A model generated the notes under the pieces. It did not search any database. It saw only the letters and a list, made by a program, of their open reading frames with translations, and was not told the DNA's origin. A DNA stretch of 64,000 nt from Plicaturopsis crispa FD-325 SS-3 (lineage: Eukaryota; Basidiomycota; Agaricomycetes; Amylocorticiales; Amylocorticiaceae): contig KN832561.1 in NCBI GenBank assembly GCA_000827205.1, positions 1,638,084 through 1,702,083 of the forward strand. Reading direction: 5' to 3'. The position numbers were made by a program, and so were the translations under genes. Each line of letters starts with the position of its first letter. Position 1 is the stretch's first letter. Of this stretch, positions 1 through 64,000 are shown piece after piece.

Positions 1-49
1 GGGTCTGCGAGTAGAAAGGGAATATTTCATTTTTTGACTGAAGGGTCTG

Positions 50-165
50 CACGTAGCACGGCGTTCCTTTGTCTTTCTCTTTTGCTCTCGTTCAATACAC
101 GATCCCGGCCGCCTTATTTCGTCCTCGCCGTTACCAGTGCCTCTCTACTAGCCTATTTCTGTCAG
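50..165 (+). repeat. Left LTR-like direct repeat
   Basis: This 116-bp stretch matches 1675-1790 base for base as far as I can read. Both copies begin just before a shared ACGTAGCACGGCG and end in TTTCTGTCAG. The flanks diverge at once on both sides. Confidence 0.8.
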
Positions 166-313
166 GTTATGAGCCCCGCGCTCCTCTGATCTACACGCTG
201 CTTTCCTCGTTGAGTTTCAACACTTTTTCTCTGTTCTTTTGCGCTCAAAACTCCGGATTTCCCCCTCCCTTTCCTGCACATTCATTCCCATCACCATCCT
301 CCACCTTCCTATC

Positions 314-1465
314 ATGTCTCCCACCGCCGCTCTCCAGCTCCTCGCCACCTTTGACGTCGCCAACAAGTTCAATGGCTCGAACTGGTCCGCTTTCAAGCGC
401 GAGTTCGTCATGACGTTCGGTGCCAACCCCGCGATGTGGGCCGTCATGCAGGGCAACACCAGGCGTCCCTCTTCCCCCTCAGAGGGTGATGCTGCCTCCA
501 AGTGGGATGGCCTTGACCGTGACGCCTGCCTGGTGCTTTATAAGACCATGGCTAGCGCCGCTGTCCAGTCCACCCATTTCAAGGCTAACTGGACGTCAGC
601 GCAGATCTGGAAGAGCCTCACGTCGGAGTACGAGAAGGACGTTCGCTCTGCTCGCTTCGACCTGAAGAAGCAGTTCCACAATCCCGTTCACGATCCTTCC
701 CAGCCCATCGCCACCTACATCGCCCGTATCGAGGACGCTGCTGACCAGCTTAGCGTCATCGGCCACACTCCTTCCTCCACCGACATCACCGACTCCATCA
801 TCATGCATCTCGACCCATCCTGGCACGTCATCCACACCATGCTCGTCACTCGCCCCTCCAATCCATCCATCAGCGAGCTCAAGGGCATTCTCGTCGAGTT
901 CGAGAGTCAGCAGAGGTCTCGTGGTCTCGCCCCTCCCGACGCTTCGTCCCAGGCGCTCTATGCGAAGGGGAAGAAGAAGTCAAAGGCCAGTGGGAGACGT
1001 CACCATGACAACTCCGATGAGTCCGGCGCGTCCGACTCGTCCGATATGTCCTTGTGGCTGAACCCCAAGGACCCGGAGAAGGACTGCCATCGTTGTGGTC
1101 GTCCTGGCCATGTGGCCAAGTTCTGCATGCGCCCGATGCCATCCCAGATACGCGACAAAATCATGCGACGTGCTCGTCATCGTGCTCATCACGCCGCCAC
1201 TGGCTCAGACTACTATGGCTCTGACAGTGACGACGGCATTGCTGGTGGTGCCTTCGCCGGTGCTGCATCACATCTTACGCCGACCCAGATCCTCAACCGT
1301 GGTCTGGCGCTCATCCCCGACTCAGAGAACGCCGACGACATCTTCGCTGGTGCTGCCCTCCGAGGCATGGATGGCTCAGGCTCAGACGGCACAGATGTTG
1401 ATAGCGATTCGGACGACAGTCTTCCAGCTCATGTCTCACGGGCTCCGATTCGGATTCAGGCGTAG
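314..1465 (+). CDS. Copia-type Gag polyprotein (UBN2 family)
   Basis: An uninterrupted 383-residue frame from the ATG at 314. The N-terminal two thirds has the fold signature of copia-type Gag (UBN2/retrotran_gag), with 'FNGSNWSAFKREF' near the start and 'WTSAQIWKSL' and 'YIARIEDAADQLS' in the body. A CCHC zinc knuckle, 'CHRCGRPGHVAKFC', lies at about residues 259-272. Gag packages element RNA in virus-like particles in this family. The C-terminal 100 residues are acidic and Ser/Asp-rich. The first in-frame ATG was chosen because the frame upstream of it is low-quality leader. No pol follows. Confidence 0.75.
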   Translation: MSPTAALQLLATFDVANKFNGSNWSAFKREFVMTFGANPAMWAVMQGNTRRPSSPSEGDAASKWDGLDRDACLVLYKTMASAAVQSTHFKANWTSAQIWKSLTSEYEKDVRSARFDLKKQFHNPVHDPSQPIATYIARIEDAADQLSVIGHTPSSTDITDSIIMHLDPSWHVIHTMLVTRPSNPSISELKGILVEFESQQRSRGLAPPDASSQALYAKGKKKSKASGRRHHDNSDESGASDSSDMSLWLNPKDPEKDCHRCGRPGHVAKFCMRPMPSQIRDKIMRRARHRAHHAATGSDYYGSDSDDGIAGGAFAGAASHLTPTQILNRGLALIPDSENADDIFAGAALRGMDGSGSDGTDVDSDSDDSLPAHVSRAPIRIQA

Positions 1466-1674
1466 GAGGGTTGTTCAGGACAGTGGGAGGTCTCACGAGT
1501 TGTTGGGTCGGTGGGAGGGGTCAGCCGGTTTTGGTTTTGGTCTTTCCTTCGGACGTCTTCGCAAGTGGGAGTGTTGGAATTTGTGTGTGCGTCGCGTCCT
1601 CGGAAAGGGCGCGTTCGCGAGTTTCGGATCGGACTTCGGACTTCTGCCAAATAGTCGTCAATAGTACGCGCGTC

Positions 1675-1790
1675 CACGTAGCACGGCGTTCCTTTGTCTT
1701 TCTCTTTTGCTCTCGTTCAATACACGATCCCGGCCGCCTTATTTCGTCCTCGCCGTTACCAGTGCCTCTCTACTAGCCTATTTCTGTCAG
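1675..1790 (+). repeat. Right LTR-like direct repeat
   Basis: Second copy of the 116-bp repeat at 50-165. It marks the right end of the Gag-only element; ordinary unique sequence follows from 1791. Confidence 0.8.
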
Positions 1791-3176
<1,386 letters not shown>

Positions 3177-4398
3177 TGTGGATAATCAGAAATTGAACTG
3201 TCGATGTAGTTGCAGAAAGAGAGAAAGAGAACGGCGAGCACAAGAGCGACTGCGAGCGTCGTTAGCAAGAGACGTTCAAGTCACCGCGCCTCTACCGCCT
3301 GGCGTAACGGTTCCGTGACCTTACGTAATGCCTTACTGCGGCGTTTCTCAGTTCTGCTGTAACGAATTCCCTCTCTTTGCTCCTGACGCTCGCTGTCTGG
3401 TCGCCGTCTTTGGGCGCTTTCGTTCTTCTGCTTCTGCTTCAGCGCTTGTCCTGTACGTTTGGAGCAACACCGGACTGGATCCTCGAATTTGCTGGAATCA
3501 CACACTTCTTGCTTCCTATGGGCAATTGCGTGCAGTGTATTACGGTCGCGTGTCGTTCTGTCCGGGTCCCCGCTGCTGTGCACCTTGCAAAAAAAAACGA
3601 GACTACACGTTAACGCTGCTAAACTCGCTGGGAATTTGAAAGTCCTTTTCCAACAACTTCCCGGGGCGCTTGGAAGCCTTGTTCGCGCGTCAGGCTACGT
3701 GTTTCTCTGCCTGGGATGGCCGCACAGTCCCACTCCTAGGACACGCCTCATGCGCGGGACGTTTGTGACCTACAAAGAGCTATCTTCGTCTCCATAGCGG
3801 TCCCCAGAGATGAAGCCAGCCGCGGACGCGCCCAGGACGCGCTGCAATCCCATGGTACGGAAACTGGTGTACATCATGCTTGTCCGCTGTTTTTGGGTTC
3901 CTAGTGAAGCCTGCTATCTGGTCTTCCCCGGAGGCCCTGGCCACACAGCCTGTGCCTACGCCTCTTACACGCGTGAAATGGCAGGCGCCCATTCAATACC
4001 CTTACTTGGAGATCGACATGCGACCACTTCTGATACATCGATGTCCCAGGCCAAGTATCGGCTAGATCTCGTGAGTGCGGCTCATTCTGCTTCTAAAGTA
4101 CTGTCTGCCAATGGGCGGAATATCTGGTAAGCAGCCGCCGAAAGATAGACTGAGCGATTAGAGGATATGTGCCATACCCCAAGCCTTGCAGACGCTTTGA
4201 CCCCGTAATAGCCATAGCTGAACGATAACATGCACCCTTTTTTTGCAATGTATTCGCACTGTGCCATGCCTTATATCCCACATAGCTCGTCCGAAGACGT
4301 TAAACTTATAGCAAGAAACGCGGTTTGTAAAATGTAAGTAGCTGATAATGAAATAGATAATCAATAGATAGCTAAGATACACGTCGGGGGACTTTCAG
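3177..4398. other. ATG8 upstream region, no gene seen
   Basis: About 1.2 kb between the ATG8 start codon and the stop codon of the next minus-strand gene. It must hold the ATG8 promoter and the 3' UTR of the ubiquitin-like/RING gene. Open frames on both strands are short and unrecognisable, and I found no repeats or RNA genes. Confidence 0.6.
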
Positions 4399-7096
4399 TC
4401 ATGCACGGCCGCACAGTCCAGACACGCCGTTAGACTTGAGTCGAAACGACGATACCTTGTGCTCCTTACTACTCCGCTCCAGCTGCACAATCCGCTCATC
4501 CAGAGTCGCCCCGTCGGCTTCCACGCCATCCTCATCCTCGCACCCCGGGGTGGCCATTGGAGCAGCAAACCGCTTCCTACGCACGACTGCGCGCTTGCAC
4601 GACGCGCATTTGCTGCCGGCACGCCCGCAGTGGTCGCACAGTTCGTGCCCACAGGGCTGCAGACGAAACGTCGCCATCTCGTCCCGACAGTGGCCGCACT
4701 TCGCTTGCGTGCCCGCCGACGACCCCGCCGCCGTGCGTTCCCGGTCGAGTTGTGCGATAGAGGCGACACCAGAGAGGTACGACGTGTCGTTATCCGCGGC
4801 GGGGATTTTCTCGTCGTAGAGCGTGTACCAGGGAAGGCCGAGGTCCGCATACGTGCTAAAATCGATTGGGGAGGGTGGACTCGGCAGGCCTGTCACGGCG
4901 GTGAAGTGCGCCGCGTTGATCACGGAAATGTGGAGGCGCGTCGGATTCACTTGGTCGTAGGCGGTGATAGGCAGCGGGTCGCGGTTGATTTTCTGCGAGA
5001 TGCGCCCACCTGCGGCAAAGCCGGCCATGATGTCGAGCTCATCTGGCCCATAGCCGCCGCCACGAAGGCTCATCGCCAAGTACACCACATCTCCGGTCTC
5101 TATACCGTAATCTAACCCGTATTCAGTTTGAAATCCATTCGTGCAGAAACCTAAAAAAGCCTGACCTGAGCATACGTGTCCATCTGCAAGCTGCTTGCCA
5201 CAGAATATCAGTCGTTGGTCGTGCGGAGGTATGCCTTCCTTGTCTTGTATCTTTGCCTTTATATTGGCAATGCTATCCGAGCTCGCGGCATGGATGGCTA
5301 TCGTCTTCCCAGTCAGTGTTTGTACAGCTATGGAAGGGTAAGAACGCGATCGCAATGTAGCACGGTCATGCTCACCAATGATGAGGCCTTTCGAGTCGAG
5401 GGATTCGAACATGATGTTGGGGGAGGCAGTATAGGCTGATTCGCCAGCTCTCAGGATTTGATCTCTCTCGTCTCTAAACCAGGCTTCTGTCAATAAACGA
5501 CAGGGCATAGTGGAATGTTTGAGCTCACTTGCGCAGGTCGACCATGTGCATCACAGTCCCATTCCGGAGACCAATCTGCCGCGGTGTCTGGTAGATATCA
5601 TATGCTTTGCTGTCCATGGTGAAGGAGACCGTCGTCGGATATCGCTTAAACACGTCGATCTGAATGCCACCGACGTCCTGAACGGTGTTTGAATCAGCTA
5701 CGAAATGCCGAATAGAATGACAAAACTGGTGTACCTCTCGCCCTGTAAGTTGTCCTTCGACGGTATACCCTTTACCAAGAGGCATCGCCACAAATTCTGT
5801 TCGCAATTATTAAGGGCCAGAAATGTACCGAAATGATGTAGGTACTTACGCCGGACGACTCCCGGGGCAGTCGAAATGCCATCCTACAAACGTCTCTGAG
5901 TTTTCTACGAAGTAGAAAGGCACAATAGATCTTACAAGCCACCTTAACAGTCATGTCAGCACCATGCAGACAGCGGGAGGGTAGGAGAGATAATCACAAT
6001 TGTCCATTTTTATCGTTTATGGCAAGGTAGTCTTGCTGCTTTCCCTTAGAAGGCTCATTCTGCGGTAGGCCCGTCAGAGCATTGAGACCGCCCACGGAGA
6101 TTTTAACCGCGCACGACGCGTCCTCGGGCTTGAACGACATCCACATAGCTTCGCGCTGGTACATGCTCTGCAATGAACGTATGAGCAATTCAACATGATC
6201 ACTGTGATGGAGAGCGTACGATAAAGGCACCTCCTTGTGCTAACACTGTCCGAGGCAGTTTGTGAGCAGAGTCGGCCACGTTACTGTGAGGACCACCCAG
6301 TGAGCCACTTTGTGAATATGTCCACCGTTGGTTGGGGACTTACAATAATTTGAACGGTCCTAGATCAGGAGGTAGAGCATGCGTTTTATCGTTATCCGGG
6401 ACGCGGACAGTTCTGCGTAGATAGGGTTCAATGCATAAGGATTTGCCTTTGGCAATGAAAATCAAGCAGAAGTACCTATGAAACCTCACTTTCACTCCGC
6501 CGACCTCCACCCTACCGTGGATGATTTTGGCCTCGCTGACATACTTAGCAGGCTGCGAGACTGGCTTAACAGCTGGGAAGAGCCGATCCTTGTCGGCAGT
6601 TATCGCTGGCAGATACACTTGGTGATAAAAATGTAGAAGGGGTTGATCACTGTGTGCCGTGTTTTAGGTACGTGTAAAAAAGAGGTCCTATCCGAGGTGC
6701 AAACGCACGCGTTTATCTGACCACCGACGCCTGGGATGTATTTGGATGGCGCGCTCGTTACCTTGATCTTGTGTTTAAGGACAGATCTCGAGAGGAGAAC
6801 TTTAGGCGCCGCGTAGCCTGTGCGCACAAATAGAAGTACTCGTCAGTTGCACTGACCGTCTAGTCGCGAGATAACGCGAACGGCTCGTACGTACCTTTCT
6901 CGACAAGTCGACGCGCAACCTCGTCAAACTGGACTGGCACAGGGACGTCGTCGAGTGCAGTTTGTATCACTGCACCGCGCGAACGATCCGATATTGCGAC
7001 TGTTACGCTTGTTGTACGCGTCTTCAAGATCTGCGGGGTCTCGTCGAGCCATTCAGACTCGGTCCTCATCTTCTTTTTTTCGCGTGTCTCTACCAT
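4399..7096 (-). CDS. Ubiquitin-like domain and RING-finger protein, uncharacterised family
   Basis: A multi-exon gene starting at the ATG at 7096. The last three coding exons are well resolved at 5486-5376, 5327-5166 and 5111-4399; those upstream are approximate. Spliced order: a long N-terminal region with '[15 protein letters not shown]', '[18 protein letters not shown]', '[11 protein letters not shown]', then '[18 protein letters not shown]' and 'GGIQIDVF'. A ubiquitin-like domain follows ('[20 protein letters not shown]', '[19 protein letters not shown]', ending 'AMSLRGGG'), and then a C-terminal RING whose Cys/His run reads CGHC...[10 protein letters not shown]...CASC. The architecture suggests an E3 ligase-like role, but the N-terminal family has no function I can name. 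The RING Cys spacing looks complete. Confidence 0.8.
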
Positions 7097-7315
7097 GTTT
7101 CCGACGCGTTACTGGGATGTCCACGCGAGCCCGAAGAAAATAAATAGGTAGAAACCGACTTTGTAGAATGGGAACCGAATGTAGCCAGCATTTTAATTTT
7201 TGAGCGTTGAGTAGAGCAGAGGATAGGGGTCAAATCAGAGCGATCCTGGTCAGGGGCGTCCCGCTAGATTGCAGCTGCCTCCTCGCCTACATCTTACTTT
7301 CTACTACGATACACG
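7097..7315. promoter_or_regulatory. Shared divergent upstream region
   Basis: The ubiquitin-like/RING gene (minus) and the FAR1-like gene (plus) start 219 bp apart in opposite directions, so this stretch must contain both promoters. No specific element was identified. Confidence 0.5.
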
Positions 7316-8572
7316 ATGTCTACGCTAGCGGCAGCCTTGAATCCTACACCTACCGAGCCAGCTGGTAAGTTTCTATGTCTACGGTATCTTTCCATGAATG
7401 ACGCCAAGATGCCCCTTAGCGTCTACGAGCAACCTGGTGACCCTTCGAAAATGTGCGCGGTGCACGTACAAAGGCCCAGAGGAAACCTTTCCGCTGAAGA
7501 AGAATGGCTCGGGGTACCTGCGTGCGTGTGGGCCATGCAACGACAAGTGGAGGGCACTGCACAACAAGCGACCGCGGCAGGAGGAGGACGCTGCAGACAC
7601 TCATGGCGACGAACCGTCCGCGGAACCGCAACGCAAGAAGGTCAAGGCAAAGGGGCCCAGGCCGACACCTCCGACCGTGACATTAGCGGAGTCTCTGCGG
7701 ACGGTGGAAGAGAACAAGGATAATGTGTTCGATCTGGATATGTTTGTGGATGTCCCGCTGAGTACGTGGGACGGCACGGAGACCACGCACGCGCGAGCTA
7801 ACAAGCTGCGTGAAATGTACTCTACCGCATCGGATTACCGATGGAAGTGCGTCCAACTTCCCCTCTGCGACCACCAGAAAAACTAACAGCAGCGAAATAG
7901 CCAGAAAAAGACGAGGAACGCGGGCACTTCCTCGGTGATCACGTACTACTGCGCGCAGATCGAGGGCGAGCAGACCCGCCACCCGCGCACGGGCAACGGC
8001 ACGCGCTCCGTGGCGAAGATGTGCCGGTACAAGTGCGCGGGCTGGATGCACATCACGATCATGCACAACCGCGAGCTGCTCGTGCGTGTGCGCATAGCGC
8101 ACGCGGAGGCGCACCCGCATTACGTCGATAAGCCCAAGGAGACCGCAATTGCAGGGGCCGAGCCGCGAGCGAGGCGCGCACCTGCGGCTGGTGCGAGGCA
8201 GACGGACGAGCCGGCGTGGAACGACGGGTGGCAGGATGGTCACGAGGGTCAGTGGGAGCACGAGGAGGAGGCCGAGGGTGGGATTCCTGGACCGCATTCG
8301 CAGCCAAGTCACGTATGCATCTCTACTCCTCCTCGTATGCGACCTTGTCAGCTTAATTATCTATCCAGGTGGTGCCCCCCTTTCCTGGTGCTCGTTTATA
8401 CGACGTCAGGCGTAATTTGGAGGCAATACTCGCTGCGGCGTCCAGTCCTAACGGCGTTGATGCTGGCCATGCCGCTAGCATGGAAGGCCTGTTCACCCAG
8501 ATCGAGAAAGTCTCGGAGGGCTTATACAAGGACCAGCCAACTGTGGACAGGCATCGTAACCGATATGCTTAA
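7316..8572 (+). CDS. FAR1/FLYWCH-like Cys/His protein
   Basis: Exon 1 starts at the ATG at 7316 and joins at GTAAGT to an acceptor just before 7431. Further introns remove the segments after 'YRW' (near 7847-7900) and after 'SQPSH' (near 8313-8368). The N-terminus carries a paired-cysteine module, 'KCARCTYKGPEETFPL' then 'ACGPCNDKW'. A second module follows with 'YYCAQ', 'CRYKCAGWMHITI' and 'RIAHAEAHPHYVD', a C-C-H-H spacing like the WRKY-GCM1/FAR1-type zinc fingers of basidiomycete transposase-derived proteins. The C-terminus 'LFTQIEKVSEGLYK' may be helical. I see no transposase catalytic core, so a DNA-binding host protein of mobile-element descent is the best inference. Confidence 0.65.
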
Positions 8573-10203
8573 TGATTGTGCAAATTATCGGCCACTCATT
8601 CACATGCCACCTTAGTCCTTCTACTGGGGGGACGAGCAGCATGCCACAACTTGAACGACTGGCTTACGCGGTCACGTCGCCGCTGAATTTGCGTCTGCAG
8701 TTTCTTGCCAAGTTGCCTCGTACTCGTCATTGTACTCAATTCTCGGGGTTTCAAGTTGCACCGTACAGCACGTCCCGCTGCATCAATTGCACGCGTGTAT
8801 GCTTCATTATCGGTGGACTTCAATATTAATACGATGCATTGCACGGTAATGAACGGCCAGTTACAATGTCCGAGCACCGAGTCAATTAATCGCGGGATCT
8901 CCGCTGCACAAATGCTTCTCACGCAAATAATGCGAATGCTATTGAATGCGTATCTACATATGGGAAACAAGGTATAAGTAGGAAGCGTACCGCCGGATCA
9001 CCGTGCAGCATGTCGTACACACAATTGCATACGAGAGATTGCATTTGCAAATGGCGTGAGTACCTCGACCGCGCCGATGGCGATGTGATAGCGACATTGA
9101 CACCACGCCGTAGCCTCGTGTTCACCGCCGGACCCTCTAGACCCGTGCGCGGGAGCACACAAAGTCGCGGACTGCGACGCGCAGACAATAGATGCTCGTT
9201 GTGGCGTCGACGTCGCTGATCGGCGTTGGAGTGGGAAGAATCCGGGGAGGTGGGTGCAGTGTGCAGGATATTCTGCCTCAGTCGGGCTCTGGGGTGCTGA
9301 GCCGTTGAATCCCGCGAAGTCTTGTCTGGACAGTCCAGGCGGCCGTGGTCGTTTGGAGGAGACAGTGCCCCACGGGCAGACTGCATTTGGCATTTCCCGG
9401 GTTCCCCGCAATCTGCCAGAGGACCAGTGAGAAAATACCCCCAGCATGTATCCCTGAAACAGACGGTGCGACTTCTGAGCCCCTGGCATGTAGAAGATGG
9501 CTATATGACCCGCTAACGACTAACGTCGAGCCCCCTGGTTCCACTCGGTGGTTCCAAGGGCGATTCCGGACGTGGTGGGGGATGATCCGGACGCGCACCA
9601 AGTTTGGCAGAGATCGCCGTCTTATGTGCGAGATGCAATTTTTTTTCGCTGCGTGTGCCCGGTCAGTGGTCATTTGTAGGTCACGGAGGTTTGCAGAGGG
9701 GCTTACCCCGGGCGGCGTAGTGCGGGGTTGCCCACACGGCCCCATTTTCTCCATCGATTGTCGATGGCATCCGGTGGTGTCGAACATGCGGTGGAGCCGT
9801 GTGCGCACTTTCGACTTCGAAAAACAAGTGTGTCGACCGTTCTGTTTCCTTCATTGCGAGTGCATCGAACGATATTTGCGACGAATGGACCCTGCGGCTA
9901 GCCTTGGCAGTATGTAAGACTGTACATGATGGCAAAAAAGAGGCTTGTCGGGACTCGGCGGTCGGGGCCACTGGGTCGTGCGACGAGAAATGCCGCTGCA
10001 AATTCCATTGAAACTGGAGAAAAAAGCAGATCGACGGGACAAGAACATAGCGATCTACGCAACGCCCTCAACGGTCCCAAGAGAAACGGAGATGTCGACG
10101 GAGCGAACAGCAAGAAACAGAAAAGCGGCAAAGCAAATTGACTTGAAGGAATGAATTGGGTGTTGTTTGGCTGTGCAAATTGAAGTGTCCCATGACCGCG
10201 CGC
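8573..10203. other. Intergenic, no gene seen
   Basis: About 1.6 kb downstream of the FAR1-like gene and upstream of GSK-3. Several open frames of 100-190 codons overlap on both strands, but none shows a domain, codon bias or splice structure like the surrounding genes. Confidence 0.55.
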
Positions 10204-10477
10204 CGCCAACTGGCCTTGGCTCATTCCCATCTCCTCCTCCTCTCCCTCATACGCCCCCTCGTCTGTCCAGTCCTTGATTTTATTCTCATAAACGCATCTT
10301 TATATCCTCTCAAGTCCTCGCTCTCATCCTACGCCTCGATTACGCCTCGGTTCCCCCAATTTTCCCCCCTTTTCCCCGCTCAATTCCGATCCGTTTCGAC
10401 GCTCCGTCCGTCTGTATCGCTACTCGCTTTTTTCGCCTCCTTAGCTGTGTCTACTCGTCAACGAAGTCAGTTCTGAG
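10204..10477 (+). promoter_or_regulatory. Pyrimidine-rich promoter or leader of GSK-3
   Basis: The 270 bases before the GSK-3 start codon are strongly C/T-rich on the plus strand, including runs such as CTCCTCCTCCTCTCCCTC near 10231 and CCCCCAATTTTCCCCCCTTTTCCCC near 10350. CT-rich tracts just upstream of the start are a usual mark of fungal core promoters of housekeeping genes. Confidence 0.55.
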
Positions 10478-12197
10478 ATGTCTACTCACGGCCCAATAAA
10501 CGGTGTCAAGATCTCTCGTGCGTATCGCTTACTTATCGTTCGGTCTGTATTGGAGCTCACGCCGCATCGTCTTTCCTGCACATGTTTCGTCCTTCTCCTG
10601 CTCGTTCTACTCGACCCAATGCCGATCTCTGTCTTTCGATCGTCGGACATCACCTCCTGCGCTTAATTCTTCGGTTTCCTCGTGTTCTGCACCCCCATCC
10701 GCAAACTAGCCGTAGATGATCCCTCCAAGATTGTGAAGGTCGTCGTATCAGACGGCAAATCGGGGGAGAACAGGGACATTTCGTACAGTAACTGCAAAGT
10801 TATTGGGAATGGATCCTTCGGTGTCGTGTTTCAAGCCAAACTTTTGGGCGCGCCCAAGGAGACCGAGGACATCGCGATCAAGAAGGTGTTGCAGGACAAG
10901 AGATTCAAAGTGCGTATTTGGCTCTCTACCACACACACGTCCACCGTGAGGTTGGATCTGGGGTGTCTCGCTTAAGGCCGTAACGCTGATTGGTGCTCTG
11001 GTTTGGGAACGCAGAACCGCGAGTTGCAGATTATGAGACTCGTCTCCCACCCCAACGTCGTCGATCTCCGGGCGTTCTTCTACTCCAACGGGGACAAGGT
11101 AAGTTTTCGGGCATCCTTCTGTAGTGGCAGACGTACTTACGGCGTCTGTTCAACCCAACAGAAAGACGAAGTGTACCTCAATCTCATGCTCGAATACGTC
11201 CCCGAGACTGTCTACCGCGCCAGTCGCCACTATGCCAAACTCAAGCAGCCCATGCCTATGCTTCAAATTAAATTGTATATGTACCAGCTCCTCCGCTCTC
11301 TCGCTTACATCCACTCCGTTGGCATTTGCCACCGCGACATCAAGCCGCAGAACTTGCTGCTCAACCCCGCCACCGGCGTCCTGAAGCTCTGCGACTTTGG
11401 CTCAGCCAAGATTCTGGTTGCCGGAGAGCCGAACGTCAGCTACATCTGCTCGCGGTACTACAGAGCACCCGAGCTCATCTTTGGCGCGACGAACTACACG
11501 ACTAATATCGGTATGTGACCCGTCGTGAATGACATCATCCAAGTGTCACTAACTTTTCGCCGCAAGACATCTGGTCGACTGGTTGCGTTATGGCCGAGCT
11601 CATGCTGGGCCAGCCGCTCTTCCCCGGCGAAAGTGGGATCGACCAGCTCGTCGAGATTATCAAGGTCCTCGGCACGCCCTCGAGGGAGCAGATTAAAACA
11701 ATGAATCCAAACTACATGGAGCATAAGTTCCCTCAAATCAAACCGCACCCCTTCGCAAAGGTGCGCTATTTCCGTCTGGTTGGCGTCGCATTCCTCACTA
11801 AAGGTGTCATTTGCAGGTGTTCCGTCCTCGGACCGCTCCCGAGTCTATCGATTTGGTGGCGAAGCTCCTCGAGTACACGCCGGGTTCTCGCCTGAGCGCG
11901 GTAGAAGCTATGGTTCACCCCTTCTTTGACGAGCTGCGAGTGGAAGGAGCCAGGATGCCCAATGGCAAAGAGTTCCCGCTCCTCTTCGACTTCACCCGCG
12001 AAGGTCCGTCGTTCAGACTACTTTCCGTGCCGAGGACTGCTCGCTGACAGACACGACTAACAGAGCTCTCGATCCGGCCGGACTTGATCCACCAGCTCGT
12101 CCCCCCGCACTGCGAACCGGAGCTGCGCTCCAGGAATATCGTGTTGGACAATTTTGTGCCCATACCATTGGAGCAGATGAAGATCACGCTGGATTGA
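10478..12197 (+). CDS. Glycogen synthase kinase-3 family Ser/Thr kinase
   Basis: Seven exons: 10478-10517, 10710-10909, 11015-11098, 11162-11510, 11567-11760, 11817-12003 and 12064-12197. They total 1188 nt and give 395 residues, the usual GSK-3 length. All kinase motifs are present: glycine loop '[12 protein letters not shown]', beta-3 Lys in '[13 protein letters not shown]', catalytic loop '[12 protein letters not shown]', 'DFGSAK', and the activation-loop Tyr in '[13 protein letters not shown]' that GSK-3 autophosphorylates. The P+1 and MAPK-insert region reads '[20 protein letters not shown]'. It phosphorylates primed substrates in morphogenesis, stress and cell-cycle pathways. The first intron, at 192 nt, is the longest, as often seen near a 5' end. 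Confidence 0.95.
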
Positions 12198-12586
12198 TGA
12201 TTTACCTATGTAGCCAGACCCGCGTCTCGCGAGACGTGTCCCGCCCTTCTCGCATGTTTTCCTTCGTTTCTTCTATATTGAACGCCAGCACCCGTTTGTA
12301 TACATGATGTTGTTAACTGACGACTTTCTGTGCGAAATTGACCCACACGAGATGTCGTTTTCTGTGCGTCATCTGAGCTCGGCCGAGGCCCTTTTGCTAG
12401 TAAAAACGTGAGTGCGAGTGCCTATGTTTTTTGGCAGCGATTAGGAGAGATCACGACATGTCGCGCCACTATTCGGAGATCCTCATGCACTCGTCTTTTG
12501 CCTTTGCTGAAAACATAAGTATAGCTCAATAGTAAACTCATGCTCGGCGCCCAAGATATTGCTATCCTCCTTATCCTCCTACCGCC
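12198..12586. other. Intergenic between GSK-3 and the F-box/WD40 gene
   Basis: 389 bp holding the GSK-3 3' UTR and the promoter of the next plus-strand gene. No gene or repeat seen. Confidence 0.55.
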
Positions 12587-14707
12587 ATGTCCGACGCCAG
12601 AAAATCGTCTTATGTCTGCGATACCATCCCCGCACCTCGCTTGGCCGCCGCAGGATCCTCGAGCGTCAATCAGGCATCGACCGCCGAGTCGACGAGCCAT
12701 TTCGAGCCATCGAGAGAGGACGTAGCGCTGGCACACGAACCGGAGCATCATCGCGCAGTCGTCGAGCCTGTTGTGCCCTCTCCTGCGCCCCCGAGGAAGC
12801 TATGTGTCCGCCATCAGCGTATGGCCGACGAGGGCACGAATTTGAAGCTACAGCAGGTGAGTAGCGCTGTCACGGTCCCCTTAGATATAAGCTACTAATC
12901 GGTTCTGTCGCAGTCTTTGGATGCTCTACCACTCGAAGAGAGAGAGGCGGTGAATGCGGTCTGGTCCAACTTTTCCTCGTCCTCGCACCCTCGGAGGGCT
13001 CTCATCCTCCAGGGCCTCCTCACCATGTGCTGCTTTTCCCAGCTATCGCTCCTCACGGAGCAGCTTGCGCACCTGATCCGAATAGACCCCTTCAGCGTCC
13101 TCCCAGGCGAAGTTTCGCTGAAAATCCTCGGCCATCTCGACGCAACATCGCTATGTCGAGCGGCACAGGTCAACAAACAGTGGCGGACCCTTGCTGACGA
13201 CGATATTCTATGGCGCGGGATATGTGAACAGCACATCGGGCAGAAATGCCTAAAGTGTGGTTGGGGACTGCCGGTTCTCGAGCGTAGGCGGACGCGCAAG
13301 GCGAATTCGGCTTCACCGCATGCGCCGCCCTCACCCCTCCCTTCACTCAAGAGGGAGCTTGATCAGGAGTCCCTTGTCCCATCCGAGCGTCCGCTGAAGC
13401 GACAACGATCGGAGCAGGGCGAGTCGGCGCATACCGACAGCGACTCGCCGTCAGCGTCGCAGTCTATTCCTCCATCTCCCTCAGAATCACTCCTTGCCCC
13501 TAATCCCCCTCATACTTCTCCTGAACTGTATACTCGACCGTGGAAAGACGTCTACAGCGAGCGGCTTACTGTCGAACGCAACTGGCGCCGTGGTCGATGT
13601 AGCGTGCGCACCCTGAAAGGCCACACCGACGGGGTCATGTGCCTGCAGTTCAGTGAGACTCTGTCGCACCCCTCATTCCCTATCCTCATCACCGGCTCCT
13701 ATGATCGCACCGCCCGCGTATGGAACCTCGAGACCGGCCAGGAGGTGCTCGCGCTCAAGGGGCACACCCGTGCCGTGCGCGCGCTCCAGTTCGACGAGGC
13801 GAAGCTCATCACGGGCAGCATGGACCACACGATCCGCGTGTGGAACTGGCGCACGGGGCGCTGCATCCGCACGCTCGAGGGGCACACCGAGGGCGTCGTC
13901 GCGCTCAACTTCGACTCGAACGTGCTCGCGAGCGGGAGCGTCGACGCCACCGTCAAGGTGTGGAACTTCCGCACGGGCGAGGCGTTCACCCTGCGCGGGC
14001 ACCAGGACTGGGTCAACTCCGTGCAGCTCTGGGACTCCGACCCCGCGGTCACGCGCACCGCGTCCTCGTCCACGCCCATGTTCGACGCCGTGCCGTCCGG
14101 CAATGCGTCGCCCTCTGCTAACTCGGCACCGCACATCGACCCGGGCAAGATGCTGTTCTCGGCTTCAGACGACGGCACAATCAAGCTGTGGGACCTCACC
14201 CTGCGGGCGTGTGTGCGCCAGTTCACTGGCCACGTCGGGCAGGTGCAGACTATGAGGCTTCTGGCTGTGGACGAGGGTTGTGGCGAGCCCCCGGTCGAGG
14301 GGCAGCAGCAAGACGCGGAGGCAGCGGTTGCGAAGCGGCCCACGCCTGTACTCATATCCGGCAGCTTGGACAACACGATCAAGCTTTGGGACATCGCGAC
14401 TGGAAAGACCATCCGGACGCTCTTTGGCCACATTGAGGGCGTCTGGGGCGTCGCCAGCGACAAACTGCGTTTGGTTAGCGGTAGCCACGACAGGACTATC
14501 AAGGTAAATGCCGCGTCTTTCTTCTAGGTTTTCCATGTCGCTTACATACTTTGACAGGTCTGGTCTCGCGATGAAGGCCGATGTACGGCGACGCTCGTGG
14601 GCCACCGCGGCGCCGTGACCTGCCTTGCGCTCGGGGAGGACAAAATCGTATCGGGAAGCGACGATGGGGACATCAGGGTGTGGAGTTTTGCAGGCGACGG
14701 GAGTTAG
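12587..14707 (+). CDS. F-box/WD40 protein, Met30/SconB type
   Basis: Three exons: 12587-12856, 12914-14503 and 14558-14707; 2010 nt, 669 residues. After a disordered start comes 'LPLEEREAVNAVWSNFS', then an F-box ('LPGEVSLKILGHLDATSL', 'AAQVNKQWRTLADDDILW') followed by 'KCLKCGWGLPVLERRR'. Seven WD40 repeats then form the substrate-binding propeller, each ending in a WN/WD/WS motif ('SYDRTARVWNLETG', 'GSMDHTIRVWNWRTG', 'SASDDGTIKLWDL'). This is the order in the SCF adaptor Met30/SconB, which controls sulfur metabolism and cell cycle by targeting transcription factors for ubiquitination. Acidic inserts interrupt the WD4 and WD5 blades. Orthology to Met30 rather than Cdc4 is an inference from the F-box flank. 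Confidence 0.88.
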
Positions 14708-15007
14708 GTTTATTCATTGGAGTCGTACATTATTCATTTCTGCTTTTCACGCTGAAGTCGGCGAGTGTGAAACTATTGGCATATTTTATAAGTAGATGTT
14801 GCATGAAGGATACATTAGTCTGATAACGCTTAATGAGTATGTCGAGGGTACATATGTCGGAGATGGTCTAGTAGGTATCGAAACAAGGGTATGCGGGTGA
14901 TGATAGTCCGTAGCTGCTACACAAAATGAAGGAAACCGAATAGAGGGAAAGTGTGAAAACTGGACCGGCCTGCGGGGGGTGGACTGCGAGGGAGAAGAGC
15001 GTGATGC

Positions 15008-18000
15008 TCAGGGTTTGAAGCCTATCGCACGAAGTTCGTCGACACGCAGCTCATGTCGAAGTCGCTCCTGAGCTTGAAGCTGAACGCTGCGCGCCTCTAG
15101 AGCATCCTCTAGCTTGGAGTGCATAGGAACACTCCGAAGCTGGTTCTCCAGATACGCAAGGTAGCTTCGGGTGTGCTCCCGCTCGAAGGAGGGCACGGTG
15201 TACTTGTTCATGTCTTGGAGCTTCGTGAAAAACTTTGAACAGCGGCGGAAATCGATGAGGTAGCGGCTGTCGACTTCGATGGCTGCGTTGGTTTTGTAGA
15301 TTGACCGCAATTCCTCCAGATGAACATCTAAGCGGATTGACCTTACTGAAGTCCTTATTAAACACAATGATTGAGACGCACCTAGCCATGGTATACATTC
15401 ATTTTTTGCCTCGCGCAAAACTGAACGGTAAACCCGATGGTCGTCCTTGTCGTCCAAAATAGTGGATAGTTTCTGCCATAAACGGTCCATTTGTTTTGTT
15501 CGGGTGACTTTCTCTCGTGTTATGCGGAGACGTGAGATGGTCAACGAATTCAGAGCCTTCATGATAGTCGCCCAGGACGCGAAGTTTTTCAGCAATCGAC
15601 ATTCCTAGGTAGAGAGACCGTCAGATAAAGAAGAAAGGTACGAGTAAACCCTTACTTCAGCCGCATTGATGAAGAACTTCAAAGTGCTGGCGCGGACTTC
15701 GACATCCTCTGAACGAAGGATGGACTTTTTGATCCAGTTCATGATCGTGCGGTTCTTGACCAGTGCCGCATCTATGGGCGTCTGTCCGCCGATATTCTTG
15801 AAGTACGCCAAGTAATCGTCCTGGATGATGCGAGAATACAAGTCGCCTTCCGTGATAGAGAGTGCTTGTGCCAGATCTATAGGAGCCTCAGGCTTCACAA
15901 CCGCACTGGAGCTGAAACTGGACGAAACGGGGGACATGAGTCCTGCTTTCTGGCATGCGGCAATCTTTCGTCCGTAAGTTAGAAGGGACACTACACGCAG
16001 AACTTGACGAGGACCTACCCGGTCGATCACCTTCGAGGAAACCTCTGAAGCCAACTCCTTCATGTAACCGGAGCTTTGTACCGACGCGCAGAAGTCTTGG
16101 ATGCCTGATAACACATTAATGTTGATCTGTGCGCTAGCCAGCCACTGCTTGATTACTGTCAACACGCTTAAGATTGAAGAAAGTCAGCGGGGAGGAAGAG
16201 GTTTAGAAAGGATCGATCAGACATGCCTGTATCGCAAGATCGACCTGTCTTTCGCAGTCATCTTCGGATCCTTCTCTACCTCGTCGTAACGACGGACAAG
16301 TGTAGCGAAGAGGTTTTCTGACGTCGTGAAAGCTAGATAAGTGGCTATGAATATTCTGCGGTACTCGGTATCTTTCCTGAAATCTGTCCCGAATGTGTCA
16401 ACACTTTACGAATAAGTCGATTAAAGAAGACGCACCTTTTGAGTCTGTGATCAAGCGATCGACCAGACCCTCTAGTGTTCCGGAATCGACGGACCCATCG
16501 CGTGCATGTTGTATGAGGGCAGCTGGGTCGTTTACCGCCATCTCAAGCGAGTTTGATTTTGAGGAGATTGACTGCCCCGAAGAGCCAGCATTTGACTCTG
16601 TCGACGGGGTGTGAGGTAGCAACGAAGGCGAGATACGTGCTGGAAGAGAGCTCGACAGTCCCCCGTTATGTCCATTCAGATGGTCGTCAAAAGATGGCTG
16701 TCGAGCGGATTCAGAGCGTGGAATTTTGATGGGTTGGCTGGGCCCGCGGTTGTGTGCGGACTGAAAGATGGTAGGCCTTTCCCCTAAGCTTGCTGTATTC
16801 CGTCGGAAAGCGGTGGATTTGCTACTGTAGCCAAGTAGGTCACCCAGGATCCCCCAGTCCGCTTCGCCGGCGTCAGTGTCCGTTGTTGGCTCTGGTGTTG
16901 GCTCTGGAGATAACAGTAATGACTCAGACGGCGGTGACTGCGAGATCTGGTTGAGCCGGGAAGTCAAGATGCTGCCCTTGGAGTTCTCTGTCATCTGGGA
17001 GGTCGACGAATAGGAGCGCATATGCAAGTCCGGGGTAGTGCGGGACGTGTTCGGGCCGGAGGATGTAGACGGACGCGATGAAGACGTCTGTCCCTTTCTC
17101 AAAGTCTGTGTACTAGCCTCTGAGGCACGGCGAGCAGCCGACGATCCAACAGCAACTGGTGCGGGCGGTCTCGAGGAAGTGGGAGACGGCCCGTTATCAA
17201 GGCTTGTGCGCGTTGGCAGTGGGCCTAGTAAAGATAGACATTGATTTATATTTTTCGTGTGCGTGCTTAAAGGGAAGACAAACCTGAGCCAGGGGGTAAT
17301 CGTAGCTGTCGGATTGCCAGTCGAATGTCAGTCATGGAGGGCCGTTCCTTGGGGTTCTTGTTCCAGCAATGCATCATGAGGTCCCACAATCCATCGCTGA
17401 GCCCTTTGACATTCGGACGATCCGGTAGTCGTCCGCGAACGAGCTCGAACGCCACGGTGATGTCCCTATTGATATTTGGGAACGGCGCTTGGCCCGTCAT
17501 CACCTCGAGGCAAAGCATGCCAAAGCTCCAGACATCCGTGTAGGTCGAAACGGGCGTCGTGGTCTCCCCTGAGAGGTCGATCAGCTCGGGCGCAAGCCAC
17601 CGATAAGCAGTGGCGCCAATGGCTGCGCTCTGTGTCCCTGGGGGCGCCTAAATTGATCTGCGTAAGAATAGTCCAGACGCAAGGTGACTGGCGTTTTGAG
17701 ACACACCGCTTCCAGTACTTTCGACAAGCCGAAATCGGATAGGCATGCGCGGCCGCTCTCTGAAATTAGAACGTTGGCCTGAATGGTTGGTCAGTCATGG
17801 GCACGCAAGTTATGTGTGTGGAAGTTGGCTTGCCCCGCGAAGATCTCCGTGCACGATGTTGGGATGCACATGAGTATGCAAGTATTCCATGCCTTTGAGA
17901 AAACGAATCGTTGTCAAAAGCGTACCTATCATGGGACACAGCACATACCTATAGCGACCTCGCTGAGTATCTTGAGTCTATCTGCGTCAGGGTTTTGTTG

Positions 18001-19577
18001 TACGTAGGTGATGGCGTTCCCCTTTCCCATCCATTTGCTGACCTGATGTCCGTTAGCATCGTCCGCAGACAAGTAGGACGAAACGATGACTCACCGAGTA
18101 TATCTGCTTTCCAAAGTAGGCGATTCCGTATAGGCGCGTTACGTTTGGATGCTGCAAACGCCTCCAGATCTCAACTTCTTTCAAAAAGCGCTATGCAGCG
18201 GCCAAATTGTCAGCGATTAACCTCGCCAGTCGGGAGGATGTGAACTGACGTGTTGAGCGACGGGGTTATTGACAAATGCGCGCGAGAACCGCAGTGCAAC
18301 CTGACAGCGCGCGCCTATCCGTCAGATCGTTGATAGGAACGGCGAAAAGATATACAGACCTTCTCCTCGTCTAGCCAAAGGCCTGTCGGGGGGTTTCAGC
18401 ACGCATTTGGATTAGACAATTTATTTGAATAGAGGCATACCAGCGTAAATGTCATTGAAAGCACCACATGCAACAGGTTCTTCCTCTGTCTTGACGACTT
18501 GGCCCGTCACTGTTAGTTCGTAGTCAGTCATTGTGCACGGCTGAGGAATAGAAAGCTGTTACGGTCTATCATCGGAGGGAGCTGATTCGTAGCCTGATGA
18601 AGCTCCCACAACCCTTGCCGCAGTGCATGTGGTTGCTGTTGCTCTTGTAAGTCCACAGAAGACGACCCTGCAGTAGGTTTACGGAGAAGCTCCTACGACG
18701 CGACGTTAGACACGGACCCCTTTCATTTTGGAACTGTGAATACCTCCTGGATGCTTTGCATGAAGCCTTCAACCTCGGGAGTCCCCATCTGCTTGATGAT
18801 CTTCAGCTCGTCCTGATTTTTCAATATGTTCTGGAGGAGTTCTGTGTATATTGTGAGACATTGCCAGGACGCGAGAATGAAGATACCGTACGAAGCAGCT
18901 CGGCCTGATCGCGCTCTTGGATGCTTACAAGGTCCTGTTGGCCTCGAACCTGTTCCATGCTCACAGACACCTGATATTTCCGAGTCAGCGCTGCGACCAT
19001 GGGCATGATTAAGATGGGAAAGCACATTGAACTGCATGGCACATGCGTCGATAGCACGGTAGGATGCGTCGATGCCTTCTTTGATCTCGCTTTGCTTGAC
19101 AAAACTCTTGACGCGACTCAAAGTTGACCAATTCTGCATTCTTCTATGTATGGTGCGTATCGTCCTACCATCAATGGTCAGTTATCGACGCCTTCGTAAA
19201 TGATTCTCAGCAGGACGCACGACTCTACTTCATCGGCAGCTCTCAGAGCCTCGGTACTTCCCATTCCAGTACTGCTTTCGCGCAAAGCGACCAGTAATGA
19301 TGCACAGCGGTTGGACAAGTCGGCACATTGACGCTATTCCGGATCTCGTGCATAAGTGAAAGCAAGCGGCGCGAACATATCGCTTGCACTCACTCGATAC
19401 ACCTTGACATTTTCGATGTTGGCAGCCATTCCGCTGGCTATACACGTGTGTTCAATTGTGAATTAGCGCTCATCATGTCGAAGCGAATGAGCTGTGCTTA
19501 CCTATGTCGATCCCGATGTCTAGTCCAGGAATGCCTGCTATGCCAGCGGCAGCAGAGATCACATCGTTGATACTCAT
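15008..19577 (-). CDS. MLKL-like N-terminus, TKL kinase and RasGEF fusion protein
   Basis: One large minus-strand gene, from ATG at 19577 to TGA at 15010-15008, with about 20 exons. Exons 1-4 (19577-19502, 19437-19394, 19333-19221, 19143-19026) encode a helical N-terminus ('IENVKVYRRQCADLSNRCAS', 'MQNWSTLSRVKSFVKQSEIK') like the MLKL-type adaptor bundle. A kinase domain (about 18510-17290) follows: 'CGAFNDIYAG', 'KEVEIWRRLQHPNVTRLYGI', 'HGDLRGANVLI', 'SDFGLSK', 'YRWLAPELI'. A GT-AG intron near 17283-17226 links 'LRLPPGSG' in frame to 'PLPTRTSLDNGPSP', so kinase and RasGEF parts are one gene. A disordered linker precedes RasGEF_N ('DTEYRRIFIATYLAFTT') and the RasGEF catalytic domain ('FASWATIMKALNSLTISRL', 'IPWLGVHLEELRSIYKT'). 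The beta-3 Lys is replaced by Arg ('KVALRF'). Likely a Ras activator under kinase-domain control. Confidence 0.85.
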
Positions 19578-20326
19578 GGCAAAAGTGAAGCTGCAGACTG
19601 GTGAAAGCTGCGAGCTGGTGAAGGTAAAGAGATAGAGTGCATGGAGAGATAGGTACAGCACAGGCGCCGCACGTCTGCCCTCAGTTGCAGATCAAGTATC
19701 CCACTGTCGGGTTCCTGGCTGTCCATCTCGCACAAGGAACACGGATCTGGTATACCCATTCCCGGAACAAAATCGGGGCTCCACAGAGTATGAAACAAAG
19801 CCCATAACACGCTGCGGCATACGGCGCTCACACTTTGGCTGCATTCGCTCAAGAATGCGGCGGCTCGCCCACTGCATATGTAACGTTCAATTGGCGACTT
19901 TTGGCCGACGCCGACTTTGCACAGCCTAAGAGATGTCCACAGCTGCTGCTAGTGTGCTTAAGCTTTGGCTTTGCTCGGAGGCCAAACTACCCCATCCGAG
20001 CGTAGCCAGAGTCGTTGAATTTGAATAACAAGAATGAAATGCATTACTTATTGACGGAGGCAAAGTCGTTGTATACGCGATGACTTTCGCAAACAGCTTG
20101 CCAGAAAATCTCGGACCATGAATCACACATTGCACTGGTCAGTGGTAATCATCACTTGGAGAACGACATTGCTTCCTCGTCGATGGCAGTGACGGCGGGT
20201 GATGGACACTGGGACCGTCTTGGCCACCTACTACTAGTGTGTCGACACTTGCGTCTGATACCTGGCCGGCGCATGCCTAGTAGTCCATGCTTGGATTTGA
20301 CTGCCTTCTAGCCGCTGAGTTGAGAT
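19578..20326. other. Upstream of the kinase-RasGEF gene, no other gene seen
   Basis: About 750 bp up to a tRNA gene. Contains the presumed promoter of the minus-strand fusion gene. No repeat or coding signal recognised. Confidence 0.55.
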
Positions 20327-20430
20327 GGCAAGATGGCGGAGTGGTCAATCGCGTTGCCCTTAAGTAATCACTACGTACTCTTGGATATGCAATCTCTTCG
20401 GAGGCGTGGGTTCGAACCCCACTCTTGCCA
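20327..20430 (+). tRNA. tRNA-Leu, anticodon probably UAA, with intron
   Basis: Acceptor stem GGCAAGA (20327-20333) pairs with TCTTGCC (20423-20429), followed by A73 at 20430 as in leucine tRNAs. The D arm is GCG...CGC, the T arm GTGGG-TTCGAAC-CCCAC (20406-20422), and a long variable arm CTC-TTCG-GAG (20394-20403) marks a class II tRNA. Anticodon TAA sits at 20361-20363 after CT. A 22-nt intron, about 20365-20386, follows position 37. The anticodon stem TTGCC/TGCAA leaves one C-T mismatch at 31-39. Reading AAG instead would still give leucine but puts a pyrimidine at 37. Confidence 0.88.
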
Positions 20431-20433
20431 AAG

Positions 20434-20438
20434 TTTTT
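20434..20438 (+). terminator. RNA polymerase III oligo-T terminator
   Basis: Five T's begin four bases after the discriminator base of the tRNA-Leu gene, the usual Pol III stop. Confidence 0.8.
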
Positions 20439-21143
20439 GGGGCTAACTTGGTTCTGTCATTTTCGAAATCCATGCAGCAAACTGCCCTTGGCAGAGGCTG
20501 TGATTCTGAAGAATGAAATTCATTTTAGTGGTGCCCCACTTGGGTTATATTCCATACCGATGAGAGCATCCCGTGGGTTCGTGTCAACGCTCATAAAGTG
20601 TAGGACACTACTTAATTGAATCGTCGCGAGTCACTAGTCACTGCGTTCCGGCCCACATTTACTTTCGCGGAAAGGATGAAGAAAAGCTGTCTTTCTGACG
20701 TTTCCAGCGCGGTGGCAGCATGATCGATTCCCAAGTCGTGGAAAACCACACGTTTATGTGGGGCTCTAGCTCATAAAGGTCCTATGGATCCATGAGTGCC
20801 ATAGGAAAACACACGGGAATGTAAGACATCCAATCTCAGCGTGCACGGCATCCGGGTCGGACTTGAGGTTGTGTGGGAACTACGGTGCATACTGGGTGAT
20901 GCCGCGGAAGTGTAGAAGTGAGTGCGCGTTCACTTGGGTGTGCAGGGACCGCCGGCGTCGACATAGCGAGGCCAAGGTCACCAGCGACTGCATCAAACAA
21001 CGTGCCTGCCATGGGAGCGAGTTGGCGCCATTCGTTTTCACCTGCTTGCAGTCACACGCATGAGAACCTACGCAGCGCGGAAGGGGAGAGCACTCACCGG
21101 GAGCTCGCGCATTGCCGTTGAGGCGCTTCCGCAGTGAGCCTTC
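20439..21143. other. Intergenic, no gene seen
   Basis: About 700 bp between the tRNA-Leu and the 3' end of the minus-strand F-box gene. No supported feature. Confidence 0.55.
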
Positions 21144-22766
21144 TCACCCGGTATCGTCCTCAGAGTCGAAGTCCGAGTGCTGCACCATCCGTTAGCTGGT
21201 CACTCAGAATCCAACTAAAGTGTATGTACTTGCCTCATGTGGAGCAGGCTCTGGGAGATCCACATTAAATCCATCACGCTTGAGCGCCCGTAGGGGCTCT
21301 AAATCAGGCTTCGGGTAGAAATCTGGTTCCGTCACCCGCCATTCCACATAAGTAAGAGGTACGGGAGCGGGCTCCGTGGGCAAGTGAGCTCGAGGAAGGG
21401 ACTCATCCCGACTTGGAGTCCTCCACCGCGAGCGAATCATCTTGGCCAAGCCCTCGATATTGATAACAGTATTGATGAGTGTGAGGACTGTCAATGCTGG
21501 AAGGCGGCCGTTGTTGGGAGTATCCTCTGAGCGTTCCAAAGAAGAGACGACACGGTCACTGAATGTGAAGCGACCGGCAATGTGGAGCTCGCGGAGGGAC
21601 GGGAGTTCTGATAGACACTGGATGAATTCGTCTTCCGGAATGTCGATGTAGTGTATGGCCAATAGATCCAGACTGCAACGACTGCGGTGCAGGAAGGTCA
21701 TGAAGGAACTTGCGCGATCAGCGGCTAGCGTGTTCGACGTAAGCCTGAGTTCTCGCAACACAGGCGCCGTTGCTCTTTCAAAGAGAAGCATATCGAGAGT
21801 GTCCGAGTCGTGGATTTCATAAGTGACAAGCAGACATTGCAGGTGTGGAAGTAGCACTGAAGGTGCAATTGAATCCTCCGCCGGACTGGTTCGCACTTCA
21901 TGCAAATTGCACTCCACCAGATTCGGAGCCTGGGACAAGAAATCAACGCATCTATGCTGCGATTGGTGCCACAATGTCAAGTGTGTTAGTTGGCCCCATG
22001 GGACGTCGATCATCTTGTCGAGGACGCTGTTCGTGTAGGAGAACTTCCGCAACTGGGTCGACGTCGTAAGGTCCCACCACGGGCCGAAATCCAATCCCAG
22101 GTTGAGGACCAGTGAGCGTAGGGAGGGAAAACCTTCGTCGATGGCGTTGTCGAATTCCTCGTGAATTTCGGATATGGAGAAATTGAGGTGTTCCCAGCGG
22201 GTGGAATAGAGTTCGAGTATATAGGCGATCTTCGCCGGGGAGTACGCTGCAGGAGGATGGTAGAGCAACGACAAGGGAAGGTTTCCAGAACGCAGAAGCC
22301 AGACTTGAGCTGCACGAAACCATGAACGACGACCTGTGGGATACACTGACGTCCATAGTTGTGGAGTCGACAATGCGACCGCCCACCATGTGTGGCATAC
22401 GCTCCCTAGCTTTAAGACCACAGCGCGGATATCTGGGATGTCAACCGGGAGGCAGTCGATGAATATATGGGATAGGAGTTCGTTCGGAAACCGGCGAAGC
22501 GGTGAGACGAAGCTACGGTTCCCGTCGAGGCGTTCCCGGAGAGCATCTTGTTTGCGTGTTAATTGGGCTAAGACGTCTTGGAGCCGAGCTATCTCTTCAT
22601 CGACCACGGATAGATGCGTCTCCACTTCACGAATGTCGTGTCGGATGACGGGGACATCTACTGCTGATGGGGGGTCGTTGTTATGGAAGAGATTGGGAAA
22701 CGGGTGGTCTGGTAGCGGTGGTGGGTCGTGCACAAGAGGTGTGCCACAGTTTTTGCACGCCCACAT
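21144..22766 (-). CDS. F-box protein of the large Agaricomycete family
   Basis: Exon 1 is 22766-21234 and exon 2 is 21179-21144; together 522 residues. The N-terminus holds a Cys pair in 'CKNCGTPLV' and a coiled-coil stretch ('VETHLSVVDEEIARLQDVLA'). It is followed by an F-box, 'LRRFPNELLSHIFIDCLP' through 'SVCHTWWAVALSTPQLWTSV'. The rest resembles a degenerate leucine-rich-repeat solenoid ('LRELRLTSNTLA', 'SLRELHIAGRFTF'), the substrate side of an SCF ligase. The intron (21233-21180) begins GCAAGT instead of GT and contains a perfect CTAAC branch site. The last exon encodes an acidic tail, 'HSDFDSEDDTG'. The substrate is unknown. Confidence 0.85.
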
Positions 22767-23373
22767 GTCTGAAAAAAGTATGTTACGCGTAAGGAAACAT
22801 CCACAAGGATCTCAAGAGATTCACGACACTCACTCGATCCGCGACAAGAGAAAACGAGATTTTACGGTACGCGATCGGTGTTCCTACATCTATGTCAGGA
22901 TCTATATAGCAGGGAATTTAACAGGAAAAATTTACCGGGACTGGTCTCTTACAGTCTGCGATGGTGTAAGGACGAGTTCAAGCCGTCGACGGAGAAAAGT
23001 GGACGAATTACGGTCCTCGGACAAGCCTCGCGATTCGCGAGCGTCACCACGTGGGCATGATTGAGTAGCCGAGCAGTATCAGGCTTATCTCTGAGTGGCG
23101 TCGACGGTCGACCGACTCGACAGGCGTAAGCTGAGCGTATTGTCCTTCACTGACATGATGCATATAAGCCAGTCAGTCCTTGTATTATGTCCCTGCGACA
23201 GGACGGTCCAAAGCTGCTGATAGTACCCATGGACGAAATCAAATCAATTGTTCTCCGCTCGCGTCAAAGGGAGTGGCTCAGGTCAAAGCAAGGTCAGCGA
23301 AGGATATAAAACGCGTCGCTCACTCCAAGATATTTTCCCTCGCACCTATCTCCCCATATCTCCGTCTACACTA
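22767..23373. promoter_or_regulatory. Divergent upstream region, F-box and SAP genes
   Basis: 607 bp between two start codons facing away from each other. A purine- and pyrimidine-mixed, moderately GC-rich stretch; no motif could be assigned with confidence. Confidence 0.45.
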
Positions 23374-24535
23374 ATGGATCGCGCATACTTGACTCAGCTA
23401 CGCCGCGGCGAACTACAAGCAGTCGCGAAAGTAAGTGGCGTCGTCTCAGCCACACCACGGGCGGACGGGACTGACTTCCGGTTGAATGCATGGTCAGCGC
23501 GAGAATATCAAGGCGAACGGAAAATCTAAGGGCCTTGTTGACGCGTTGATGGCTCTGTATCCAGACGGTGTGCCGCTGTACGTGGGCTCGTCGTTATAGG
23601 CTGAGGATTTGCGCTGACACCTGTGCAGGCAGCACACGGCATTGGAAGTAGGGCGTCCGCGGAGACCGGCAGCATTGAGGAGACGTGCGCATAAGGCGTT
23701 CAGGAGCATCAAACGCGTTATTGTCCGCTACACGACGAGAAGCGTGAGCCCGGTGCCGAAGGAGGAAGAACAGGAAATCGACTTGGGTCGTTGGCGCGCA
23801 GAAGCGCAATCGTTCACCATCCATGTTACGCCTCCTACCCCGCAGCCGGCGGCACCAAACGTAGTAGGCCAAAAGACGGGAAACGGGGGCGCCGTGGCCG
23901 ATAGACCTCCTGGTCCTGTGTATCCCAGTCCATGGAGCATCGACGAGATTGATATGGACACCGCCGCCGCCGAGCCAGGACCTTCGACGACGGGGCCAGT
24001 GGCGCCCTCGTGCATCGACAACGTCAACGCGCGGCTGAGGACGACGCGCCTGGTCAACAACATGGACTGGAGAGAGCAGGGACTACGCGAGTGTGAGACG
24101 ATGTGCGACACCGTGGACGTGATGTTGCAGGGCATGGAAAAGGACCTGAAGAAGATAATCGGCATGCGCTTGGCGACGGAGAGGTTCATTGCAGGCTTAA
24201 AGGACGACCCGACGATGTGGGATGGGACGGCCTCGATGCCGCCAGGGCCGGACAAGGACCGCTGGATAGAGCATGCTCGAGCGCTTAAGGAGAATGAGAC
24301 GAAGAGGCGCGCCGAAGGACTGGAACAGAGGCGCCGCAAGTCAACCGATGACGACGAATACGCGTACCTGAGGCCATTCAGGTAAGTGCGCACGGTGGGC
24401 ATCGACGACCATGGAGCTGACGCTCTTTGTGATAGGCCAGACAATTTGGAAGAGTCGGAACGTACTTGGTTTGGGAGAAACGCGCACGCGATGGAACGTC
24501 CAGCCCGAAATGCAGGGGCAAACACAGACGTCTAG
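23374..24535 (+). CDS. SAP-domain protein
   Basis: Four exons: 23374-23430, 23498-23577, 23629-24381 and 24436-24535; 990 nt, 329 residues. Residues about 5-46 form a SAP-like helix-turn-helix ('LRRGELQAVAK', then 'ENIKANGKSKGLVDALMALY'), which in this family binds AT-rich DNA in chromatin or RNA-processing proteins. The next part is basic ('RRPAALRRRAHKAFRSIKRV'), then Pro-rich and disordered. The C-terminal third is charged and helical ('CDTVDVMLQGMEKDLKKIIG'). SAP placement at the extreme N-terminus is common in basidiomycete proteins of unknown role. Function beyond nucleic-acid binding is not inferable. Confidence 0.75.
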
Positions 24536-24934
24536 ATAGGGCTGGTAATGGGGAACGTCTTTGAGACATCTCTGGTAGCATATCGTACAAAGAGCGGCGT
24601 ACCTGATAATCGTAGCTCAATGAGCGTATAATGCGTATTTTCGAAATGCTGCGTCGTTGATGGCTAAAATGCAGATGAACTCTAGGGGCGCCTTTCAAAC
24701 GAACAAACAGCTGTTATTGACGAATAAACGGTACGATCTACCACACAACATAAATGATGACCCTGTTCCTCGATACACCACACCTAGAAAAACTGATGCA
24801 CAGAAAATGAGAAAAGCCCGGGCAATCGTGATGAAGGGGACTTACTTCTGAGATGCTATCCTTACCACCGGGACCCTGCCTGACCCTAGTATACTGTGTC
24901 AGATGTGTGTAATCGTGGTGGGCATGTAATAGAC
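24536..24934. other. Convergent intergenic region
   Basis: 399 bp between the 3' ends of the SAP gene and the minus-strand hypothetical gene. AT-richer than its surroundings; no gene seen. Confidence 0.5.
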
Positions 24935-25884
24935 CTACCTGCGAGTAGGCTTAAACTCTTCGGGTTCCGCATCCCACAAGCTTCCAAGACTGCTTGGACC
25001 ACCCGGGGTCGTCCTCACACGTCTGTAGATACATCGTCATGCTGCCGCCGTAGAAAGAAACGAGAAATTCTAACCTGCTTGGCTTCTCGCCTCCGGAACT
25101 GTCCGGCGAAGATGCCTCGGGCGCCCTGGTTTGGGCAGGCTCCTCGACAGGCGCAGTGGGGGGCTGGACAGAGTGGTAAGACACATTCTATTCCAGAGAC
25201 TGACATGCACATACTGGGGGAGCGGTAGCCAGCGCGTCGTCGTCGGCTTCAAAGAATATTTCATTCGTCGACGACTTGAACACTCCAGAACCGGCTGCAG
25301 TGTGGCCACGAGGTCAGCCATGACTGTAATAGTGCTTCGGAGCTGAGATGCATGAATTGACCTGAAGAGAGCGTGGGGGACGTAGTTGCCGCCGCGGGAG
25401 TGGGTGCAGGTGCAGCCGCAGCAGTCGACAGCTTTCCGAATTGCGCGTAGCCTGTGTGGCGGTGTGACGGGTTGAGTGGGCGCGTAGCCATGACTGAACG
25501 ACGCGCTACTCACGCGGAAGCTTCGAGATATTGGAGAAGTTGGTGTCAACGGTGGTTCCGGTATACCTGGATGATGAAGCGCGTGGGTGTCAGTGGGTCA
25601 GGCGAAAATGGCGCGTCGTTGGTATAGCTTACTTGAGGAACTCGATCAGCTGGCGCTTCGTGAAGACGATACGCGTAGAGTCCCAGTCTAGCATTCCTGT
25701 TCTCACAGAGCCCATTTAGCGTCTATTCGATAACAAAACAGACATTATCATGCTCACCGAGGTTGGCCCCCCAATCCCTCTCTTTCGCGGGGTCCATGAT
25801 ATCGGAGGGTGTGAAACTGTGAAAGCAACGGTCATTTTACGAATTCAAGATTCTGGGACAGATATGGGCATACGTTGACGACAT
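24935..25884 (-). CDS. Hypothetical acidic protein
   Basis: Not recognised. Splicing by eye from the ATG at 25884 gives 'MSSTFTPSDIMDPAKERDWG', then 'MLDWDSTRIVFTKRQLIEFL', 'YTGTTVDTNFSNISKLP', an Ala/Pro-rich stretch, 'STNEIFFEADDDALATAP', and a tail that may end 'SLWDAEPEEFKPTRR' at the TAG near 24937-24935. Exon junctions through 25400 are consistent with GT-AG introns; the last third is uncertain, because two frames compete near 24990-25060. The conserved-looking N-terminal 55 residues contrast with the low-complexity rest, as in small adaptor proteins. It starts 464 bp from COQ7, divergently. Confidence 0.5.
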
Positions 25885-26348
25885 TCTTTAGACAGATCTG
25901 GGCGATACAGCAGATTCACAGTAGTAAAAACACGAGTACGAGATGGTAAAAGACAAAGGATGGCAAGCGCTGTAGTCAAGGAAAGGGAACCGTACAGATC
26001 CCGTCACGCGGCGGCGCGAACTGTGGCGCGCTGCATTGGCCCCTGTTGGCTCTTCCGTCTCAACCGCGTACTCGACCTGCACGGTCTATCCATTAGCTGC
26101 GTCGTATAAATCTAGGTATACGCGCGAACAACGTTCACGTTTGGTAGTGAGCGCTGAGCGCGTAGTAGGTGTTTCCGTTCAAGCGACCAAGTCGCGGTAG
26201 GGGCACCGATACCGGTGAGTGGATGTTCTGTCATTTGTTCGTTACTTTCCTAACAATGCTCTACGTACGCGACATAATATCAGGCTGTCATTGCCAGCAT
26301 TCGACGCACTGCACAGATTATCATTATCTTCGAATTTACTTCGCTAGA
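25885..26348. promoter_or_regulatory. Divergent upstream region, hypothetical gene and COQ7
   Basis: 464 bp between oppositely directed start codons, presumably holding both promoters and 5' UTRs. No specific element identified. Confidence 0.45.
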
Positions 26349-27160
26349 ATGGGATCCTATCTCGTCTCGACCACTCGCAGAGTTTTATCACCGTCAGTGC
26401 GCAGACGGGGATGCATCGCACATGCACACAGTCAAGCGTCATCTATATACATGGACCCAGCCAAATCCCAAGATGCCTCCGTATCGACCACGCCGAATGA
26501 GATACGCCCCGAAGTCCGAAGCGCCCTTGAAAGTGGACTCCGGGTCGACCAGGCCGGCGAAGTTGCTGCAAACTGGATTTACAAGGGCCAGCTAGCTGTG
26601 TTAGGGCGAGATCCGGTCGCTGGTCCCCTCATTCAGGTTAGCGTCGTGTAGGCTGACAGGCGGCTTGCCCATGCTAATTAGGTTGGTCACTACGCAGGAG
26701 ATGTGGGACCAGGAGAAAAAGCATCTGTTCGTTATGAACAAATTGCAGGTACAGCACCGGATACGACCTACGATTCTGGTGGACGTCGCGAAAGCGGCTG
26801 GTTTCGGACTGGGTGCTGTCACTGCGCTCATGGGCAAGGAGGCGGCCATGGCGTGCACCGAAGCTGTCGAGACAGTGATAGGGGAGCATTATGATGAGTG
26901 AGTCCGACGACTTTCCCTCTAGTCAATACCGCTCAAGCATATTGTCTTTCAGTCAATTGAAGGAATTCGAAGCGTTGCCTGCAAGTCATCCGAGTGTCCC
27001 GCTGCTAAAGAGCATTGTGACAGAGTTCCGAGACGACGAACTGGAGCATCTCGACACGGCAGTAGAGCATTACTCTCAGAGAGCGCCGGCGCATGCCCTT
27101 CTCAGTACCATCATAGGAGGAGGGTGTAAAGTAGCTATAGAGCTTTGCAAACGGTTCTAG
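26349..27160 (+). CDS. COQ7: 5-demethoxyubiquinone hydroxylase Coq7, mitochondrial
   Basis: Three exons: 26349-26636, 26698-26897 and 26953-27160; 696 nt, 231 residues. The first 35 residues are basic and lack acids ('MGSYLVSTTRRVLSPSVRRR'), a mitochondrial presequence. The diiron hydroxylase core follows with its Glu and ExxH ligands: Glu in 'RVDQAGEVAANWIY', 'EMWDQEKKH', Glu in 'CTEAVETVIGEHYDD', and 'DDELEHLD' near the end. Coq7 adds the C6 hydroxyl in the penultimate step of ubiquinone synthesis, on the matrix face of the inner membrane. Length and motifs fit the family. The start was chosen to include the presequence; a Met also lies at about residue 35. Confidence 0.94.
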
Positions 27161-27903
27161 ACTGCATATATTGCTGGTGCGGCATGAGAAAGCGGGATAT
27201 GCGGTCGATGCCGCTCACAGGCGTACGAAATGAAGGCGTTTCTAAGACCAAGGAAGCCTTGAAGAGCTCGCAATGCGTCGGATAATTATTTGGTTCAGAA
27301 TGGCAATCTATTCGGAGGCAGGCTTGCTAGCAAGTGATTCTCCCTTCAGCGCGCCTCTCCAGTTCCACTTTCGCTGTACAACACGGGCATATGAGTGGGG
27401 ACTACGAGGTCAGGCACTTATGGACGCACGTCGTTAGAGCTTGCTATCAAGTAGAAGGCTCCGGGAACGATGAACACGCCGCACATCGTCACCCAAGTTG
27501 TCCGCGAGGTGAACCGGAAGTGCCGGAACACGTCCTCGCGCTAGTGTTTGCAGGCAGTTGAGCAGCTGTTCCTAAGTGCCAGAGGCATGCAACGCACCAT
27601 GATATTCCACCGTTCGATTGCGGGGTCATGCTGCGTGAATGGAAGTTATGGTCAACTTGGCACCGTGAGTCAGGATGCTACACAAAACGCACTTTGACAT
27701 AGCCTGGAACGCAAAGCACGGTCAGCCGACGAAACCTTCACAGCTAGACAGATACATACCGTGAGCCATGGTTGCTGAATCTGAGGAAAGCGAAGGCAGG
27801 GAACGGCGAGTCGCGGTGAAGAGGAAATTGTTTGTGCAGTGTTTGGTCATACTAGTACACGTCTTTGCTTTCCTACCACCATCTCCCTCACCGCACAGCG
27901 CTA
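27161..27903. other. Intergenic, no gene seen
   Basis: 743 bp between COQ7 and the RBM5-like gene, containing the latter's promoter. No supported feature. Confidence 0.55.
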
Positions 27904-30844
27904 TGGCTTACAATAACCGAGATTGGGATAGAGGAAAGGAGTCTTGGGATAACACTGGTGCTTGGAATGATCCTACAGCATGGAACAATAACGCAGGTGG
28001 CAAGGGGAATGCTCGAGGGAGGGAAGAGGACTACCAAAGCGAAGGGAAACGGAGAAAATTCAATGATGGCGTACGCCAGCTTTCACGACATTTGTCTCTT
28101 CAACTCACCATTTTTTGACAGGGCTACGACCCAACGCATCCATACTACGACGAAACTGTGAGCTGGGACACCGCAGGCTACGGCTACCAGCAGCAGGCAG
28201 ACTATGCGCAAGATTTTTCACAACGCGACAATCAATCTCAACAACGAGGATTCCAAGCCAAGAAGCGGCTGATGCCCAGCGAGCCCAGTCCTCATGTTAT
28301 TTTCTTAGGGCTGGATCCAGACTTCACCGAGGCGGATGTCTGTCGACGTTCACGTTTCTTGCCATGACACCTTCACTGAAACCGGCCTCCCACCACAGCT
28401 CCAGGGATACCTCGCGAACAACGGCTGCAGCATCGAAACCGTGACCATCATCCGAGAGAGATCAACAGGCACTTGCCCATTCGTATCTGAGTCTGCACAT
28501 GCATTAACGTTTCCTCTGCCGTCGGATTTTTGAAGGTGCTTCCAAAGGCTTCGGATTCGCCCAATTTGCGACCGTAGAACATGCCCGCGCATTCGTGGAC
28601 CCGATGTTTCCTTTCATCCAAGTACCACCCCCGGCTTCTCATGGCGCATCGGCGACCGCCGCCTTCTACAAGGCGATTGAGACTGGTACCCCGCATAATG
28701 GACGCAGGATCAAGATCGACTACTCCCAGAGCGCGACGCCGCACGACAAGGGGCGTCCAAATCGACCCAATATGAACGATGGTACACGTGATATTGGCAA
28801 CTCGCAGACATGCTTGTTGCTGTTCCGTGGGCTCGATCCCTTGTCAGGGCCACAGGCTATCACCCAGGCAATGAAGAGCTCATCGGGGCCTGGGAAGGAA
28901 GGCGCGAAAGGCATGAAGCGGATTCTTCTCATCAAGGACAAAGTCACATTGGCAAGTTTTGGCTTTGCGTTCGTGGAGTTTGTAGACGCGCAGGTGAGCC
29001 CATGTGTGCATAGCTGACACTGTAGTCTACTATAACTTTTTTCTGCTCAGTCTGCAGCGGCCGTGCTAGCAGCAACAATGTCTCCTCAAATTCATCCCTC
29101 CGGTTTCCGGATCTCTGATCGGCCAGTCGCTGCGTCTTTTGCCCATCCGTACTCCTTCCAACCAGTCACGGACTACATGCTCCGCGATGAAGCTTCTATT
29201 CCGTCCTCGATAGGATTGGGGGGCGCCGAGGGCGGATGGGTCCGGTACTGGGACGAGAGCTCTACTCTAGCTATGCAAGAATTTCAGGTCGAAACACCAT
29301 CCCAGCCCTCGGCATCGTCTGCACCGCTCAAGAAAGAGAAGAAGAAGAAGGGTTTGCAATACGTTGTCATTTGTTTCGAACTGCCGTTGACATCATCAAT
29401 CTCTAGATACGGTAGCTCACATACAGCATGTCGCCCCCGCGGAGGCTTCTGTGCTGCCTCTATCGAATAAACCAGTGACCCTCAGTCTAAATAAAGGTGG
29501 TATCGCTACGAAAGGAGGTCAGCTATTTATGAGCAACGTGTTATTCACGATATCTGATCAAGCGAACGTCTTGAACGCAACAGCCAAAGCCGCCGCGCCT
29601 CTTTCACTCGGGTTCTCCATGAACGATGATGGGAATGCTTCTGATGTCTCGCATGACGAAGGCGACCCGTCAACATCGACGAGCGGTCCGAAGCGTTCGT
29701 ACATCGTACTCTTGGATTGCATGTCGCTCTTGCTGAAACGCTTTTATTAGTCAATACAGGAAAGAAAGTGGCTCCTTTAATAGCTAGTCAGAAGGTACGG
29801 CTGAGATACTGAGGCTATAGCATTGAGCTCATGCGTTTATTTGGCTAGACGGTGAAAAATATTACCAAGTGGAACCAAGTTCAAGAAGAGTTGAAGGGTG
29901 GCGCGGAGCCTCCAGCTCCCCAAGTTCTGGTGACTGATATTTTCCAGCACTCTATGATGAGACTCTCGTTGCGTGCCCATTCTCATGTCTTTTGGCACGA
30001 ATCCAGGCAACTCCCGCTGTGGCGCCTAAGCCGGTCGCTGCATCTGTTTCTGTCCCACCCGCTAAAGCTGCAACGCCGGTTCCAGTGGAAACTGAATTCG
30101 AGTTCTCCGACACGAACGCGAAGACGTGCTTACTGTGTGCTCGGCAGTTCAAGTCCTTGGACCAGCTGAAGCGACATAACACGGAATCTGATCTACATAA
30201 GGCTCGCTTTCCTCAATATCTATGCTGCACCTGCTTCCAAACCGGTCTAACCTGCTGTCTGTTTTGTGCCCTCTTGCATTGGCGGTTTACAGAAGAACTT
30301 CAAGGACGCGGCTCTACGGGACGTTGCGCGGCAGAAGGCAGTTGCAGCACGGCAGGGGGCCGCTGTTAAATCGGCCGACCAGCCAAAGTACCGTGACCGT
30401 GCGTCGGAGCGACGTGTCATGCACAATCAACCAGAGGCGCCACTTCCCGCAGAAAAAGATAAGCCAGTCAAGAAACGGCATGCCGAGGGTCCACCGCCAC
30501 CACCTTCTCCGCCGCCGCCGCCCCTTCATCCTGCTCAAGACCAGAGCAACGTCGGCAACAAACTGCTGAAAATGATGGGGTGGACGGAAGGCACGGGCCT
30601 TGGCACGAGCGGTGACGGGCGTGTCGAGCCGATGTTTGTGTCCATAGCTTCTGATTTTGCGCGTTCCAGTGCTGACTTGCTACATCCCGAAGTCAAACAG
30701 CTATATATGCCCAAGGTGCCGGCTTGGGTGCCAGCAAAGGGAAAGAGGTTGGCAAATATGCTGACGGATATGCGGGCTACGCAGAGTCAGCCCGGGACGC
30801 GGTGAGTGCTGTTGTTGATCGCGAACAAAGAACAGTATCTTTGA
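27904..30844 (+). CDS. RBM5/RBM10-like splicing factor
   Basis: About a dozen exons from the ATG at 27904. Domain order: an Asn/Gly/Tyr-rich start ('AYNNRDWDRGKESWDNTGAW'); RRM1 ('HVIFLGLDPDFTEADLQGYL', RNP1 'SKGFGFAQF'); RRM2 ('TCLLLFRGLDPLSGPQAI', 'FGFAFVEF'); a low-complexity middle; a C2H2 finger ('CLLCARQFKSLDQLKRHNTE'); a Pro run; and a G-patch ('NVGNKLLKMMGWTEGTGLG', 'GLGASKGKEVGKYADGYAGY'). This is the RBM5/RBM10 order; these proteins join the early spliceosome and affect splice-site choice. I could not find an OCRE repeat. The RRM1 exon seems to end at a GC donor (28469). The 3' end is uncertain: reading to the stop at 30844 needs one more intron. Confidence 0.85.
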
Positions 30845-31074
30845 AGGACGCTTGCTTAGTTTTGGCGTACTGGACAGGCTCGGGAACGCTATGCCAGCTG
30901 AATCCACACACTGGTTTCTGTGCCTGTAAACATATTGTGATGACCTCGTCCTATGTTTGTGGACGAACTCTTTGGATAATAATAAACGTATATGCTATAA
31001 TATCGGTGCGGTAGTCATTGTGTGTCCAACAGAACGAGGGAGGTTTGGTAATGAATGGAGTGACTGCTAGGACC

Positions 31075-32211
31075 TTAGAACGCAGCGATGCCAACAAGGG
31101 CGACCACGATGCAGAACATCGGCGTCATCGCAAAAGCGGGGCCAATGCTCATAGCGCCATTCGTCTTCTCGGAGGACGAGCTAGAGGCTGTACTGGAGCT
31201 GGCGGAGGATGCGAGTGTCGAGGTTACGACAGCGGATGTCGGGGACGCACTGGCGCTGGCGGTTCCGACCTCGACGGTGAAGTATGTAGCCTGAATGACA
31301 CAATATATAAGAAACAGCGACCTGCGGGGGAAATAGGATAACCTACCGCGACAAGAGGGCCGAGGTTGCTCGTCTGATGTCCCGTCAGCATTTATACAGC
31401 TACAATTACCATGCATATAGTGCGAACCTTGACGTAGTCGGCCAGGCTAAACGTGGAGACCGGGACACCTGCCTGGCTCAAGTTGGCGGGCGGGCTGAAA
31501 GTCGAGGGCTGCTGGTAAAGCATAACCACATAGCTGTCATACTGTTCAAGATCAAGCCAGTGCAACTAAAAACCAAAGCATACCGGTGAGCACCGCTGCT
31601 TGGCGCGGGAGCAGGCCCGGCGTATGCAGTAATAGCCACGCCTCCTCCAACGGAAAAATTCGAACCTAATATGATACTTGGGTATTTCAGTCAAGGTGCG
31701 GAGGTGCTACGTTCATACCGGAGACGGTGGCGCCGTTAACGAGCCAGTGGCGGGTCTGGCCCTTGCTTTCGTCGGTGCCGACTACATCTGCGTCTGCCAT
31801 GACGATCGTGAAGTTGCCATCGGTGGAGACCGACGAGTTTGCACTAAGCCGTGAGATAAAAATGAGAACGCGTGCGCATAAGGTGAAGGGCAGGACTTAC
31901 GCCAGCAGAGAGAGGTTCGGAGTCGGCTTGACCTCTGTGAACAATATTCAACATGTAATTCAAGGTGCATAAGGAAGTTACCGACGGTCTTGGGAGAGCG
32001 CCGCGCCTGGCGACACGTCTCCTACACCTGTGAACGCTAGGTCCAGTACCCCAGTAGGGCTGAAGGTTGGGAGCAGCGAGGGCACAATGCCGGCGTTGGT
32101 GAAATGCGCCTGGATGGCTTCAACCTGGATGTCGACGGGCGCGGTGCTGTTCTGCGCGGCGACAATGGGCACTAAAGAGACCGAGAGGGCGAGGAGGAGC
32201 GACGAGTGCAT
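31075..32211 (-). CDS. Secreted PEBP-like protein, probably GPI-anchored
   Basis: About five exons from ATG at 32211. A clear signal peptide opens the protein ('MHSSLLLALSVSLVPIVAAQ'), then the phosphatidylethanolamine-binding fold: 'FSPTGVLDLAF', 'NFTIVMADADVVG', 'TRHWLVNG', 'YAGPAPAPSSGAHRYVVMLY'. These match the ligand-site signatures DPDxP-like, HW.V and GPxPPxGxHRY of the PEBP/TFS1 family. The C-terminal 75 residues are Ser/Thr/Ala-rich and end in a hydrophobic tail ('IGPAFAMTPMFCIVVALVGI'), typical of a GPI-anchor signal. Several N-glycosylation sequons (NST, NFT, NLS) agree with secretion. Cytosolic PEBPs inhibit proteases or kinases; the role of a wall-exposed version is unknown. Confidence 0.85.
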
Positions 32212-33281
32212 TATGGCTGGAACTAGCCTACGTTCAGACGCGGGGGGCTTGTCGATAGGTCGATTTTGAATCGGAGCTTAAACAGCTTGTGATCGAATTG
32301 TAACCATTTCGTGACTTGGCTACATCTGAGTTTGAATTATCACTAAATTTTTGAAGCCTTGTCTACGAATTTTTACTGATTTCGATTGACGCGCCGTTGG
32401 TTATACGGAGTCGACGTTCTGTCGACGACGACGAATTGTTGGACTCTACACACACTCCTCCTATGTTTCTCGCGCTGGACCTCCTCTAATGGCATCCTAC
32501 CGATTTCCTACCAAAATCGTCACCGCCATCTAGCCGCATCCTATCGTGTGCTTGCATCACACCATTTTTCGGCTTGCCCATTCTCGCATTCCTCGCACAG
32601 GTACGTTTACGGATCGGGCAGCGCGGAATGAGTAGACCGCTTGCATTTTACCGTGGCGCAATCGTTCGCTGAATCGCTTTAAGCCAGCGCGTCGAGGCTA
32701 GCGTCCATAATACAACGGTACGATGATTCAGCTCATTCACTACAGATCCACGTTAATACTTTTGTCATAATGCTTCGTACTTGCATCTGAAGCCTTCCGC
32801 GAGTCTTTCATAGTATTTCAAGGTCGGTGTTCGGGATACATATCGTACTTATAGCCTGGCAGGAGTCAGAAGTCATCGTTTTCGAGAACAAAGCATACTG
32901 AGGCTGCTTTTCAACCGCTAAAAGCGTACGAAACTAGGTATATATGTAGTCATGATATGTTGTTTGTGATTAGAAGCGAATACAATGTTTTCAGCCCTGG
33001 AATGAGTGCTACAACCTCGTGTAGAGGACTACGACGAGGACGCGACGAGGACGCGTTCGGTAGCACACGTGATATGCCGAGCGTCGGCTGATGGACCTAT
33101 TGACAAGACCCCCCTTATAGAAAGCAGACGTCAGACAAGAATATCCGAGCCCGTGAGGTTGAATGAATTGTCTCTCGTCTGCAAAAGGAGACTAGCTGGA
33201 ACGAGCGTCGTTTTCTGAACTTTGCAAATCGTGAAACGGAGAGAAATAAAGGAGATGGGGGTTTGGGAGCAAGAGCAGTCG
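32212..33281. other. Upstream of the PEBP gene, no gene seen
   Basis: About 1.07 kb between the PEBP start codon and a TIR element. AT-richer than flanking genes. Short open frames carry no recognisable domain. Confidence 0.55.
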
Positions 33282-33308
33282 CCATACTATCATGGGTCCA
33301 GTGTTGGA
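33282..33308 (+). repeat. Left terminal inverted repeat
   Basis: 27 bases, exactly complementary to 33912-33938 read in reverse. Confidence 0.85.
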
Positions 33309-33329
33309 GAATTTTCCAACACTGGACCC
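33294..33329. repeat. Perfect 15-bp hairpin at the left end
   Basis: Arms GGGTCCAGTGTTGGA (33294-33308) and TCCAACACTGGACCC (33315-33329) are exact reverse complements around a 6-base loop. The hairpin places a second, inward copy of the TIR core next to the terminal one. Confidence 0.85.
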
Positions 33330-33911
33330 CCCTCGTTGCACGCTCAATTCCTCATCTTTTCCCTTGATTCTTTTTTGTCCCAAGGCCTCTCAATAGCCCT
33401 GAATACAGCTGTGAAGTCCGATTTTTAAAATACAGAGTCTGTAGATGGTGAAAAATCAAACAGTGCGAAATTTGAGCAGTTTCTGTCATAAATGCTCCCG
33501 GGAACCTTCCGCTGTCGATATTTCGCCGGGAAAAAATCGCAGCATAAGAATGTATGTAGTACGAGTGCCCACATGGTTTTCCGAGCGCTGTACATCGCAT
33601 TCTGCTTGTTGTGGACGCGAAACCGCTATAGAGCGTTACATTTCGGCGCCACAACGTGACAGTTTAAACTCCGCTGAGCGTGGAGATTCACCAAGGCTCG
33701 CCCTCGGCAGCCCATCAAAAGCGTGACAGTCCGTGACAAAATTGTCCAACACTGGGTCCCTTTCGTTTGCCCATCCGCAGACGCTTTGCTCAACATTTTC
33801 ACTTCGAAAAAATCGGAACCACGAAGCTTAGATGGTATACTTGCGAGTACAAAAAAAACGGTGAGGAAAGGAGCTGTTGTTGAAGAGGGAAAAAAAGATT
33901 CGCCCAGATTT

Positions 33912-33938
33912 TCCAACACTGGACCCATGATAGTATGG
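33912..33938 (-). repeat. Right terminal inverted repeat
   Basis: Reverse complement of the left repeat over all 27 bases; beyond it the sequences differ. Confidence 0.85.
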
Positions 33939-34144
33939 TTTGAATTTATGCCAAGATTCGCCGTGGACGGGCGGCTTTCAAGCTTCGCCGTGGTGCACTG
34001 CATTGCATTTAACTGAAATATCGCAAAATGCGCAATATTATACGACGGAGGCAGGCATCATTACACGTATATACAGGAGCCCAGCGAGACTCGTTTCAAG
34101 ATAATGAGAGTCGGTGTCAAGATTGCTGGAAAACGTCTGGTCAA

Positions 34145-35463
34145 TCAGACATGCCCGCTTGGACCCACACCCCCAGCCTCAGCACGACCAAGCGCCCCGC
34201 CACCTCCACCGCCTCTGTAGCCCAAACCGCTATTGGCTCCACCACCGTTCGTGCCACTGAAGAGCACAGTCGCGTCCCCGGGTGCACCGACGAACGCTTC
34301 TCCACCACCACGTCCCCAGCCACCTTCGCGAGTCACGGGAAGGGTCGACGACAGATACTCGGCACCAGGCTGATAGGTGAAGAAGGGCCCTGCATTGGAA
34401 AAGGGTAGGAAAGGCGTGCGATGGAAGAGGGAGGTTGCACGCGGAAGGAGCAGGTGATTGAAGCGGAAGTCGTACACGGCAGCGAACGTTTGGCGGAAGG
34501 CGACGAGGGCGCACGCGGTGCCGATGATTGCGCCTGCCACGACATCGTACCAATTGTGGTCTATAGAGATTATGAATCAGTAAGGGCATACCAAACATGC
34601 ATCTTGACCACGTACATTCATCGATCGTCAACGCGCCCGCGATGAGCGTTGCACCGAGGATGGGGCAGAACATGAGGATCATCTTCCAGTAAGCAGGGTT
34701 GTGCGCGCTCATGACCTTCAGTTGCGCGTTGAAGTACAGTGCGAGGTATACGAGGCCCGCGAAGGCTGCCGTGGAATGGCCCGACGGGAAGGACTCGAGT
34801 GAATCGTTGATCTGCTTTGTGTCGCCGGTGCACACACTGCGGTCATACATAAGGTTCCCAAAACCAATGCCAGATGGCGCTTGGCCTTGAGGGATGTTTG
34901 GCTTACAGGCCGCGTAGAAATGCGGACGGAGGCCACCGATGAGCCATTTCAGCCACACCTGCACGTCGACATATTTCAGTACTTGGTTACCTACAAGCTT
35001 AACCCAGAACAGACGAGCCTGGAAGACTGCGGCAGTAATCAATCCCTTGAGAAGACCCATGGTTGTGGTGAGGAGGTCGTCCATACTCCTCCTACGGATT
35101 TGGAACAGGACAAAGAAAACAAAAGGCGCGAGGAACGCGATGAGTGCGGCGAGCCAGATGGGAACGACCTCTTTGCGAAACGGATATGCGAACTGAGGGT
35201 ATACTACTTGGCCGTTCTCAAAATACAATGGGAAGGACCGACTCGGTGCAGGAGCTGTTTGAGCATATGCATAAGGACATTGTCGAAGACGAGAAAATTC
35301 GTTACTTACGCGCTTCGTAGATACCCAAGCCCAGGGCGCCCATGAGCGCCATTGTGATCAGATCGACACCATGGAGTCTTATCCACGCGCCAAACGCGAA
35401 CGGTGCAGAACCAGGGCGGTTCGCGTTGTTCACGTTGACGTTATTCTTTGTCTCGTTGACCAT
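34145..35463 (-). CDS. PAP2-type lipid phosphate phosphatase
   Basis: Three exons, with introns near 35309-35258 and 34614-34567. The start at 35463 ('MVNETKNNVNVN') is preferred; an in-frame Met at 35508 would add 15 hydrophobic residues. Several membrane helices are visible ('VDLITMALMGALGLGIY', 'IWLAALIAFLAPFVFFVLF'). The three PAP2 phosphatase motifs are present: 'KWLIGGLRPHF', 'SFPSGHSTAAF' and 'DEYHNWYDVVAG', with the catalytic His and the His/Asp pair. Members such as yeast Dpp1 and Lpp1 dephosphorylate diacylglycerol pyrophosphate and phosphatidate at vacuole or Golgi membranes. The C-terminus is a Gly-rich tail facing the cytosol. Confidence 0.9.
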
Positions 35464-35660
35464 AGCGATTTCGTGGGGCAAAAGGAGGGCAAGCAGCACG
35501 GGGGACACGAGGAAGACAACTCAACATCTTATACTTCATTTTTTTACAGTTGCGACGTCACAAAATCAACCAAAATCGAGCAAGTGACATCAGGGCCTCG
35601 TTGCGGCGGGTCCTTTTCCTAACCTGACGCCGTGGCTCAGCGGTTAGCGTCGTGCGGCTG

Positions 35661-36068
35661 TCATTCATGCTGTTTGCACTCACGGTCTGCTTCCGATTCC
35701 GATTCCGACACAGTGTCGCTCGGCCATCGCAAGTGTTCTCTCTGCTGTCTGCGCGGTTTCTTGGCTGGCGTGGGCGGCGTTATCGTGAAGACGACAGCGC
35801 ATCGCGAGGGCTTGTACAGCTCGGACATGGACACGCGGCGAGGGCTGGACGCATCGGCGTAGGGAGAGGTCTCGACGTCAGGGATGCGCGGTGCATTGTA
35901 TCGTGTCTTTTTATTGCGTAGGTATGCCAGGCCCGCGATGGATAGGAGTGTCATGATTACGATTAGGACAAAGGCGACCAAGATGCCAGTAACTACGCGG
36001 GCATATGAGTCGGTCAATCGCGCAAAAGAGGCTTGCATATGCTCACGGAGGGCAAACGAGTGTGTCAT
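35661..36068 (-). CDS. Small single-pass membrane protein
   Basis: Single exon of 135 residues, not recognised. One strong transmembrane helix lies at about residues 25-50 ('VVTGILVAFVLIVIMTLLSI'), followed at once by basic 'RNKKTR', which places the longer C-terminal part in the cytosol by the positive-inside rule. That part is Pro/Ser-rich with 'SMSELYKP' and an acidic end ('SESESEADRE'). No signal peptide precedes the helix. It lies between PAP2 (also minus strand) and the divergent formin. Codon use resembles real genes, but there is no homology evidence from sequence alone. Confidence 0.5.
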   Translation of the reverse strand: MTHSFALREHMQASFARLTDSYARVVTGILVAFVLIVIMTLLSIAGLAYLRNKKTRYNAPRIPDVETSPYADASSPRRVSMSELYKPSRCAVVFTITPPTPAKKPRRQQREHLRWPSDTVSESESEADRECKQHE

Positions 36069-36692
36069 GGTGGGATGCTAGCAGTAGTAGAGACCGTGTA
36101 TGTGGGAATAGGTGTATCTTCAGGGAGTAGTGCAGGCTTGAGAAGTAGTACGATGCATAACTGCGTCGGCCGTTGACCCTGGCTTGGAGGCTGACCGTTG
36201 GAGTCCCGACTGCGAAGCAACAGTGCCTGCTATTCTCGCCCAAAATATATTCGGTTTAGCCGGACTGCGAGGCGCACTGCAGCACTTTGAGGTCTATGCA
36301 CGCCGTGTGTCAATAATCGTGTCCGTGGGCGGGTCCTCTCTCACAAACGCGTTTCAATTCGTCCGTCGGCTTCATACTCGAAGTCCCTCCGAGGTTACCA
36401 ATTCCCTAGTGGACGCATAAAATAGAGAATCGAATATAGACAGAGTCATTGTGCAGAGCATAGCAAGGCTGCGAGATTCGGAGAGCAAGTCGTGATGATG
36501 GTCAAGACGAAGGGTTCAAGAGATGTTGCCGAGAAGTGGCGGAAGTACTTGACAAGTTGAGAGAAAAGTGGTTGTTCTGGACGGCCACTTCGTCCGCCTC
36601 GTCTCTCGCTTGTTTCGTTCCATAATTTCCCTGTACGCCTGCAATATACCCCCACACGCACCTGGCGACGACTATTCACGCCAGCGGTCACG
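36069..36692. promoter_or_regulatory. Divergent upstream region, membrane protein and formin
   Basis: 624 bp between two oppositely directed starts, presumably including the formin promoter. No gene or clear motif seen. Confidence 0.45.
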
Positions 36693-39600
36693 ATGGACAG
36701 CCTGTTCGGCAGGAAGAAGTCACGGCCACAGCGCCAACCATCGCTATCCGTCCAGGACCTCGAAGGCCGCTCGGTTCCTTACGACAAACTCGCACCCTCC
36801 CCGCGCTCGCCTACAACCGTAGGGACCGTCTCGCAGGGCTTGCGGGGCGCGCCAAACATCTCTGCGCCTATTACCAACCCGACACTTACCGCCAATGGCA
36901 CAGAGTTCAACAAGTTCGCGATGCAGCGTAGCAAGGTCGACAGAGACCGTGCCTACGACGACCACAATAATGGACGTTCGTCGTCTCCCAGGCCTAGCAT
37001 GTCGTCGTCAGTCACGCCAGATGCGCCCCAACTCTATAACGAGAACCTTGCTTGGCAACTAGCGACTGGCAGACCCAAGGGCGCTGCTCAGAGCATACGA
37101 CGCAGCGAAGCATCCTCGTCCAGTAAAGGGAGCCCTACCACAGCCGACTTTGGCCAGATTCCCAACTCCCCACCCTTGCCGCCTCTCCCGAACTCGCCGG
37201 TACTCAACGCAAATTCAACCCTGCGGCCTCAGTCCGCTATGACAACGCGCTCGGAAAGCAGCCGAGGGTCGCGCTACGCGCCGTCTGTCACTACCACGGA
37301 GCCGCATCATTCGTCCTCCCACCTCGCCCACCATTTCTACCACCACAACCGCCATGGGAACGCGGACGACTTCTATTTCCCCCGCCCCGACGACGACAGC
37401 ACGATCGAGGCATTGTTTGAGAATGTAAAGCGCACGCGTGATCTGGGCGAGATGCCGAATCTCAGCATAGACCAGAAGTGGCATATGGTGTACAACGATG
37501 AACATATCCGCTGGAAAGAGGAGCGCACACGCGACGAGCAGGCGCGCAAACAGACCGAAGCAGGCGCGCCCGCGTCGATCGTGGAGAATACGCCGGAATG
37601 GTACATAAAGAAGTTTCTGGACAAGACGATTACCTCGAAGCAGGCGTCGAGTCTGCAGGTGTCGTTGCGGAGCAAGGAGCTGAGGTGCGACTTAATTCGT
37701 GTTTCTAGACGGGGAATTAAATTGTCTGCAGCTGGTTCCGGCATTTCATCTCAATACAAGGGACGTCTGTGCTGGCGCAGACTCTTATGCACTTGAGCCG
37801 GAAGAGCTCTCAACGGTGAATACATCCATTCCCTGTATAATTTATTGGCGGACTAATGCTTGCGCAGCCGCGCGGACGATATCAATCTCGAGTACGAGGT
37901 TGTTAAATGCCTGAAACTCATTCTCAATACCCCGGTTCGTGCTTCTACCTCTCTATAAGTATTACCTCTCAACCATTGCAACAGTCAGCAACAGATGAGG
38001 CCCTCACCCATAACATGATAGTGACGCAAGTCGCCTCGTCGCTCAATACCCCACATCTGCCGACACGAAAGCTCATACTCGATCTGCTGACTTTCTTGTG
38101 TTATTGGAACGAGGGCGAGCCGCATCCACTTGTGATCTCTGCCCTCGAAGCGCTCAGCGCAGCGAACAACGAGCCAAATGGATGCTATTCATATTGGTTC
38201 AAGTCCATGGAAAACGCGCTCCTTGGGCGCGGAAAGATGGGCAGCTTGGTTGGTGTGAGCGAGGAAGTGCGGAAGAATATTGGCGGCGTCGATAGCTCGC
38301 TAAATGAATACGCGGTGCGTGAATAAGCATTTCCTGGCGCTCAGCGCACTCATCGCGCACTCTTGTAGCTTTCCAACCTAGTCTTGATCAACGCGGTGCT
38401 CATATTCGTGGATGACTTCGATTTACGGCTGCACCATCGCGCGCAGATGGAGTCCGCAGGGCTGCAGCGCATCATCGCGTTGTGCCGTGAATTTAACGTA
38501 CCGACTATCGACAAGCAGATCAAGATTTTGCTCAATGCCCTCGAGGAGGATGAGCGGAAACTTCGCGAGCGCGTTGACAACGAGATTCTGAAGGACATGA
38601 ACAACCCTATGGACGTCTACAACGCCATCCGCGCCAAGACGGATGATACCAAGGCGAAGGATTATTTCCTCTCGATGCTGCAGCACCTGCTGCTCATTCG
38701 GGAGGAGGGTCCTCCCATGGTACATTATTACCAGCTCATTGACTCGCTCGTGACGGATGTCGTGCTCGACAAGAAGCTTGCGGGCGCGGAACAGCGATTG
38801 GGGCACTCCGTAGAGCGAATTATCGCGCAGTTCAACGAAGCGGACAGGTATCAGCTCGCGGAGGACGATGCGGCGGAGGCACGCGCCATCGCCTTGCGGC
38901 TACGCCTCGAGAAGGAGCGGCTCGAAGAGGAGGTCTCTCAGGGCCATGACGGGCTCGTCGGGAAACTCAAGGAGCAGGTCGCACACCTCGAGCAGAAACT
39001 GAACGTCTCGCGGGAGAATACGTCGAGGCTTCAGGGCCAGCTCGAGACACAGAAGGCGGGGTACGAGGAGCAAATTGCGCAGCTCGAGGCGCAGATCATG
39101 GAACTCTTCCGCATGCTGAAGGAGGTTGGCAAGGGCCTCGACAAAGTTCTCGATACGGGCTCTATGGACCGCAAGACCCTCATACAGACGCTGGAGAAGC
39201 ATCTGCAGCGCGACAAGACGATTAGTATCCTCGAGGGCCGTGACAAACGTAGGAAGGGCAAGAAGGTTGACGGTGAGGACGATAGCGAAGCTTCCGAGGA
39301 TGAGGACGCAACTCCTGGCAAGTCGGGCGTCCGTCGTAAGAATGGTACCTCGGGGAGAAGACGGACGAAAGGCAGCGTACCTCCTCGGTTATCTGAGCAA
39401 ACCGGCCGATCTTCGCAGTTCATGGATGCCGATGACGCGGACGCGCAGGAGCAGATACAGCAGCAACTAGCTGCAGGTGTCACGATCGTAAGTCGCTCAT
39501 GCCTTTATATTCTGATGGCCTTGTGTAATACCATTTCCAGTATTCCCCGAGAGATGGTCCTCAAAGTTCGAGAAGCGTTAGAGGCTCGCCGCGCCGGACA

Positions 39601-42383
39601 AAACATGATTTGGGCACCGACAGCCCCTCACTCACTCGCTCCTTCAAATCCAATAATCTACTAGCGCCGCGAAACGATGATTTGACCGAACGCAGTGATT
39701 ACAGCATGGACGAACAAGACGCCGAGAGCGAGTTCGGACAGTCCTCGCGTAGTGGATACACTGCATTGACAGAAGACAGCGTACCGACGTCTGTCAGCTC
39801 TGTCACCTCAGGTGATGGACGGAGTGGTGCACCAGGATCACTAGCCGACCAGCTCACCAAGCATTTCGCATCGAAGGGTATGATCCCAATGGACTCCCCG
39901 CAGACACCGCCAATGCCGACGCTACCCGAAGAGTCGGATGCGTCTGGCGCACCTCCTCCACCTCCACCTCCACCCCCTCCGCCGCCTCCACCTCCGCCGC
40001 CTCCTCCGCCACCGCCACCTGGTGCAAGTGGATTCGGATCCCCGCCACCGCCGCCACCTCCACCACCACCACCACCTGTGGGTTTCATGGGGCCTATACC
40101 CTCGTCCTCATCCTCGTCTATGTCTGCTCCTCCGCCACCTCCCCCTCCGCCTGGGTCATTCAAGGGCTTCGGCTCCAATCCCAATTCAGCACCAGGGTCT
40201 GCCCGCGCATCCATGCTGCTTGGTGCAAACTTGAATGTGCTTCTCTCTTCCCGGAAAGACATGCCCATTACGCCTAGCACCAAGATGAAACAGTTGCAAT
40301 GGGACAAACTTCCCCAACAGCAGGTCTCTAGAACTCTGTGGAGCAGTGACGATGCACCACAGAAAGAAGAAGAGATGCTGAAGAAGTTGCAGTCTGACGG
40401 AGTCTGGCAGGAGATGGAGGAGGACTTCAAAGCGAAGCAGCTAGTGAAGAACCTTCTGGGTATGTCGAATCGTGCCGCTAATCTCGTCGCTCTCACGCTG
40501 AGGCTTTTTTTCAGACCGACAGAAACGCGCAGAGCTCAAGAGTGTCTTGGATCCTCAGACCAAGAAACGTGTCGGTATGTGGACATAGATGTTCTCCCCT
40601 CTGGCCCTCCTACTGACACATGTCACTCATTCAGAAATTCTTATTCAACGGGTAAAGAGGCTCCAACCAGAGGAAATCGCGCGGAAGATCCAACAATTCG
40701 ACCAAGAGCTATGTACCCAGGTATTTTTGAGCGAGCTAAAACCTGTGCTACCCACTCCAGAACAGGTGTGCAGACTTTGACATCACATTCGACTGAGGAC
40801 CGCTGATCACATTGTCTTCCCAGGTCGGAAAACTCAATCTATACCGCAACTCAGACGCCGAAGAACTCGCTGGTCTCCATCCTTCCGATCGACTTATGGT
40901 CAAGCTTATACAAATCGATCGGTTGGGCCCCCGTATAGAGGGAATGCTGTATAAGTGCGCCTTTGACGAGACATGGTCACTACTAGACGAAGTAAGTGTC
41001 CCCGTGGACTCCCGGATGCATTGCCTAACCGTGAATGAATAGGGGGCCAAGAAGCTGTCGGAAGCTGGGCAAGCTTTACTAAATGCGAAGTCGTTCAAAG
41101 AGTTGCTAAATGTAAGACTCTACAAGCGCTGTGTAACGTGTGCGTGCCTGCTGATAGATGGCTATTCCACAGCTCATTCTTTTGGTTGGAAACTATATGA
41201 ACGGTACCGGAGTCAAGGGCGGCGCCTTTGGTTTCCGTGTCAGTAGTATCAATAAGGTATGGGCAGTGCAGACGGTTTACATGCCAGCGGCTAACCACAC
41301 GATGTGTAGCTGGTCGATACGAAATCTGTCAATAACACGACACTGCTGCACTTCCTAGAACGTACGGTAGCCAAGCACTTCCCTGACATGGAGGACTTCC
41401 TGGAGGAGCTCAGCAAACCCGCTGAGGCGTATCGAGGTTCGTCCTACTATATCAAATAACGCATTTGGTCCCCAAGTCTCACTGTTATCGTAGTCAACTT
41501 ACAGGAGGTTCGCAAGGGCCTTGCTGAGCTTCGGGACGGTCTCAAGCGGATAAGACAAGAGCTCGGCGAGCATTTTGCGGACATGGAACAAGCCGACAAG
41601 TATGGCAGGCAGATGTGGAATTTTGTTGGCAAAGCGAGTGCTCAACTGGAGGATCTTGTCGACGAAGTCAATCTGGCCGACAGCACCTTCACTGAGGTGA
41701 TTAACTACTATGGCGAGGAGGACAAGAACATGTCTTCGTCGGAGTTCTATGCCATCTTCAAGACGTTCGTTACTTCGTACAGGGTGAGTATCTTGCGAGC
41801 GCTGGAGACTGTTCTGTTGATCAAACCTTCTATACAGAAATGCAAAGCCGATAACCAAACGGCAGCAGAGGAGCGCCAAGCTACCGAGAAGCGCAAACAG
41901 GCGGCTGAGGAACACAAAGTCAATCGCCAGAAGGCGCTTGAAAACTCGTCTGCACAGCAGGCCGAAGACACCTCTGTCCTCGACACTCTACTCGAGAAGC
42001 TGCGGAACGGTGACAATGTGGGACGTCGGGCACGACGCGCCCGCCCGAGCGCAGAGAATCGGCCACCAATTCCTACGTCTCTCCATATAGACGACCCGGG
42101 CCTCGAGACAGCCGACGTCGCACGAGATATGTTGGCGCGTCTCAAATCAGATGGATTTGAGGCTTTCAAACCTCCTGGGTCACCCATAGCGGCGCCAAGA
42201 CGGAGAACGAGGCGGAGGGCGGATACGGTGACATCTAATTCTACGCCTGGCGGATCGCTACCTGGCTCGCCGCTGGCTACGAGTGGAAACCTGTTAGAGA
42301 CAGCATCTAGCATGCTGCTCACGGATTCGGAGGCGACAGAGACGGAGACGGGGGCGGGCGAGGTTTCGGACACACTATCATAA
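36693..42383 (+). CDS. Formin, SepA/Bni1 type
   Basis: About 14 exons encoding roughly 1,600 residues. Exon 1 is 36693-37684. Domains in order: a disordered Ser-rich start; a GTPase-binding/FH3 region ('WHMVYNDEHIRWKEE', 'RKLILDLLTFLCYWNEG', 'IDKQIKILLNALEEDERKLR'); a coiled coil ('LKEQVAHLEQKLNVSRENT'); FH1 with an uninterrupted run of 23 prolines (39952-40020) and two shorter runs; FH2 ('MKQLQWDKLP', 'LGNYMNGTGVKGGAFGFR' as spliced in part, 'FLEELSKPAEAYR'); and a DAD ('DTLLEKLRNGDNVGRRARRA'). Formins nucleate actin cables and the cytokinetic ring, fed by profilin bound to FH1 and released from autoinhibition by Rho GTPases. All modules are present, so it should be functional. Confidence 0.93.
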
Positions 42384-42773
42384 CACCAGTTGTTGCTTTA
42401 TTCTTTACGAACTGACCTGTATCTGTATCCACTCTCGTTTTCATTTATATCTAATCACCACGCATCGGATTCCACAGATCTAGAGTCGGCTATGGCGCGG
42501 TGCTGGAGTTCAATGTTCTAGTTGAGCTGCCAGTGGTCCACGATTTCTCTTCACTAAATAGGTGATTAGTCCTACTAGAGTCCTGCTGAACCCAGTGAAA
42601 CGTTGCTGGCCGTCGCAGGAAACTCCCGAAAATCTTCGTCGACTCTTGGTCGACCAGTGTAGGAGGTGTTTTGATCACAAACTGTAGCCAAACAACGCCT
42701 ACGGAACGCCAAAGTATTTTATGTAATTCAAGGCGCTGACCTGGCTTTCTGATTTCATTCCTGGCTATTGTAT
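42384..42773. other. Intergenic between formin and COG4
   Basis: 390 bp with the formin 3' UTR and the COG4 promoter. No other feature seen. Confidence 0.5.
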
Positions 42774-45645
42774 ATGGGTGCCATTACGACAGAAAATGAC
42801 CCTCCTACCGCATCTTCTTCACGACTGGACCCAAGGAAACTGACAAGCTTACCGGAAATTCTGTCTTGTCTTTCCTCGTTCCAGTCCGAGGAGGCAGAGC
42901 TTTCGAACTCTCTAACTGAACTTCTGTCATCTCGGGAGCCTATACTCGCTTCGCTTGGACGGCTACAATCACTGCTCCCAGAACTAGACGAGCTGCACGA
43001 TGAAGCATCACTATTGTCACGGAGAGTCTCCTCCACAGCGCAGACGGCAGAGCGCGTCGGCGGTCGCGTCCGTTCACTGGACGAGGAGATGAGAAGGATT
43101 CGAGAGGCAAGCGACCGTGTTGGGCAGGTCATGGAGCTGAAAGTATGTCTCTTGCGCCCTCCGCCCTGCCTCGACACACTGACAGCGTTCGCCAGTCTTC
43201 TCTAATGTCCATGCAATCGTCGATTGAGGCGCAAGACTGGGAATCAGCTACACGACATTGTGCACGCGCGATGGCTTTGCCCATAGAAGTGATATCAGGG
43301 TCATTCGCAGAAATTGCAGTCGTTCGTGTCTACATTACCTCCGTGTCCGGGAAACGTCTCATGATAGTAGAGTAGCCTACCGCGGAAAGCCACCTACCAC
43401 CAGCGCAGACTTTACAAACCGCACGAGAAGAGCTACTCGCTATATTTCGGCGGGAGTTCGAGAAGGCGTCGCAGTCACGCGATGCAGCCGCGACGAGCCG
43501 TTTCTTCAAACTATTTCCTGCAATCGGCTGGGAAGTCGAGGGACTGCAGGCATACGCGTCATTTGTCGTGGACCTTGTCCGTGTAAGGACACCAGCTTCT
43601 GCTAAAAGTAAAGTAATGCCGAATTTGCCCTTGCACAAGCATTCTCATCTGTTGCTTCCAGCGTCGTCCCCACTGTATTACATCACTGCATTGACAGCGC
43701 TGTTCGAAAGCGTCGCCATGATAGTGGACCAGCATCAGCCGGTCGTTGAAAAATATTACGGTCCGGGGAAGATGACAAGTGTTATCGAACGGCTCTTGGA
43801 AGAATGCGATCGAGTTGTCACCAAACTCATCGAGGGCTGGGAAGAAGAAAGATCTATGAAGCGTAAAGTATGCGACATCCGTCGCTCAATCAATACGTGC
43901 TGACAACTGGGCAGCTCGCAGACACCTCGAACAGCTCGCTCCCAGCCTTGTCAGGCGTTAGCCCCATACGGAGGCAGCCGTCGACGTTCCAGGATGAAGA
44001 TGCCGTCGACCCGCGCGAGATCGACAAAGCGCTGTCTGAGCTGGCGGGTATGGCGGGCCGGTGGGCACTATTCAGGAAGTTCCTGCTGGAGAGACTGAAG
44101 GTACTGCTCTCCATTTCGCGTTGGTGAGGCGACGCAGGCTCACAGACTGCATACTAGGATGATGCGTCTGATTCTGAAATCGACGAGAAGGAGCCGACAA
44201 CGCCTGCGCCGGATGCTGAGCCAGTAGCAGTGGAAACACCGCGAGAAATCCAGTGCATCGAAGCAACGACCTCGCACCGTCTCTTCGAGGACATCCTCTC
44301 TACATACTACATACCCCTGGAGACGTGGTACATCCGCACAATCATCGACAAAGTACGCCCGTTCATCCCCTTGCTGTTCTCTTGCTGGCATTCTAAGATG
44401 TACGCATACCCCAGGCCCAACGCTTGTCGACCCCCGATTTGTCACAATCGCCCCCGACGACGACAGCACCGGACGACGTCTTCTACATCCTCAAGCTCGT
44501 GCTCTCGCGCCTGCTCTCGACAGGGTCGCCCGCGACTGTCGTGCGCACGGTGGACGTCCTGCGCGAGGTCATGGACCGCGACTATGCGGGCGTCGTCAAG
44601 AAGAAGCTGGACGACGTGTACCGCAACGCGGGCAACGTCGCACCGGGAATCCGCGAGAAGGCAGAGCGCGAGAACAGGGTCTCGTTTATTGTGCGTAGTT
44701 TTTTTTTATGCGCATGTTTGGACGTGGGCGCTGACGGCGTGCGCTAGATCCACCTGAACGATTTGGATGTGTCGATATCGCATATGGAGCGTTTGACGAA
44801 GGATCTTCTGTCGTACTCCTCGATATCGCAACATTATGTAGAATCCGAACAAGCGGGTTTGAAGAGCACGATCTCGTCGTTGTTGTCCATCGTACCCAAA
44901 TTCCGGTCCATACTCCGGGTATGCAGTCTTGTCCTTGGCCTTCAAATTGTGTATCGTACCTCACTGATCAATCTCACTTAGGCGGGTGTAGAGCAGCTCT
45001 TCAACCAGCTCATGCGGCCGAAGCTGCGGACGCTCGTTACGGATGTGTACAAGGACGTGTCGTACGTGCTTGATGACGATGGTTACGCCCAAGCCGAGTA
45101 CCAGGATGTAGTGCGGAAACGATTCATTAAAGCCTGGGAAGGGTTGGTTGAGGGCTATAAGGTAAATTGCTCTCCCCTCATGACATTTCGGTCGGCTGAA
45201 TGTCTCCACAGGATACGTTCACAGAGAGCAATTATCGGCTGTTCTTCGGGTTAGCTCTCGAGGTTCTGTTGCGCCCATGGGAGAAGTATATCATGGGGCT
45301 GAAATATACTGAGGTCCGTATGGTTCGATGATGTTTGTGCATCGTTTGCTCATATCTTTAAGCTCGGGGCGGTGCGCTTCGACCGCGATCTGCGCGCTAT
45401 CACGACGTACCTGTCCTCGCAGACGGTATTCGGTGACGCGCGCGAAAAATTCTCCCGTCTGCAACAAATCTCCACCATCTTGAATCTCGACAGCGTAAGC
45501 CATGTTTCCCACTACATCGCTTCTGTGTCCCCTTTCTCATGCCAATCTACAGGAGGAGGATGTGGACGAATTCTATAGTGGATCGGGCATTACCTGGCAG
45601 TTAACGGCGCAGGAAGCCCGGACAGCTGCTGGGCTGAAAATATAA
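42774..45645 (+). CDS. COG4: Conserved oligomeric Golgi complex subunit 4
   Basis: About 12 short-intron exons from the ATG at 42774 ('MGAITTENDPP'). A coiled-coil N-terminus ('LLPELDELHDEASLLSRRVS', 'DEEMRRIREASDRVGQVMEL') is followed by an all-helical rod with 'WESATRHCARAMALP', 'IGWEVEGLQAYASFVVDLV', 'RLFEDILSTYYIPLETWYIR', 'DDVFYILKLVLSRLLSTGSP' and 'IAWEGLVEGYK'-like segments. A C-terminal 'RFDRDLRAITTYLSSQT' ends in 'ITWQLTAQEARTAAGLKI', the characteristic Cog4 tail. Cog4 belongs to lobe A of the COG tether, which catches vesicles in retrograde intra-Golgi traffic through SNARE and Sly1 contacts. It converges on VPS2 120 bp downstream. Confidence 0.93.
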
Positions 45646-45764
45646 TTGACTGGAGACTTGTAGAGGAAGTTTACATTAATGCTGATCGTGGAGACCCGTA
45701 CAAGTGAGGACGACAAATAGAACAATCGTGACGAGAGGCGAGGAAAAGGTAAGGTATCGTATCA

Positions 45765-46728
45765 TCAGCCTCGTCGCAGGGCGTCCAGTCGTGCTTGTAG
45801 TGCATCTTCGTCGGACAATGCGCCGCCGCCACCTCCACCTGTGGTGTCGTTACCGCCGCCTCGTGGCGGTGGGGGCGCTGTGGATTCACCGAGAGCAACT
45901 GCTTGGCGACCAGTCGTGAGTGGAGAGGAAGATGCAATACCCGTTGGCGCATCCGTGAGCTATGAGAACCATTAGACGCTGCATGTAGGAGTTTGTGCAT
46001 GGCCGAGCCCACCTGCTGCGAGAGGCCAACGCCTATCTCGTCTAACACTTCCTTCAGAATCTTGTCCCCTTCTAGCTCTTCATCTTCTTCGTCGTCTTCC
46101 ATGACATCGTCCACTGCATCCGACATCATTTCCTCCTTCATGTCCATCATCGAACTCTCCTTCTCGAACTCAGTCATAATCCGTTGAATGCCGGGGAGGT
46201 TGAGGCCGCGATTCATCGATGCCATTGCCTATGAATATGTAAGTATGAGGGAGCCTAGGCTGCAGAGAGACGCGTACACGAGTGGCGCCTTTCATCGCGT
46301 CCGCCATTTGCTGGTTACTCCGCAGTGTCTGTATCCGTAGACCGACAGCCTGTAGTTGGGTGCGCATCTGGTAGAACTTCTGCACATATCGCCGGGTCCG
46401 GACGAGATCATTGGCCATTATTTTGCACGCGTTCTGGCGCGTCGTGTTATTATCACTCTAGATGAATGTGCGCATATGCATGAGCATTGCAGACGCACCA
46501 TCTGTCCAGCCTTTGCGCTCTTCTTAATGTCCATGATCAGTTTCTTCTCGCCCTGCTCGAGCTTGGCCCGTTCGCGATCCAGCTCGCGTTGCGCCTTCGC
46601 GAGGGCGCGCTGGTGCTGTCGCAGCCGCTCAGCGGGTGTCACCGTACGGCCAAACAGCGTTTCCTGCGGTATCTTGGATCAGGTGAGATCAATTGCAACA
46701 TATTCGAGCGACGTACTATGATGTTCAT
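45765..46728 (-). CDS. VPS2: ESCRT-III subunit Vps2 (CHMP2)
   Basis: A very short first exon encodes 'MNII' (start at 46728), then an intron, then 'IPQETLFGRTVTPAERLRQH' and the basic helix pair ('RALAKAQRELDRERAKLEQG', 'KKLIMDIKKSAKAGQM', 'VRTRRYVQKFYQMRTQLQAV'). 'GIQRIMTEFEKESSMMDMKE' and an acidic stretch ('DDVMEDDEEDEELEGD') follow. The tail 'DEDALQARLDALRRG' is a MIT-interacting motif that binds the ATPase Vps4. Vps2 caps Snf7 polymers and recruits Vps4 in endosomal sorting and membrane scission. Between the acidic part and the tail there is a fungal-type Pro/Gly-rich insert. It is divergent from the Cuz1-like gene. Confidence 0.93.
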
Positions 46729-46897
46729 GGCGGTGAATAGGTCGGTGGTGGAACGTAGTCTGGCTGCGGAGGTCGTCGTTGGGGCTGCAGTGGATATGCC
46801 GGATCAGGAAATACCTGTATACGATCGCCGAGCGTCTTTCGCTCTTGACTTGTTCTTGACCACGACATTTCCTGTACAGTCGCCACCAAGATATCTA
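46729..46897. promoter_or_regulatory. Short divergent region, VPS2 and Cuz1-like gene
   Basis: Only 169 bp separate the two start codons, so this must act as a bidirectional promoter or overlap the UTRs. The Cuz1-like frame is open through part of it. Confidence 0.5.
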
Positions 46898-47865
46898 ATG
46901 GATCTGCCAGCTATTGGATCTCACTGTGCACTAGCATCCTGCAACGAACTCGATTTACTGCCTATTCGCTGTCGATGCGACAAGTTCTTCTGTAGACACC
47001 ACAGCTTTCCCGACGCGCACAACTGCACTGCTGTGTCAGATCGCTCACAGTCCACACCCTTCGATAAGCTCCAGAGATGCGCCTTAGACAAGTGCAACAA
47101 GCCGAGCCTGGAAGCATATCTAGGCGACAGCTCTGATATTAAGGATCGTTCGCCAGCCACTTGCTCGCGATGCAATCTGTCTTTCTGCGTCGAGTAAAGT
47201 CTCCGCAATATATACATCTGGCGTTGATCTTTACGAGCTCTCTGTGCAGTCACCGCTATCCAGAGGCACATTCATGCACAGGCGAAATACCGAAACCGCC
47301 CGCGAAGAATGCGGCTGCACAGGCGCTCCTAGCGAAGAACTTCCCCTCCTCGTCTGCTAAACCCGTGGCTGTTGCTCATCGCCCAGCACAAACCCCGACG
47401 GATCCCAAGAAGTTAGCGCAGCAGAAGAAGATTCTGCTCATGAAGACGCGACACCGTGCAGTTCCAGGTGATCCCAAGGAAAAGCCAGCCGCTGTCACTG
47501 TCGATCGACGGCTTCACTTAAAGGTCAACCCGAATGAAATCGTTCCGCAAGAAAAATACTTCTGGTTTAGAAAGGTATGTATTAGCCTGGATACAATGCA
47601 TATATGATTATAGGCTCATCTCGACAGTCTGTTGGGACCGGCAGAGCTCTGGACAGTATGGCAACTCAACTCAAAATATCGTACTCAGATGCATCCGTGC
47701 GTTCGATATTTGTATGTTTCGAATTATCATTCAGTTTATGGTGCACAGCCATTGTACATGTGCAGCGTTTCCGACACAGGCGAATGTACGCCATTGCAGA
47801 ATGGCCGGCAGTTGGACGAGCAGTTGGAAGACGGAGCGACGATTGTCTTTACAAGATCGTTGTAA
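46898..47865 (+). CDS. Cuz1/ZFAND1-like AN1 zinc-finger and ubiquitin-like protein
   Basis: The start at 46898 ('MDLPAIGSHCALASCNEL') is chosen because AN1 proteins of this family begin right before the first finger; the frame is open further upstream. Two AN1 fingers follow: 'CNELDLLPIRCRCDKFFCRH' with 'HSFPDAHNC', and 'CSRCNLSFCVDHRYPEAHSC'. A basic linker then leads to a C-terminal ubiquitin-like fold ('LHLKVNPNEIVPQEKYFWFR' to 'LEDGATIVFTRSL'). This is the order of yeast Cuz1, which links Cdc48 to the proteasome and protects against arsenite-type protein stress. The last junctions near 47575-47760 are approximate. It converges on the myosin V gene, ending 194 bp from its stop. Confidence 0.88.
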
Positions 47866-48059
47866 CCCGGAAACTTCTCTCGTTGCCTCACCAATCCTCG
47901 CACAACGCGATGAGCTGCCAAATTGAATGAATATCCGTGCGGTGAATACAGTGCAAGGGAGGCTAGCTAACAATGCACAGGGAATACTAAAGGTAGATGG
48001 TGACGACAAAGAATCCAGGAAAGCAGTACTGTACGCGAGAGCAATCGAATCGACATGAA

Positions 48060-51000
48060 TTATGCTACAAGAGCGGCTAATCTCCGCAGATGCGACACGT
48101 TCAGGTACGCGGGGACGTATGTCTCCAGACCCGACACCTCGCGCGGCAGAGGGAGCTCGTAAGGGCCGACCTCCTCCGTCTCGGGCGATAGGAGAAGGTG
48201 GTCATTGCGGTCGTTAGCTTGTACCCGCGATGCGACTACTCGCAGTATTTCGGGCGAGATGGGATTCTGTGAGGAAACGTGACAGTTAGGAAATGCGAGG
48301 ATCGGTGGGAAGCTGTCCAGCGTACCTCGTAATCCGCGACATAGTAGTTCGTGCACATGCGCTGTATTTGCATGGGGCTCAGCATCCAGCAGACATCATA
48401 GATGATCTCAATGTCGGCAGAAGTAGCCTGCGATGACAATTGCACGTCAGAACAATCTCAAGATCAGGCCTGACTCGTACGCACCTTCTTTAGTTGTAGG
48501 AGCTTGGTGGCCTGCATCAAGTGTTCCAGTTGGAGAGTGCCCTCTGGCATATCGTGCGATTTGCACCACTCCTCTATACGTGTGATATTATACTGTATTT
48601 GCATTGCTGGGGGAGATGTTAGACAATTGCGTACTAAAAAAACAATACGAACATACCTCGTTTCCACGACGAGAAGTTCCGTCTCATCAAAAGGTCGTTA
48701 AAGCTCGTGACGCCGATAAGTTTAAGCAGCTCTGTGACAACCTGCTGCACTACCGACTCCTCCATATAATAGCTCTTCAAGCTCTTCCAAACCTTGTTAA
48801 GCAGGTTCAGAATGTCGTCCATACTGTACGCGGGCGCAGTGTTTTGGTTGAGCAACCGGTTGAACAGGCGGCCACCGCCATCGCTCGTAGTGAAGCCGGG
48901 TAACGATTGGCTCTCGATGAGCGCAGGGATGACCATCTTCGCCAGCTTCTTTTTGGTTTCTTGCATCCATGTGTGGTAGATGTTGTACTCCAAACTGTCG
49001 AGATCGTGCTTGACCACGGAGACGAGGCGCTCGTAGTCGTTCCAGTCGAATGGCCGAACAGCGTTCTCTTCCCCAGGACCGATACCCTGTAACATGTCGC
49101 TTTCGGCGACGCAGATGAACGAAAGCATCTCGTGGACGTTCGACAGCCAGAAGATACCAGGCACAATGGCATCTTCGCCGCTGAAGGACTAAAGAAAGAA
49201 TTAACACAGCATTCAGACTGCCATTCGCTGCAACTTACCATGACATGGGCTTGGATCGTCTGCATCACGTTGGCCAAGAACCGCTCGCTCTCTGGGATGA
49301 GACCGTATTTCCACATTTCGTTGGTGACCAAGCTGATAAGGTTGGCGGGGAACAGAATCTCCTTGACGGCAGACGGGTTGGTAAGACTTGGCGCAGGGAT
49401 CTTCAGGCCCCGGATTAAACCGTCGAGTACATCTTCGTCGAGACGCTTTACTTCCTGCATCAGCCTGATCTTCTCCTCGGCGGGCTCGCCGTAGCGCGAA
49501 TCCTCGGGAATACCGTTGTGAGCACGGTACCGAAGGAAGTTGTCCTCGCCGTTGTACGCAACAGAAACAGCGCGTGGGTTAAGAGCTTGGTTCTTCTTGA
49601 CGTCGAACATGATCTCGTCCGTAGACGTGCGGTTGTCTGCAGGCTGGATAGCATAAACCCCGGCGGAACTATGCCTGCGCTGATGCCGGCCTTGCGGGAC
49701 AAGTGGGACACCGTTGGCAGCAACAGCAGTGCCATTGGGCTCGGGTGCCCGCAGAGCAGGTGCGAAAGTAGGAGAAGTAGGGGGGTCCGCACGGCCACCT
49801 CTTGTCAGAGCGTTGAGCGCGTTGGACCGGTTCAGCTGCTCGCGGAGACTGCTGACTTCGTTCTTGAGGGTCATGATGACCGAGCCGTCCTCAGTGTTCC
49901 GAACAGGTGCATTGTCGATGGCCTTCTGTTGCGCCTCTAGTTGACTAGCCTGGCGCTCCACTTCCTCCGACAGCTTCTGGATGATCTCGTCCCTCTCAGC
50001 AGCTTTCGCGACAGCCTCTTCGAGCCGCTTCTCGACATCGGCCTTGGCGGCAAGCAGTTCGTCTCGACGAGCCACCTCTGCTTCGCTGGCTTGTAGAGCA
50101 GTCTGGAAGTTTTTGGCTCGCGCATCCACCTCCTCGTGTCGGTTTACCCACTGCTGTAATTGCTGCTCGAGTTCCGATAATTCCGCTTGGAGGGTCTTCT
50201 TCTCCTGTGTCCGTTTTTGAAGCGTTTGTGTGAGCTCCACGACTTTGTTCTCCAGCGTGTACGATATCTCCTTGAACTTGGAAACCGACCGTGCTTCGGC
50301 TCGAAGGGCCTTAAGCTGCTTGCGGGCCAACCGTCTCCGCGTGCATGATTGCAACAATACAACGCGCCTGACGTCAGTTCGGTATGCCCTTCGCCGGAGC
50401 CTACGAAACGTTCATTAGATACGGGAGATGTTATGACCACGTATGTGCTTACACCCCACGGAACAAGCTCTGCAACAGCGTGGCAGCATGCCCCACTCGT
50501 TGCTCCTTGTAGCCACGACGTGCTTGTATGCCGCGAACACCTATCTCTAATGTCAATCAACCAGTCATTTCAAAGCAAGATTGACACATACGGCTTTGGA
50601 AGAGGATAACGGAGTGCCTAATATCGTGGAATTTCTTCCGTTGCACGAAACGCCGGATAGCGGTTTGCAGCCGTCTCGCAGAGACGTCCTTACGAATCCG
50701 CTCGACTAGCTTTCTTGCCGCGATACCACGCCACCATGTCTGGATCTTGATAGTCGCCTGCCGCAGCCGCTGATATTGTTTAACCGCCATGCGCCTCCGC
50801 ATGTTCTTTTGTACAACAGTGACCATGGCATTAAGCCGATCGGCACGCAAAGACTCCAGAGCTGCAAGCATTCCAGCGCGGAAGAAGATTTTCGTGAGAC
50901 CGTTTTGGTACTTGTCCGGGTCGGCGATCGTCTTGTCGAGGATACGCGAGCAGAGGGGCTTTAGCTGCATATTCTGGATCATGGGCGCCCAGTCTGAGGA

Positions 51001-53710
51001 AGGAACGAGCATATAGTACCTGCAGAACTATTAGTCTATACTACCGTAGCCAATGGACGTGAGAAACACATACCGCTCCGCGAATTCCTCGTATGTCCAT
51101 CGTGTCGGGTAACCTGCACAACTAATCCTAATGGTCTCGAGGACACCGCAAGCGCGCAGCTGGCCCAAGACCTGTTGTGGTGCAAACTCCCATGGCGTTT
51201 TCTTCTCGTTAGGCTTGATGCACCGAATGTAATGGACGTTGGTAACGCTGAGCGTGTCCATCAGCGTGATCAGAGACGCCTTAAATATCGAACCCTGCGT
51301 GGGCTTCTTGGTCAAGGCCCCGGCGCGTTTGGGACCACCTCCGCCGCCAGAGTTGACGAGGGATTGCCGCCCAGGATCCGGGATGAGAGAAGAGCGTCGG
51401 GAGCCACCACTTCCAGAGTCCGAACCTCCCGGAGAGCCCGGATTGGGGCTTTCGGGAGGTCTCGTAGAGGCCAATGCGGCGTCAAGAACCTCCTTCAGGA
51501 AAGTGTTCTTCGTTGATGCAAGGAGAGCCATGTGCTCGTCGGGAACGGTATCACGATTCTTCTCCAAAAAGCCCTCCACCTCGTACGTGACGTCGTGTGC
51601 ATAATGAGCGATTGTGAATGCCGAGTTTCCGAAACGAGGTTTCTTGAATACCGTCTTGCTCTCGGGCTTGGTGATCTGCGAGTTGAGCTTCTGGAGGAAG
51701 GAGGCATCCGTTCCCGCAGGCATACGCGATTCTTCGTCGAGGAGCGCGAGGATACCGAGCTTGCCCTCGATGACGTCGATACAAGGCTGGTTGTCTGAGA
51801 AGTCGATGAACGTCCAGTTGATCTCCTCCTTGACGTACTCTTCCTGCTCGAGCTTGAAGACGTGCGAGTTGAACTGAGGCAGAAATATTAAGTATTTGTG
51901 TATTTCGACGAAACGATTTCCTTGCCTCTTGCTGCAACTTTTCATTGGCGTAGTTGATGCTAAATTGCTCGAAAGAGTTCTGAAGGACAACAGATCAGCA
52001 TTGTAAACACCCCCACGCTACGATGATCACTTACCTTTTGGAAGTGCTCGAAACCATAAATATCCAGTACACCAATAAACATCTCAGCCCTCTCGGCAGC
52101 GTCTCCGTTCTCTCCCGCCAAACTCTCGTTGACTATAGCCACAAGCCACTCGAAAAGACAAGCGTACACGAATTTCGAAACACTGTCACGGACGACCGTT
52201 GCTTGGGTAGCATTCAGGGAAGTGATGATCTTCTCCGACCGCGTCGTGATCTGTTTCTTGACGGTCCACTTCTTGAATTCTGCGAGGTTGACACCCAGGA
52301 AACGCGTGGCCAGGAGAAGCGCAGAATCGTTGTCGTCCAACGACGCGTCGTTGCGCATCGCAGTAATTTTGACGTTTCCGAGATGAAGCAGAGCGGACAA
52401 GAGGCGGAATACAGCCCACTGCTTCTCAACACTGATACCAACGGTCGAGAGAGCCTGCTGTGTAGCGCGGAATTCTTCGACGTCATCGACACCTGCTATA
52501 GGCGTGGAGGTAGGTCCTCCTTGCTTGAGGTAAAAGAACTTGTTGATGTCCGTGTCGAGACCAAGATCCTTCCGCTCCTTTAGAGGAGCGCCAGCACATA
52601 GTTGGTAGAAGATGTGGTAGTTACGCTCGGTCTTCGGCTGGAACACGATACGTGACCGCTCGAGAAGATACGTCCGGATCCGAGCGCCAACGATATCTTG
52701 GTTGCCATCGAAAAGGATCTGGAAAAGAATTCCTTATGAGACACTATGGTCATCCTGTCGAAGGTGACACTCACTTGGATGTACTTTCCGAAACGCGACG
52801 AATTGTCATTTCTTGTCGTCTTCGCGTTACCGAAAGATTCCAAGATTGGGTTCGTGGCCAGAATTTGGCGTTCGATCTCACTAGAGTCGTCGAGGGAGAA
52901 TTTCGAGCGCGACTTGGTAGTGGCGTCTGGAGGGTTCACTGATGCGAGGTAACGCATAATGAATTTGGCCTGGATGCAGCGCATGAGCAACACACAATAC
53001 ACCAAGTAAGATAACCTACGGATTCCGTCTTGCCAGCACCACTGGGGAGAACTTTAAGGACGTCAAAAGAGTGCGAGGAGCGAGAGTACATACCTCTCTC
53101 CGGATACAATGATCGTCTGACCCATACCCTCTTTCCGCATGGCTGTATACGCGTCCTCCGCGATAGCAAATAGATGTGGTTCCAACTCTCCTCTCCGCCG
53201 ACCGCTGTAGGCTTGTATGATTTCTGGCCCATAGAGAGTGACGCGTTGGAAGGGGTTGACTGCGATGAGGACTATCCCGCTGTATGTGTAAATGCTATGT
53301 TGCGCGTAACGATTTCGGATCGTATGCAACACTGAAATCAAGCGGCCTATAAGAACGAGAGAGAGCCATCATGAAATGCAACTTACCAGAGGGCTCGTTT
53401 AAATGAGACAGAGTTGCCAAATCATCGGCAGTTTCGAGCAACGGCGGGTTGCGCAATGGTGGTAAGCCAGGTTTGCCATCCTTGATATCTTTTGCAGTAG
53501 TGTTGATGACAATTTCCTGCACGAAGCCCGTTTAATGCGATATTTTGCCGAGTGGGCGACGCAGCCTACCTTGCCCCGCTCGTCGACGAAGACAAGTTTG
53601 ATGCTGTCGTTTGCGCCCTTGGTGACGGATGTGACCTCTGCAGAAAGCCAGGCCTGTTCCTTGTCCTCAAACCAGACCCTGGTGCCCTTGCTATAGATGT
53701 TTTCGGCCAT
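48060..53710 (-). CDS. Class V myosin
   Basis: More than a dozen exons from ATG at 53710 to TAA at 48062-48060, about 1,600 residues. An SH3-like start ('[18 protein letters not shown]') leads into the motor. The P-loop '[10 protein letters not shown]' is split by an intron near 53090. Switch I is '[15 protein letters not shown]' and switch II '[12 protein letters not shown]'. The actin-binding end reads '[12 protein letters not shown]', preceded by a Gly/Ser-rich loop 2. IQ motifs follow ('[20 protein letters not shown]', '[14 protein letters not shown]'), then a long coiled coil (about 50290-49930) and a C-terminal dilute/cargo-binding domain ('[20 protein letters not shown]'). It carries secretory vesicles and organelles along formin-made cables; the fungal orthologue is Myo2/MyoE. 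All landmarks are intact. Confidence 0.95.
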
Positions 53711-54410
53711 TTGGCCCAGCAAACGGTGCGGTTGGGGAGGGAAATGGAAAGTTAAGTACAATGGACGCGCAGCCAAACGCCAAATGTTCGCTTAACGGCA
53801 CGTCTCCAGCCAGATCATATATTCCCACGGTCGTTGTGCTGTACCTTTACTTACACAAGTTTCAGTTTCATGTTGCTTTCATGTTTCTAGTCATGCAACC
53901 TGTACCGTCGTCTTCCTTCAAAAATCTCGGGTGTACCAGTAGGCAGATTGTATACGGCTGCGGCCTGCTCTATCTTTTTTTGCAAGAATCAGCAGACTGA
54001 CTGAGTATCCATACTCGCGTGAACCGAACCGGTCACGGCCCCGCGTCGCTCAGTAGGATATAATTGATTCACCTTTTTCTGTCTCCGTTGTTGTCGAACC
54101 TCCATGGCTATCGCAAAATTCCACCCAACCAGGTCGGTGGTTTCACCCCCCCTCGTATAAATTGGTCGCGAAGAAACGCGTCAAGTCAACAGACCAAAGA
54201 GATCGGAACAGGAGGAGACCGGAGCCGCGGTCGGAATCGCGACAGTACTCTCGGGAGAAGGTGGGCAAACTGCATCCAAGCCTCCACAGTGCCACCGACG
54301 TATGTTTGAACTCATGTTTAGAAATATAGCTTTATTGTCCCTATCTGACATGAAATCATCTGGTTTCATCCCTCATCTATCAAGACTACATAGGGTCGAC
54401 GACTCGAACC
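53711..54410. promoter_or_regulatory. Divergent upstream region, myosin V and BRE4-like gene
   Basis: 700 bp between opposite start codons. Presumed to hold both promoters; no other feature recognised. Confidence 0.45.
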
Positions 54411-57400
54411 ATGGGCTACATAATGTGGTCCGCCGTTAAAACCCCTCTCGAACAACTCAGGCGTGTCTGCCTGTCCCGTCGCGCATTGGCCAGATGCTTG
54501 TCTACCTTCATATGCGCGATTTTGATTGCGATACGCCCATTTTCGCATTTGGGGGGATCTTTCGCCTTTTTGGTGCTCACTGTCAAGGAGCTGGTGTTCA
54601 GCGTGCAAGAAGACCTAGCGCAACAGCTCGAAGCTACGGTGCTTAACATCACAGGTGCACTCATTGCAATCGGCATATCTACTTTAGCACGATATATCGC
54701 CACCCTCATGGTCCCCGAAGCGGCCTCTACGCGTGCTGTCCTTGCTGTATTCTTAGTGGCAATCAGCTTCTTTGGTCCGTCCAATTCGTATATCATGAAG
54801 CATCGCTCTTGACTCTACTACAGCTGGATGGATTAAAAGCCGTCTACCACGTTTACAGCTCTCGATGCGCATTTGCTGCTTCATTTCAATTTGGATCCTC
54901 ACTGATGACAACGGACGAAGTCAGGTACTACTGTTTCAAACCCCCTATTCATGGCGGCATTTTCTAACTGTTTTCCTCCCAAAGAAACATTACGCGCTTC
55001 TAGCTGCCGGCGAATTCCTATGGATCACTTTAAGTGCTGCCGTCACTTCTCTCTTTGCAAGCATGCTCTTGCTTCCATGGACTTCAACGCACTTCGCTCA
55101 GGAAGTCACTTCTGTCTTTTCAAATCTGCACGACTGCCTATCCGCCAGCCTCGAGAGTGCATTTACAGACCCCCCGAAGGCCATGACGCACAACCATCAG
55201 CTTCTTCATAACAAACTCCTGCAGAAATCTATTTCTCTCAATTCCGTCTACTGCCAAGCTGCATTTGAGCTGCGAGTAGGACGCATCAGCGGTGAGATAT
55301 TTCTCTACGCAGCCTGTTGACCGACTTACTTATAAACTCTAGTCAAATCCATGAAGCCTCTCATCAGCATCGTAGAGCATCTGCGCCGAGAATTGTCTTG
55401 GGGAGTATCGTCTATACGACTGGCTCCACTAGCGGGCGCCGCCGAGTCGTTGGTGTCGGAGTTTCATCCTCCCGCTGTAGAGTTGGGCGGCGCAATCCTT
55501 GCGTCACTAAAGGCAGTGGAGCGGATTGTGGATGCATGCTTCCAGAAGGCCGTGATTCGAAGATCGATTCAGGTCGAAAGACAGGATATGGAGGCCGCGA
55601 AGGACCAGCTCGTCCGCGCCGGAAATGATGCCAGGGAGGCCTTGCGTAGGATATCCGACGACCTCGATCTTCAGCAACGTGCTATAGACGGAGAAGTGGC
55701 GTTCCCGCCAGAGATATTTGACCTTTGTCTTTTCATGGTCTCGTTACTACAGGTATGCCGCACAGTCAAATGTTGTTGACATAACCCTTTTAACATGTGT
55801 CCAGATGGCGCACGAAGTACGCCACGCTCTACATGTAGCGCACGCCATTGCCGTGCATTACGAGGAATCTAGCCCTCGTTTGTGGTATCCAAGGCTGTCG
55901 TGGTCATGGCTAGGAGCGGCTCCTCGGACCTTCGTTCTCGAAGAATCCAACACTTTTCTCGACGAAGATGCTCCGGATCTTGGGACAGCTCTATCTCGCC
56001 AGGAGACGCAGCGAGGTCTCGCGGACGTGGATGAAGCGCGCAAAGAAAAGGCTTCCCTCGCGAAGCGTTCCGAAACTGTTCGTAGACGGTTGCCTCTTCG
56101 CCTCTCGTTGAGCTCGGCTCCGACCTTGCTGTATCGGCTGTGGAACCTCCGCCGAGTTCTTCAATTTCGCGTACAGTGCTCAAAAATTGTCCGATCTATC
56201 CAGCATTCCAGCCATCTGCGGCATGCGGTAAAGAATGCAGGTGGCGTTGCGCTGCTAAGTCTCCCTGCTTTCCTGTCTGCTGGATCCGAGGGTGCGTGCC
56301 GTCGTATTCCTTTTCTACGGGTGCACCAAGTAGCTCAACTTCTATCAGGTCGGCGATGGTTTGTCTCCGTACATTGTCAATGGATGATAATCACATATGT
56401 CTGGGTGTTGGAGACGAACATGGGAGCGACATGGCGCGTAGGATACCTTCGTTTAGTAAGCTCTGTCCCAGGCGCCTCGTGTAAGAATGCACTAACATTT
56501 TGTAGTCGGGGACCATCATTGGCGCTATCTATGCATATATTGTACGTGTCTACGCTCTTCCGTTCGTCGTGCTTATCCGACCTAGTTACTTAGACGTGGC
56601 TAATATGCCACACGAACCCTTATGGTATCGTTGTAATGGTCACGGTAAAGTCGTCGTTGTATCCTTACGGCTATTTTGAGCTAAATAATAAAAATTGTAG
56701 GCAGCGGAAATACCGATTAGCTGGCTTGTTATCAATACCCAATTTCCTCCGTTAGGAGTCGTTGCGTGCGTTATGATTTATTCCTCACCGGCACACTAGA
56801 ATGTTAAATATTTGTGTTCAGATCCATCACATTACCGCCCATAGTGTTTTCCCAATATTTAAATCCGAACCCATCTGTTTCTGTTATCCGTGAGTTCTCC
56901 CTCTTGCTACGATGAAGACGGTACGCTGATGTGCCGAGTAGATCTTGCATATCTTCGCGGATTGATGATTGGTGCAGGCATAATTGCTGCAGTCATAGTC
57001 AATAGCTTTGTTTTCCCTCGCCAGTGTAGAGTGAGCTCCGAAAGTAATTATCTCTATAAAGCTCGGACTGAACCTTCGTCATAGGTTCTCTTCCTGAGTA
57101 ATTCTAGCCGTACGATTGGTCTCTTGAGCCATCTGTACTTAACTCTCAGCCGGTAAGTAGCGAGGCGTATTTGTTGCTGGATTCGGCTCACGCGATGGAC
57201 TGCCCAGGGATATGTTCCAACACGCTAATAGCTTCACGCCTCACGACAAACACAAAACACTCAAGCTGGAGATACAAATCCGCACATCATTACATCGGCT
57301 CTCAATCCTCGTGAAGACAATGAACGACGAGCTTAGTCTCTTACCAGTAAGTCCCGCTATACCCAAGCTGTTCTCCTTAAATTCTGAATGCCATTGCAGA

Positions 57401-57953
57401 AACCCATGAGGCACTATCGCCAAGTGGTTGCCACTTTACAAAAGACCTTGGATCTCATGACTGGATTGCGCAAGGTCAGGGAGAACATTCCCAGAAAACA
57501 AACTGTCGCAAGCGTCTTCCGAGAAAGGAGAGAATTCGTAAGTCGTTAGTATCTATCGTAGCATATCTTGATCCGCTGAACCTAGAGTCGCAGATATCTT
57601 GCATGTGCATATCGTTATTTGCCTGCGAGCAGGCGTTCCGCGGCCGTCAGCCTCTTCCTCAATTCCTGCCATCAGCACGTCAAGCTTTACGCACTCTTGA
57701 AGAGCACGTCGAGAACAGAATTCGAAAAGCCAGAGAGGAGGATCCTCGGGCCATGGGGTTGTCGTTGGTCTACGCATTTGCGGAGAGCGAGATTTTGAAG
57801 GACACTGTGGAAACGCTCGACCGTCTTCTCGATCTCAGCCGCGAACTGTTTGGGACTTCGTCGTGGCTGACTCTATCGTCGCAGGAGATGAGCGTGAAAT
57901 TGGACACGGAAGGTCCCGATGGATGGCACAGCACACTCAAGTGGGACGTGTAA
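54411..57953 (+). CDS. BRE4-like multispan membrane transporter (ArAE_2 / DUF2421)
   Basis: More than ten exons from ATG at 54411 ('MGYIMWSAVKTPLEQLRRVC'). A first block of membrane helices ('STFICAILIAIRPFSHLGGS', 'TVLNITGALIAIGISTLARY', 'AVLAVFLVAISFFG', 'LWITLSAAVTSLFASMLLLP') is followed by a soluble helical middle, with 'AMKPLISIVEHLRRELSW'-like and 'YDVEAAKDQLVRAGNDARE'-like segments. A second block carries 'NMGATWRVGYLRLV', 'TNPYGIVVMVTV', 'PISWLVINTPFPPLGVV' and 'RGLMIGAGIIAAVIVNSFVF'. A C-terminal helical domain ends 'WHSTLKWDV'. This is the layout of fungal 'putative ER transporter, 6TM' proteins related to yeast Bre4 and the aromatic-acid exporter family. Substrate unknown. Confidence 0.85.
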
Positions 57954-60900
57954 TGTTATACTCGTTCAGTACAGTACATGTATATCAGATACTTAGGAAT
58001 AATACCCACATTTTCATTCCAATTCCTTGGACTGCAACTTGTCGTCTGGCTGCTGGCAGTATAGCGCCGCACGAGTGCACGCGACGAAACAGGCGGAGTT
58101 TGAAAGCGCGACTCCCCGCCGTGCCGTTCAAGTTTCTTGTTCTCGACGACGACCACGACGGCGCAAACAGCTTGATATTCTCTTCTCGCCCAGATATTCT
58201 CTACTGGGCCCATCGTTCTGTGTCTTTCTTATGGCCTTATACGCTCCAGGTCCCTGTCTCTGGCATATCGCACCTGCCTCACCGTGGTTTTCCCCTTGCC
58301 CCCAGCCAAAATGATCCATTCCTGTACCCGGGAGTGAATTCTAACCCTAAGTGTCTAGAGGTTTCCTGCGTGTCTTTATCTTTCTCGAGGCGGGCGATGT
58401 CGTGCAAGCGTGGCGGTGGTCGCGGCGACGGCCACCGTTCATGGACGCGTCGAACGCGTCGAAGCCGGGCGTGCTATATAAGGTGTATGGACAATGGCTT
58501 GGTCACCTTTCGCGTGGTGCTGCCAACATCTTCTCTGCGATGAAGTCTTCGGTGGTAGCCTATGGCTTCTTCGGAAAGCATTCTCTGCCCGACACACGGT
58601 CGCGTCGTTTTGCGGAGCCACACACAGATCCCCGCTTGTGTCGCCTCGGGAACCCGATTCTCGCATCGAGTTCGTCATGCACACGCACAAGGCCTGCTGG
58701 GCCTATATTTGCATGCGATACTCGTGGCGCTAAACGGAAAGGCGATGCCGGAAACGCGTGGGATCATGCGCTCTCGTAGACGACGCGACTGCGGGCAAGG
58801 TGCCAGAGAAGCCTCGCGGGACTGTTTTTGTGCTGCCATCTTTTGAAGACTGAGCAGGCACGCACATCATTGGCCGCACAATCTCATGAAACGTGACCAT
58901 TTCGCCTCCATCTGTCCTTACACCCGGCGCGTCCGTCCCTTCGTCGCGGGATACGTTGTCCGACGACCTCGCCGATCTAGTCCGCTGCTCTCCGGAGTCC
59001 CAAACGAGCTTCCGCACAAGACACCAGGCGCCTGGGTCTCTGACTCTTTCCCTGGGTGCCGACGTTAGCGTCGGCGTATGCCCAAACCCCGGCGATGTTT
59101 TCGTGTAATTCCGCTCGCCGTAGGCCGCTTCGATGTTCATTGTTTGCGGGCTTCGGTCTGCGACTAGCCATCGAGGAGGGGGGCCTTGAAGCACCGGCGC
59201 GTGCAGCGAAATACGCATGGCTACGGCTTGGAACAAGAACCACGGATAATGGGGCAGACCCTGCATATGCCAGGACAACAAGGAAACGCACAGGAAAGCG
59301 CAGGACGGTGGATCACCCGGCCGAGATATCCTGAAGGAGGGTGCTGTGACGCACACTTGCGCCGGACGATGAGTTCGAGAGAACGGGGCTGCTGTGCTGT
59401 CCGTCTGAACGCTAACGGTTGCTCTTGTATTACAGCCGATGGCACCACATTGAACCCCCCAACTCCCATCCACCCACACAGGGTGGTGGGCTGCGGTAGT
59501 CCGCTGTGCGTTAGTACCCTGGCTCCCATTCTCGGTGCACGTCCCGACTCTCTGTTTGCGGCACGAAGCACTGTGTGCTCAATGTCAGCGTCATCCTGGA
59601 ACAAATGTAGACGAGGCGCGTGCATTCGTTACTCCTCGTCATCCCGCTGTCACGCCAAGACTCGCCCGTGTGAGCATGTTCTTCCTTCTTTGTCGTGTTC
59701 TTCTCCAGCACCGGTCTATGAGGGCCACTGCTGTTGAGCACTGTCGCACACGTCTGCTGACCCGGTCGACGGGCTCCATGCGTCTGCTCTCTGTCTCCGC
59801 CCTGTTGAACGCAGTTGTCGGTCTCCCCTCCTGTGTTCTGATACCTCTCGCTGTATGTTGAAATTGCGACTCCTTCGGGAAACGGGCTGCCTATGGTATG
59901 CCTGTTGCAATAGAGATTCGCTCTCGTGTTCTGTGGTGGTGCGAGTGTAATTGGCCGGGTGGACTCGAGATGGGCAACTTGCTGGATACTTGATACGGTC
60001 AAGGATGCATTGACGGTGGGACTGTCGCTCGGCGAGGGCTACTGCGTTGGTGTATCAGCCCAGTGTGCTACGGCTGGTTGCACGCACAGAGAGACGCCGC
60101 AGGGAGACGAATGCATGCTTATCGGCGACGAGCGGGGCGCTGGACGTGAACTACGGTTCGCGGGAGGATCTCAACGGCACCGCATGTACCTTCGTACACC
60201 TCAGGAGGCATCGATCCGCTTTGCGACAGTGCCGCATATGAACAGAGGCGGACGACGGACATGCGCTGTGGATGGACGGGGTGCTTCCCGGTTGTAATGA
60301 CCGGGGGCGTCCCATGGAGCTCGAGCCAGGCGAAAACACATGGATGCCCGCCCCCTCGCACGGGGCTGGCTATCGTAGCGGGGGAAGTCGTCCAGACTTC
60401 GAGAGTCGCGTGGAATCCTGCCATCGGTAGAGCGGTCTTCGGTGGATGGCAGGCTATAGTGGCCCAGGATTGCGCTGGCGAGGAATGACACTCCGATGAC
60501 CCATGCAAGCACCCAACAATTTTTTTCACCCCCCGTCCGCCTTCGAGGCGTGATACACAAAATGTATGGTTTAGATCGGGCTCAGAGCCCTACCTGTGCA
60601 TTTTCGGACCGCATTTCTCAACGTGAAACCTCCTCCGGTGATTTCCTGGTCCCTTATATTCAACTCGCATCTTCTTGCTGACCGTACAAACGACGCCTAG
60701 TATCCAGTCCATACTTTTTCCGGTGAATTGTATGCTCTACACTTTCCATGATACCTCCCTTGAACCACCCACTCCTCGCAGGTGAGTAGTGCTCGTGCAG
60801 TTAGCGTTCAATATTAAAATTCTTGATTGCCTAGCCATGCTCTGAGTCCACGGTTAACGGCATTTATGCCGTGTTTTCATTTCCAACCACCGCTCGCGGG

Positions 60901-63536
60901 GTCAATTCCAGATTTGCGGGCAAATCTCGTCGACGGTAGTTCCGACCCCATATGGCGATGCGGATTTCGTTACCGTCTTGCTCGCCGGATGGCCGGTACT
61001 ACACACGATATACTTACGGTATAGTGCCTTCATGCTTCGTCGCCACCATCGCTCATTGTAGACTCGATTGAATAGCCATCAGTGCTGGGTGCTCCTCCTG
61101 CTCTGTTGGAGGCGCAGATGCGCGGGTGCTGGTTTCGTCGTCGTCCGGCTCATTCGGAGAGCAGCAGGGGACATAGCGTGGCACTCGCCCGTCCGTCTTC
61201 CCTTCGTGAGGACCCTGCAAACATGTTGAAAACTTACACTCGGATGTACATGGCCGAGGTTAGAGCTTCGAGAGTGCGTGGATTGACCTCTTGATTTGTG
61301 CTGACGGTGTCTTTTTTTAGGTGGCATCCTGGAGGCCAAAATTTCCTGGGCAATGAGCAGGCGGTCATTGTCGGTGTGTGTATATTCCTCCTCGTCGCTG
61401 AAATGCCCTCCCTGTCCAGCGTCGCCGGTTGGCCACCACCACCAACTGAAGACCATCCTCATTATTCCCTTGATGACCGGGCATGGCGTCTCGGACTCTC
61501 GCACCCCGAGTCCTCCATCAAGTGCACCGTGCACGCAGGGTTTCCGATCAATGCGGACGTGCATACATCCCGTCTCCCCCGACCACTTACCCGTGCCGGC
61601 GGTTCGCAGTTGTCGCAATGCCCACTGTTGAGATCGTGATATGATAATGATGCATCGCGGCGGACCCTGGAGGCTGGTGCGCTCATCTTCATCACTTCAT
61701 TTATTGGCGCTATTTTAATATTGGTGTTATTGAAGATTCAATATGACCCAGCGAGCTTGGTCCTGCTTGGGTGTGATCGTAATATGTGGCGCTGCGATCC
61801 TCCACGACCCTCCGCAATCGCCCGTTAACGTCCTCGAGTTTCGCGGGACGGACGCTAGACGAAAGGAGTCTTAGAACTCCAGTCCAGAAACCCCCGACTA
61901 CTTCGTCATCGACGTCCTTCTGCACAATTCGCTGTTGCAAATGCACACTAACTCGTTGCGCGTTAGCAGGTATCAAGCTTCGTGGGGCATTGATGTTGTC
62001 AGTTGACTGTATCGTGACAATGGTATAGCGAATGAATCCTCATTGGCACGCATTTTTGCTTCAATGGATAGGGCGAGGCGGAGGAAGGACTTCTGAATGC
62101 GACAAACACGGGCCCACGCGCAAGCGCAAAGTATACAGTCTCGGAGGAGGAGAGGGGACCCGGACAACACAACACAATCATTCTGATTGGGACGCTGACG
62201 CTGACCGAGACCCGCATCAGCCGACGCTCGTTCCCGCTGCGCCACCATCGCGCGTCGGCCGTGCTATTTACACGATTACACCTCCTATATTCCCCAGGCG
62301 TGGTGTGCGCACATGTCGCACCGTGCTCGTCATCGCGCGGGCGTGTGCTCGCCCTTCTCTCGCGCACGCTCGTGACTGCAGTGTAATTATATGTAATAAA
62401 ATGAGGACGTAATAATGCGAGTAATATGCCGGTGCCTGCGGTCATAGAATTGTCGAGATGTCGACGACGATGATTCCCGTTGCGAGGACGCATCTCGATT
62501 CTCGATGGACGTTTTATTATTTCCGAACGTTGATTATTTCCGGTGACCGGACGTCCCAGCAGCGCGAACTTGCGCGAGCGTGAACACCGACGTCCCGCCG
62601 ACGTCCTTGGTGCCCGGTACAAGTCGCCGGAAGTCGGGCGTCGGTGGGTGCGCTCAAAGCGGTCGTCGTGCATTGACCCTCTCGGAGGTCCCCGGACGCG
62701 ACAGGTCTTTGTTGATCGACATCGCAAAGGGTTCATGCGCACCGGCGGCAAATTGCGATGCGGCGATGGCTCGAGTTCTTTCCCGGCGGTTGGAATGCGC
62801 ACATGTCGTTGTCTCAGACGTGCGCGCGCCCTTTTGTTGCGCTCCAAGCCGCGATATTGTTCAAAAAAATTTGGCTCCGTACCGGCGGCCCACGACGCCA
62901 ATTATTCGGGTCGCAATGAGGGGGGAGGCGTCTGATGCTCCTCTTTCAGCTCCTGTTCGCTGTACGTGGCGCACGACGACGTACAGAAGAGTAGACAATA
63001 CATATAGCCTCATGTTCTGTTCGCGTTACCTGAGGTAAGCAGGCGACCTCGAGACGGGAAGAGCGAGGCGTGAGACTGCCCCGCGCTGGCCCGGTGGACA
63101 AGATATGATGGAAAGAGACCGGACTTTTGCTGAAAGAGGAGATGACCCTGAGACGAGATGGCGAGATAGAGTGAAATCCCGGTCAGGACGGCGAGCGGTA
63201 AGTGAGCGGTAAGTGAACGGCGAGTAGAGTAGTAAACGAACAGAAGACATAGCCATTGTGAGCGGATCTGCGTGCGTTTGTGTGAGAGTTTGAAAGAGAG
63301 AAAGGGAAAGGATGATGGAGCTGGATATAAGTTGTAGGAACATACGGACAGAGAGACCGTCTGGTTTACTTACTAGGATCGATAAGCTGAAACGAGTCGC
63401 CGAGTTCGATCAGGGGCTCTTTCGGTTATTTCTTTGCGGCAACCCAACTTTTACCGTTCGGCACGGCTTCCAGGACACATATCTCCTCTGCTGTTCCGGT
63501 TCCCCTCTTGTTCACCGCCCCCCACATCCCAACATC
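57954..63536. other. 5.6-kb stretch without a recognisable gene
   Basis: Between the BRE4-like gene and a Zn2Cys6 factor I find no domain, no splice-consistent exon chain and no repeat ends. The longest frames (58730-59479 and 61999-62901, both minus) are Arg/Pro/Ser-rich in a way expected from GC-rich noncoding DNA. It may be a large regulatory region of the downstream factor, a long noncoding transcript, or decayed sequence. Confidence 0.5.
63193..63225 (+). repeat. Three 11-bp tandem repeats
   Basis: Two exact copies of GAGCGGTAAGT (63193-63203 and 63204-63214) and a third with changes, GAACGGCGAGT (63215-63225). They lie about 310 bp before the start of the Zn2Cys6 gene. Confidence 0.7.
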
Positions 63537-64000
63537 ATGGACTCTCAGGAAATTCACCTCGACAACGCCTCGTATGTTTTTCTTCTCTTTCTCTCTCATG
63601 TTGCCCTCGTTAATCTCTCTTTTGCACCCTATCGACAGTCCAAAACCGACCGTCGTGCGAGGTGCTCGCGCTTGCACAGTATGTCGTGCTGCAAAAGTAC
63701 GCACAACATTGTTCCGGGATTTTAACCTTGTTAAACGCAACTTACCGGTCACAAATCTCCAGATGAAATGCGTCGGTGCAGATGACGGCCAACGTCAGTG
63801 CCAACGCTGCAAACGCGCCAATGTCGAGTACGTCGTTGCCACTGCTCGCTTTCATTCGAGCTGACATTTTTGTAAAAGGTGTGTATTTGAAAAACACCGT
63901 CGGGGGCGCAAACCTGGCTCCAAGCTGTCCGAGGCCAGCAAAATGCTCAGGCGCCTCGAAAAGGGCCTCAACTCTGCCAAACTCAAGTCCCAGTCCTCGG
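63537..64000 (+). CDS. Zn(II)2Cys6 transcription factor, 5' part
   Basis: Four exons are visible: 63537-63571, 63639-63696, 63763-63827 and 63879 onward, continuing past the window edge. The spliced start 'MDSQEIHLDNAS' leads to the binuclear zinc cluster: 'ACTVCRAAKMKC', then 'CQRCKRANVEC', six cysteines with C-X2-C-X6-C...C-X2-C-X6-C spacing. It is followed by a basic linker, 'EKHRRGRKPGSKLSEASKML', and the start of a likely dimerisation helix. Such fungal regulators bind CGG half-sites as dimers. The targets cannot be told because the body of the protein is missing. Three small introns within the finger are usual for Agaricomycetes. Confidence 0.93.

What the first reader, a model, noticed from the sequence alone, without database searches (positions are those of the whole stretch)
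15008..19577. One gene joining an MLKL-like bundle, a kinase domain and a full RasGEF module
Seen: splicing connects an MLKL-like helical N-terminus, a tyrosine-kinase-like domain, RasGEF_N and RasGEF in a single minus-strand gene; the junction between kinase and linker (about 17283-17226) keeps frame. Known: MLKL-type bundles act in regulated cell death, and RasGEFs switch on Ras upstream of cAMP and MAPK. Inference: the protein may couple a death- or stress-type sensor to Ras activation. Kinase-RasGEF fusions exist in Dictyostelium (GefX), but a form that also has an MLKL-like N-terminus is little described.
Basis: partly seen in the sequence, partly recalled or inferred. Interest (0 to 1): 0.72.

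Follow-up and report, generated by a model that had tools for sequence, protein, structure and literature searches.

The report
MLKL-like pseudokinase fused to RasGEF
A fungal gene appears to join a cell-death-type helical bundle, a probably inactive kinase and a Ras-activating enzyme in one protein, which would be an unusual way to switch on Ras if the predicted join is real.

Summary
A minus-strand gene, 19577-15008, reads as 21 exons and 1148 aa in one frame. Pfam finds a kinase domain, RasGEF_N and RasGEF above cut-off; MLKL_N falls just below it (25.2 bits against 27 for the N-terminus alone). A profile of this N-terminus and three paralogues hits MLKL in 7 of 8 PDB matches at E<=10, best 4.4e-4, so the MLKL relationship is well supported.

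New: the kinase has Arg259 in place of the beta-3 lysine and a degraded glycine loop, so it is probably a pseudokinase, as in MLKL. Three other loci of this genome pair the same bundle and kinase without a RasGEF nearby; of 9 RasGEF loci only this one lies beside a detected kinase.

Weak point: the kinase-linker join. Intron 15 has good splice sites but the weakest branch site and lowest G+C of 20 introns; a kinase-only isoform, or two genes, remains possible.

Best reading: a pseudokinase-gated, membrane-recruited RasGEF; a new variant of known kinds. No transcript or other fungal genome could be consulted.

The parts
15008..19577 (-). whole predicted gene, 21 exons, 1148 aa, stop codon included
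   Evidence: spliced model with one open frame; splice sites picked by eye, then scored leave-one-out
19050..19577 (-). exons 1-4, aa 1-116: N-terminal helix and MLKL_N / basidiomycete MLKL-like bundle (Pfam match aa 23-116 = 19511-19050)
   Evidence: MLKL_N 1.3e-5, 25.2 bits, cut-off 27; profile of 4 family members hits MLKL chains in PDB, 7 of 8 hits at E<=10, best 4.4e-4
18563..19049 (-). aa 117-224: brace-like stretch and link to the kinase
   Evidence: the profile alignment to mouse MLKL 4btf runs to residue 186 of that chain, past the bundle
17321..18480 (-). kinase-like domain, aa 235-488; HGD (D352) and DFG (D370) kept, beta-3 lysine replaced by R259 (codon 18291-18289), glycine loop ACGAFN
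   Evidence: PK_Tyr_Ser-Thr 1.3e-44; coordinates; motifs
17225..17283 (-). intron 15, the kinase-to-linker junction; retention gives a stop at 17269-17267 after PPGSGLSSL
   Evidence: donor 6.1 and acceptor 4.5 bits leave-one-out; weakest branch-site match and lowest G+C, 0.34, of 20 introns; retention translation
16491..17224 (-). Ser/Thr/Pro-rich, probably disordered linker, aa 501-745, all but the first base in exon 16
   Evidence: 40% S+T+P, 16% order-promoting residues; no Pfam match at E<=1
16133..16490 (-). RasGEF_N, aa 746-827
   Evidence: 1.8e-11, 44.6 bits, cut-off 28.3
15239..15877 (-). RasGEF catalytic domain, aa 895-1072; hairpin motif PWLDVHLEEL departs from the usual form
   Evidence: 1.2e-30, 107.2 bits, cut-off 23.1; PDB matches Cdc25 2.4e-14 and SOS1 1.3e-11

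Best explanation
The gene encodes one signalling protein: a basidiomycete MLKL-like four-helix bundle with a brace, a kinase-like domain that is probably a pseudokinase, a long disordered linker, and a Cdc25-type RasGEF module. Most likely mechanism: at rest, the pseudokinase and brace hold the bundle closed. A binding partner or phosphorylation of the pseudokinase releases it. The bundle then oligomerises at the plasma membrane, as MLKL and HeLo bundles do, and the tethered RasGEF is brought to membrane-anchored Ras, which it loads with GTP. In this reading the MLKL-type translocation switch works mainly as a recruiting device for Ras activation rather than as a pore. Shown here: the homologies, the motif changes, the paralogue family. 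Inferred: use of intron 15 in the cell, autoinhibition, membrane recruitment, GEF activity.
For: One frame through 21 exons. Domain matches. The MLKL profile result is specific and reaches the brace; 3 of 4 family members hit MLKL_N on their own at E<=10, best 7.9e-6. Bundle and kinase occur together at four loci counting this one; the closest is 42% (bundle) and 48% (kinase) identical, with exons of 44, 139 and 94 nt of the same length. R259 replaces a lysine kept in the three paralogues; 3 of the 4 family members depart from the catalytic Lys/Asp/Asp set at some position. The stretch of exon 16 before its first Met, which must be coding if the join is real, scores as coding in the expected frame (0.03 against -0.25 and -0.30 in the other two forward frames; 125 of 5000 base shuffles as good) and has 62% G+C. 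The most hydrophobic 19-residue window of the protein lies in the N-terminal helix, 1.42. RasGEF regulation by membrane recruitment is established for SOS and Cdc25 (recalled); PMC1273635, passages, says the flanking domains mediate membrane localisation and activation.
Against: No transcript. Intron 15 has the weakest branch-site match and lowest G+C of 20 introns and holds AATATA and TATAAA. One reverse-strand frame of the exon 16 stretch scores nearly as well (0.006). The MLKL_N match is under the Pfam cut-off, and lower still in the full-length scan, 20.7 bits; the single N-terminus finds no MLKL chain in PDB, its six hits at E<=10 being unrelated. The profile's other members were found with, and spliced by alignment to, this protein. 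The hydrophobic window is below the usual transmembrane threshold (recalled, about 1.6), and the N-terminal 32 residues carry no basic residue. The RasGEF hairpin has Asp and His where Gly and Tyr are usual, so exchange activity is not certain. D352 and D370 are kept, so weak kinase activity cannot be excluded.
Confidence: 0.5

Rival explanations
1. Two adjacent genes on one strand: an MLKL_N-kinase gene ending in what I call intron 15 (stop 17269-17267) and a RasGEF gene starting at Met569 (17021) or Met578.
For: The closest paralogue, L042, stops 11 residues after its kinase and has no RasGEF nearby; retention of intron 15 gives a stop 5 residues after the exon end; AT-rich stretch with polyA-like hexamers; weak branch site.
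Against: Only 245 nt would separate the stop from the first Met; the part of exon 16 before Met569 is open in frame, 62% G+C and coding-like; donor and acceptor score well and the length, 59 nt, is typical of this gene.
Confidence: 0.22
2. One gene with two products: splicing of intron 15 gives the RasGEF form, retention or intronic polyadenylation gives an MLKL-like kinase-only form resembling the paralogues. The intron would be the choice point between a death-type and a Ras-type output.
For: Same features as above, plus the match in layout between the short form and L042.
Against: Purely from sequence; 16 of the other 19 introns also give an early stop on retention, so a stop on retention is not special; polyA-like hexamers also occur in 2 of the other 19 introns.
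Confidence: 0.15
3. The bundle and pseudokinase act as a cell-death executioner of allorecognition or defence type, and the RasGEF is only an auxiliary signalling tail.
For: HeLo/HELL and MLKL bundles are described as death-inducing in fungi, animals and plants (PMC12881547, PMC10951266, passages).
Against: Basidiomycete MLKL-like bundles have an extra N-terminal helix shared with Goodbye-like domains, for which the passage seen asks for experiments before a death-inducing role is assumed (PMC9815663); the domain with the clearest enzyme homology here is the RasGEF.
Confidence: 0.13

Closest known systems
MLKL (animal necroptosis executioner)
   Same: N-terminal bundle homologous by profile, brace region aligned, pseudokinase-like domain behind it
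   Different: RasGEF_N and RasGEF added behind a disordered linker; HGD and DFG kept while the beta-3 lysine is lost; killing not shown
Basidiomycete MLKL-like (BaMLKL) and HeLo/HELL domains of fungal NLRs and kinase proteins (PMC9815663, PMC12881547, passages)
   Same: same kind of bundle with an N-terminal extension; some HELL domains sit in proteins with kinase or pseudokinase domains
   Different: no NLR part; RasGEF module at the C-terminus
Plant MLKL-type protein Pm13 (PMC10951266, passages)
   Same: MLKL_NTD, brace and kinase in one chain
   Different: Pm13 kinase keeps all key residues and there is no RasGEF
Dictyostelium kinase-RasGEF proteins (a LISK and a ROCO, PMC1420674; GbpC, PMC1273635; passages)
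   Same: kinase of the TKL group and RasGEF in one protein
   Different: no MLKL-like bundle mentioned in the passages seen; GbpC has LRR, DEP and cGMP-binding domains
Canonical fungal RasGEFs, loci L046 and L047 of this genome (Cdc25-type label recalled)
   Same: RasGEF_N and RasGEF; about 34% and 32% identity in rough spliced alignments whose C-terminal tails are noise
   Different: SH3-like N-termini by eye and no kinase match nearby

Membership tests
MLKL / HeLo-type four-helix bundle | sequence profile match to the MLKL N-terminal domain | tested here: met
   25.2 bits, E 1.3e-5, below Pfam cut-off 27; the four-member profile finds MLKL in 7 of 8 PDB hits at E<=10, best 4.4e-4
MLKL / HeLo-type four-helix bundle | four-helix fold | not testable with these tools
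   structure prediction accepts only letter-for-letter translations of the window, and the bundle is spread over several exons; not submitted
MLKL | pseudokinase domain behind a brace | tested here: inconclusive
   R259 for the beta-3 Lys and degraded glycine loop; D352 and D370 kept; brace aligned
MLKL | membrane permeabilisation and cell death | not testable with these tools
   needs expression
Protein kinase fold, tyrosine-kinase-like | better match to PK_Tyr_Ser-Thr than to Pkinase | tested here: met
   1.3e-44 against 2.6e-37; best solved relatives are tyrosine kinases, EGFR, a Src-Abl ancestor, Lyn. The group label TKL is inferred, no classification was run
active protein kinase | beta-3 lysine, catalytic-loop aspartate, DFG aspartate | tested here: not met
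   VALR, HGD, DFG: 2 of 3
RasGEF (Cdc25 homology) | RasGEF_N plus RasGEF over cut-off | tested here: met
   44.6 and 107.2 bits against 28.3 and 23.1; Cdc25 and SOS structures matched
RasGEF (Cdc25 homology) | intact helical-hairpin motif, about P-[FY]-x-G-x-[YF]-L-x-[DN]-L (motif recalled) | tested here: inconclusive
   PWLDVHLEEL here; of four other loci of this genome that could be read, L047 and L048 keep the Gly, L046 and L050 lack it; L049 was not readable there
fungal NLR with HeLo/BaMLKL effector | NACHT or NB-ARC domain | tested here: not met
   none in the Pfam scan at E<=1

The most novel reading that the evidence does not exclude
An MLKL-type membrane-translocation switch, gated by a pseudokinase, has been wired directly to Ras activation, and intron 15 decides between a short MLKL-like product and the long RasGEF product, so that one gene chooses between a death-type and a growth/stress-signalling output.
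Probability: 0.1. Interest if true: 0.8.

Novelty: new variant of a known kind. Interest (0 to 1): 0.5.

Why it matters
If the join is real, an executioner-type bundle and pseudokinase have been turned into the regulatory half of a Ras activator. That would link the fungal cell-death/allorecognition protein families to Ras-cAMP/MAPK signalling in one molecule and offer a direct test of whether basidiomycete MLKL-like bundles recruit to membranes rather than kill.

Tried and rejected
Searching the genome with the Pfam MLKL_N model found nothing, probably because introns cut the domain and the match is weak; searching with the protein did. The single N-terminus against PDB gave only unrelated hits at E<=10. 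The locus L045 (C5:363531) was examined and rejected as noise. RasGEF alignments to L051-L053 look like noise and were not used, although these loci match the Pfam RasGEF model. Viral contigs, searched with the kinase domain: 3 pattern matches, none confirmed. A claim that the RasGEF is dead was considered and dropped, since two of four other readable RasGEFs of this genome also lack the hairpin Gly. A claim that K-to-R is unique was dropped: L032, another kinase locus, also reads VAVR; several N-lobe alignments are unreliable and were not counted. C9:1206374 and C9:1305011 give only a bundle-like stretch without a convincing kinase. The NCBIfam scan of the first 501 residues gave only sub-cut-off kinase matches.

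'MLKL' with 'RasGEF' gave 10 papers; I saw only the listing, and no title or abstract start concerned such a protein. (RasGEF with kinase and basidiomycete terms) gave none. One search gave 19 papers, 12 listed. The word RasGEF is absent from the held main texts of PMC9815663, PMC12881547 and PMC8778642, and GEF from that of PMC2838846. PMC11503967 (passages) reports two RasGEF genes as regulated in Tulasnella, without an architecture. PMC10197012 was seen as passages. None of this shows that the architecture is absent from protein databases; I recall, without a call, that kinase-RasGEF proteins are annotated in Agaricomycetes.

Full report
What is there. The minus strand from 19577 to 15008 holds a gene of 21 exons and 1148 aa. 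I picked the splice sites by eye from the sequence to keep frame and homology, so the open frame and the canonical ends (18 GT-AG, 2 GC-AG) are partly by construction. Not chosen for were the uniform intron sizes (all 20 are 51-64 nt) and the exact CTRAY branch sites found in 13 of 20 introns. The start codon at 19577 is the only ATG of its open frame between the upstream stop and itself.

Domains. Pfam gives PK_Tyr_Ser-Thr (235-488, 1.3e-44), RasGEF (895-1072, 1.2e-30), RasGEF_N (746-827, 1.8e-11) and MLKL_N (23-116, 1.3e-5 and 25.2 bits with the N-terminus alone; 3.2e-4 and 20.7 bits full length; cut-off 27). The stretch 501-745 has no match, 40% Ser+Thr+Pro and only 16% order-promoting residues, and is probably disordered.

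Is the bundle MLKL-like? A single-sequence PDB search found nothing relevant. With a profile of four related N-termini from this genome (alignment A1), 7 of 8 PDB sequences at E<=10 were MLKL, the best being a 469-residue MLKL chain (4btf, mouse by recall) at 4.4e-4, aligned to its residue 186, that is through the brace. The three other members were found with this protein and spliced by alignment to it, so they are not independent of the gene model, but MLKL played no part in choosing them. Three of the four members match MLKL_N on their own at E<=10, best 7.9e-6. This fits the basidiomycete MLKL-like class described in PMC9815663 (passages), which has an additional N-terminal helix; here the most hydrophobic window of the protein lies in the N-terminal 31 residues.

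A family in the genome. Genome searches with the N-terminus and with the kinase showed three further loci with both parts in order: L042 on C6, L043 on C21, L044 on C1. Spliced-alignment identities over bundle plus kinase are 225/479, 171/475 and 167/483. Exon lengths 44, 139 and 94 nt are shared between the window gene and L042. L042 stops 11 residues after its kinase. The paralogue models are approximate: in L042 the activation-loop splice is doubtful, and the last exons of L043 and L044 are uncertain.

RasGEF loci. The genome has 14 RasGEF exon matches, which I group into 9 loci. Reading their positions against the 74 kinase matches, only the window locus has both; the nearest other pair I find in the two lists is about 56 kb apart (C11). 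The three paralogue loci have no RasGEF match nearby; the closest is about 93 kb away (C1). So the combination is single in this genome, within the sensitivity of exon-by-exon searches that score only the best candidates.

Kinase state. The window protein reads VALR, HGD, DFG; L042 reads VALK, HGA, DFY; L044 VAIK, HGE, DFG; L043 VALK, HGD, DFG. Thus 3 of 4 family members depart from the catalytic Lys/Asp/Asp set. The window protein also has ACGAFN in place of GxGxxG. Lys-to-Arg at this place is the classic kinase-dead change (recalled). L032, another kinase locus, also reads VAVR, so this change is not confined to the family.

RasGEF state. The module matches yeast Cdc25 (2.4e-14) and SOS1 (1.3e-11) structures; the best locus of the genome in a rough spliced alignment is L046 (127/376, tail included). 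The hairpin motif reads PWLDVHLEEL, with Asp and His where Gly and Tyr are usual. L047 and L048 keep the Gly; L046 (PFIPMFLTNI) and L050 (PALEVHIDRV) do not. I do not conclude that exchange is lost.

The join. Retention of intron 15 gives a stop after PPGSGLSSL. Its donor and acceptor score well (6.1 and 4.5 bits), but its branch-site match is the weakest of 20, its G+C is 0.34 against a mean of 0.47, and it holds AATATA and TATAAA; hexamers of the six-member set tested occur in 2 of the other 19 introns. An early stop on retention is not special: 16 of the other 19 introns give one. For the join: exon 16 is open over 789 nt; the part before its first Met is 62% G+C and coding-like in the expected frame, with 125 of 5000 base shuffles as good, though one reverse frame scores nearly as high. 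If there were two genes, only 245 nt would lie between the stop and Met569. I put the existence of a spliced long product at roughly 0.78, the two-product case included.

Mechanism. MLKL is activated by phosphorylation of its pseudokinase domain, which unleashes the bundle to oligomerise at the cell periphery (PMC12881547, passages). RasGEFs act where their flanking domains place them (PMC1273635, passages). Putting the two together gives the best reading: a pseudokinase-gated bundle that brings a RasGEF to membrane-bound Ras. Every functional step is inference.

Novelty. MLKL_NTD-kinase proteins are known in plants (PMC10951266, passages) and HELL-kinase/pseudokinase proteins in fungi (PMC12881547, passages). 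Kinase-RasGEF proteins are known in Dictyostelium (PMC1420674, passages). I found no paper on the three-part combination; searches returned nothing, and of 49 and 50 I saw listings, with passages of some of the papers listed in 50. The library lacks most subscription papers. Kosti et al. (PMC2838846, passages) report many TKL kinases in Laccaria; the term GEF does not occur in the held text. I call this a new variant of a known kind, not a new kind.

Noticed in passing
window 20327-20429, + strand: Reads by eye like an intron-containing tRNA-Leu (GGCAAGATGGCGGAGTGGTC ... GGTTCGAACCCCACTCTTGCCA). ARAGORN, with its bacterial settings, returned no tRNA for the window.
   Followed up: partly
window 12899-14527, + strand: Open frame with F-box and WD40 repeats, convergent with the finding's gene (by eye).
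   Followed up: no
window 21204-22811, - strand: Open frame with an F-box-like start (FPNELLSHIFIDCLP), upstream neighbour on the same strand (by eye).
   Followed up: no
window 4399-5550, - strand: Open frame with a ubiquitin-like stretch followed by Cys/His pairs that look like a RING-type motif (by eye).
   Followed up: no
window 173-1465, + strand: Open frame with a zinc knuckle (CHRCGRPGHVAKFC), like a Copia-type gag of a retrotransposon (by eye).
   Followed up: no
L042 (C6:373000-382999), 2526-4706: Closest paralogue has HGA and DFY in place of HRD and DFG and a doubtful splice in the activation loop: a strongly degraded pseudokinase or a decaying copy.
   Followed up: partly
L054 (C9:1206374) and L055 (C9:1305011): Two further bundle-like stretches related to L043's N-terminus (E 1.7e-7 and 0.009), apparently without a kinase.
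   Followed up: partly
L038 (C7:142325) and L032 (C10:856338): Other kinase loci with altered catalytic motifs, HGN and VAVR; altered catalytic residues may be common in this fungus's kinases of this type.
   Followed up: no
window introns 18 and 20 (16018-15965, 15381-15328): Both are a multiple of three long and give no early stop when retained (intron 18: none within the next exon; intron 20: the normal stop is reached), so in-frame retention in the RasGEF part is possible.
   Followed up: no
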